In this document: positions 1 to 45,390 of the stretch, piece by piece | How the letters are laid out: each line of letters opens with the position of its first letter | How positions within the stretch are numbered: the first letter of the stretch is position 1 | From: Trichodesmium erythraeum GBRTRLIN201 | GTDB taxonomy: Bacteria > Cyanobacteriota > Cyanobacteriia > Cyanobacteriales > Microcoleaceae | Direction of reading: 5' to 3' | DNA length: 45,390 nucleotides | NCBI GenBank assembly: GCA_018457135.1 | Contig: JAGGDU010000237.1 | Coordinates: forward strand, 24,039 to 69,428 | Position numbers and translations under genes: made by a program | The notes under the pieces: generated by a model | Databases searched by the model: none | Seen by the model: only the letters and a program-made list of their open reading frames with translations | What the model was told of the DNA's origin: nothing

Positions 1-184
1 TAAAATCATTTATAAGCATCTTTATAAAGATGTACAAATTTTTACTTAATAGATTCATGAAAAATTATATTTGAAAGTAAATAATTCTGACGAAAATATC
101 AGATTAAAATCATTTATAAGCATCTTTATAAAGATGTACAAATTTTTACTTAATAGATTTATGAAAAATTATATTTGAAGGTAA
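1..184. repeat. 80-bp direct repeat, two copies, each with a 16-bp palindrome
   Basis: Positions 1-80 and 105-184 are nearly identical; I see two mismatches (at 56 and 76 of the first copy). A 24-bp spacer separates them. Each copy contains a perfect 16-bp palindrome, CATCTTTATAAAGATG, at 17-32 and 121-136. The first copy touches the window edge, so more copies may lie to the left. The rest of 185-821 is AT-rich and holds no gene I can support. Confidence 0.85.
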
Positions 185-821
185 CTAAGCTCCAAGATTG
201 TCATCATTCAATTTTGCACTAATAAATTTAATGTTCCATAATATTTTCAAAAGAAAATTTGATTAAATTCTCCTTTTATCTCCCGATTATTTGTTACATT
301 ATTTTTTGATATTTGGTACCAATTTTATAGATGTTTGCTGCAAATAACTAGGGAAATTTTGAGAAACTATAAGTTATGATTCAGAACTCATAATGAATAT
401 ATTCAATACTATTTCTAATTCGTAAATCATCTTTTTTGCTCAATTATAAATCTCCTGTAAAATATTTTTCCCTCCCTTACTCTTCAAACGCATTCTTATT
501 TCAATATGGTATGAGAGCGCTTTTCATGATTAGTAGACAACAATGTAGAGTCCAGGCATACAATCTCTCTACGTTTTTATCTCATATTATAAAATTTATC
601 GAAAGTAATGCTATTTTTATAAACTGATACAAATAACTGAATAAATTACATATATTTTTTTGAAAAAAAGTTCTGTAAATAAATAGTATTTAGAAATAAA
701 AAAATCGAATTATAGCAAAGTTTTTGAAATCTGATAGAAGTTAATAACTAATAACTGATAATAGTGCTACCCTAAAATATGTTTATCTTAATCTTATTAA
801 TCTTATTTTTTAGTAAACTCT

Positions 822-2051
822 ATGGAATTTTACCCACTTAACCCTTGGATAATTAACATTTTTCTAGTTCTAGGTTCTATATTTTTTGCTGAACTGGTAC
901 GAGACCTCTATCATGTAGTTTCCCATATTTGGTCGCCCCTATATAAATGGCATGGTTGGCATCATCGCGTTTTTCGCCCTGACTTAACTACTGTCAGTAC
1001 AGAAATTTATCAAAAAGCTACTTGGTATCATGATGTACCTGAATCTGTCGTCATGTTAACCTTTAGTATACTATTGTGGGTTTTATCTTTTGTCTGGATG
1101 CCTTCCTATCAATGGGCAACTCTAGCAGGCCTTCTTTATACCCTAACTTTCTTCTTTCCAGCGATCGCCCGCGCCACAGGTATTCCTAATGCTGACAAAC
1201 TTACGGATATTAATCATCTTCCTGGTGCATTTTTAACTCCTCCAACAAATTGGTTAGTGAACCGCCCTTACCATTGGCGACACCACTTTGACAATCAAAA
1301 TGCCTATTTTTGTGGAACTCTCACCTTGGTAGATAAACTTATGGGTACAGCTCTTTCCCTCAAAGGAAAAAAAATAGCTGTTACAGGTGCTTCTGGGAGT
1401 TTAGGCCAAAGTCTCTTGCAACACCTTCATCAAGCAGGAGCAAAAGTGATCGCTCTGACATCCAAAGATAGGACTATTACCTTAGATATTAACGGTCAGA
1501 ACCTAGAAGTTAATACCATAAATTGGCAAATAGGTCAAGAAGAAAAATTAGCAGAATTATTAGAAAAAGTAGATATTTTAGTCTTAAACCACGGCATTAA
1601 TGTACATGGAGAAAAGACAGCAGAAGCGATCGCTAAATCCTACGAAATCAACACATTTTCTAGCTGGCGAATGTTAGAAATATTCCTCAAAACAGTCAAA
1701 ACAAATTCCGACATTGCCTGTAAAGAAGTCTGGGTAAATACCTCTGAAGCAGAAGTTAATCCAGCTTTTAGCCCTCTTTATGAACTAACAAAAAGAACTC
1801 TCGGAGATTTAGTTACATTACGCAGATTAGATGCTCCTTGTGTAATTAGAAAATTAATATTAGGTCCGTTTAAAAGTAATTTAAATCCTGTAGGAATTAT
1901 GTCTGCTGATTGGGTAGCCAAACAAATAGTTAAATTAGCAAAAGCAGATGTTAGAACAATTATTGTGACAATTAATCCTTTAACCTTTGTGGCAATTCCT
2001 ATCAAAGAATTTTTAGTTTTTATGTACTTTAAATTATTTACCTCTAAATAA
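822..2051 (+). CDS. Bifunctional sterol desaturase-like / short-chain dehydrogenase fusion protein
   Basis: This 409-aa protein has two parts. Residues 1-175 form a membrane fatty-acid-hydroxylase/sterol-desaturase-like domain. Its histidine clusters, probable di-iron ligands, are HVVSH (31-35), WHGWHH (43-48), H70, H132 and HWRHH (151-155), with hydrophobic segments near 11-25 and 78-115. Residues 180-400 form a short-chain dehydrogenase domain: the nucleotide motif TGASGSLG at 188-195, NHG at 256-258, a candidate catalytic serine at 308 and YELTK (YxxxK) at 320-324. The arrangement matches a known cyanobacterial bifunctional desaturase/SDR family. It is probably membrane-bound and acts on a lipid or sterol-like substrate, but the substrate cannot be read from the sequence. 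The gene stands alone. The ATG at 822 is the first start before the conserved region; no strong ribosome binding site is visible. Confidence 0.85.
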   Translation: MEFYPLNPWIINIFLVLGSIFFAELVRDLYHVVSHIWSPLYKWHGWHHRVFRPDLTTVSTEIYQKATWYHDVPESVVMLTFSILLWVLSFVWMPSYQWATLAGLLYTLTFFFPAIARATGIPNADKLTDINHLPGAFLTPPTNWLVNRPYHWRHHFDNQNAYFCGTLTLVDKLMGTALSLKGKKIAVTGASGSLGQSLLQHLHQAGAKVIALTSKDRTITLDINGQNLEVNTINWQIGQEEKLAELLEKVDILVLNHGINVHGEKTAEAIAKSYEINTFSSWRMLEIFLKTVKTNSDIACKEVWVNTSEAEVNPAFSPLYELTKRTLGDLVTLRRLDAPCVIRKLILGPFKSNLNPVGIMSADWVAKQIVKLAKADVRTIIVTINPLTFVAIPIKEFLVFMYFKLFTSK

Positions 2052-2191
2052 ATTTAGAGCTGCTACAAAATAGAGAAAGTAGGAGGTTTAGGAGTCAATA
2101 CTCAGGAATCAGAAATTAGGAATTAGGAATAATTTTTAGGTGGAATTTTACAGGAATACTCCTTTGTGAAAACCTTGTAATTGGATTTTAT

Positions 2192-2392
2192 ATGACACCA
2201 CTTTACACGACTAAAGATGAACTATCCGTTGCCCTAGAACATCCAGTTTTAGATCTAGTCAACAATGAAGAATAACGACTATTATTTAGATTAATAACAA
2301 GCTTATATGCTGCTTTAGTTATTCCTGTCCCTCTAGTTCGTGATATCCAAGACTTGAAAATATCTCCTAATCATACATTATCTGTTTCTTAA
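2192..2392 (+). pseudogene. Short ORF interrupted by one in-frame stop
   Basis: The reading frame starts at ATG 2192, runs 27 codons to a TAA, then continues in the same frame for 38 more codons to a second TAA that overlaps the end of the minus-strand gene at 2389. The two halves read like one small protein of about 66 residues with one nonsense change. I do not recognise a family. It may be chance reading in non-coding DNA. The rest of the 2052-2388 gap shows nothing else. Confidence 0.3.
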
Positions 2393-2979
2393 CTATCATC
2401 AACTCCATCATCTATCTGAGATAAAATTGTCTTTATCTCAATATTTGATTGCTCAACCTCTACTTCTAGAGAATCATAAGTTGACTGAATTACAAAAGGC
2501 AAATTTGCTCCCATTAATCCTCTTTTAACTCTTTCTGGAGTTTCGGAAAATAAAACAAATAAAGGATAAATTTCCTCTGCCTCTTGAGAATAAATATGTT
2601 TATGAACTTGAGGCATTACCCACTCATATTCCCTATCTAATAAAACCTGAGTTTCTCGCCAACGAGTAAGTATATCAGAAAAATCTTCCTGAGGTCGATA
2701 AATAAAAATGAAAATTTCTACCCCAGTCTTAACCTTCCATTCCGGGTCACACATAAAAATCCCTAAATCACAGGGTAAAGGAACAGTTTTCCCAGATTCA
2801 TAACCTTCTTCCCGTAACCGAATAATTGGTAAAGGAATAGTAACTAAACTATCTTCTGGCCGACGAAAACTAGGCACCATTTCCAAATACAATCTATATT
2901 GTTTAAGTAGTGCAATTAAAGCTTTCGAATTACTATACTCAGCCAGCAATGCTTCATAATCTGACTTTTTTACAACCAT
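2389..2979 (-). CDS. Hypothetical protein, 196 aa
   Basis: I do not recognise this protein. It is soluble and acidic at the C-terminus (ends DDGVDDS), with no signal peptide or membrane segment. A proline-rich central part (LPIIRLREEG, then VPLPCDLG) is followed by a predicted beta-strand stretch, VEIFIFIYRP. The ATG start is followed at once by a charged helix. It is transcribed in the same direction as pilB-pilT-pilC and lies 186 bp beyond the pilC stop, so it could be read from the same transcript, but nothing links it to pili. Length and codon use look like a real gene. Confidence 0.6.
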   Translation of the reverse strand: MVVKKSDYEALLAEYSNSKALIALLKQYRLYLEMVPSFRRPEDSLVTIPLPIIRLREEGYESGKTVPLPCDLGIFMCDPEWKVKTGVEIFIFIYRPQEDFSDILTRWRETQVLLDREYEWVMPQVHKHIYSQEAEEIYPLFVLFSETPERVKRGLMGANLPFVIQSTYDSLEVEVEQSNIEIKTILSQIDDGVDDS

Positions 2980-3165
2980 TATAAATAATCATATTGAACT
3001 TAAAATCAAGGAAAAAGAATATGTTAAAATATTAATTTCCCAAGAGCAAAATGTTGCTACTGCAGTTTCCATTAACCAAAACCATTACAATTCACCACCA
3101 TCAGATACTTAAAATAGAGCAAAATCTTTTTATATTCTGAGTTCTGAGTTCCTACTCCCTATTCC

Positions 3166-4299
3166 CTAGAGACTTTCAAACACCGCAAACATAGGTAAAT
3201 ACATAGATAGCAAAATTGAACCTACCATTCCACCAATACCCACGATCATTATTGGTTCTAACATACTTGAAAGAGACTTAACAGCCTCTTCCACCTCAAT
3301 TTCATAAAAAGCTCCCACCTTCATCAGCATCTGATCCAATTCACCAGTTTCCTCACCAATAGCCATCATTTGAATTGCCAAAGAAGGGAACACTTGTTTC
3401 TCCTGCAAAGCCAAACTAATCATACCCCCACCTTGAATTTCCTGCCTTGCATACTCAATAGACTGAGCGATCGCCTCATTTCCTGCCACATTTCGGACAA
3501 TTTCCAGAGACTTTAACATCGGCACTCCAGAACGAGTCAAAGTACCAAAAATCATACAAAAACGAGCTACTGCCGACTTTTCCAGAATGTCTCCAAAAAT
3601 AGGAAGCTTGAGAAAAACCTTGTCAAAAAACAGTCTACCTTGGTCTGTTTTATAAATTATCGAATAGATAATATAAATAGCAATAATTACACTTATAGTA
3701 GTGACTTGGGGAATTGGAGGCCAAGTCCTACAAAACTCACTTATACTTAACATAAACTTAGTAAAAGCTGGCAACTCTGTACCAATTTGTTCAAAAATAC
3801 CAGCAAAAGTTGGTAACAGAAAAGTTGTCATACCAAAAAACACTGCCAAAGCAATAAACATAACAGTTTTAGGATAAGACATCGCTGAATTAATTTCACT
3901 TATTGTCTTCGCATTTTTCTCCAACATAACTGCCAAACGATCTAGAACTTCATCAAGCACACCACCTACCTCTCCAGCAGCTACCATACTTATAAATAAT
4001 TCGTCAAAACAGGCAGGATGTTCTTTCATTGCTTCTGACAATTCATTACCCTTTTCTACTTCTCCACTTATTTGCTTAAGAGCATACTTAATCTTAGCAT
4101 TAGAAGTTTGGTCTTTTAAAACTCTTAAACACCGAATCATCGGTACTCCAGCATTAAACATTGCAGCAAACTGACGGGCAAAAATAGATAAATCTTTGAC
4201 CGTCACCGATGCTATAGCAATATTTATTTTTTCTTCTATTATCTCTAACTGTTTTTCTAACTTACTTTGAGGTTTTTTCTTTTTTATATTAACAGCCAT
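3166..4299 (-). CDS. pilC: Type IV pilus inner-membrane platform protein PilC
   Basis: This 377-aa GspF/PilC-family protein anchors the type IV pilus assembly motor in the inner membrane. Two GspF repeats are visible. The first begins near residue 38 (FARQFAAMFNAGVPM) and the second near 245 (RFCMIFGTLTRSGVPM); each shows the family's hydrophobic-GVP pattern. Three membrane segments lie near residues 140-170, 200-217 and 350-375. The basic N-terminus (KKKKPQSKLEKQ) probably faces the cytoplasm. It is the third gene of the minus-strand pilB-pilT-pilC series, 435 bp after pilT. In filamentous cyanobacteria these pili serve gliding and DNA uptake. The length is slightly below the usual 400 aa, with the shortening at the N-terminus. 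Confidence 0.93.
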   Translation of the reverse strand: MAVNIKKKKPQSKLEKQLEIIEEKINIAIASVTVKDLSIFARQFAAMFNAGVPMIRCLRVLKDQTSNAKIKYALKQISGEVEKGNELSEAMKEHPACFDELFISMVAAGEVGGVLDEVLDRLAVMLEKNAKTISEINSAMSYPKTVMFIALAVFFGMTTFLLPTFAGIFEQIGTELPAFTKFMLSISEFCRTWPPIPQVTTISVIIAIYIIYSIIYKTDQGRLFFDKVFLKLPIFGDILEKSAVARFCMIFGTLTRSGVPMLKSLEIVRNVAGNEAIAQSIEYARQEIQGGGMISLALQEKQVFPSLAIQMMAIGEETGELDQMLMKVGAFYEIEVEEAVKSLSSMLEPIMIVGIGGMVGSILLSMYLPMFAVFESL

Positions 4300-4390
4300 T
4301 TTATTCCTTCTTTGTGTTATTTATTTAACTTCAAACAGATGAGGTAGAGAGTAGGGAAGATAGGTGGAAGGATAAAAAAACAAGCAACAA

Positions 4391-4636
4391 TTACCCTGTC
4401 AGTTGTGCCACACTAATCACTGAATTTGCTATAATTTTTATGATCAAAAACAGATAGTAAGCAGTAGACAAAACAAACAATAAACCTCCCACAATAGAGA
4501 AATTAAATTTGCCAATTTTTACTGTAAAATTAACAAGTTTATTCTTATGAGAACAAAAACAAAGTAGATAGGAAATCAGACCAATATATCTCTTGTGCAA
4601 CAAAACTATAGCACTAGGAAGATAGGGCGCAGACAT
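4391..4636 (-). CDS. Doubtful small membrane ORF between pilT and pilC
   Basis: An open frame of 81 codons lies in the 435-bp gap between pilT and pilC, on the same strand. Its translation is hydrophobic, with two possible membrane spans (near 10-28 and 46-75), and rich in Cys, Leu and Ile. I know no family like it. AT-rich non-coding DNA easily gives such hydrophobic frames, and there is no ribosome binding site, so it is probably not a gene. The rest of 4300-4734 holds nothing I can name. Confidence 0.2.
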   Translation of the reverse strand: MSAPYLPSAIVLLHKRYIGLISYLLCFCSHKNKLVNFTVKIGKFNFSIVGGLLFVLSTAYYLFLIIKIIANSVISVAQLTG

Positions 4637-4734
4637 TTGTGAATTCTCAAACCCAGCCTTCGCAACTTCTGGCTTGCCCTTAGTCTTATAAAATCTTCCT
4701 TCCCCCCTTTTCCTTCATTCTTCTTTCTGCAATA

Positions 4735-5847
4735 TTAATGAGCTCTAGCTTTAGCCTTAGTTTTAGCCTTAGTTTCCCTGGGCTCAGGGCCAATCAAAGC
4801 CTCTAATTCATCAGGCTTAACTGCCTTAGCCATAGCATTTGCCCAAGTCACATTCCCTTTTTCATAAAGTTTAGCCAAAGACATTTCCATAGTTTGCATT
4901 CCTAACTTAGCGCCCATTTGAATTTGAGAATAAAGCTGAGAATTTTTCGACTCCCGAATTAAGTTAGCGATCGCCGGAGTATTCAACATAATCTCATGAG
5001 CCGCACAACGACCCCCACCTGTTTTCTTAACTAAGTTTTGACTACAAATACAAACAATAGAGTTAGCCAACTGCGACCTCATTTGTGGTTGTTGTTCCGG
5101 CGGGAAAACATCCAACATCCGGTCTACCGTACCCGCAGCTGAGTTAGTGTGGAGAGTCCCAAAAACCAAGTGACCTGTTTCTGCCGCACTACAAGCCAAA
5201 CCAATAGTTTCCAAATCCCGCATTTCCCCAACCAGAATAATATCAGGGTCTTGACGTAACGCTCCCTTCAGAGCATTAGCAAAACTTTTCGTATCTTCAC
5301 CTTTTTGTCGTTGATGAAACAAACTTTTTTGATTGGGAAACACATATTCTATGGGGTCTTCCACAGTCAAAATATGTTCAGTACGAGTACGGTTAATCAA
5401 ATCTATTAAAGCTGCCATCGTAGTTGTCTTCCCAGAACCTGTTTGCCCCGTCACCAAAAACAATCCCCTGGGTCGCTCCGTCATTTCCCGTAAAATCATG
5501 GGAATCCCTAATTTATCTGCATTAGGAATTTTAGAAGCCAAAGCACGCATACAAGCAGCCCAACTACCCCGCTCCCGATACACATTTAGACGGAAACGAG
5601 CCAAACCCTTAACACCATAAGCGCTATCAAGCTCCCAGTTTTGTTCTAAATGTTTCCGTTGCATATTATTGAGCATTTGGAAAATCAGAGCTTGTACTAC
5701 CATTGGTTCCATATTTTCCCCAAACTGAGTTTGAGCAGTCAACTGACCGTTAATACGGAAAAAAATTGGTGCTCTTGCTTGAATATGAACATCAGAACCA
5801 CCTTGTTCAACTAAAGATTCTAAAACATCCTCAATCATCAAAGACAT
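4735..5847 (-). CDS. pilT: Type IV pilus retraction ATPase PilT
   Basis: This 370-aa secretion-superfamily ATPase powers pilus retraction and hence twitching or gliding. All family motifs are present: Walker A GQTGSGKT (134-141), Asp box TVEDPIEY (161-168), Walker B DIILVGEMRD (202-211) and His box TGHLVFGTLHTNSA (224-237). The N-terminal PAS-like domain contains GGSDVHI (16-22). The C-terminus carries a basic, repetitive Lys/Ala tail (KTKAKAKAR type), absent from Escherichia or Pseudomonas PilT. The gene follows pilB by 346 bp and precedes pilC, the usual cyanobacterial order. No terminator is evident between them, so co-transcription is possible. Confidence 0.95.
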   Translation of the reverse strand: MSLMIEDVLESLVEQGGSDVHIQARAPIFFRINGQLTAQTQFGENMEPMVVQALIFQMLNNMQRKHLEQNWELDSAYGVKGLARFRLNVYRERGSWAACMRALASKIPNADKLGIPMILREMTERPRGLFLVTGQTGSGKTTTMAALIDLINRTRTEHILTVEDPIEYVFPNQKSLFHQRQKGEDTKSFANALKGALRQDPDIILVGEMRDLETIGLACSAAETGHLVFGTLHTNSAAGTVDRMLDVFPPEQQPQMRSQLANSIVCICSQNLVKKTGGGRCAAHEIMLNTPAIANLIRESKNSQLYSQIQMGAKLGMQTMEMSLAKLYEKGNVTWANAMAKAVKPDELEALIGPEPRETKAKTKAKARAH

Positions 5848-6193
5848 ATAATTTAATCTCCCTTTTATTAGTTATTAGTTACTAATTATTTTGACTTATC
5901 AGTTATACCAAATTATTCTGACTATTTACTTGTGGAAATAGTTAAACTATTAGTACTTAGACAAAGAAACCCAACTTCTTGGATAAATCATTCTTTTTAA
6001 CAATACATATCTACTTTAAAAACCTGGTTTCAGAATTCCCCCGTGTAAGTCCTGGCTATTTTTCGCAGACCTTTGTCAAGCTAGTCTTATTAGTCCTGGG
6101 AAAATAATTTTTAACTGTTCGTCTTAAGTATTTATTGATAACAAACCTTTTCCACCCCCTTTTGCCCAACCTCCAACCCTTTACTTTCTACTC
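5848..6193. other. Gap between pilB and pilT
   Basis: 346 bp, AT-rich. Near 5866-5885 there are a few copies of a TTAGTTA-like heptamer, resembling the short tandem repeats common in filamentous cyanobacteria. I see no gene, clear promoter or terminator. Confidence 0.4.
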
Positions 6194-8365
6194 CTAATCA
6201 AAGCGAGGAGTCATACAGTAAGGACATTCTAACCATTCTGCTTGTAACTCAGCGTTACAACACTTACATATTAGATTTTGTTTAGCCAAGCGTTTCATTT
6301 CCGCCTCCAGACCAGAATCAGTAAATGTTACCCGTTCCACCTCCTCAAAAGTTGTATAACCTTCTCGTACCAAATTCAGACTATATTGTAACAGAGGCTT
6401 CATCCCCTCTTCTACTGCAGCTTCCTTAATTTGTTCCGTCGGTACCCTTTGAGTAATTAAAGTTTGTAATCGCTCAGTAATTTTCATAAACTCATAAACA
6501 CCTACACGACCTTTATAACCAATACCATTACATTTGGGACATAACTCTCCCCTTTGTTTTAAATCTTCTCGTTGGTCAATTGGTATAGTATTTGCTTTAT
6601 AGTATGTAAAATCTTTTTCTTGAGAAGGAACCAAACCATAACGACGAAACTCATCAGGTTCAGGGTGATATTCTATTCGACATTTACTGCAAACCCGACG
6701 CATCAGGCGTTGTGCTACTACACCCAACAAAGACGCTGAAACCATAAAAGATTCCACTCCCATTTCATCAAGACGAGCGATCGCTCCGGCAGCATCATTA
6801 GTATGTAGAGTTGTCAAAACCAAGTGCCCTGTTAACGCAGCTTCAATTGCCGTTTTTGCCGTTTCCTTATCTCGTGTTTCCCCTACTAGTAAAACATCCG
6901 GGTCCTGTCGCAGAAATGCCCGTAGAATATTCGCAAAAGTTAAATCCTTTTCCCTAATTACCTGACATTGAGTAATTCCCGGCAAAGCATATTCTATTGG
7001 GTCTTCTGCCGTACTAATATTAATACTTGGGTCATTTCGTTCTGCCAAAATCGAATATAGAGAAGTAGACTTACCAGAACCAGTTGGCCCAGTCACCAGA
7101 ATTAATCCAAATGGACGACTAGCAGTTTCCCTCACCATTGCCAAAGTGGCTTTATCTGTGATTAACTTATCTAACCCCAGTTGGGTACTAGAGCTATCCA
7201 AAATCCGCAAGACTATTTTTTCACCATAGCGACTAGGCAAACTATTGACCCGGAAGTCAATTGTACGCCCCTTAAAAACTTTGCGGATACGACCATCTTG
7301 TGCTTGCCTTCGTTCTGCAATATCTAAACTTGCAATAATTTTAAATCGTGAAGTAATAGCCGGAATCACCTTTTTCGGAAATCGGAAATATTCCTGTAAT
7401 ACCCCATCTTTGCGCATCCTGATTCTGATAAACTCTTCTTGTGGCTCGACATGAATATCGGATACACCCTCAGTCAGTGCTTTTACTAAAATAATATTTA
7501 CTGCTTTAATAACAGGAGCATCCTCAGCAGCAGAGATACTTTCAGCAATATCTTCTACTTCTTTTTCATCATCAGCTTCCTCTAACTGATTATCACTTTC
7601 AAAGAAATTAGACTCTAACTCTAGCTCTTTTTGTTCTGCCTCTTTTGCCTTAACAATATTCTTCTTGCTTTGTTCCTCTAAGTAATAGTTAATCAGACTT
7701 TCATAATCTTGTTTAGTAATAACCAAGCGTTGTAAAGTTAATCCACGATACCTCAAGATATTTTTTAACTCATCCAAAGCTTGAAGATTATGAGGATTAA
7801 CCATTCCCATCATTACAAATGGTTGCTGATTTTCATAATCTTTCATTAAACTTGATGGTAATGAATCTCCTGCAAACTTTTCTAATTCATCAACTAAACT
7901 ACTTTCAGAATCACTGCTTTGCCTCAGTGCCTTTAAACTTTTTTCTTGACTTATCTTTCCTATTTGGACGAACTGATTTGCTAAATCAGTTTCGCGACTA
8001 AAGAGTGGTATAATCTGATTCCGACGACAAGTTTCAATAGGAATTATCTTGTCGATTAAATAACATAACTGCTCTAGTGGTATTGGAGTAATTTCTGGGT
8101 CAAAAGTAGCTACACCATGTAGAATCATCAATTCAAATAGCTGCTGCTTTTTATAATGCCTAATTAAATCTGGCGGTAAGGGATGTCCTATTGCATCTTC
8201 GACCAAATCTGTCAGTGATTTGCCTGTCTTACGGCTTTCAATTTGGCAATGTTGGAATTGTTCAATGTTAACTAAGCCTGCCTGAACCAGTTTATTCCCA
8301 AAAGGGGACAGATTACCGAGGGCAACTATAGCGGTGCGTGGATTGCGTGAAGAGCTTTGGGCCAT
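6194..8365 (-). CDS. pilB: Type IV pilus extension ATPase PilB (GspE family)
   Basis: This 723-aa motor ATPase drives pilin polymerisation at the inner membrane with PilC. Residues 20-235 hold tandem GspE/PilB N-terminal-type segments. An acidic linker follows (250-280), then the ATPase core: Walker A GPTGSGKST (426-434), Asp box AEDPIEYA (453-460), Walker B DPDVLLVGE (488-496) and His box TGHLVLTTLHTNDA (512-525). The usual zinc knuckle has C559/C562 and C609/C612. A further C-terminal cysteine cluster (C700, C702, C703, C714, C717) resembles a second zinc ribbon. The gene heads the minus-strand pil series. The ATG at 8365 is the first start and precedes the conserved N-domain. Confidence 0.95.
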   Translation of the reverse strand: MAQSSSRNPRTAIVALGNLSPFGNKLVQAGLVNIEQFQHCQIESRKTGKSLTDLVEDAIGHPLPPDLIRHYKKQQLFELMILHGVATFDPEITPIPLEQLCYLIDKIIPIETCRRNQIIPLFSRETDLANQFVQIGKISQEKSLKALRQSSDSESSLVDELEKFAGDSLPSSLMKDYENQQPFVMMGMVNPHNLQALDELKNILRYRGLTLQRLVITKQDYESLINYYLEEQSKKNIVKAKEAEQKELELESNFFESDNQLEEADDEKEVEDIAESISAAEDAPVIKAVNIILVKALTEGVSDIHVEPQEEFIRIRMRKDGVLQEYFRFPKKVIPAITSRFKIIASLDIAERRQAQDGRIRKVFKGRTIDFRVNSLPSRYGEKIVLRILDSSSTQLGLDKLITDKATLAMVRETASRPFGLILVTGPTGSGKSTSLYSILAERNDPSINISTAEDPIEYALPGITQCQVIREKDLTFANILRAFLRQDPDVLLVGETRDKETAKTAIEAALTGHLVLTTLHTNDAAGAIARLDEMGVESFMVSASLLGVVAQRLMRRVCSKCRIEYHPEPDEFRRYGLVPSQEKDFTYYKANTIPIDQREDLKQRGELCPKCNGIGYKGRVGVYEFMKITERLQTLITQRVPTEQIKEAAVEEGMKPLLQYSLNLVREGYTTFEEVERVTFTDSGLEAEMKRLAKQNLICKCCNAELQAEWLECPYCMTPRFD

Positions 8366-9438
8366 GATGAATAAATTTTTTTCCTTAATCTAAATATTCC
8401 CTAAGTTTTTGATAAAATTTATACTTGCTTAATAAGCTGTTAACCGAATTTACTGATTCAATATTTGCTGCTTGTTTTCTAGTTTGATTATTGTATGCAC
8501 CCTAGTATTTCACTCTAGTTTTTTCCCTACAAAGGGATAGTTTATATTGTAAATCCTTATATCAACTTAAGGCCAACAGTTACTATATTGTAATAATCTT
8601 AGCAATTACAGAGATATCTTTCCTGTGTTTGGATAGTAGTGGACTGATACACCATTCTTATGTTTATTAGAAAAAAATGGTCAACCCTTGCCATCACAAT
8701 AATTATGTAAAAAAAGCTAATGTACTATTTTAGCTAGCTGTGTCGATCCAGTAGGCAAAGTTAGCTATCACTAATCAAAATCTAGACTAGAAAAATCTTT
8801 TGCTTTATGGTATAATAGTTTGATATAATTTAATTATTAAGCTGTCACTTTAGACTGCAGTATTGGTAAACAATATAAAGTTATAGAGTTAATGATAATT
8901 ATATCTTATAAGATTATGATATATAAATTCTTTTTATTTATTCTTGAATTTTGATACTCTAGTTAAAGTTTATGTACAAACCAAGAGAGTTTTTCAAAGC
9001 ACTACTAAACATAGTATGACCATATTTTTTGAACAAAATAGTAAAATGATTACTTATTAATTCAATCAATTAAAAAATTCTAGTTAGTCAAATTTTCACT
9101 ATAGAAATAGAGAAAATAAATTTGGCAATTTGAACCCATTGAACCTAAATTGAAGACATGGATTTACAGATATTTGGCTAAAGAAGTAATTTATATAATA
9201 TTGACTGACTTACTTGATGTATGGCAGAAAATAACTGTATTACCACTTAAATTACAATAAAAAGCTATCAAAATAATCCTTACTCATGTAAACTAAAATT
9301 TATTCAATATTGTTAAAGCTTAGTGTTTGTCTATTTGTTGTTGATTATGATACGATTAATCATAGTAAAAACAACTATAAAATAAACAATACACCACAAT
9401 ATAAATACTAATAGCCCTAAGTATCAGGAGAGAATTAA
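8366..9438. promoter_or_regulatory. Divergent regulatory region between pilB and grpE
   Basis: This 1.07-kb AT-rich gap must contain the promoters of the minus-strand pil genes and the plus-strand grpE. A TATAAT hexamer at 8811-8816 (plus) is a possible -10 box but has no good -35. An inverted repeat TGATTA/TAATCA (9342-9347 and 9357-9362) sits about 75 bp before grpE and could be an operator or chance. I found no CIRCE element, the HrcA operator often placed before chaperone genes. No RNA or protein gene is supported. Confidence 0.4.
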
Positions 9439-10167
9439 ATGGCAGGAGAGAACTCCTCTACAGAAACAAAAAATCAAGAAATAAATGAGAAGACTCCAGA
9501 GGTTCAAACTTTTGAAACTAATGTAGAATTCGAGTCATCTCAAAAGGTTGAAAGTGATACAGAACTTTCTGCAGATAATGCCTCTATAGATACAGATATT
9601 CAGAGCACTGAATCAACCTCAAAAGAAAAAGATCAGGTCTTATTGAAAGAGGCTTATGAATTATTACAAACTCAGTTAGAAACTACCAAGTATCAACTAG
9701 AAGAAAAAGAGAGTCAATACAAAAGGCTAGGCGCAGACTTTGACAACTTCCGTAAACGGACACAAAAAGAAAAGGAAGACTTGGATACACAAGTCAAGTG
9801 TTCTACAATCATGGAACTATTACCAGTAATTGACAACTTTGAGCGTGCTCGCTCCCATATTAAACCTGCAAATGATGGAGAAATGGCTATCCATAAAAGC
9901 TATCAGAGCGTCTATAAGCAAATGGTAGACTCTTTGAAACGCTTAGGAGTTTCTGTTATGCGCCCTGAAGGTCAAGAATTTGATCCTAATCTACATGAGG
10001 CAGTAATGCGAGAGGCAACCGCAGAACATCCAGAAGGAACCGTAATAGAAGAATTGGTACGAGGTTATATTCTAGGTGAGCGTGTACTCCGACACGCTAT
10101 GGTTAAAGTAGCAACAGCACCAGATACAGATGCTGAGACCGAAAATCAAACAGATCCAGAAAGTTGA
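9439..10167 (+). CDS. grpE: GrpE, nucleotide exchange factor for DnaK
   Basis: This 242-aa co-chaperone releases ADP from DnaK. Residues 1-70 are a disordered, acidic, Ser/Thr/Glu-rich extension. Residues 75-130 form the long coiled-coil dimerisation helix, including [14 protein letters not shown] near 105-118. The C-terminal beta domain holds the family signature [12 protein letters not shown] and [16 protein letters not shown]. An AGGAG ribosome binding site at 9426-9430, eight bases before the ATG, supports the start. grpE is followed on the same strand by dnaK, but 864 bp away, a wide gap for normally clustered genes. Confidence 0.96.
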
Positions 10168-10513
10168 TACTGGTTAGTGATTTTTTATTGAATTATTCTG
10201 CTTTAAGTTGTATTCATATCTATCCAAAATCAGCTACAAGAGAAACACATATGCTAATAGAAAATTTTCAATTTTCGGAAATTAACTAATATTTTTTCTG
10301 AGTGCAACTTAAAATAACAAAACATAGTTTTTGAGGCTAATTAAGATTAGCAATAACTTGAAAAAATTCTATTATGAGTTGCTAAATTAGCTGATTTTTT
10401 TTGCATATTTGAAAAAAAATATAGGAGATTAATATGTAAAAAAAAATAAATATAATTACATCAGATCCCTAGAATTTTTATTACAAATATTAATGATTAA
10501 ACTTTTTTCGGGC

Positions 10514-10840
10514 AGGCATCTTTACCAATTTACAAAAAAAATTAATTGGTTAAAAGCCTTATCCATAAGTTAAGCAATAATTTTTTGAGTTGTTTTTTAT
10601 AAATACATATGCTATGTAAAAAAATTAATTTAGTCGCGGGCAGCTAGCCCGAGATTCAAAACGGACGCACACCGCAAGGGTAACCACCTCAACCAACCCC
10701 AATCCTCTCCTGTGAGGATACTAAAATAGGGAAAGCCGTCTATAAAATATTCAGCATGGGTTTTGCCGAACCTCAAACAACCTTTGATATTCGGCTCGGT
10801 AGGAATCCCAGGGCTTAAACCCAGGGAGGATGTTAACTGT
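10514..10840 (+). mobile_element. IS200/IS605-like remnant between grpE and dnaK (hairpin ends, no transposase)
   Basis: The base composition shifts to GC-richer DNA near 10632 inside an AT-rich gap. A left hairpin pairs ACCAATT (10524-10530) with AATTGGT (10544-10550), extended by AGGC (10514-10517) and GCCT (10556-10559). Further hairpins are CGGGC/GCCCG (10637-10651) and ATCCTC/GAGGAT (10702-10719). A final mismatched stem at 10807-10826 (CCCAGGG, loop CTTAAA, CCCAGGG) is followed by AGGATGTTAA. The last block resembles the right end, with its overlapping guide-RNA-like hairpins, of tnpB-carrying IS200/IS605 elements in cyanobacteria. No tnpA or tnpB frame survives. The assignment is pattern recognition, not a database match. 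The rest of 10168-11031 holds nothing else I can name. Confidence 0.4.
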
Positions 10841-11031
10841 TTTACCTGTCTTTATGGTCTTGCCAGATATATATCTATGTTTACCCTTGATGAAGTCCAC
10901 ACTTATCAACTACCAAACCAGAAAAAAGCTATCTCTTTTTATTTTTCTAGTCTGAGCATAAACGAAACTAGAGGCTTTAAAGCTTCATTCCAATAAAAAA
11001 AAATTTTGACTATTAAGAACGCCGAAGCACT

Positions 11032-13104
11032 ATGGGAAAAGTCATTGGCATTGATTTAGGAACAACTAATAGTTGTGTGGCCGTCTTAGAAGGGGGAAAA
11101 GCTGTTGTCATTTCCAACTCAGAAGGTGGACGTACGACACCCAGTATTGTAGGATTTAGCAAAGGAAATGAACGTTTAATTGGCCAACCTGCAAAGCGAC
11201 AATTAGTAACCAATTCAGTAAATACAGTCTATAGCATTAAAAGATTTATCGGGAGAAGGTGGGATGATACCGAAGAAGAACGCTCTCGAGTTCCTTATAT
11301 AAGTATTCAGGGTAAAGATGATACTGTAAATGTCCAGGCGAGGGGAAAAAACTATACTCCTCAAGAAATTTCAGCTATGATTCTGCAAAAAATGAAGCAG
11401 GATGCTGAAAAATATCTAGGCGATTCTGTTACTCAAGCTGTAATTACAGTACCAGCCTATTTTACAGATGCACAGAGACAAGCAACTAAAGATGCAGGAA
11501 CTATTGCTGGTCTAGAAGTGCTAAGAATTATCAATGAACCAACTGCAGCTTCATTATCCTACGGTATGGATAAGCAGGAGAAAGATCATAGTATCTTAGT
11601 CTTTGACCTTGGTGGAGGGACTTTTGATGTTTCTATCTTACAATTGGGAGATGGAATCTTTGAAGTTAAGGCTACTTCGGGTAACAATCATTTAGGAGGA
11701 GATGATTTTGATAATTGTATAGTTAATTGGTTAGTAGATCAATTCAGAAGTCAGGAAGGGAAAGATTTATCTCCAGATAAAATGGCAATACAAAGAGTGC
11801 GAGAAGCAGCAGAAAAGGCCAAAATAGAACTATCCTCTACCGAGAGTACAAATATTAATTTACCATTTATTATCGCTGACGAAAAAGGGCCAAAACATTT
11901 AGAAGCTCAGCTAACTCGCCCTCAATTTGAAAAATTGGTTCAGCCTTTGATTGAAAGAACGATTGAACCGGTAAAGCAGGCTCTCAAGGATGCTGGGATG
12001 AAGCCAGAAGATATAGACAAAATTATTCTTGTGGGAGGGTCTACTAGAATACCAGCAGTTCAAGCAGCAATAGGTAAGTTTTTTCATGGTAAAGTTCATG
12101 ATAGTTCGGTGAATCCTGATGAAGCTGTAGCTTTAGGGGCAGCTATTCAAGGTGGTATTTTAGGAGGTGAAGTTAAAGATCTTTTGTTATTAGATGTTAT
12201 TCCTCTGTCCTTGGGTTTAGAAACTTTAGGAGGAATATATACTAAGGTAATTGAGAAAAATACTACAATTCCTACCAGTCGCTCCCAAATGTATTCTACT
12301 GCTGTGGATGGGCAAATATGTGTAGAAATTCATGTCCTCCAGGGTGAGCGACCAATGGTTAAAGATAATAAAAGTCTGGGTAAATTTTTACTCAAAGGAA
12401 TTCCTCCTGCTCCAAGAGGTGTACCACAAATAGAAGTTAATTTTTATATGGATGCTAATGGAATTCTGAAAGTTAACGCTCTAGAACAAGGAACAGGTAG
12501 AAAACAAAGTATTGAAATTAGTAACACAGGTGGTCTGAGTGAATCTGAAATTCAACGAATGCAAAAAGAAGCAGAAACTTATGCACAACAGGATAATCAA
12601 CAAAAACAATTAGCAGAATTGAAAAATCAGGCACATACTCTGTTATATAACTATGAAGCAACTATTAAAGAACATGGTAGTTTTATTGATCAACAGCTGG
12701 TTACAGAAATTGGTAATAGTTATGAGGAGTTAAAACAAGTATTGATTAATTATGAAACTGAAGTTAATTATGACCAACTAAGTCAGCAGATTGAAGTATT
12801 TAGGGAACAGCTATTTGCTTTAGGTGAAACTTTATATCAACAAGGGGGAAGTGAAAAGCTAAAATTACCAGAAGAAGATAAAAATTCTCAGGTGCTTCAA
12901 AATTCAGAAATTACAAAGCCAGAAAGTCCAAAGGAAATATCTGTTGTAAAAGCAGAAATTACAGAGTCAAAAACTTCTTCTAAAGAAGTAGAAAGTGAGA
13001 TTTTTGTTGATACTAACTCAAATATAAATGATGTAAATTCAAGCAGGGATCAAGAAACAATAAAAGCTACTGAGAATGAACTTAGCCAAAATCCGTTTCT
13101 ATAG
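11032..13104 (+). CDS. dnaK: Molecular chaperone DnaK (Hsp70)
   Basis: This 690-aa Hsp70 refolds proteins in an ATP cycle driven by DnaJ and GrpE. The ATPase domain shows [12 protein letters not shown] (7-18), the phosphate-binding [11 protein letters not shown] (191-201) and the adenosine motif [11 protein letters not shown] (334-344). The substrate domain follows the [15 protein letters not shown] linker region (384-398). The C-terminal 90 residues are low-complexity, Ser/Glu/Lys-rich and end in NPFL rather than the acidic tail of typical DnaK, as in divergent cyanobacterial paralogs. The start has a weak ribosome binding site. Because the gap to grpE carries a probable mobile-element remnant, dnaK probably depends on its own promoter (inference). 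Confidence 0.97.
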
Positions 13105-13384
13105 AAATAGAAATTCTTAGTACAGGACAAAATTTATAAATACTCTAAAAATGCAAGGTATTTTAGATTTAAATCATTTCCTGGGAAGATGAGCAGACAG
13201 AGCACATAGAGCGAATAAATCCACTTTTTGAGTTCTCCTAAAGATAGAAGGATGGCAAAAATTGGGTGAAAAACCTCCCACAATCCCTACAGTCTTTTGT
13301 TTAGTAATTTTTTATTTGTTTTTTTAGAGTATATATGTTATAATATAAATATTTATTTTTGGAAAATTAGTATGAAGTAAAAAA

Positions 13385-13520
13385 TGGATACACCAGGCAG
13401 GGGTAATCCAACTTCAGAGGGGTACAGTACAGCAGCTGATGAAATGTGAACCACCCACCAGCCCTTGGGCTTAGGAACGTTATAAACTCGGTACCAATCA
13501 GTCGGGGAGGATTTAAAAGA
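13385..13520 (+). mobile_element. Second IS200/IS605-like right-end remnant, between dnaK and dnaJ
   Basis: A GC-richer island lies in the 972-bp dnaK-dnaJ gap. It contains a stem AGCCC/GGGCT (13460-13464 and 13467-13471) and ends in CGGGGAGGATTTAAA, similar to the end of the 10514-10840 element (CAGGGAGGATGTTAA). The 11-mer GTACAGCAGCT (13427-13437) recurs at 38283-38293 in a similar context. No transposase frame is present. The rest of 13105-14076 is AT-rich with no supported gene. Confidence 0.35.
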
Positions 13521-14076
13521 GACTGTATAGATATGGTAGCAACTCAAGCAAGTTACTCTGTTGAGTGGCATAGAGATAAATTAGTTAAGTGTATCTGAAT
13601 TATGCAATATTTGACCAGATAAAAGCTATGTATCTGGTAAATGCTTGTCTCATTTCTCAGGAGGAGTCCATGTATCCCTAACCTCACTATTCAGTTAGGA
13701 AGTGGGACCTATAACACTTTGAACTCCTCACAAATTAAAGTCAAGCTGCTCAAATTAGCATTTTGTACAATCTAGGTTCAGACCCAATGCCTATTATTTC
13801 TTGTTGAAAATAAACATCTTTTGAGACTCAGGATTCTACACAAGCAATTGAAATCTGGAATTTTCTTGACTTGTAACCATTGAAACAGAAGGCTTGAGAC
13901 CTTAATTTATTGATTATTAATAATAAATCTGTAGATTTATCATAAGTTTGTGCTAGACTAGATAAAGGCGAGAATAAATATACTGGGAAATTAAGACCAA
14001 AAAAATGATCGCCTAATAAATACATAAAATCACAAAGTATACATATTAACATTATTAATTCTAGGCAAATAGCTCT

Positions 14077-15201
14077 ATGGCCCGCGATTATTACGAAATT
14101 CTAGGTGTTTCTCGTAGTGCAGATAAAGAGGAACTAAAGCGTGCCTACCGTCGCTTGGCTCGTAAGTACCACCCAGATGTGAATAAAGAACCAGGATCAG
14201 AAGAGCGCTTTAAAGAGATAAATCGAGCTTACGAAATTCTTTCAGATCCAGAAATGAAGGCCCGTTTTGATCGCTTTGGAGAAGCTGGGGTATCAGGAGG
14301 AGCAGCATCAGGTTTTTCAACAGACTTTTCAGATAGCTTCGCTGATATATTTGAAAGCTTTTTCAGTGGGTTTGGAGGAGCGGGAACTCAAGGACGTAGG
14401 CGAACAGGTCCAGTAAGAGGAGATGACTTACGTTTAGACTTGAATCTGGAGTTTATCGAAGCTATATTTGGTGGTGATAAAGAACTAACAATTAAACACC
14501 TGGAAACTTGTGGAACCTGTAATGGTTCAGGGGCTAAACCAGGTACAAAACCTCAAACTTGCTCTACTTGTGGGGGTACGGGTCAAGTTCGCCGAGCGAC
14601 AAGAACTCCTTTTAGTAGTTTCACTCAAGTTTCAGTTTGTCCCTCATGTAACGGTAGTGGACAGATAATAGAAGAAAAATGTGTTGATTGTGGAGGCCGT
14701 GGACAGAAAGAGGCTACAAAAAAAATAAAAATTACTATCCCAGGGGGGGTAGACAATGGTACTAGGTTACGAGTATCTAATGAAGGAGATGCAGGTCGGA
14801 TGGGTGGCCCACCAGGAGACTTGTATGTTTTTCTATCCGTAAAAAATCACCCAGAGTTTCAAAGAGATGGAATTAATATTATCTCCCAAATAAAAATTAG
14901 CTATTTACAAGCAATTCTGGGTTGTTGTTTGGAAATAAATACAGTTGATGGTAAGACGGAATTAACAATTCCATCAGGAACTCAGCCTAATGCAATTTTA
15001 ACTTTGGAAGATAAGGGAGTACCTAGACTAGGTAATTCAGTAAGTCGTGGGGCTCATCTGATTACTATCGAAATTGATATTCCCACAAAAATTACTCCAG
15101 AAGAAAAAGAGTTATTGGAAAAATTGGCAAAGATTAAAGGTGAACGTACTGGAAAAGGAGGTATAGAAGGGTTTCTGGGAAGTTGGTTTCAACAAAAGTG
15201 A
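14077..15201 (+). CDS. dnaJ: Co-chaperone DnaJ (type I Hsp40)
   Basis: This 374-aa protein delivers substrates to DnaK and stimulates its ATPase. The domains appear in canonical order: J-domain 1-70 with HPD at 32-34; a Gly/Phe-rich linker 71-104; a zinc-finger domain with all four CxxCxGxG repeats (C145/C148, C162/C165, C188/C191, C202/C205); and the C-terminal substrate-binding domains with [15 protein letters not shown] near 246-260. Length is normal. The ATG at 14077 begins the conserved [10 protein letters not shown] motif. The gene is 972 bp downstream of dnaK and 367 bp upstream of the tusA-like gene. Confidence 0.97.
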
Positions 15202-15265
15202 TTGAAATTAAAAAATTTCCTAATTATCTATCACAAAAATATTATCAGCAGGGTAAAAAAACAGA

Positions 15266-15356
15266 GGCGTTGCTGAATTATTTTATAATTTTCTGGATGT
15301 TGAATTAGATTTATATATTGATTGGTATCTATTCATAACTGAAAATCAGCAACGCT
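15266..15356. mobile_element. MITE-like element with 10-bp inverted ends
   Basis: GCGTTGCTGA at 15267-15276 is matched by its exact inverse TCAGCAACGC at 15346-15355, enclosing about 70 AT-rich bases without an ORF. GGCGTTGCTGA-type ends resemble terminal repeats of some cyanobacterial insertion sequences, which I infer from memory. I see no clear target-site duplication. It occupies the dnaJ-tusA gap (15202-15568), where nothing else is evident. Confidence 0.45.
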
Positions 15357-15568
15357 AAAACATGATCTTAAATATTACCTAAGTATACTAAATATGCTTG
15401 TTGTTGAAATTAAATTATGGTAAAGAAATTACACAACTAATGATTGTGCTTGATGAGTGTTCCTAAATACCTTTGACAACTTGAATTTTAGCTGTACATA
15501 CCCAAACGACAATAATCAACTTGATATGAGACTTTGTCTCAGTTTTATAGAGCAGAAAATATTTAACT

Positions 15569-15838
15569 ATGGATTCTCAAGCCCAAATCCAAGATGGACA
15601 AAAGTCAGATGCTCAAATAGATCTGCGAGGTACTCCATGTCCAATTAATTTTGTGAGGACAAAACTGTATCTGGAAAAGATGATGCCTGGAGAAATTTTA
15701 GAGGTGTGGTTAGACTCAGGGGAGCCAATAGAGCAAGTACCTGATAGTTTGATTGTGGAAGGTTATAAAATAGAAGAAATAAAAGAAAAGTGTGAATATT
15801 TTGTCCTCAAGGTGCGTCGCCCAGAAATGGTTGCATGA
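15569..15838 (+). CDS. TusA/SirA-family sulfur carrier-like protein
   Basis: This 89-aa protein belongs to the TusA (SirA) family of small persulfide carriers. After a polar extension of 16 residues comes the family core: DLRGTPCPINFVRTKLYLEK (18-37), with the conserved Cys at 24 and Pro at 25, then the second strand GEILEVWLDSGEP. In TusA this cysteine carries sulfur, for example to tRNA thiolation. The exact partner here is unknown. Its TGA overlaps the rsgA start in an ATGA arrangement (15835-15838), so the two are translationally coupled. An in-frame ATG at 15569 is the only sensible start. Confidence 0.85.
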   Translation: MDSQAQIQDGQKSDAQIDLRGTPCPINFVRTKLYLEKMMPGEILEVWLDSGEPIEQVPDSLIVEGYKIEEIKEKCEYFVLKVRRPEMVA

Positions 15839-16959
15839 ATTGGAATTCAGAAATAGGTGATGTATTTGAGAAGAACTGGTTAGGGACAGTAGTAGCAGTT
15901 CAGGCAAATTTTTACCAAGTTAAGATTGAGAGAAGTTATAACTCAGTAAAAAATGCTAGAGAAAATTTACCTCAGTTTCTTCTATGTACCCGTAGATCGC
16001 GTTTGAAGAAAATTGGCCAAAAAGTCATGGTGGGCGATCGCGTAATAATAGAGGACCCAGACTGGGTGGGTGGACGAGGTGCTATAGCAGAGGTTTTACC
16101 AAGAGAAACAGAGCTTGATCGCCCTCCTATAGCTAATGTAAACCAGGTAATGTTGGTCTTTGCTTTGGCAGAGCCTAATTTAGATCCTGTTGCTTTAACA
16201 AGGTTTTTACTTAAGGCGGAGTCAACAGGTTTAGAGATATGTTTGTGCTTGAGTAAATGCGATCTTGTATCTGCAACAAAAATGGAAGAATGGCGCTCTC
16301 AAATTTCTGAGTGGGGTTATGAACCATTTTTTATTAGTCTGAAAACAGATGTGGGTTTGGGAGTAGTTAAGGATGGCTCAAATTCTCTGTGGGAAAAACT
16401 GAGGAATAAAATTACTGTGGTTTCTGGTCCTTCTGGTGTGGGGAAGTCGAGTTTAATTAATTATTTGATTCCTGATGTGAATTTACGGGTGAGTGCTGTG
16501 TCTGGAAAATTGTCGCGGGGACGACACACTACTCGTCATGTTGAGTTATTTGAACTGCCTAATGGGGGTTTATTGGCGGATACACCAGGTTTTAATCAAC
16601 CACAGTTAGAATGCGAAGCTATAGAGTTGGCGCATTTATTTCCAGAAGCTCGAAAGTATTTGGCAGATGGGAGTTGTCAGTTTAGTGACTGTTTACATCG
16701 GGATGAACCTAATTGTGTAGTAAGGGGTGAGTGGAATAGGTATGAGTATTATTTGATGTTTTTAGAAGAGGCGATCGCACGGCAGGAGGCATTACAACAA
16801 AAACCTTGTGTTGAGTCTAATTTAAAAGCAAAAATAAGTTCGGGTGGTAAACAAAAGTTAGAACCTAAGTTAGCTAGTAAAAAATATCGGCGTTCTTCTA
16901 GAAAATTAGAGCATCAGCAGTTGCAAGATCTGTGTGAGGAGTTAGTTGACTTTGAATAA
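15835..16959 (+). CDS. rsgA: Ribosome small subunit-dependent GTPase RsgA
   Basis: This 374-aa circularly permuted GTPase checks late 30S subunit maturation. An N-terminal OB-fold (15-95) is followed by the G motifs in permuted order: G4 SKCD (140-143), G1 GPSGVGKSS (198-206), a G2 region with TTRH (232-235) and G3 DTPG (249-252). The C-terminal zinc site is C281, C286, H288, C294. The C-terminus is a basic tail (residues 330-360). G4 reads SKCD rather than NKxD, seen in other cyanobacterial copies as far as I recall. The start overlaps the tusA-like stop by four bases, indicating one transcript. Confidence 0.95.
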   Translation: MNWNSEIGDVFEKNWLGTVVAVQANFYQVKIERSYNSVKNARENLPQFLLCTRRSRLKKIGQKVMVGDRVIIEDPDWVGGRGAIAEVLPRETELDRPPIANVNQVMLVFALAEPNLDPVALTRFLLKAESTGLEICLCLSKCDLVSATKMEEWRSQISEWGYEPFFISLKTDVGLGVVKDGSNSLWEKLRNKITVVSGPSGVGKSSLINYLIPDVNLRVSAVSGKLSRGRHTTRHVELFELPNGGLLADTPGFNQPQLECEAIELAHLFPEARKYLADGSCQFSDCLHRDEPNCVVRGEWNRYEYYLMFLEEAIARQEALQQKPCVESNLKAKISSGGKQKLEPKLASKKYRRSSRKLEHQQLQDLCEELVDFE

Positions 16960-17353
16960 TTGTGAAGTTAGGCGATCGCTACTCAGGTATGTTATATCAA
17001 AGCTGAAAATTATTGTGCAATATTTAAATTAATTACTAATTAAAATGAGGTTAGGCGATCGGTGTTATAAACAGGAGCTGATAACTATCTAAAAAACTAG
17101 CCTTAGAGACTGTTTTTCAAAGGAATATTAAATGCAGGTTTGGAGTGGGTGTCGGTTATCGCTGACTTGAATTGGCGACAATAGTTATGATATGGAATCA
17201 AAATCTTAACTATCTGTCGTCACCTACCAATATTATAGTAGATTCTACTTTGGTAAGGAACACTCGGGAGCGGGGAAGATGCAGGTACTAAAAACATTTA
17301 ATTGTTAATAGTAGTAGTTGAGCATTAAATAACTTTTCATCACTGGAATAAGT

Positions 17354-17461
17354 TTCATTGTTGAACAAATCAAAAACTACAACGTTTATACCTTCCTCGA
17401 TCAAGGCTTCAAATATATGTGATCCAACAAAACCTACTCATCTGGTTACGATCACAGACTT
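17354..17461 (-). pseudogene. Fragment of a nucleotide-sugar epimerase (extended SDR), N-terminal part only
   Basis: Read on the minus strand, about 36 codons match the N-terminus of NAD-dependent epimerase/dehydratases: SVIVT, then Arg-stop where GGA-type glycines are expected, then VGFVGSHIFEALIEEG and INVVVFD. The GxxGxxG nucleotide motif is broken by an in-frame TGA and by Gly-to-Arg. Nothing of the rest of the enzyme is visible. This is a relic, possibly of sugar-nucleotide genes near the methyltransferase and pyruvyl transferase genes. The remainder of 16960-17932 is AT-rich; a 77-codon frame at 17543-17776 is not convincing. Confidence 0.6.
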
Positions 17462-17932
17462 GCAAAACTCTAGAGTATAAGTATTTTTGGCGTTGCATAT
17501 TTACGGGGTGAATTACAGTTTTAGAGAAATAGGAAGTCAAGGATGGAATTTCCGTTTTCTGCAAATTCTGCAAAGACTCATCTTTTAGTTCAGCAAAACT
17601 GCGTTTTTTTTAATACCTTGTTCAAATATCCTCAGATAATGTTCTTGAAGCTTTGTTTGAGCAAAAACCTATTGCAACATTATTTTGTGGTGGGTTCAAA
17701 GTTAATTTTTAAGTATCCGTTACTATCAAGACATCGCCACCAAAAAGAGGAAGAGACTGAACTCAATTTGCTGTGACCGACAAGTAGAAAAAGGAAATTA
17801 AGTTTTCAAATAAGAACTGTTGTTTAATTATTAAAGATAATTATTCAGTAAAAAAAAAATTATTTAATGATAAAATATTTACAAGTTAAAAATTTACTAT
17901 TAACATAATTTAACTGCTTAAAAATATAAACT

Positions 17933-19399
17933 ATGAAACTTGATAAATTACAAATTCAAAAACTGGAACAGTTTCTCGAAAAAATCAAAAATGACACCTA
18001 TCCCGAACCTTCAACCCTACTTCATAGCCAAATAACTCAACAAATGTTTGATGTATGTTTGAAACAAATATCTTTACCTCCTGCGGCAAAAATCTTAGAT
18101 ATTGGTTGCGGTCAAGGTGTGGCTTTGGAGATATTTAAAAAACATGGCTTTGCACCAATTGGAATTACTTTAAATAACGAAGATGTAGCTATTTGCCAAC
18201 AAAAAGGTTATGAAGTTTATCAAATGGATCAATCATTTCTAGATTTTGCAGATGACTATTTTGATTTTGTTTGGTGCCGACATTGTTTAGAACATAGCAT
18301 TTTCCCATATTTTACTTTACAGGAAATTTATAGAGTTATTAAAAATGAAGGTTATTTATATATAGAAGTACCTGCTCCCGATACCAGTTGCCGACATCAA
18401 ACGAATAAAAATTACTATAGTGTATTGGGTAAAAGTATGTGGCTAGATTTAATTAAAAGAAGTGGATTTGAGATTTTACAAGTATTAGATATTCAATTTA
18501 ATGTGCCTGCTGGTCCTGATATTTATTGGGGAATGATTCAGAAGAAAATTCGTTCTACTATAACTTCAAAAAATTCTGTCAAAATTATCAATTTTAAATG
18601 GGTATCTAACTCTGATAATCAAGAAATTAACCTTTCTCTAGACTCTAATGAATTTACTCAAAAAATGATGCTTAACTATTTTGAAAAGGGGCAAGTTTAT
18701 GAGTCGGAAATTTTTCAATTAATTTCCAGATTTCTCGAAGTCAATGATTGTTTTATTGATATTGGTGCTCATATTGGGTATTATTCGGTTTTGGCTGCCA
18801 AAATAGTGGGAAGTAAAGGGAAAGTATTTGCTTTTGAGCCAGAATTATCAAATCATCAAAAAACTTTAGAAAATATCACTCTTAATCATCTGAATAATAT
18901 CAAACTATTTAATCTGGCTGTGGGTTCGGAAACTAAGCAAACACAAATATTTGTTAATCAAGATAATGATGGGGGTCATGCTTTGTGGGATGTAGGTAAA
19001 CATCCATTCAATAAAAAAAGTTTGAATAATCAAACAATGCAAAATACTCAACTATCTACACTAGATAATATTCTCAGCCAAGCTGGAAATATTACTAATT
19101 TAAAAATCATAAAAATTGATACTGAAGGAGGAGAACTTGATGTGGTTAAAGGAGCTGTAAATACAATTCGCAAATATGATGTTCCATACATTATTTGTGA
19201 GATTAATAGATTTGGTTTACAGCAAATGGGAACTAATGAAACTGAACTCCGGGAATTTATGAATTCTTTGGGCTATGAAACTTATTTGCTCACCTCAAAC
19301 AGCAGTAACCAGTTAGTTAGGTTACCTATGGGCAAGTATTATGAAACATCCTATGTTTTTAATGTTCTATTTACAAGACAAAGTTTTATACCCCAATAG
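17933..19399 (+). CDS. Double methyltransferase: class I SAM domain fused to FkbM domain
   Basis: This 488-aa protein carries two methyltransferase domains. Residues 30-200 are a class I (Methyltransf_11/23-like) domain with motif I ILDIGCGQG (54-62) and the FDFVWCRHCLEH segment (110-121). Residues 245-480 are an FkbM-family domain with FIDIGAHIGYYS (274-285), FEPE (301-304) and IKIDTEGGE (393-401). FkbM enzymes methylate hydroxyls on sugars and natural products. Such fusions usually modify surface polysaccharide or glycolipid, but the substrate is not readable here. The neighbouring CsaB-type pyruvyl transferase and the upstream epimerase fossil fit a surface-polysaccharide context. Very AT-rich sequence precedes the ATG. 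Confidence 0.85.
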   Translation: MKLDKLQIQKLEQFLEKIKNDTYPEPSTLLHSQITQQMFDVCLKQISLPPAAKILDIGCGQGVALEIFKKHGFAPIGITLNNEDVAICQQKGYEVYQMDQSFLDFADDYFDFVWCRHCLEHSIFPYFTLQEIYRVIKNEGYLYIEVPAPDTSCRHQTNKNYYSVLGKSMWLDLIKRSGFEILQVLDIQFNVPAGPDIYWGMIQKKIRSTITSKNSVKIINFKWVSNSDNQEINLSLDSNEFTQKMMLNYFEKGQVYESEIFQLISRFLEVNDCFIDIGAHIGYYSVLAAKIVGSKGKVFAFEPELSNHQKTLENITLNHLNNIKLFNLAVGSETKQTQIFVNQDNDGGHALWDVGKHPFNKKSLNNQTMQNTQLSTLDNILSQAGNITNLKIIKIDTEGGELDVVKGAVNTIRKYDVPYIICEINRFGLQQMGTNETELREFMNSLGYETYLLTSNSSNQLVRLPMGKYYETSYVFNVLFTRQSFIPQ

Positions 19400-19509
19400 T
19401 TTTCAATAATAGGTAAATTAAGCAGTGACATAAAATTAATTAAATCTATCAAGGTTTGGGGAAAAAATAAACTTCAGTATTTCAACCCTAATACTGAGCA
19501 CTGCTAAAC

Positions 19510-19551
19510 ACTAATAACTAATAACTAATAACTAATAACTAATAACTAAAA
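19510..19551. repeat. Heptamer tandem repeat (ACTAATA), five perfect copies
   Basis: ACTAATA repeats exactly five times at 19510-19544, followed by a degenerate copy. It lies between the convergent methyltransferase and pyruvyl transferase genes. It matches the short tandemly repeated repetitive (STRR) heptamers of filamentous cyanobacteria. Related short runs occur near 741-761 and 5866-5885. Confidence 0.85.
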
Positions 19552-19571
19552 TGACTAATGACTGAAATAAC

Positions 19572-20615
19572 TTATGAATCAAATAAAACAGAATGTAATA
19601 CCTCTTTATGAATGAGCGATCGCTCCCGAAAAAAAGCTATTCTATCTGATAATAAAACATCCCCATTTACATAATTCTCAATCCAAGTTTTACTAATTAA
19701 ATTCGGATCTTCTGGTAATTCTGATAACTCCCATCCCGGCATTTCCAAATCAGTCATTAACTGGCTAACTTTCGGATCATAACTAATAGCAAAACAGCGA
19801 CATTCTTCTGATGCGCCCATAATTAAACTGTGGAAACGCATCCCTATTACCATTTCCACTCCTCTAAAAACTCCCTTTAAAACTTGAGGATTTTCTAAAG
19901 TTAAAATTTTACTATGATTAGGTAATTTTTGATGAATAAATTCGGCAATTTTAAAATCTTTTATAGGTTGAAAAGGTAATAACAAAATAAAGGCTTGAGT
20001 TGCCTTTTGAAAAGATATGATTGCTTTAGTTAAAGTTGCTAAACGTAGGGGAGTAAGTTGAGGATGGAGTCTCAAGCTCACCGCTACTCTTGGTGCAGGT
20101 AAACTCCAAAGACCAGGGACCGGGGAAGTTTCTAAAGCCCAAACCGGGTCAGGGGCTAAAGTAAAAGGAATGTTCCATTTAGCAATTATTCCTGCTGAAG
20201 TTGCATCCCTGACGCTAACAATATTGCAATGCTTTAAACATTGTTTTGCCAAAAATTGAGTACTTAAATGATTTAAAGGCCCAATTCCTTGTGCCCAGGC
20301 AATAGTTTTTAAGCCCATTTTTTGAGCAATTCCCATTAATCCGGCATAATAAAAAGGACTAGCAATACTGGTAGCATCTTGAATAAGACTTCCACCACCC
20401 CAAATAAATATATCTGAAGTTCTCATAGCTTGGAGGATGGTAAATGCATTGAGGCGATCGCTCGCTTCTACTTGGTAGCGTTGTTTGGTTTCGGAGGGGT
20501 TGCCAGATAAAACTAATGGTTCAATATTATCGGGCAACATCTGCAATAAAGATGCTAACAATGCCTCATCTCCACCATTTCCTTTTCCATAGTAACCACA
20601 TAAAATTGCTCGCAT
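19572..20615 (-). CDS. csaB: Polysaccharide pyruvyl transferase, CsaB type
   Basis: This 347-aa member of the polysaccharide pyruvyl transferase family probably adds ketal pyruvate from phosphoenolpyruvate to cell-wall polysaccharide, which can anchor S-layer-type proteins. Visible family features are the N-terminal ILCGYYGKGNGGDEALL (4-20), the WGGGSLIQD motif (about 72-80), AWAQGIGPL (about 106-114), SVRDATS and the C-terminal GMRFHSLIMGA (about 258-268). There is no signal peptide, consistent with a cytoplasmic enzyme. It is convergent with the methyltransferase gene and divergent from the DUF2499 gene, with 79 bp between them. Confidence 0.9.
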   Translation of the reverse strand: MRAILCGYYGKGNGGDEALLASLLQMLPDNIEPLVLSGNPSETKQRYQVEASDRLNAFTILQAMRTSDIFIWGGGSLIQDATSIASPFYYAGLMGIAQKMGLKTIAWAQGIGPLNHLSTQFLAKQCLKHCNIVSVRDATSAGIIAKWNIPFTLAPDPVWALETSPVPGLWSLPAPRVAVSLRLHPQLTPLRLATLTKAIISFQKATQAFILLLPFQPIKDFKIAEFIHQKLPNHSKILTLENPQVLKGVFRGVEMVIGMRFHSLIMGASEECRCFAISYDPKVSQLMTDLEMPGWELSELPEDPNLISKTWIENYVNGDVLLSDRIAFFRERSLIHKEVLHSVLFDS

Positions 20616-20694
20616 TTGTTTGAATTATTTCCTATTTTGATTTAACCTGATAAAAAAGGAGAAATTAATACTTGAAAATTCAGATTTTTTAAAT

Positions 20695-21012
20695 ATGCAC
20701 GCTTTATCAATACCTACTTGGATTATTCATATTTCTAGCGTTATCGAATGGGTAGCTGCCATCTGGTTTATTTCGATTTATGGTAAAGTTACCCACAATT
20801 ATGCTTGGTATGGTCTATCATTTGCTATGTTACCTGCATTAGTTAGTGCTATGTGTGCTTGTACTTGGCATTATTTTGATAATGACCCTAATTTAGAATG
20901 GTTGGTTACCCTCCAAGCATCAATGACTTTATTGGGAAATTTTACCCTATTAGCTGCCGCTTGGTGGATATTTTCTGAGAGTAAAAAACAAGAGATAGAT
21001 AGTGGAAGTTAA
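20695..21012 (+). CDS. DUF2499 small membrane protein
   Basis: This 105-aa protein matches DUF2499, found in cyanobacteria and as plastid-targeted forms in plants. The characteristic start MHALSIPTWIIHISSVIEW is followed by AMLPALVSAMCACTWHYFDN and LQASMTLLGNFTLLAAAWW. Three membrane helices are likely (8-28, 38-57, 70-93). Function is unknown. The DUF3593 gene follows 171 bp downstream. The two families have similar size and the same cyanobacteria-plastid spread, so a shared thylakoid role is plausible but inferred. Confidence 0.9.
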   Translation: MHALSIPTWIIHISSVIEWVAAIWFISIYGKVTHNYAWYGLSFAMLPALVSAMCACTWHYFDNDPNLEWLVTLQASMTLLGNFTLLAAAWWIFSESKKQEIDSGS

Positions 21013-21074
21013 AAAATTTATAGTATATAAAAATCGTAAATTATTTGTGAAAAAAAATTGTAATAGTTTGTTTT

Positions 21075-21095
21075 CCCAATCCCATTAAAATTGGG
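21075..21095 (+). terminator. Hairpin between DUF2499 and DUF3593
   Basis: CCCAAT (21075-21080) pairs with ATTGGG (21090-21095); an alternative register pairs CCCA twice with TGGG. The downstream AAATTTTTAC is about 15 bases away, so it is at best a weak terminator or a 5'-UTR structure of the DUF3593 gene. Confidence 0.3.
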
Positions 21096-21183
21096 CTGGG
21101 AGAGCAAATTTTTACGGTAAAATATTACAATCTCAACACTCATTATTATACTCTATATTGTAATTTTTAAGGCTTCTAAAAGT

Positions 21184-21504
21184 ATGATTTCTAAAGATAT
21201 TTTATTTGCTCTTTCTTTATTTCCATATTTAGGTTTTCTTTGGTTTTTAACTCGTTCTGGTAAAGCACCTCGTTTAGCTTTATTTGGATTTTATGGCACT
21301 TTAGTATTTGTGGGTGTTACTATTCCGGCTGGAATTTATGCTCAACAAGTTTATGGTGAAGCTTTAGCAAATATTGATTGGTTACATGGCGGTGCTGAAG
21401 TATTTTTAACTTTATCTAATATTTTAGTAGTGTTAGGTTTTAGGGAAGCTATTTTAAAAAAGGAAGAAGTAAGAAATAAGAAGGAAGAAGGAACAACTTA
21501 TTAG
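21184..21504 (+). CDS. DUF3593 small membrane protein
   Basis: This 106-aa protein fits DUF3593, a cyanobacterial/plastid family of unknown function. Recognisable features are ISKDILFALSLFPYLGFLWF at the N-terminus, the TRSGKAPRLALFGFYGTLVF stretch and the C-terminal DWLHGGAEVFLTLSNILVVL. Three membrane helices are likely (5-23, 34-55, 76-95). The C-terminus is highly charged (KKEEVRNKKEEG). It pairs with the upstream DUF2499 gene. Confidence 0.9.
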   Translation: MISKDILFALSLFPYLGFLWFLTRSGKAPRLALFGFYGTLVFVGVTIPAGIYAQQVYGEALANIDWLHGGAEVFLTLSNILVVLGFREAILKKEEVRNKKEEGTTY

Positions 21505-22069
21505 TAAATTTTCATAAAATAGGAAATAGGTATCGGGGCAATAGGAAAAATTAATTAATAATTTCTGGATAAGAATTAATCGTGTTTTTGATGTTTAGAG
21601 AGGTCTGTTTTTCATATCATTTACAGGAAAAACTAAAGATACAGTATAGGAGCTTATAGTTTCATCAAATGATTGTCGGGGGTTAGCGATCGCAATCTAA
21701 TTTTTAAGGTGTAGATTTATAGCAATTTTCATAAAATTTGAAGCAGACTTCTTTAAACAAAAAACTCTTATAAGAAAATTTTTGGAAATGTCTCGAAACT
21801 TCATTTATACATCCTAATAGACTAGATAGATTTAATTAATATTCACAACCAAAAATTTCCTCACCTTATACTATTTTATGGCGTTCAAAAGTCAACCCAC
21901 CCCCTTATCCTCCAAGACCAAAAAGTTAAAATTTAAAAGTCAGATTTAAAAAAAATAAAACTTTAATTCTACAGTAATTGTAGAAAATTATTTAAGAGGT
22001 AAAGCTAAATGCTTAGGTTACATCTAAGAAAAAAAACTGTGAAAATTATTCAATAAATGAAAAAAAATT
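21505..22069. other. Gap upstream of the SWIM protein gene
   Basis: 565 bp, AT-rich, with one HIP1 octamer near 21685. I see no gene, repeat or convincing promoter. Confidence 0.4.
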
Positions 22070-23713
22070 ATGGAATTTAATTACTCTTATAAAGGCAATA
22101 CATATATTACTGACAATGGCAAAAATACTCAGATGTCATTCTCTCCAGATACCAAACGAGAACCTACCTATTTTGTTGGTGAACTGGGAAAAAATGTCGC
22201 ATTTCGTGAAGCAATAAGTGCCTTACATGACGTAGTAGTTTCCGACCTCCGATACAAACCAAAAGACAAAGCAGCTTATCAAGAATGGCGTGGCAAACAA
22301 AAAGATGAAATAGACTGGAAAAATATTGCAGCTAAACATCAAGAAGTAGCTCGAAAAATAGTAGAAATTAGTACAGAATTAAACCAACTATACAAAAACC
22401 GAGAACAACGTTTAAAACCATTTAACCAAGCTCAACAAAAATTCTTTCAATATCTTTATAAAATTGATTATGATGCTTGGTTTGTTTTAGACCCAGTAAT
22501 AACTGTTCATCCTGATGAAATTTTCTTTGAATGTTTCAGTATTGACGAATCAACTTATGGAAGACTTGGAGCCAGTTATGAACTATTCAAAAATATTAAT
22601 GATTTTGCCTGCGGAACTACCAATATTGACTATTCTTCAGCCCTCTATCAAGAATTTCAAAAAATTCGTAGTTATAAAACAACTCAACTCCAAGTAGACC
22701 CCTCCGGTTTTGAACTTAAAACCACCAAAGAAGAAACTTTTAAAGAAGTAAAAATAGACCTCCCCGATAACTGGTTAAGAGGATTTTTACAAGTCAGTTC
22801 AGCTATGTCATTACCAGGGACAAAATTCGACTTGCACCCAATGGATATTTATAATATGTGTTTGGTCTTGCGTCGCAACAAAGAAAAACATGGGCCCCGC
22901 AGTATTCGCTACTTTTTAGAACCAGGAGAACCAATAGAAATAGTATTTGAACCATGGAATCTGGAAATAATTTGTCACCGTTCTATTTACACTGGAAATT
23001 CCCCTCAACAAATCCGAACTTGGGGGCGAAGAAGACTACATATTTTAGAACGTTTAATTCCTATTGCTAAAAAATTTACTGTTCATTTATTAGGCACAGG
23101 AATGCCCTCATTTTATGTAGCAGATTTAGGAGATATGTCTTTTACTTTAGGATTATCAGGATGGACGGCAAATGATTGGGCACAAGCTGGTAATTTTGAC
23201 TTAATGGCACCCCGTGCTGATGTGGATGAATGGACTCAGAAAATAATATTTAATGGGTTGCGAGAAAACTGGTTTGAAACTGCTAATAGTTTAGCAAAAA
23301 GACTTAATTTAAGTCGTACTTCTGTATTGGGTGCTTTGGGTGCTTATACTCAAGCTGGACGAGTAATTTATGATTTAAATAAACAGGTTTATCGGGTTAG
23401 AGAATTAAGTCGGGAACCTCTACCAATGGAGAGGTTAAGGTTTGCAAATGCTAGGGAAGAAAGTGCTACTAGATTTTTGCAAGAAAATTTAGTTAAGGTA
23501 AATTCTGTCAATGATATTAATGGGGTTTTAAGTATTAAAGGAAACGTCAGAGATAAGGGAATAACTTTTTATTCTTCTTTAGATATTGATCGCGATGAGC
23601 GGATAATTGAGGCAAAGTGTAATTGTAATTGGTATCAGCAAAATAAATTGTATCAGGGGCCTTGCGAGCATATTTTGGCCTTGCGGATGCAGCAAGCTCG
23701 TCAGAGTCGATAG
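22070..23713 (+). CDS. SWIM zinc-finger protein, 547 aa
   Basis: The C-terminus carries a SWIM zinc-finger, CxCxnCxH: CNCNWYQQNKLYQGPCEH (about 519-536). SWIM fingers bind nucleic acid or protein partners. The region before it (about 385-450) looks like a winged-helix (ENWFETANSLAKRLNLSRTS, then VLGALGAYTQAGRVIYDL), suggesting DNA binding. The first 380 residues are conserved-looking but belong to no family I can name; a coiled segment lies near 90-130. Cyanobacterial proteins of this layout exist, but their role is unclear to me. The gene stands alone, with no ribosome binding site evident before the ATG. Confidence 0.8.
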   Translation: MEFNYSYKGNTYITDNGKNTQMSFSPDTKREPTYFVGELGKNVAFREAISALHDVVVSDLRYKPKDKAAYQEWRGKQKDEIDWKNIAAKHQEVARKIVEISTELNQLYKNREQRLKPFNQAQQKFFQYLYKIDYDAWFVLDPVITVHPDEIFFECFSIDESTYGRLGASYELFKNINDFACGTTNIDYSSALYQEFQKIRSYKTTQLQVDPSGFELKTTKEETFKEVKIDLPDNWLRGFLQVSSAMSLPGTKFDLHPMDIYNMCLVLRRNKEKHGPRSIRYFLEPGEPIEIVFEPWNLEIICHRSIYTGNSPQQIRTWGRRRLHILERLIPIAKKFTVHLLGTGMPSFYVADLGDMSFTLGLSGWTANDWAQAGNFDLMAPRADVDEWTQKIIFNGLRENWFETANSLAKRLNLSRTSVLGALGAYTQAGRVIYDLNKQVYRVRELSREPLPMERLRFANAREESATRFLQENLVKVNSVNDINGVLSIKGNVRDKGITFYSSLDIDRDERIIEAKCNCNWYQQNKLYQGPCEHILALRMQQARQSR

Positions 23714-23764
23714 CAGAAGTTATACGGTTTAATAGAAGTCAACAGTCTACTTATGTGGCCTTAC

Positions 23765-23782
23765 ATTAGGCGATCGCCTAAT
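23765..23782. repeat. 18-bp perfect palindrome around a HIP1 site
   Basis: ATTAGGCGATCGCCTAAT is a perfect 18-bp palindrome centred on the HIP1 octamer GCGATCGC, about 50 bp after the SWIM gene stop. Most other HIP1 copies in this window lack such flanking symmetry. The rest of the 23714-24096 gap shows nothing I can name. Confidence 0.6.
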
Positions 23783-24096
23783 TTATGAATAAGACTTATG
23801 CAATACCGCTATATATCCTGAATAAATTCGTCTTGCTCAAGACATTGCAACTACAATTATTGCCGTTGCGTAATTCCTGATGAATTCAAAACAGTTTGAT
23901 ATCTTTAATAATTCAGACTTATTGAGCAACTCTGTCAGAACTTACACAGTTCAAAACTCAGTAGGCAGAAGCTTTAAGGAGGTTGACAGTACAGGTTAAT
24001 TTACACTAAAATCCATTACTGCTTTTATTTTGTGGTTATTTGTAAAGTTTATTGTAAATTTATTTGATTAAATAATCATAGAAAACAGTAAAAATA

Positions 24097-25746
<1,650 letters not shown>

Positions 25747-25938
25747 TTACATTCAAAAATACTTCAGTCAAAAAAAGCGATCGCTTTCTTTGAGAATGAA
25801 ATGGTCTTGCTATATCGCCATCTTTACCTTTAAGAGAATGAGACAGCCCTGGGAAAATAACGAGGCTTAACTTCTGTCAAACAGAATAATTCCTATCTTT
25901 AAAACCATATTTTCTAATCAAAATTATGAAAAGCTTGT

Positions 25939-25944
25939 TATAAT
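25939..25944 (+). promoter_or_regulatory. -10 box (TATAAT) of the candidate RNA
   Basis: A perfect TATAAT lies at 25939-25944, with six bases to the A at 25951 where the closing stem of the RNA begins. That spacing fits a transcription start there. No convincing -35 box is seen 17 bases upstream. Confidence 0.5.
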
Positions 25945-25950
25945 AATAAC

Positions 25951-26193
25951 AACACCCATAGTCTAATAATTGGCGAACAGCCTTGCAATTTGGGCGGTGG
26001 ATCGCCGTCCTTGTGTTAAGTCCACACATGCATCACTAGCCTGCTTTTGACTGTTCGGGTCATCCCATCTATACTGGGCAACAGTTTGGCTTCCTGGAAG
26101 CTTTTCCAGTTATAGATGGGAGACCCGTTTGAGTTAAGCAGTCTAGTCCTAAGAGGTCTACGAAGGGGCAACCAATGTCTGTGGGTGTTTTTT
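25951..26193 (+). ncRNA. Candidate structured non-coding RNA, about 243 nt, class unknown
   Basis: This GC-richer island in AT-rich DNA folds well on paper. Its ends pair over 11 bases: 25951-25961 (AACACCCATAG) with 26179-26189 (CTGTGGGTGTT), one G-U pair. The 3' arm runs into a T-run (26188-26193), as in a terminator. Inside, a long hairpin is built from GACTG/CAGTC (26049-26053, 26139-26143), GGGTC/GACCC (26057-26061, 26122-26126), CCCATCTATA/TATAGATGGG (26064-26073, 26111-26120) and CTGG/CCAG (26074-26077, 26106-26109). Smaller GGCG/CGCC and TGTGT/ACACA hairpins lie in the 5' half. Closed ends and size recall 6S RNA, but I cannot confirm that. It is not tmRNA or RNase P RNA by sequence. 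Confidence 0.6.
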
Positions 26194-26223
26194 CAGCATT
26201 ATTGAAGACGTAACACAAAGGTA

Positions 26224-26276
26224 CTATATATAGAGTTCAAAAACTATAACGTTATAGTTTTATGCGCTATATATAT
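26224..26276. repeat. Long palindrome, about 52 bp, with a 22-bp perfect core
   Basis: 26240-26261 is a perfect 22-bp palindrome whose central ten bases are ATAACGTTAT. It is flanked by a second layer of inverted arms, TATATATAG (26225-26233) and CTATATATA (26267-26275), nearly symmetric about the same centre. It could extrude as a cruciform, bind a dimeric protein or end transcripts from both sides. It lies between the candidate RNA and the DUF4209 pseudogene. Confidence 0.7.
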
Positions 26277-26919
26277 GGTCTCGGCGTAATTTCTATTGCT
26301 CCTCCAATGTAACAAATGTAAAAAATATATTGGTAATTCCCACAACTCTTACTCGTTTGTGAATTTTAGGATGCTTATTCTGCAACAAAGTCACATTATC
26401 GCCATCGAGAATACATTTGCTCAGTGTAACTGACCTTCCTCCGCAGCAGTGTCTTGAGCAAAAACTTGTTTATCTACTTCACGTCGGTAAGCAGCTATAT
26501 TTTCTACAAACTCATCAACTAAGAAATTATCTTTGAAAATAGCTGCTTATGTCTCCCAAGGATCGGATAGATCGACTTGCTATTGATAGATGAACAAAGG
26601 TAAATAACATAGTCTCAACGTTACCCACCACAGGTAAGACATCAGAAGACTTGAAAAATCTTCATCATCAAGTAAGCCATGAGCCATAAGGTTTCTCAAA
26701 TTAGAGCCAGAAATATCAACAAGTAAACCTTTCAAGTCAAAAAGCGTATCTTCATCAAAAATGTCTTTTATTTTAGGGAGGTCAAGAGTCTTGTTTAAAT
26801 CATCTTTATTCTGAATTATTTTTTCATTATAAACCTCTGATGTACCTAGTATTAACTAGATCTTGCGAGCCAGAGTTAATAAAATCTTCTTTAGTAACAG
26901 AAGGATCAATAGACAACAT
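26270..26919 (-). pseudogene. Decayed DUF4209 gene plus adjoining degenerate coding remnant
   Basis: A minus-strand frame opens at ATG 26919 behind a good ribosome binding site (AAGGTG) and reads MLSIDPSVTKEDFINSGSQD. It then shifts frame and continues as DLPKIKDIFDEDTLFDLKG and NLRNLMAHGLLDDEDFSSLL before stopping near 26600. The RNLMAHG at 26676-26696 fits RNxxxHG, the hallmark of DUF4209, a HEPN-like family of unknown role. Past the stop, coding-like sequence continues (FVENIAAYRREVDKQVFAQD, then CILDGDNVTLLQNKHPK) through further stops and shifts to about 26270. That part may be the same gene or a neighbour. Upstream, 26920-27496 is AT-rich and empty. Confidence 0.65.
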
Positions 26920-27514
26920 ATTTTCACCTTTATTCTAAATTTTGCTAGTATAGTCAAAATTAAATATAAAACAGATAATTCTCAAATAAAACTCAAGCAG
27001 CTGCTCACAAAGTATTAATATCACAACCACAATTTTCCTGTAAATAATAAGTTATTATCTTAATTATTTCTAATTCCAAAATTTCATTTTTTATAACGAT
27101 TTAATGGGATATTTATCAATTCTTTCCAAATTTATTAGACCAGGATTTTCACCCACAAAACTGTGTGATTCAACAGTCTTTATAAATACATGATTTATCG
27201 TAGTTATTGCTTCATTTACTGCTTAAAGATCGGGTATAATTATTTATCTATAACATCCAAATATTATTACCAATAAAAGTATTGCCTTTGTCTAGCAAAT
27301 AATCTGGCATAGCTTTTGCTAAACCATCTGAATATTATATCAATTGTCACAACCAATAGGTAAATTGTTACATAAGATAAATGTAAATTTATTTCTGAAA
27401 AGCAATAGCTTAAACTAAGCTATAACTTATAAAATTTTACCATAAACTGTTAAAATAATACTTTTGATATTTATCAATTTAAACTTATAAATTTAAGTGA
27501 CTCGAAAAAAACAG

Positions 27515-29557
27515 ATGAAACAAATCCTCTACCTAGAAGTACCAACACCAGATACAAAAACCGTTTGTCAATGGCTACAATCTAAATTTGAAGCTGGTTT
27601 CGGCGAAAAAAATATAACTCCAGATGGCTTTATTATCAAATTTCCAGAAGCTCCAACTCAGGAAATTTCTGTATTTGTCTGGTCATTACAAAGAACTACC
27701 TATTTAAAAGTATTTGCCCAAGGAAATATCTCTCCAATACAAAAAAAATTTACCTCAAACTTAACTACCAATTTGCGAAAAGAATTTCCTTTAAATTATC
27801 CAGAACCTCCCACAGTCGATCTATCAAATCAGTCAATTTTTACAGCTTTAGCATCAGATTATCCCCTCACAGTCAAATACTTTCAAAAAATGCCTAGAGG
27901 AGAATATGACCTCAACCGTTTATATTGGTGGGAAAAACGTTGGCGTGAAGGAGTTAAAAATCCTCAAAAACCAAAACAAGTACTTTGGAAAAAAGAGTCT
28001 GGAACAAATAATAATTCAATTGAATATGACTTAATTTATGTTGGTGGTGCTCTGGGAACTATTCATGCAGCAGTCATGGCAAGACTAGGATATAAAGTAT
28101 TATTATTAGAACGGTTACCTTTCGGTAAAATGAATCGAGAATGGAATATTTCTCGCTCAGAACTTCAGAGTTTAATTGACTTAGGTTTATTTACTAACGC
28201 AGAAATAGAAAATTTAATTGCCAGAGAATATAAAGATGGATTTAATAAATTTTTTGATGCTAATAACCCTGATTTTTGTAAGGCAGCAATTCTCCATACT
28301 CCCACTGTTTTAAATGTGGCATTAGATTCAGAAAAATTACTGAATATATGCGGAATAAAACTACAAGAAGCTGGAGGAAAAATCGTCGATGAAACAGAAT
28401 TTATTAAAGCTGAAATTGAACCAGAAAAAGTTATAATTCACACTCAAAATTTATCTAGCAAAACTGAAGAAATTTTCTGTGGGCGTTTATTAGTAGATGC
28501 CATGGGTACTGCTTCTCCTATCGCCTGGCAATTAAATGGTAAACGTGCTTTTGATAGTGTTTGTCCGACAGTCGGAGCAATAATTGATGGTGGATTTGAA
28601 GCAGGTGTTTGGGATTCAAATTATGGAGATGTTCTAAATAGTCATGGGGATATTTCTCGTGGTCGACAATTGATTTGGGAGTTGTTTCCCGGTGCTGGAA
28701 ATGAATTAACAATTTATCTATTTCATTATCATCAAGTTCATCCTGAAAATCCTGGTTCTCTGTTAGAAATGTACGAAGATTTTTTCACTATTTTACCAGA
28801 ATATCGACGCTGTGACATGGAGAAATTAGTATGGAAAAAGCCAACTTTTGGTTATATTCCTGGGCATTTTAGTATTAAAGCCAGCGATCGTCAAATTGCT
28901 TTTGACCGTTTAGTTTGTATTGGTGATGCTGCTTCTCTTCAGTCTCCTTTAGTATTTACTGGTTTTGGGTCTTTGGTCAGAAATTTACCTCGTTTAACCG
29001 AGCTTTTAGATACTGCTTTAAAACACGATTTACTTAGTGCTAATCACTTAAATAAAATTCGTGCTTATCAAAGCAATATTGCTATTACTTGGTTATTTTC
29101 TAAAGGTATGATGGTGCCCACAGGTAAATATTTACCCCCCCAAAGAATTAATTCTATTTTGAATACTTTTTTTGGGTTATTAGCAGACTCGCCCCCGGAA
29201 GTAGCAGATACTTTTATTAAAGACCGAGCTAATTGGTGGATGTTTACAAAATTAGCCCTTAAAGCAGCCAGAAAAAATTCTTATCTTTTATTATGGATTC
29301 TAGATTTTATTAATTTTCAGGAAATATTACTTTGGACAATAAGTTATATAAATTTTACTTTGTTTAGTTTGGTAAGTTGGTTATTAGGATGGTTGCCTAA
29401 CTTTGCCCGTTGGATTCAACCTTGGTTAGAACCTCGTTATCCTGGTTTATGGTTTTGGATATTAGCAAATAGTTATGCCTTAACCTATAATGTCGGTCAA
29501 CCACAGATAAACTTTAAATTACAAAAGCCATTTCAGTCCGAAAGCTTGTCTGGGTAA
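27515..29557 (+). CDS. cruA: CruA-type lycopene cyclase (FAD-dependent)
   Basis: This is a CruA/CruP-family flavoprotein; CruA converts lycopene to cyclic carotenes in photosynthetic membranes. Numbered from an in-frame GTG at 27497 (686 aa), an N-terminal extension of about 170 residues precedes the dinucleotide fold YVGGALGTIHAA (181-192) with acidic E205. EWNISR (215-220) and the FAD-binding GDAASLQSPLVFTGFGSL (476-493) follow. The C-terminal 110 residues are hydrophobic and Trp-rich, probably membrane-attached. The long extension and C-terminus favour CruA over the shorter CruP. I prefer the ATG at 27515; neither start has a good ribosome binding site. It is an intact gene between decayed loci. 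Confidence 0.8.
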   Translation: MKQILYLEVPTPDTKTVCQWLQSKFEAGFGEKNITPDGFIIKFPEAPTQEISVFVWSLQRTTYLKVFAQGNISPIQKKFTSNLTTNLRKEFPLNYPEPPTVDLSNQSIFTALASDYPLTVKYFQKMPRGEYDLNRLYWWEKRWREGVKNPQKPKQVLWKKESGTNNNSIEYDLIYVGGALGTIHAAVMARLGYKVLLLERLPFGKMNREWNISRSELQSLIDLGLFTNAEIENLIAREYKDGFNKFFDANNPDFCKAAILHTPTVLNVALDSEKLLNICGIKLQEAGGKIVDETEFIKAEIEPEKVIIHTQNLSSKTEEIFCGRLLVDAMGTASPIAWQLNGKRAFDSVCPTVGAIIDGGFEAGVWDSNYGDVLNSHGDISRGRQLIWELFPGAGNELTIYLFHYHQVHPENPGSLLEMYEDFFTILPEYRRCDMEKLVWKKPTFGYIPGHFSIKASDRQIAFDRLVCIGDAASLQSPLVFTGFGSLVRNLPRLTELLDTALKHDLLSANHLNKIRAYQSNIAITWLFSKGMMVPTGKYLPPQRINSILNTFFGLLADSPPEVADTFIKDRANWWMFTKLALKAARKNSYLLLWILDFINFQEILLWTISYINFTLFSLVSWLLGWLPNFARWIQPWLEPRYPGLWFWILANSYALTYNVGQPQINFKLQKPFQSESLSG

Positions 29558-29972
29558 TAATCACCATTACTATGGTAAATTACATTCATATTTCTTGTAT
29601 GAGCGACAAAATAATTTGACTTTTTCCCAGGGGTAACAATAGTTCCTGTTAGCTTTACACTCTCATCACAAAACGAGCAAGTAATATAAACTTTAACATT
29701 GTTTTCTCTTGCATAATTGTTAACTTTATGCATCGCTGGCTCAAAGTCAGTCGGCGATCGCTCTTCAAGTATTTATTCAGCCCATAAGCATCATAACTCA
29801 ACCCCAAAGAATTAACTCTTGCCCTTAAACTCCAGCCAAAATCAATACCCAAAGGTCCCACCCTAGGAGAATATAAAGGGAAAAATTTTTTGAATCCCAT
29901 ACTAAAGTTTAGTTGAGGAACTTGATAGACAAATAACTTTGCTTCTTGCCCCAACAGCAATTTAAAAGTCAT
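29533..29972 (-). pseudogene. Frameshifted M15-type peptidase gene
   Basis: Two overlapping minus-strand frames make one broken gene. The first (29972 to 29655) reads MTFKLLLGQEAKLFVYQV and RVGPLGIDFGWSLRARVNSL. The second, entered near 29750, reads SPTDFEPAMHKVNNYARENN, VKVYITCSF and KKSNYFVAHTRNMNVIY. The last block aligns with the M15/VanY peptidase motif SxHxxGxAxD, but with H to Y, G to A and D to N, so the zinc site is lost. The start codon overlaps the stop of the preceding fragment (ATGA), indicating a former operon. The 3' end overlaps the end of cruA by 25 bp on the opposite strand. Confidence 0.55.
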
Positions 29973-30267
29973 TCAGAAGTATTAGGATTTGAATAAAAAC
30001 ATTGAATACCTAAATTAAACTCATCTTCAGCTACAGATTTCTTTCTATAAACTAGTTGATTAACACCCTTATTTAATTTCTCAAAAAAGTCGCCAATAAC
30101 ATTAGTAATAGTCTCTAATAAACCTTCTAATTTATAATATTTATATAGTTTTTATTAACCATCCAATTTTCCATAATCAATATCTTATTCTTTTTCTTAA
30201 TTCTCCAATTTTCCATAATCAACATCTTATTCTTTTTCTTAATTATCCAACTTTCTATCATTAACAT
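29969..30267 (-). pseudogene. Frameshifted ORF starting with three 14-residue repeats
   Basis: A frame opens at ATG 30267 and reads three similar 14-residue units (such as MLIMENWRIKKKNK), then stops at 30127. A one-base shift in a run of five A's, just after MENWMVNK, would join it to the next frame (LYKYYKLEGLLETITNVIGD and on to CFYSNPNTSE), which has no start of its own and ends at 29969, overlapping the M15-type gene start. The simplest reading is a gene inactivated by repeat expansion and an indel. I do not recognise the family. Confidence 0.45.
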
Positions 30268-30275
30268 CTTTTTCT
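30162..30275. repeat. 42-bp tandem repeat, nearly three copies
   Basis: Units start at 30162, 30204 and 30246. The first two differ at two or three positions; the third is partial and more diverged. The period, 42 bp, is 14 codons and stays in frame on the minus strand. Confidence 0.85.
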
Positions 30276-30430
30276 GGAAGGATATTTTTAACTATAAACG
30301 ATAAATATAGTTAGCGATCGCTCAACTTAAAAAAATCAACATTAATTAACTTATCATGCCCATCATATTGAACTTCTTTGGTATGTTTAATACTTACAAC
30401 TTCAACTTTAAACTTTAATAATTATAGGTA

Positions 30431-30559
30431 TTACCAAAAAATCACATCTAAAACCTCCCCTTTTAAAGAAATAAAAAAACATTCATTTAGCGCTCCGCAC
30501 AACTTCATAATACTAACATTTAGCTCCAACAAACCCAGTTGATTATATAATACTTCCAT
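30431..30559 (-). pseudogene. Small degraded ORF upstream of the M15-type remnant
   Basis: A 42-codon frame starts at ATG 30559 (MEVLYNQLGLLELNVSIMKL) and ends at 30431. Beyond two stops the same strand continues coding-like (VEVVSIKHTKEVQYDGHDKL, then INVDFF) to about 30310. It looks like another broken gene of the same former operon. A phage-tail-like origin is possible but only a guess. Confidence 0.3.
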
Positions 30560-30670
30560 AAAAAGCAGATTTAATCCAATCAATAATTACGCAAACAGTT
30601 GACAGTTTTACTAACTCACCAGAAGATAAGAATATCCCAAAAATTTACTATTTCCTATTTATCCAAAAAC

Positions 30671-31996
30671 ATGACTACTAAAAAACCAAAAATTATTGTT
30701 ATAGATGACGATCCCACAGGTTCCCAAACTGTTCATAGCTGCCTACTCCTAACCAAGTGGGATATAGAAACCCTCAAATTAGGATTACTTGACGAATCTC
30801 CCATATTTTTTATCCTCTCAAATACTCGCGCTCTGACTCCCGAACAAGCAGCAACTGTAACACGAGAAATCACACAAAATCTGACAGAAGCGATCGCTCA
30901 ATCAAACATTCAAGATTTTTTAGTTGTCAGTCGTTCCGACTCTACTCTACGGGGTCACTACCCAATAGAAACAGATACTATTGCAGCAGAACTAGGTCAG
31001 TTTGATGCTCATTTCCTAATTCCAGCATTTTTTGAATGTGGAAGAATTACCCGTAACAGTACCCACTATTTAATAGTCAATGGTGTAGAAACCCCAGTTC
31101 ACGAAACAGAATTTGCCAAAGACTCTGTATTTGGCTACACAAGTAGTTATTTGCCTGATTATGTGGAGGAAAAAACTCAAGCTCAGATCAAAGCAGAAAT
31201 TGTAGAAAAATTTACACTTAATGACATTCGTTCTGGCAGTTTAGAACGTTTAATGAAACTGACTGGCAACCAATGTGGCGTTGTAGATGGAGAAACTCAA
31301 GCAGACTTAGATAGATTTGCCAATGATTTATTGGCAGCAGCAAGTCAAGGTAAAAAGTTTTTGTTGCGCAGTGCTGCCAGTATTTTAACTTCCCTCACTG
31401 CTTTGAGTTCTCAACCTGTAGCTGCCGAGGAAATGAGACAATATGTCAGAGGTGGGAAACCAGGTGTAATTATTGTTGGTTCTCACGTGAAGAAGTCTAC
31501 TCAACAGTTGGAAAGGTTATTACAAGAATCTGAAGTAGTAGGTGTAGAAGTAGATGTATCTCATTTAGTTGAAGACTTTCAAGAGCAAAGAGCCACTTTA
31601 CTAAAAAACATTCTCGAAAAAGTTTCTGCTGTTAATACAGAAGGGAAAACAACAGTTGTTTATACAAGTCGCAAAGAGTTGACTTTTGAAAATGTGCAGG
31701 TGCGTTTAGAGTTTGGTGTAGCAGTGTCGGAATTATTAATGGATATTGTTCGGGGTCTGCCAGAGGATATTGGATTTTTAATTAGTAAAGGTGGAATTAC
31801 TTCTAATGATACCTTGAGTAAAGGTTTAGCTTTAACTACTGCCAGGTTATTAGGTCAGGTTTTAGAAGGTTGTTCAATAGTGCGGACTCCAGATTATCAT
31901 CCTCAGTTTCCTGAATTACCTGTGGTATTATTTCCAGGGAATGTTGGAGATGTAGATGGGTTAGTAACAGTTTATCAGCGTTTGAGTGGAAAGTAA
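30671..31996 (+). CDS. Four-carbon acid sugar kinase family protein (DUF1537)
   Basis: This 441-aa protein belongs to the OtnK/four-carbon acid sugar kinase family, which phosphorylates acids such as threonate or erythronate. The N-terminal substrate domain begins with the signature IVIDDDPTGSQT (about 9-20), followed by FILSNTRAL and VVSRSDSTLRGHYP. The C-terminal nucleotide domain shows GVIIVGSHVKKST, GFLISKGGITSNDTLSKGL and VLFPGNVGDVDGL. The ATG at 30671 puts the signature at the usual distance; an in-frame TTG at 30599 would add 24 unlikely residues. No partner genes of a sugar-acid pathway are nearby, so the substrate is open. Confidence 0.88.
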   Translation: MTTKKPKIIVIDDDPTGSQTVHSCLLLTKWDIETLKLGLLDESPIFFILSNTRALTPEQAATVTREITQNLTEAIAQSNIQDFLVVSRSDSTLRGHYPIETDTIAAELGQFDAHFLIPAFFECGRITRNSTHYLIVNGVETPVHETEFAKDSVFGYTSSYLPDYVEEKTQAQIKAEIVEKFTLNDIRSGSLERLMKLTGNQCGVVDGETQADLDRFANDLLAAASQGKKFLLRSAASILTSLTALSSQPVAAEEMRQYVRGGKPGVIIVGSHVKKSTQQLERLLQESEVVGVEVDVSHLVEDFQEQRATLLKNILEKVSAVNTEGKTTVVYTSRKELTFENVQVRLEFGVAVSELLMDIVRGLPEDIGFLISKGGITSNDTLSKGLALTTARLLGQVLEGCSIVRTPDYHPQFPELPVVLFPGNVGDVDGLVTVYQRLSGK

Positions 31997-32472
31997 TTCC
32001 AGAAATGGCGAATATTACTCATCCATTGAGTATAGTCATTGACCTGCAACTCGTTACTTGGAAAAAATTAGTTAAAAGCTAAATATAGTAAACCTTTGGG
32101 AATTAGTATTAGAGAGAATTATATTCGATAAGAAGCCACCAGACTAATGTACCTACTGATGGTAACAATTAGCAATGAATAAAGCTAAAACACCCATGAG
32201 TACGAGTAATAATATTTCCAGAAATTTTTGCTCACACACAAGGCAACAAACTTGAGGCTGAACATACCCAGTATATCTATATTTCCTCTAGTTTAGCACA
32301 TTAGCTAATTAAGGTAATTTATCTGTAGCAAAAACAACTTCTGATGCTATTTTTAACAGGAATTATGTCAACTCCTAGATCATATCCTATCTGTAGGGGT
32401 TAACAACTATTAAACCTGACTAGATATAGCAGTTGGTGCGTAAGTCTTCCTTAAATTATCTTACAATTACAC

Positions 32473-32523
32473 GGGGCTTGACTACCTACACCGAAGTTCT
32501 TCGAGAGTAGGCATTTCAACCCC
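32473..32523. repeat. 51-bp imperfect hairpin
   Basis: GGGG-c-TTGA pairs with TCAA-CCCC at the base, CCTAC with GTAGG in the middle, and CGAAG with CTTCG at the tip. It is the only strong structure in the 31997-32847 gap, where no gene is supported. It could be an insertion-sequence end or a small RNA hairpin; no T-run follows on either strand. Confidence 0.5.
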
Positions 32524-32847
32524 GAAAACTCATCTCTCTCTGGCAAGGCTTCCGTCTTTAGCTATGGCTCTGTTTCCGAAAAATCTGGTTCACCTAACTC
32601 CTCAAGAACAGACTCAAACTTAAGCTAATCAAGGTTTGTGAATTAATAACCAATGACTATGGGAAAATTGTCGTAAGTTGTTGAAGTAGTAAGGTGAGTG
32701 CCATATTAAATATTATCTTATTTTGGACTTTGCTAAAAAATAATTAGAGATTGAGTATTAGGTAAGAGTAAACTAAAGGTCAAGCAGAACTAAAAGTAAT
32801 ACTTTTTTTCTTGACTCTTATACCCAATGCTCCACTTTTAGTATTTG

Positions 32848-33048
32848 TTAGGAAGTTGGTTCTATTTCATCTTCAAAAAACCAAGTTCCCATTTTTTCTT
32901 CAAATTTTACCCAGAAACCGACTCCACTACCATCTACCATTTTGAATTCTGTGATTGTACCAATGGGATTTTCTTTGATTCGGTTAATCATTTTTTCAGG
33001 TATTGGTTGTCTAATTCGACACACTTTTACTTTTTGACCTATTTTCAT
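32848..33048 (-). CDS. DUF2862 small protein
   Basis: This 66-aa protein matches DUF2862, a small cyanobacterial family of unknown function. It starts MKIGQKVKVCRIRQPIPEKM and contains GTITEFKMVDGSGVGFWVKF and TWFFEDEIEP, the family's typical end. The KVxVxR, GTI, VGxxVxF strand pattern suggests an SH3-like barrel. The start is the only ATG and the length is normal. It stands alone, divergent from hisF across a 522-bp gap. Confidence 0.88.
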   Translation of the reverse strand: MKIGQKVKVCRIRQPIPEKMINRIKENPIGTITEFKMVDGSGVGFWVKFEEKMGTWFFEDEIEPTS

Positions 33049-33159
33049 TTTTATTTACGATGTTCTCCTGTTGGTATTAATTAATCCACAGTTTATCTGA
33101 AATTAGTGTTTGAGGATAGCTATATTATACAAGTCAAAAGTCGAATTTTTAAAGTCAAG

Positions 33160-33322
33160 AGTTAAAATCCCAGTGCAACTGAGGTTTTTTATGAAATCTC
33201 GTTCATATAGTAGCATTAACAGTCAAAAGCTCAAATTGAAAAGTCATGGATTCAAAAGTTAAAAGTTAAAATCTTGGTGTAATTGAGGTATCTTATCAAA
33301 CCTCATTGATAAAGTAGATTAA
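33160..33322. repeat. Imperfect 60-bp direct repeat between the DUF2862 gene and hisF
   Basis: 33160-33219 and 33264-33322 align over about 60 bp, both starting AGTTAAAATC, with about three quarters of positions identical. They lie between two divergent genes and could be duplicated promoter DNA or a decayed element. Nothing else is evident in 33049-33570. Confidence 0.55.
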
Positions 33323-33570
33323 TATTAAGCCTCTAACTCAGGAGATTGAATGTATAAAAAATCGGGAGAAGCAATATTTACCAATTAAATCTTAATCTGA
33401 TCCAGTTCCTAGCAACTGAAATAGATAAAATTCCGGCTTATCTAAAACACAGGATAATTTTTGCTCCCCCAATAATCTCCCATAAAAACCAATTAGAATT
33501 AACTTGATCCATTAACCTCTACTCTAAAATCGGTAATAATATACTCTGAATTCTAAAGTAATTGATTTAT

Positions 33571-34341
33571 ATGTTGGCCAAAAGAATTTTACCTTGTCTT
33601 GATGTTAATGCAGGTCGAGTGGTCAAAGGAGTTAACTTCGTGAATCTTCAAGATGCTGGAGACCCTGTGGAACTAGCCCAAGTATATAATCACGCTGGTG
33701 CTGATGAGTTAGTATTTCTAGATATTACGGCCACTCACGAAGACCGAGATACAATCATAGATGTGGTTTATCGAACTGCAGAGCAAGTTTTTATTCCTTT
33801 GACAGTAGGAGGTGGTATTCAATCCTTAGAAAACATTAAAAATTTGTTAAGAGCAGGTGCAGACAAAGTTAGTATAAATTCAGCAGCAGTACGTAACCCT
33901 AACCTAATTAATCAGGCCAGTGACCGTTTTGGAAATCAATGTATTGTAGTAGCTATTGATGCTTGTCGTCGTTGTGAACCAGACAACCTAGGATGGGATG
34001 TCTATGTGCGAGGTGGCCGCGAAAATACTGGCAAGGATGCGATCGCTTGGGCAATAGAAGTAGAAAAAAGAGGAGCAGGAGAAGTCCTCCTCACAAGTAT
34101 GGATGCTGATGGAACCCAAGCAGGCTATGACCTAGAGCTTACAAGAACTATAGCAGAAAGTGTTCAGATTCCAGTAATTGCCTCTGGGGGGGCAGGTAAC
34201 TGCCAACATATCTTTCAGGCTTTAACTGAAGGTAAAGCAGAAGCAGCATTGCTGGCTTCTTTACTACATTATGGTCAACTAAGTATAGCAGAAATTAAGG
34301 ATTATCTGGCGGGCCATGAAGTCCCTGTAAGACAAAGTTGA
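33571..34341 (+). CDS. hisF: Imidazole glycerol phosphate synthase cyclase subunit HisF
   Basis: This 256-aa (beta/alpha)8-barrel enzyme makes imidazole glycerol phosphate and AICAR from PRFAR, using ammonia from HisH, in histidine synthesis. Both catalytic aspartates are present: D11 in RILPCLDV and the second in VVAIDACRR near 130. Phosphate-binding loops VGGGIQS and ASGGAGN are intact. The ATG at 33571 gives the standard [12 protein letters not shown] start; an in-frame TTG nine bases earlier is unlikely. hisH is not in this window. Confidence 0.97.
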
Positions 34342-34449
34342 TTTGAGTTGACTTGTAACTGTATATTCAAGATCTTAATATTTCTTGATATTTAGAAGCA
34401 TTTTTAATAAATATTGTTAGAATAAGAGAATTGTTACAAACTGTAACTT

Positions 34450-34662
34450 ATGCTGGTCACAATTCTTATACTTGATGTTGCTTTAGTTGCTTGGTCTCTG
34501 CATTTAATGCAAGAGTCATTCTATCATAAAGAGTGTTCTCTAATGCTTGCAAGTATCTTAGTCGCTATATCTGCTGTAGCAATGATGGTGGTTTATTTTC
34601 TTATGGGTACTTGTATAACTCACCTAACTCAAATGTCTCAACATTCCTACACATATTTTTAA
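34450..34662 (+). CDS. Small membrane protein, 70 aa, unknown
   Basis: A 70-codon frame lies 108 bp after hisF. It predicts two membrane helices (about 2-20 and 30-53) joined by a charged loop (QESFYHKECS). The N-terminus MLVTILILDVALVAWSLHLM is a clean helix. Codon use and hydrophobic pattern look genuine, but I recognise no family. Co-transcription with hisF is possible. Confidence 0.5.
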   Translation: MLVTILILDVALVAWSLHLMQESFYHKECSLMLASILVAISAVAMMVVYFLMGTCITHLTQMSQHSYTYF

Positions 34663-35032
34663 TCGTACGATAGTGCCAAAATATTTATAAAAATGTTTCA
34701 TTAGACTCTATTAAACTTTGATTAAGTGATTGTTGAGATTTAATTAACTCTATCTATCTTTGAGCTATTTATGGCCAGAAGCTGCGTAACCCACCTTACC
34801 TCTTGATGGGATGACATGGTATTTTCTCTGTGAAAAATATCAAAGTACCATTAGGCAAATTACTATTAAGCTGGTTATTTAAATTATTAGTTATTAGTTT
34901 TCATTACTGTGTAATGTTCCTAAATAGGTCTAGCTGATTAATTCTCAAAGCATTAAGAAAAATTATCCTTTAGCCAATACTTTAAGCTCATCAAAGTACT
35001 AAAAGTTCGGTAGCTCAATCTCATACATGGCT

Positions 35033-35065
35033 CTGATTTTTGGCATCCCTAGGCAAAAAAATCAG
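35033..35065. repeat. Hairpin in the gap before tRNA-Ala
   Basis: CTGATTTTT (35033-35041) pairs with AAAAATCAG (35057-35065), extended inward by G-C. It resembles a bidirectional terminator or an element end. The rest of 34663-35351 shows no gene. Confidence 0.45.
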
Positions 35066-35351
35066 GGGACAATTCTTACTGGACCAAACCTGGTGACTAA
35101 CTCATTTATTGGAGCTTCCCTGTTTCCGTTCCTATCCTTATCTCATTAGACAATATATGTGCTTACCAAAATTTGGCCACATAACATACTATGGCTGAAG
35201 TTAAAAGTTGAGAGACTGAAACCATTGTCGTGACGAGGGATAGAACTTAAGTTTGTAGCAGCGACTCAATTTGAAAGACTTAAGAATATTCTATAATAAT
35301 AGTAACTGCTACAGATGATGGGAATGTGGTAGAATATTTTTGATTAATTTA

Positions 35352-35380
35352 TTGACAAAAGAATAAAAACCAGGTATACT
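35352..35380 (+). promoter_or_regulatory. Consensus sigma-70-type promoter of tRNA-Ala
   Basis: TTGACA (35352-35357) and TATACT (35375-35380) are separated by exactly 17 bases. Transcription would start near 35387, about ten bases before the tRNA. This is the best promoter in the window. Confidence 0.85.
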
Positions 35381-35397
35381 AATAAATGTTTTAGTTA

Positions 35398-35470
35398 GGG
35401 GTTATAGCTCAGTTGGTAGAGCACCTCAATGGCATTGAGGGGGCCAGCGGTTCGAGTCCGCTTAGCTCCA
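35398..35470 (+). tRNA. tRNA-Ala (anticodon GGC)
   Basis: 73 nt fold into a full cloverleaf. The acceptor stem pairs GGGGTTA with TAGCTCC (one G-U pair); the D-arm has GCTCAGTTGGTAGAGC. The anticodon stem CCTCA/TGAGG holds loop ATGGCAT with anticodon GGC, and the T-arm is AGCGG/CCGCT with TTCGAGT. The discriminator is A at 35470. CCA is not encoded (TAT follows) and must be added after transcription. It reads GCC and GCU alanine codons. Confidence 0.97.
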
Positions 35471-35633
35471 TATTACTTATGAACATTTAACAGATGATAG
35501 CTTTGGTTTGGTAATCTATCACTTAAGAGAATGGAGAGATAAAGAATAATAGGGAACAGGTAAAAAATATTAATTCGGTAAATCGTAGCACATTAACAAT
35601 GAAATATAGTATTTTTTCTATTCCCTATTGCCT

Positions 35634-36881
35634 ATGGAAAAAGAGTATAACTATTATGAAGTTCTAAGGGTATCAAAAGATGCTTCAGCCGAACAGATAA
35701 AAAAAGCCTATCATAGTTTAGCACGTCAGTATCACCCTGATGTCAATTCAGGGGATATAAATGCAGCAGAAAAATTTAAAGAAATTAATTCAGTATATGA
35801 AATTCTTTCTGATCCATTAAAGCGGTCTAAATATGACAAAAATGTAGAGGAAGCACAGGAATTATATAAGCGTGGAGTGTCTAAAAGTCAGCGAGGAAAT
35901 TATCAAGGTGCAATATTAGATTATACAAAAGCACTGGAAATTAATCCTGACTGGTTAGAAGTTTTGTACAATAGAGCATTTGCTAGTTATAAATTGCAAG
36001 ATTATCGGAATGCAGATATTGATTATACTAAGGCATTATTTTTAGACCCATACTTAGTAGAAGTTTACTATTACAGGGGCTTATGCCGGATGAAATTAAA
36101 ATCTATTCAAGCTGGTATGGAAGACTATACTAAAGCATTAGAAATAAATCCCAATTTTGCTCATGTTTATTATCAGCGTGGTTTGGTTTATTTAAAATTA
36201 CAAGAACATCGTCTGGCAAGATTGGATTTCGGAAAGGCTGCTCAACTTTTTGCAGAACAAGGGGATAAAATTAATTCTCAAATATCCCTGAAAGCTATGA
36301 GAAGTTTAGAGAATTTTTCTGTGGCAAAAATACTAGAAATATTCCAGAAAACTTTTCAAGATAGTTGGATTACAGTCAAGACTTTTATACCTAATCCCAT
36401 AGGTGGTTTATTACCAGCTTTTGTGGAATTAGAACTGAAAAGAGCGCTGAATGTGGCAATTTTATTAGGGATAATATTTGAGGTTTGCTTTGTAATAGGA
36501 ATTAGCTTAATTTTAGGACGATTGGGTGGAGATAATCATACAGGATTTTTATTGTTAATAATTATTGGTATTATTCCTTTTGTAAATCTAACGGTTACAA
36601 GTGGTTTTGCTAGACTGATATTTAAAACTAATGGTAGTTTAACAGGAGATTTGTTTGTTGCAGGTACGTCACTATTGCCTCTAGGTTTACTGGTGTTGAT
36701 TAGTGGAGTTTTAAATAATTGGATAATTAGTTTGATTTTATGTATATTTGCTCTTTGTTATACAATTTTAATTATGTATAGCGGTTGTCAAAAAATTGCC
36801 AATGTTTCTGAAGAAAAATCTGCTCTAATAGTACCTATTATGTTATTAGTAAGTGGCTTACCATTTAGTTTGATTAAGTAG
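35634..36881 (+). CDS. J-domain / TPR / multi-pass membrane protein
   Basis: This 415-aa protein starts with a J-domain (residues 4-70; HPD at about 37-39), so it probably recruits an Hsp70. It is followed by at least three TPR units (about 78-190), recognisable by repeated YTKALEINP-type ends ([39 protein letters not shown]). The C-terminal half (about 240-415) has about five membrane helices, possibly Yip1-like (weak). No zinc-finger or G/F region is present, so it is a type III J-protein, membrane-anchored with the J-TPR part probably cytoplasmic. The ATG at 35634 is preferred to a TTG six bases earlier. The substrate is unknown. Confidence 0.85.
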
Positions 36882-37210
36882 ATAAATATTAGATTTAATT
36901 TAGATTAATATATCTATTGAGTTAGGAAATTTATACATGAGCTCGTTTAAGGCTATTTTTAAATTAAGTTTTCTTTGTACATATTTTTTGAGAATCTACA
37001 CAATTGTTTCAAAGAATTAAATTCTTAACTAGATAAATTTCTAATCTTGTTTTTTTTGCATAAGATATATAATCAGTTTTCGCACTACAATATGTCAGTA
37101 TCAGTGAGAACAATCAAGAAAGTTAACTGGGCTATCGGTTAAAAGCGTTCAGGTCGTTTCCATCTAGCTATTACAACTGGCTAGTTTCCAATTTACAAAT
37201 ACGAGTTTTT

Positions 37211-38221
37211 ATGATGAAAATAATATTTTTTGGTACACCTCTATTTGCTGTTCCTACTTTGAAAAAATTGTTAGATAACCCAAAAATAGAAGTTACAGCA
37301 GTTGTAACTCAACCTGATAAACGGCGTGGGCGAGGCAATAAACTGATTCCATCTCCTGTTAAGTCAGTGGCAGTTGCCCATAATATCCCTGTCTGGCAAC
37401 CACGACGAGTTAAAAAAAATCCTGAAACTCTCAATTTATTGAGAGAGGCACAAGCAGATGTATTTGTTGTAGTTGCTTATGGACAAATATTGTCTACAGA
37501 AATTTTGGAGATGCCAAAGTTGGGTTGTGTGAATGTTCATGGTTCAATTTTGCCAAAATATCGTGGTGCTGCTCCTATTCAGTGGTCTATTTATCATGGG
37601 GAGGCGGAAACAGGTAATACTACGATGTTAATGGATGTGGGAATGGATACTGGTCCAATGCTCTTGAAGAGTATAATTCCTATTGGTTTGTTAGATAATG
37701 CTGTATCTATAGCGGAAATTTTGGCAAAGGATGGAGCAGATTTATTGCTGGAAACTTTGTTAAGGTTGGAGGACAAGGAAATTGAACCTATTCCTCAAGA
37801 TAATTCTCTGGCAACTTATGCTCCACTGATTCAAAATTCTGATTATGAAATTGATTGGTCGAGGAGTGCTTTGGATATTCACAACCAAATCAGAGGATTT
37901 TTTCCTAATTGCTTTACCAGTTTTCGGGGTCAGTCTTTGAAGGTAATGGCGACTATTCCTGTGGGGACTGAATATTGGTCAGAGTTACCTCCGGAATTAC
38001 AGAAGTTGGAGAAGGTTTGGTCTTCTGAGTCTGAGGTTGTGGGAAATATTGGGGAGGTTGTCAAAGTAATTAAGGGTTTAGGACCTGTGGTGCAAACTGG
38101 TAGTGGTTGGTTGTTGTTGTGGCAGGTACAGTTGGCTGGGAAAAAGGTGGTTTCTGGTTGGGATTTTGCTAATGGTACTCGTTTGTTAGTGGGGGAAGTT
38201 AGTGAAGTTTTCTCCCGTTAA
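37211..38221 (+). CDS. fmt: Methionyl-tRNA formyltransferase
   Basis: This 336-aa enzyme transfers a formyl group from 10-formyl-tetrahydrofolate to initiator Met-tRNA. The catalytic N108, H110 and D146 are in place ([18 protein letters not shown], and [10 protein letters not shown]). The N-terminal Rossmann part begins [15 protein letters not shown]. The C-terminal tRNA-binding domain is present and full length. The start has two adjacent ATGs at 37211. The preceding gap 36882-37210 contains nothing recognisable. Confidence 0.97.
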
Positions 38222-38262
38222 GTTGGAGATTAAATATTTAGAACTGAAGGCTAACCTAACCG

Positions 38263-38293
38263 ACCCCCAATAAGGGGGGTAGGTACAGCAGCT
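38263..38293. repeat. GC-rich hairpin with a GTACAGCAGCT motif downstream of fmt
   Basis: ACCCCC (38263-38268) pairs with GGGGGT (38275-38280) around AATAAG. The adjoining GTACAGCAGCT (38283-38293), followed by ATGAGATG, matches the remnant at 13427-13437, which is followed by GATGAAATG. No T-run follows, so it is probably a mobile-element relic rather than a terminator. Nothing else is supported in 38222-38706. Confidence 0.4.
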
Positions 38294-38706
38294 ATGAGAT
38301 GCCAGCTTAAATGAAGGCTACGGTTTGCTTATTTTTCTCTGCCTAACAACTGGAGAGGTTGTCAAGTTGTTAAAAATCTTTGTATATATTTAATACGGCT
38401 TTTTTCTGTAATAGGTAAAGACAAATAGTCTACTAGCCTTTCTATTTTGACAGTTTTCTATATAGGAAATTAGATACTATATAAAGTAATAAAGTATATC
38501 ATCTTATAGAAAATTTTTGGGCCAAAATCAAACATGATCAAGAGTTACGCAAGGGTCTCCCAAGGATAATCATTACAAGGTATGACAAGTATTCAGTCAA
38601 CTATCTGGGAGGAATTATTTTGGTAGCTTCAGTTATTTTGATAGCATAGCGATCGCGATATTATATTTTCATAAAATACCTATTTTGTAAATTTTTGAGT
38701 TGATGA

Positions 38707-39636
38707 TCAGCTCTCACTATTCCGATGGTAGTTTTGATACTTAATTCTAGCACCAGCCCATAGTAGTTTTTCTCTGAGAGTCTGAAAAAATGAATAATTT
38801 TCCCGCAGAATAATAAACTTAGCTTGACAATTTGCCATACGCACATTTACTCTTTTTCCTGGCCATATAGAAGTACATAGAACTCCATCTGCCCAGAGTT
38901 TAGTACTTAGATCGTGATCATGTAAAGGCCAAATACTAACTACACAACCAGGAGGAAGTACAATAGGGCGGCTCGAAAGACTTAGAGGGCAAATTGGTGT
39001 TATGGAAATGGAAGCCATGCCAGAGTGCATAATTGGTCCATTAGCAGAGGCAGTATAACAAGTGGAGCCTGTGGGACTTGCAACAATTAATCCATCCCCT
39101 TGATATTGGTCTACTATCTCACCATCAATTTCTAGTTCTAAAATAGAAGTAGGCATTCTGTCAGCAGAAGCAGGTTTAACGCAAAACTCATTTAAGGCTA
39201 AAAAGTTATCGCTGACTGGTTTGAGGTTATAGCGATCGCCATCAAATACTGCTGACTGCAACATCATTCTTAGTTGTAATGCATAGCGGTCTTCAAATAA
39301 CCTATCCCATACTTTTTCTGTATCCTGAAAATCTTCAAAATTATGGGTTAAAAAGCCTAAATGTCCTCCTACATTAACTGCTAAGATAGGAATTCCATCC
39401 GGTGCTAAACTTCTAGCTGCAGCTAATATTGTACCATCTCCTCCTAAGACTACTGCCAAATCAATTTTATTATTGCTAGAAGCGAGAAAAACTGGATAAG
39501 GATTATCTTGTGGCCCACTTGGGCCCATTAAGACTCGACATCCTCTCTTTTCCAACTCTCTCGCAGATTGTTCTGCATAACGACGGCTTATATCATCTCT
39601 AGCCTTATGAGCAATAATTACTCGTTTAAGATCCAT
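38707..39636 (-). CDS. nadK: NAD kinase
   Basis: This 309-aa enzyme phosphorylates NAD to NADP. The diagnostic GGDGT is at 65-69 in AVVLGGDGTILAAARSL, with the substrate motif FLALNEFCVKPASADRM and the SPTGSTCYTASANGPIMHSG block intact. Length matches cyanobacterial forms. Cyanobacteria usually carry two NAD kinases; I cannot say which this is. It shares strand and direction with the ATP-grasp/SMP-30 gene 421 bp upstream, but the large gap with a strong hairpin argues against one transcript. Confidence 0.95.
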   Translation of the reverse strand: MDLKRVIIAHKARDDISRRYAEQSARELEKRGCRVLMGPSGPQDNPYPVFLASSNNKIDLAVVLGGDGTILAAARSLAPDGIPILAVNVGGHLGFLTHNFEDFQDTEKVWDRLFEDRYALQLRMMLQSAVFDGDRYNLKPVSDNFLALNEFCVKPASADRMPTSILELEIDGEIVDQYQGDGLIVASPTGSTCYTASANGPIMHSGMASISITPICPLSLSSRPIVLPPGCVVSIWPLHDHDLSTKLWADGVLCTSIWPGKRVNVRMANCQAKFIILRENYSFFQTLREKLLWAGARIKYQNYHRNSES

Positions 39637-39730
39637 AGTTTAGATTTGAAATATAAATTAGGGTAATTCCTGTATAAATTTTTATTATATAGCTTTTTTA
39701 TTTGGGTTGTTAGGCAGGAAAAAACTTACT

Positions 39731-39801
39731 GAGCCTTGGCTCTGATGGGGGGTTGAGGTCTTACGGGCTGTTGCACCCAACCCTCTTTTAGATGGGTTGG
39801 G
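39731..39801. terminator. Two hairpins between the ATP-grasp/SMP-30 gene and nadK
   Basis: GAGCC/GGCTC (39731-39742) and an 8-bp perfect stem CCCAACCC/GGGTTGGG (39776-39783, 39794-39801) lie in the 421-bp gap downstream of the minus-strand ATP-grasp/SMP-30 gene. No T-run follows on the minus strand, so a terminator role is tentative; a mobile-element end is the alternative. Nothing else is supported in 39637-40057. Confidence 0.4.
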
Positions 39802-40057
39802 CTGGCCTGTAAATTCGTTTAAAGTCTCCAAATACCTGAGGGTGACTTACCAAAAATTCTTGTTGGTTTTTATTTGTACCTTCAGGGGGTGAGCTGCTCA
39901 AAAAATCATGACAGTTTCCTAATTTCAGCTCTCAACTTCTGAGAGTTTTCTATAACCTCTTCTTTTTTAGGGTATTCATGAAACCAGGGGGATGGATAAC
40001 GGGTCTTAATTCAAGTCTCGTACAAATTAAGAATTTTGAACTTGAAGTTAGAAACTT

Positions 40058-42280
40058 TTATAAATCAATTTCAAAAAGGTATCCTTGTTTTGACTCTTTC
40101 AATTCACTTGCATACCAGGGTGAAAGGCTCTTTCCTCCGAGCCAAGAAACTACAGATGAGCAGGCAAACAATTTGTTGGCTGCTTTAGCATTGGGATTAC
40201 ATTCAGAATCAACAACGCTCACACTAGTAATGTTCATTACAGGTAAAGTCACCTCTCTCAGCCTTGCTTCTGATCGCGGGTGAACACAGATGATTTTACC
40301 ACCAAACCAAAATGTGAGCCAAAGATAACCAGATCTATCTACAGCTAGTCCATCAAGTACTCCTTCATTTTCATTAGCAACAATAAATTTGTGATGGTAC
40401 TGAACATCTTTTAGGGTTGCTTCCATTTTAGATGATTTGAGGGTGAAGACATGGATCACCCGTTCGAGACTGTCTACAACATAAAGCGATCGCCCATCTG
40501 GTGACGTTCCCATGCTATTAGCATAACCAAACCCTTTAAAAACTTCTTGAACTTGCCCCTGGGAATTACAGCATAGCAGTGCTCCTTCTTTTCCAATTCC
40601 TGTGGTGTCTTCATTTATTGTATTAAACCATATGCATCCGGTTTTGTCAATAATTACATCATTACAAACTAATTTTTGACCTTGATATTCTTGAACAATG
40701 GGCACTAGCTCTTGGGTGTTGAGGTTAAACTCCATCAACCCTAACTCCCCAGATAATAATACGGTTCCTGTTGCAGATACTGCAATGCCATAAAATGCTG
40801 CAGGTAATGAAAACCTTTGTATATTGCGGGTTGTCAAGCACAGTTGAATGAGCTGAAAATTGCCATAGTCTAGACAAAGTAGTTGATTATTTCTGGAGTC
40901 ATAGCAGAGTCCTTCACCTCCCTGGAGAAGAAGGTCTGGTACTACGGTAATTTGATAGGCTGGTGAGCGTCGTTCTAGTAGTAGTGCATTCCGTAGGTGC
41001 TCTCCATAAAATTTTAGGGGAAACTGGCTGGTCCCAAAAAGGTTGAGCTCTGCTAGTGGAGTTGAATGATAGGAGCTATTTTTGATTTGCTCTTCTGGTT
41101 TGCAGTTAAAGGTAATGAGCTGTGAGCTGCCTAGGGTTTGTTGAGCCAGACTAAAATCAAGTAGTGTTGAGGCGAGGCCACTTTTACGAGTTGAAAGATA
41201 TAGGCGAATACTTGTGGGTATTTGTTGTTGTAATGGCTGTTTAGGAATTTGGGGGCAAATTCCCTGAGCTAATTTTAGGGCAGCTAATGGTAAGTTGAAG
41301 TTAATACTTTGTTTATATAGAAAGCTGAATGTTGCACTCATACGCGCATTCATTTCAATTAAGATGGGAGGCGTTTGCCCTTGAAGCCAAAATTCAGCGC
41401 TGAAAAAGCTGTTATCTAAACCGCTATTTTGAATAAAATTAGTGACTCGCTCATAAATAGCTTTTTTTTGGAGTTCACTGACTTGAGAGGGAAAAATATA
41501 ACAGTCTACGGATCCATTTGGCGCTTCTACAGTATCTACTAAACCCAGAAAATTAATCTCTCCTTTATAAACGAAGCCATCACAGGTTAAGGGTTCACCA
41601 GAAATTAGTTCTTCAACTAAAAGTGGAACTTGAGAAGTTACAGCTAAGGGGTATTTTGTAGCATCAACAAATTCTTGGAAGAAAGTTGAATACATTTGCC
41701 AATAAGGTTGATAAGCTGTCGCTAGTTCTGTACATACCTGTTCTAATTGCTCAGGGGTATCAACCGGAGCACAAAACATTCCGTAACTAGAACAAACTGG
41801 TTTTATAAATACTGGAAAAGTTAGGGTGTTGAGAGTGGGTTGATCAATGGAAACCTTTTTTTCATTTTCCAGTTGCACAAAACTGTAGCCGGGGGGGTAT
41901 GAGTCAATTTCACGACCATAAAATTTATGAAAACACTGTAATACACTTTCCAGGGAAGGACCAAAAAGATTGAGGTTTTGACAAACTACAGCGGCTATTA
42001 AGTTGCTAATATCAAAGCTGTAGTAAACAACTGTAATATGATGGCTTTGGGCATAAGCGATCGCGTCTTGGCAAAAGGCCACTAAGTTGACTGGACCTTT
42101 GAGTGATGGTGGTATTGTTTTTAGTGATGAATATTCTAAACAATGAAAGCAATATTCTGAAAAATCAGGGCTAGAAAATAACTGCTTTTCATTTTCAGAT
42201 GGTAATAATGCTAATACTGGAATTTTTTCATTGGCTGAATTAATTTCCTGAATTACAGTTACTGTTGCTACTTTTAACAT
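40058..42280 (-). CDS. ATP-grasp ligase fused to SMP-30/gluconolactonase-like beta-propeller
   Basis: This 740-aa protein fuses two enzyme-like halves. Residues 60-345 are an ATP-grasp domain: lysine in FPVFIKPVCSSYGMF (K160), a VEELISGEPLTCDGFV block (222-237) and metal ligands E296, E309 and N311 (FSAEFWLQG, LIEMNARMS). Such enzymes join a carboxylate to an amine or thiol through an acyl phosphate. Residues 445-740 are an SMP-30/LRE-type propeller. Its metal positions appear as E456 (QGGEGLCYD), N540 (VCNDVIIDKTG), N588 (YANSMGTSPDG) and D643 (LDGLAVDRSGYLWL). No signal peptide, so it is probably cytoplasmic. The two activities suggest a natural-product or cell-wall tailoring step (inference). 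It stands alone; the upstream gap holds a 14-bp minisatellite. Confidence 0.8.
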   Translation of the reverse strand: MLKVATVTVIQEINSANEKIPVLALLPSENEKQLFSSPDFSEYCFHCLEYSSLKTIPPSLKGPVNLVAFCQDAIAYAQSHHITVVYYSFDISNLIAAVVCQNLNLFGPSLESVLQCFHKFYGREIDSYPPGYSFVQLENEKKVSIDQPTLNTLTFPVFIKPVCSSYGMFCAPVDTPEQLEQVCTELATAYQPYWQMYSTFFQEFVDATKYPLAVTSQVPLLVEELISGEPLTCDGFVYKGEINFLGLVDTVEAPNGSVDCYIFPSQVSELQKKAIYERVTNFIQNSGLDNSFFSAEFWLQGQTPPILIEMNARMSATFSFLYKQSINFNLPLAALKLAQGICPQIPKQPLQQQIPTSIRLYLSTRKSGLASTLLDFSLAQQTLGSSQLITFNCKPEEQIKNSSYHSTPLAELNLFGTSQFPLKFYGEHLRNALLLERRSPAYQITVVPDLLLQGGEGLCYDSRNNQLLCLDYGNFQLIQLCLTTRNIQRFSLPAAFYGIAVSATGTVLLSGELGLMEFNLNTQELVPIVQEYQGQKLVCNDVIIDKTGCIWFNTINEDTTGIGKEGALLCCNSQGQVQEVFKGFGYANSMGTSPDGRSLYVVDSLERVIHVFTLKSSKMEATLKDVQYHHKFIVANENEGVLDGLAVDRSGYLWLTFWFGGKIICVHPRSEARLREVTLPVMNITSVSVVDSECNPNAKAANKLFACSSVVSWLGGKSLSPWYASELKESKQGYLFEIDL

Positions 42281-42332
42281 TAACTTATAGTAAACAATTT
42301 TGTACTGATCATATTGAATTTTATCAGGAGTT

Positions 42333-42600
42333 GTTAGGTCTTAGGCGGTAGGTTTTAGATGGCAGGTTTTAAACGGCAGGTTTTAGGCGGCAGGTTTTAG
42401 GTGGCAGGTTTTAAACGGTAGGTTTTAGGAGGCGGGTTTTAGGAGGCAGGTTTTAGGCGGCAGGTTTTAGGCGGCAGGTTTTAGATGGCAGGTTTTGGGC
42501 GGCAGGTTTTAGATGGCAGGTTTTAGATGGCAGGTTTTAGATGGCAGGTTTTGGGCGGCAGGTTTTAGATGGCAGGTTTTAGGTGGTAGGTAGGTTTTAC
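42333..42600. repeat. 14-bp minisatellite, about 18 tandem copies
   Basis: From 42347 to 42584, 17 units of exactly 14 bp follow one another, consensus GGCAGGTTTTAGRY. The last four bases vary (AGAT, AGGC, AGGT, AAAC, AGGA, GGGC). A degenerate unit precedes (42333-42346) and a partial one follows (42585-42600). The array lies just upstream of the ATP-grasp/SMP-30 gene (ATG at 42280) on the minus strand. The period is not a multiple of three, and the array is not translated in any convincing ORF. Confidence 0.95.
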
Positions 42601-42747
42601 ACAAATGATGCTACCGGATATGATATTATTAAATTATGTTTATTGAAATTTTGTTGGCCACCGACTTAGATTTTAGATAATTTATTAGAGTGCCGATCGC
42701 CTCATTAATTAAAAATTAGAAATTAAAATTTGAAAAACAGATACTTA

Positions 42748-45390
42748 TTAACTTTCAACAATGTTAATACTCACATTATAGTCAGTCCGACCACTTCCAA
42801 TGGAGAAAACTTTCAAATAATAAACACCCTTTTCCAGAGTAGTTTGGATTTTCTCTATGGCAATATCTTCTTCATTTGACTGATTTAAAAAACTCTCATC
42901 TTCCCCATATAATTCAATTCCCAAATTTTGAATAAAGCTATCTACAAAAATAGTCACTAAACCTTCTTTTTCTACCTCAAAACGAAAATAATCTTCTGTA
43001 TTCCGATCTACTGGCCCGACGGGAAACCCAATATTATCTCTGCTAGAGGTTTGCTTTAACTCCAGAACTCCCATATCAACAGCATCTTTGAAAACCTCCG
43101 GCACTGGTTTTTCGTTATCTCGAATAATACCGACTGCTTTTGCATCTGCATCTGATAACTTAGCATTTTTCGCACCACTGAGTTTGACCTGAAATTTCTC
43201 ATTTTTTTCATAAACAGTATCTCCTAAAATGGGAACATTCAGAGTCTTTTTCGTCTCCCCTGGTTTAAATGTCAGGACTCCCTTTTTCTTTTGAAAATCT
43301 TCTCCCGCCTTAGCGCTACCATTAATAGTCTCATAATTAACCTTCACTGTTTGACTGCTACTATTATCTAGCTTGACTTCAAACTTCATATTTTTCTCAC
43401 CCCTGTTGGCTTCAGTCACCCTAGCATCGCCGATGGATATTTGCGGAGAAATGTCGTTATCAATAATTCTGCCTACTGCCTTTTCATCTGACAACTTACC
43501 ATTTTTGGCATCACTGAGTTTGACCTGAAAGTTCTCGTTATTTTCATCAACCAGATCTCCCAAGATAGGAACATTTACAGTCTTTTTCCTCTCCCCTGGT
43601 TTAAAAGTCAGGACTCCCTTTTTCTTTTGAAAATCTTCTCCCGCCTTAGCGCTACCATTAATAGTCTCATAATTAACCTTCACTGTTTGAGCACTACTAT
43701 TATCTAACGTGACCTCAAACTTCATATTTTTCTCACCCCTATTTGCTTCCGTCACTTTCGCATCACTGATAGATATTTGAGGCGGCTGATCATTATCCTG
43801 AATTCTGCCTACTGCCTGGCTGTCTGACAACTCCGCATTTTTGGCACGGCTGAGTTTGACCTGAAACTGCTCTGTATTTTCAACCAGAGTATCTCCTAAT
43901 ATGGGAATATTGACAGTCTTTTTCGTCTCCCCCGGCTTGAATGTCACCACTCCCTTTTGGCTTTGAAAATCTTTTCCTGACTTCGCGGTGCCATCTACTG
44001 AAGCATAATTTACTTTGACTGTTTGGTCGCTGGGGTTGTTCAACCTGACTGCAAACTCCATATTTTTCTTACCCCTATTTGCTTCGGTCATTTTGGCATC
44101 ACCAATAGATATTTTCGGAAGTTCGTCGTTATCAAGAATTATGGCTGCACCATATTGTTTTCTGGGGTCTGCTGGCAACTCTGCATTTTGGGCTCTGGTG
44201 AGTTTGACTTCAAATAATTCGGTATTTTCATAAAAAGTATCTCCCAAAATGGAAATATTGATGCTCTTTTTGGTTTCCCCTGGTTTGAATGTCACGACTC
44301 CACTTTTCTTTTGATAGTCTTTTCCTGATTTCGCGTTGCCATCTACTGTGGTGTAATTTACTTTGACTGTTTGACTGCTGGGGTTGTTGAGTCTGACTTC
44401 AAATTCCATATTTTTCTGACCTCTGTTGCCTTCAACAGTTTTGGCATCGCTGATGGATATTTGAGAAACTTGGTCGTTATCAATAATTTTGCCGACTGCT
44501 GTGTTGTCTGAAAAATTTCCATTTTCGGCACCGCTGAGTTTGACTTGAAACTGTTCGTTATTTTCATCAACCCTATCTCCGAAAATGGGAATGCTCACTA
44601 TTTTTTTGGTCTGCCCCGGTTGGAATGTCAGGACTCCCCTTTTATTTTGAAAATCTTTTCCTGACTTAGCGCTGCCCTCTTGGGTTCCATAATTTACTTT
44701 GACTGTTTTCCCGCTGGGGTTGTTTAATTTGACTTCAAATTCCATGTTTTTCTGACCTCGGTTTCCTTCCGTAATTTTGGCATCGCCGATGGATATTTGG
44801 GGAACTGGGTCGTTATCAACGATGGTGCCTGTAGCTCTCCCATCTTTGATGTTGGCATTTTGGGGGCGGCTCAGAGCGACTCGGAATTTTTCCTGGGGTT
44901 CGTCTCGGTTATCTCCCAAGATGGGAACTGTGATGTTTTTGTTCGTTTCTCCTGGTCGGAAGGTGAGGGTGCCTTTGGTGAGTTTGTAGTCTTGGTTGAC
45001 TTTGGCGGTTTGGTTGGCTGTGGTGTAGTTGACTTTGACTGTGGTGGTTGTGGGGTTGTCTAGGGTGACGGTGAATTTGGCGGTTTTATTTGTGTTGCCT
45101 TCGGTGAGCTTGGTGTCGGAGATGGTGATGTTGGGGATGATGGTTATGGGGGTTTTGTTGATGAGGATGGATACGTTGTCATCCCAATAGTTCGCCACAG
45201 CCAGATCAGGAATGCCGTCTCCATTTAAATCTTCTGCTGCTACTGACGCAGGTCCGTCTCCCACCGGAAAATTAGTAGCTGAACCAAAACTACCGTCACC
45301 TTTTCCTGATAACACTGATACGTTGTCATCGCCACCGTTCGCCACAGCCAGATCAGGAATGCCATCTCCATTAAAATCTCCTACTGCTAC
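42748..45390 (-). CDS. FG-GAP / Calx-beta repeat / PPC-domain surface protein (5' end outside window)
   Basis: The frame is open to the window edge, so the N-terminus is missing; 880 codons are visible. In order: two FG-GAP-type repeats, each with a calcium-loop-like DLNGDGIPDLAVAN; six Calx-beta repeats of about 110 residues, each ISIGDAKxTE, VKVNYxT, LTFKPGETKK, ILGD and DND; and a C-terminal bacterial pre-peptidase domain (YFRFEVEKEGLVTIFVDSF, YYLKVFSIG). Such proteins are calcium-binding, exported and adhesive; in filamentous cyanobacteria they are often very large. Repeats 5 and 6 are almost identical at DNA level with a 336-bp offset. The secretion signal is presumably on the missing end or the unseen C-terminal partner. 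It ends at a TAA at 42748. Confidence 0.9.
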   Translation of the reverse strand, partial: VAVGDFNGDGIPDLAVANGGDDNVSVLSGKGDGSFGSATNFPVGDGPASVAAEDLNGDGIPDLAVANYWDDNVSILINKTPITIIPNITISDTKLTEGNTNKTAKFTVTLDNPTTTTVKVNYTTANQTAKVNQDYKLTKGTLTFRPGETNKNITVPILGDNRDEPQEKFRVALSRPQNANIKDGRATGTIVDNDPVPQISIGDAKITEGNRGQKNMEFEVKLNNPSGKTVKVNYGTQEGSAKSGKDFQNKRGVLTFQPGQTKKIVSIPIFGDRVDENNEQFQVKLSGAENGNFSDNTAVGKIIDNDQVSQISISDAKTVEGNRGQKNMEFEVRLNNPSSQTVKVNYTTVDGNAKSGKDYQKKSGVVTFKPGETKKSINISILGDTFYENTELFEVKLTRAQNAELPADPRKQYGAAIILDNDELPKISIGDAKMTEANRGKKNMEFAVRLNNPSDQTVKVNYASVDGTAKSGKDFQSQKGVVTFKPGETKKTVNIPILGDTLVENTEQFQVKLSRAKNAELSDSQAVGRIQDNDQPPQISISDAKVTEANRGEKNMKFEVTLDNSSAQTVKVNYETINGSAKAGEDFQKKKGVLTFKPGERKKTVNVPILGDLVDENNENFQVKLSDAKNGKLSDEKAVGRIIDNDISPQISIGDARVTEANRGEKNMKFEVKLDNSSSQTVKVNYETINGSAKAGEDFQKKKGVLTFKPGETKKTLNVPILGDTVYEKNEKFQVKLSGAKNAKLSDADAKAVGIIRDNEKPVPEVFKDAVDMGVLELKQTSSRDNIGFPVGPVDRNTEDYFRFEVEKEGLVTIFVDSFIQNLGIELYGEDESFLNQSNEEDIAIEKIQTTLEKGVYYLKVFSIGSGRTDYNVSINIVES

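Follow-up and report, generated by a model that had tools for sequence, protein, structure and literature searches.

Analysis of a 45,390 nt stretch of the Trichodesmium erythraeum GBRTRLIN201 genome (the whole stretch is hereafter called the window) revealed a gene in which an ATP-grasp ligase and an SMP-30/gluconolactonase (SGL) propeller are joined in one protein chain. New here is also its genomic setting, as in five genomes, one of them holding a remnant, the fusion lies behind a SurE gene with a SAM methyltransferase gene upstream.

The fusion gene and its occurrence

The gene is a 740 aa ORF with an ATG start on the minus strand and occupies exactly 40058-42280 (ORF listing). The fusion that a preliminary description had proposed at this position was confirmed by the ORF, by Pfam and by copies in other genomes. 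Within the protein, the ATP-grasp part extends over residues ~17-437 and the propeller over ~440-740. Pfam places ATP-grasp_4 (PF13535) at residues 154-316 with 44.1 bits (curated cut-off 27) and SGL (PF08450) at residues 455-687 with 126.6 bits (curated cut-off 26.3), and no NCBIfam model came near its cut-off for the fusion protein. The features of the window that concern us are the following:

40058..42280, minus strand: fused ATP-grasp / SGL propeller gene, 740 aa (ORF, Pfam, fusion kept in other genomes)
40973..42280, minus strand: ATP-grasp half, residues 1-436, L-amino-acid-ligase-like (PF13535, invariant residues, structure match)
40061..40972, minus strand: SGL propeller half, residues 437-740 (PF08450, residue table, structure match)
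38707..39636, minus strand: NAD kinase gene, downstream of the fusion (NF002731, 490 bits)
42748..45345, minus strand: Calx-beta / FG-GAP repeat protein gene, upstream of the fusion, open at the contig end (Pfam)
42308..42326, minus strand: short promoter-like stretch upstream of the fusion gene (likeness by eye)

The window ends together with its contig, 3.1 kb upstream of the fusion gene. Its NAD kinase and Calx-beta neighbours show no sign of a functional link to the fusion, and reading a function from them was dropped, since a NAD kinase and a Calx-beta repeat protein suggest no pathway. Concerning the upstream region, a tandem repeat of ~14 bp is present at 42335-42599 (by eye and self-comparison), and a looser stretch similar to it comes after SurE on contig C151 of the same genome (L103:1-360). 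The fusion copies of Richelia and of genome G476 have a 32 nt stretch in common (31/32 matching), which the window stretch at 42308..42326 resembles by eye alone. On the opposite strand, a 101-codon ORF (39978-40283, plus) overlaps the 3' end of the fusion gene and is probably spurious.

Full-length or near full-length copies with 68-75% identity are carried by four other cyanobacterial genomes, and a shortened copy by a fifth. A scan of genome contigs that used no peptide patterns other than those of the window protein, and which distant fusions outside the cyanobacteria may escape, returned two relatives, one being the copy of Okeania hirsuta (68% identity over residues 2-738). The other, the copy of Richelia sp. 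UBA3308 (75% identity), runs over residues 1-670 to the end of its contig, while residues 668-739 were found at the end of another one, and the copy thus lies in two contig-end pieces. Because Okeania hirsuta, Richelia sp. UBA3308, G476 and G487 carry the same fusion, an artefact, a chance join or a misassembly is ruled out. The shortened copy, in G552, keeps a single frame through residues 1-185 and 289-739; the gap removes about 104 residues from the ligase half, E223 among them. In G536 only a remnant is left, the first 82 codons (match over residues 1-84).

The fusion protein is rare among cyanobacteria. It was found whole in 2/61 genomes of the family (the window genome and Okeania), in 4/388 sampled genomes of the order (the same two, G476 and G487) and, among 386 genomes sampled from the phylum, in the window genome alone; two fusion candidates were scored per genome in the order and phylum searches, where absences are less sure than presences. 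The other seven genomes of the Richelia genus gave no match at E <= 1e-20. Viral contigs gave five pattern matches, none of them a relative, and among 262 matching plasmid records none covers 80% of the query in one place.

Conservation and structure of the two halves

Both halves are under purifying selection, as judged from pairwise dN/dS (Nei-Gojobori) in six pairs of copies. The ligase half gave 0.19-0.26 in every pair and the propeller 0.20-0.30 in five; the sixth propeller pair, G476 against G487, gave 0.65 with few changes. Where the window gene is one of the two copies compared (four pairs), each half lies at 0.20-0.30. Residues were compared in alignments that hold ten stand-alone ATP-grasp proteins each (A2 and A3) and, in A2, 13 stand-alone propellers, L013 and L014 being omitted by choice. 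In A3, L053 is exchanged for L062 and the G552 copy is absent; the ATP-grasp copy of G004 (L005, two stops within the match) was kept out of the alignments. L051 and L052 duplicate L020 and L022, eight more propeller matches have no locus, and the Richelia row (L016) ends in residues that lie past the homology, at the contig end, and carry no meaning.

All eight residues named in the preliminary description (K160, E296, E309, N311, E456, N540, N588 and D643) are present. In the ligase half, K119, K160, E223, E296, E309, N311 and R313 are identical in 15/15 rows of A3; we take the lysines to bind ATP and the Glu/Glu/Asn residues to bind Mg, roles that we assume from the ATP-grasp superfamily. 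Membership of that superfamily is indicated both by the domain model and by the conserved K119, K160, E296, E309 and N311. A search of the PDB with the single sequence gave weak matches to BL00235 (E = 0.012) and BacD (E = 0.7), and a profile of the 15 rows brought 4dim (E = 2.9e-16) and then BL00235 (E = 1.6e-13) to the top. Modelled alone (pLDDT 86.7), the ligase half matches the L-amino acid ligase BL00235 (3vot) with Z = 31.5 (rmsd 3.2, 378 residues) and BacD/YwfE (3vmm, 3wnz, 3wo1) with Z = 28.8-29.6. Of the entries without an amino acid ligase label, 4dim ranks first (Z = 27.8, i.e., 3.7 below 3vot), and RizA, also an L-amino acid ligase, comes below it (Z = 26.5), all within Foldseek's first 1000 chains, to which the comparisons were limited and below which further families may rank. 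By its overall fold the modelled half would therefore be an L-amino acid ligase of the BacD/BL00235 type, a class defined in the excerpted part of PMC6920838 by ATP-dependent dipeptide formation from unprotected amino acids. BL00235 and BacD/YwfE, the closest folds to residues 17-437, are alike to it in the lysines and in the Glu/Glu/Asn pattern; it differs from them in being 15-16% identical, in reaching no NCBIfam cut-off and in being fused to a propeller.

Stand-alone cyanobacterial ATP-grasp proteins (~425 aa; e.g., L030, L031, L059) are 26-28% identical to the ligase half and keep the same conserved residues, but lack the propeller and have neighbours other than those of the fusion. Those of L030 and L031 are likewise located among biosynthesis-type genes. 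A recurring cyanobacterial gene set surrounds the stand-alone relatives in L029, L030, L059, L060 and L061, with PLP decarboxylase, HD-domain, ATP-grasp, TauD/gamma-butyrobetaine-hydroxylase-like, alanine-dehydrogenase-like and methyltransferase genes (Pfam on L030 only). Mycosporine MysC, butirosin BtrJ/BtrK and carnosine synthase may also be considered as readings of the fusion.

Concerning the propeller, the full-length model (pLDDT 85.3, pTM 0.83) matches mouse and human SMP30/GNL with Z = 34.0-34.2 (rmsd 2.3, 277-278 residues), and the best matches of a sequence search of the PDB are SMP-30-type proteins. In SMP30, as described in an excerpt of PMC3551927, the metal ligands are Glu18, Asn154 and Asp204, and the sugar is held by Arg101 and Asn103, joined in mouse by Glu121. 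The PF08450 match together with E456, N588, D643 and N540, which correspond to the Glu18, Asn154, Asp204 and Asn103 of that excerpt, places the propeller in the SMP-30/gluconolactonase/LRE family, and these four metal-site residues are kept in 6/6 fusions. The substrate-binding Arg101 of an SMP30-type sugar lactonase is replaced, by alignment, by V538; the position is Val in 6/6 fusions against Arg in 13/13 stand-alone cyanobacterial relatives. Position 558 differs among the fusions, with D in four and N in two. Since V538 stands in place of Arg101, gluconolactonase is a poor name for the protein and sugar-lactone opening an unlikely job. The fused propeller thus belongs to the wider family and retains the metal site, but its pocket is not that of a gluconolactonase. 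A mechanism of lactone ring closure by SMP30 is proposed in the same excerpt (PMC3551927), so closing would be possible for the fused propeller as well as opening. SMP30/regucalcin and its relatives xylonolactonase, Drp35 and DFPase have the propeller fold and the metal-site residues in common with the fusion, which differs from SMP30 in the Val at the Arg101 position, in 20-22% identity and in the ligase ahead in one chain.

The database and structure checks that the preliminary description called for thus placed both halves in known folds, with PF13535 and PF08450 above their cut-offs, and, as far as fold and conserved residues tell, the ATP and metal sites on which it depended appear to be formed in the models. 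Its reading of the propeller as a lactonase or sensor held in part: the metal site is kept, whereas sugar-lactone opening, with V538 at the Arg101 position, is not the likely job. A fold match alone is no proof of function for either half.

Genes around the fusion and the possible pterin link

Listing the carriers of the fusion with their neighbours, as had been proposed, revealed a linkage to SurE and a SAM methyltransferase in five genomes. Specifically, the fusion immediately follows a SurE nucleotidase gene, with the methyltransferase gene upstream, in Okeania (L017), G476 (L055), G487 (L056) and G552 (L057), and the remnant of G536 (L058) is placed likewise. Nothing lies between methyltransferase and SurE in G476 and G487, several ORFs do so in G552, and in Okeania the interval holds a KS-AT-linker/acyltransferase protein; there, SurE ends at 9977 and overlaps with the start of the fusion ORF when this is read from its listed GTG at 9932. 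The window genome has methyltransferase and SurE together on contig C151, apart from the fusion. The Richelia fusion is not beside a methyltransferase/SurE pair either, and that genome has distant methyltransferase relatives (42% and 34%) and a SurE match of 45% at best. The 3' end of the Richelia fusion (L125:37-14198) is convergent to a run of tryptophan-type (by eye), type I phosphodiesterase and 3-dehydroquinate synthase genes (Pfam), which we take to recall scytonemin clusters.

At E <= 1e-40 the methyltransferase was found in 16/388 genomes of the order, three of which are only 36-41% identical. All six genomes with the fusion or its remnant lie within these 16 (hypergeometric 1.8e-9, kinship not corrected), a figure that overstates the case because the genomes are related. 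Seven loci carry methyltransferase and SurE without the fusion (L104, L106, L107, L108, L109, L110, L111). The methyltransferase match of G552 ends at residue 328 of 391 and that of G536 is read in two ORFs; as both fusion and methyltransferase are incomplete there, the gene set is decaying in these two genomes. A 3' fragment of SurE (residues 178-230) is located directly behind the G552 fusion (L057:10947-11105) and a shorter one (residues 205-230) behind SurE on C151 of the window genome (L103:18-95), while the remaining 11 SurE-bearing loci of that search have none. Such fragments are possible scars and would fit a fusion gene that has been gained and lost at this site after SurE.

Additionally, G476 and G487 carry a dihydropteroate-synthase-like gene and a TmpR-type reductase gene ahead of the methyltransferase, and FolK (HPPK) just beyond the fusion. 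The dihydropteroate-synthase-like gene adjoins the methyltransferase in L055, L056, L104, L106, L109, L112 and L119; it is present in 34/388 genomes overall, in 12/16 with the methyltransferase and in 5/6 with the fusion or remnant. A Nudix gene occurs with HPPK in L104, L106, L109, L112 and L119 (outside L055, L056 and L104, HPPK was identified by similarity to these), FolB in L106 and L119, and PTPS/QueD in L106 and L111. All eight tested reductases beside a dihydropteroate-synthase-like gene exceed the TmpR cut-off (NF012208, 325) with 356-385 bits, the L055 protein at 356.2 bits and the seven of L104, L106, L111, L112, L118 (two) and L119 at 365-385. The dihydropteroate-synthase-like protein of L055 passes the Pterin_bind cut-off (PF00809) and, with 112 bits, stays below the 162.6 of the TIGR01496 equivalog; the two of L118 gave no model match at E <= 1e-60.

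In the window genome, two TmpR-type reductase and two dihydropteroate-synthase-like genes alternate on contig C191 (L118:297-4028), and an ordinary FolP-level match (31%) is found on another contig. For Okeania the sole match is an ordinary FolP-level one (29%), and likewise for G005, where methyltransferase and SurE are both present. The pterin link to the fusion is suggestive and not general, because Okeania has the fusion, the methyltransferase and SurE but only the FolP-level match. A literature search for such a folate-like cyanobacterial cluster returned nothing, and one for TmpR, with the terms used, no paper.

Possible function of the fusion protein

The explanation that we favor, at roughly even confidence, is that the fusion is a bifunctional (late) tailoring enzyme of a specialised (secondary), possibly pterin-derived, pathway. 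We infer both activities, the order of the steps and the class of substrate. The ligase half, of the L-amino-acid-ligase type, would phosphorylate a carboxylate with ATP (acyl phosphate) and join an amine to it to give an amide; the metal-dependent propeller, of the SMP-30/DFPase/paraoxonase kind, would act on that molecule too, either ahead of the ligation or following it, by opening or closing a lactone or hydrolysing an ester. The SAM methyltransferase and the SurE-type phosphatase would prepare or finish the substrate, which in most carriers may come from the pterin pathway through the dihydropteroate-synthase-like protein and the TmpR-type reductase. Several observations count against a bifunctional tailoring enzyme, namely the partial loss of the ligase half and the decay in G552, the decay in G536, the separation of the fusion from SurE in Richelia and in the window genome, the dN/dS of 0.65 for the G476/G487 propeller and the rank of RizA below 4dim.

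The closest competitor differs from this explanation in the class of substrate only. That the pathway is not pterin-derived, with methyltransferase, SurE and fusion forming a module of their own for, e.g., a nucleotide- or acyl-derived product, is a serious possibility, if one short of even. The FolP-level matches of Okeania and G005 agree with it, and an acyl-derived product is hinted at by the KS-AT-linker/acyltransferase protein that Okeania has in the interval from methyltransferase to SurE; the high share of methyltransferase genomes with the dihydropteroate-synthase-like gene, relative to the order as a whole, and the adjacency of the two genes at seven loci argue against it. A narrower pterin version seems to us speculative and rather doubtful. 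Here an amino acid would be ligated to a methylated pterin- or folate-like metabolite, whose ring would be opened or closed by the single-chain ligase/lactonase, and the fusion would belong to a cyanobacterial set that parallels the folate pathway toward a different product, made up of the dihydropteroate-synthase-like protein, the TmpR-type reductase, the Nudix, FolK and FolB neighbours, and SurE as the phosphatase.

The remaining alternatives bear on the two halves themselves. If the ATP-grasp half were the sole enzyme and the propeller a metal-binding sensor, scaffold or substrate holder without turnover, the loss of the Arg kept by all stand-alone relatives, the variation at position 558 and a pocket that is not that of a sugar lactonase would be readily explained. 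However, the fusions keep all four metal-site residues, and DFPase, Drp35 and paraoxonase also lack equivalents of Arg101 and Glu121, yet are described as related enzymes in the excerpt of PMC3551927. Moreover, in G552 the propeller is whole and it is the ligase half that lost residues, whereas an accessory propeller would lead one to expect the opposite. The SurE and methyltransferase link also points to biosynthesis rather than sensing, which weakens the ligase with a metal sensor that the preliminary description had offered as its alternative, and we consider a propeller without turnover unlikely. It is equally the G552 gene, with part of the ligase half lost and the frame still open, that would suit two enzymes with unrelated substrates or steps that merely share a chain. 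We regard such a pairing as quite improbable, with the halves still in one chain in each of the five copies of full or near full length and the junction residues 424-438 identical in 6/6 aligned copies. Finally, the internal loss in G552 and the 82 codons left in G536 could speak for a decaying or accidental join, functionless as a fusion; against five full-length or near full-length copies and dN/dS values mostly of 0.2-0.3 in both halves, this is very hard to sustain.

Both halves belong to common families, and a description of the two in one chain was not found in the open-access literature, where our searches likewise returned no characterised protein of this layout, in agreement with the preliminary description. 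The fusion itself hints at a substrate common to both reactions, and its link to the methyltransferase and SurE makes it part of a compact gene set that lends itself to testing. Should the pterin connection prove true, this set would represent a folate-like side pathway of filamentous cyanobacteria.
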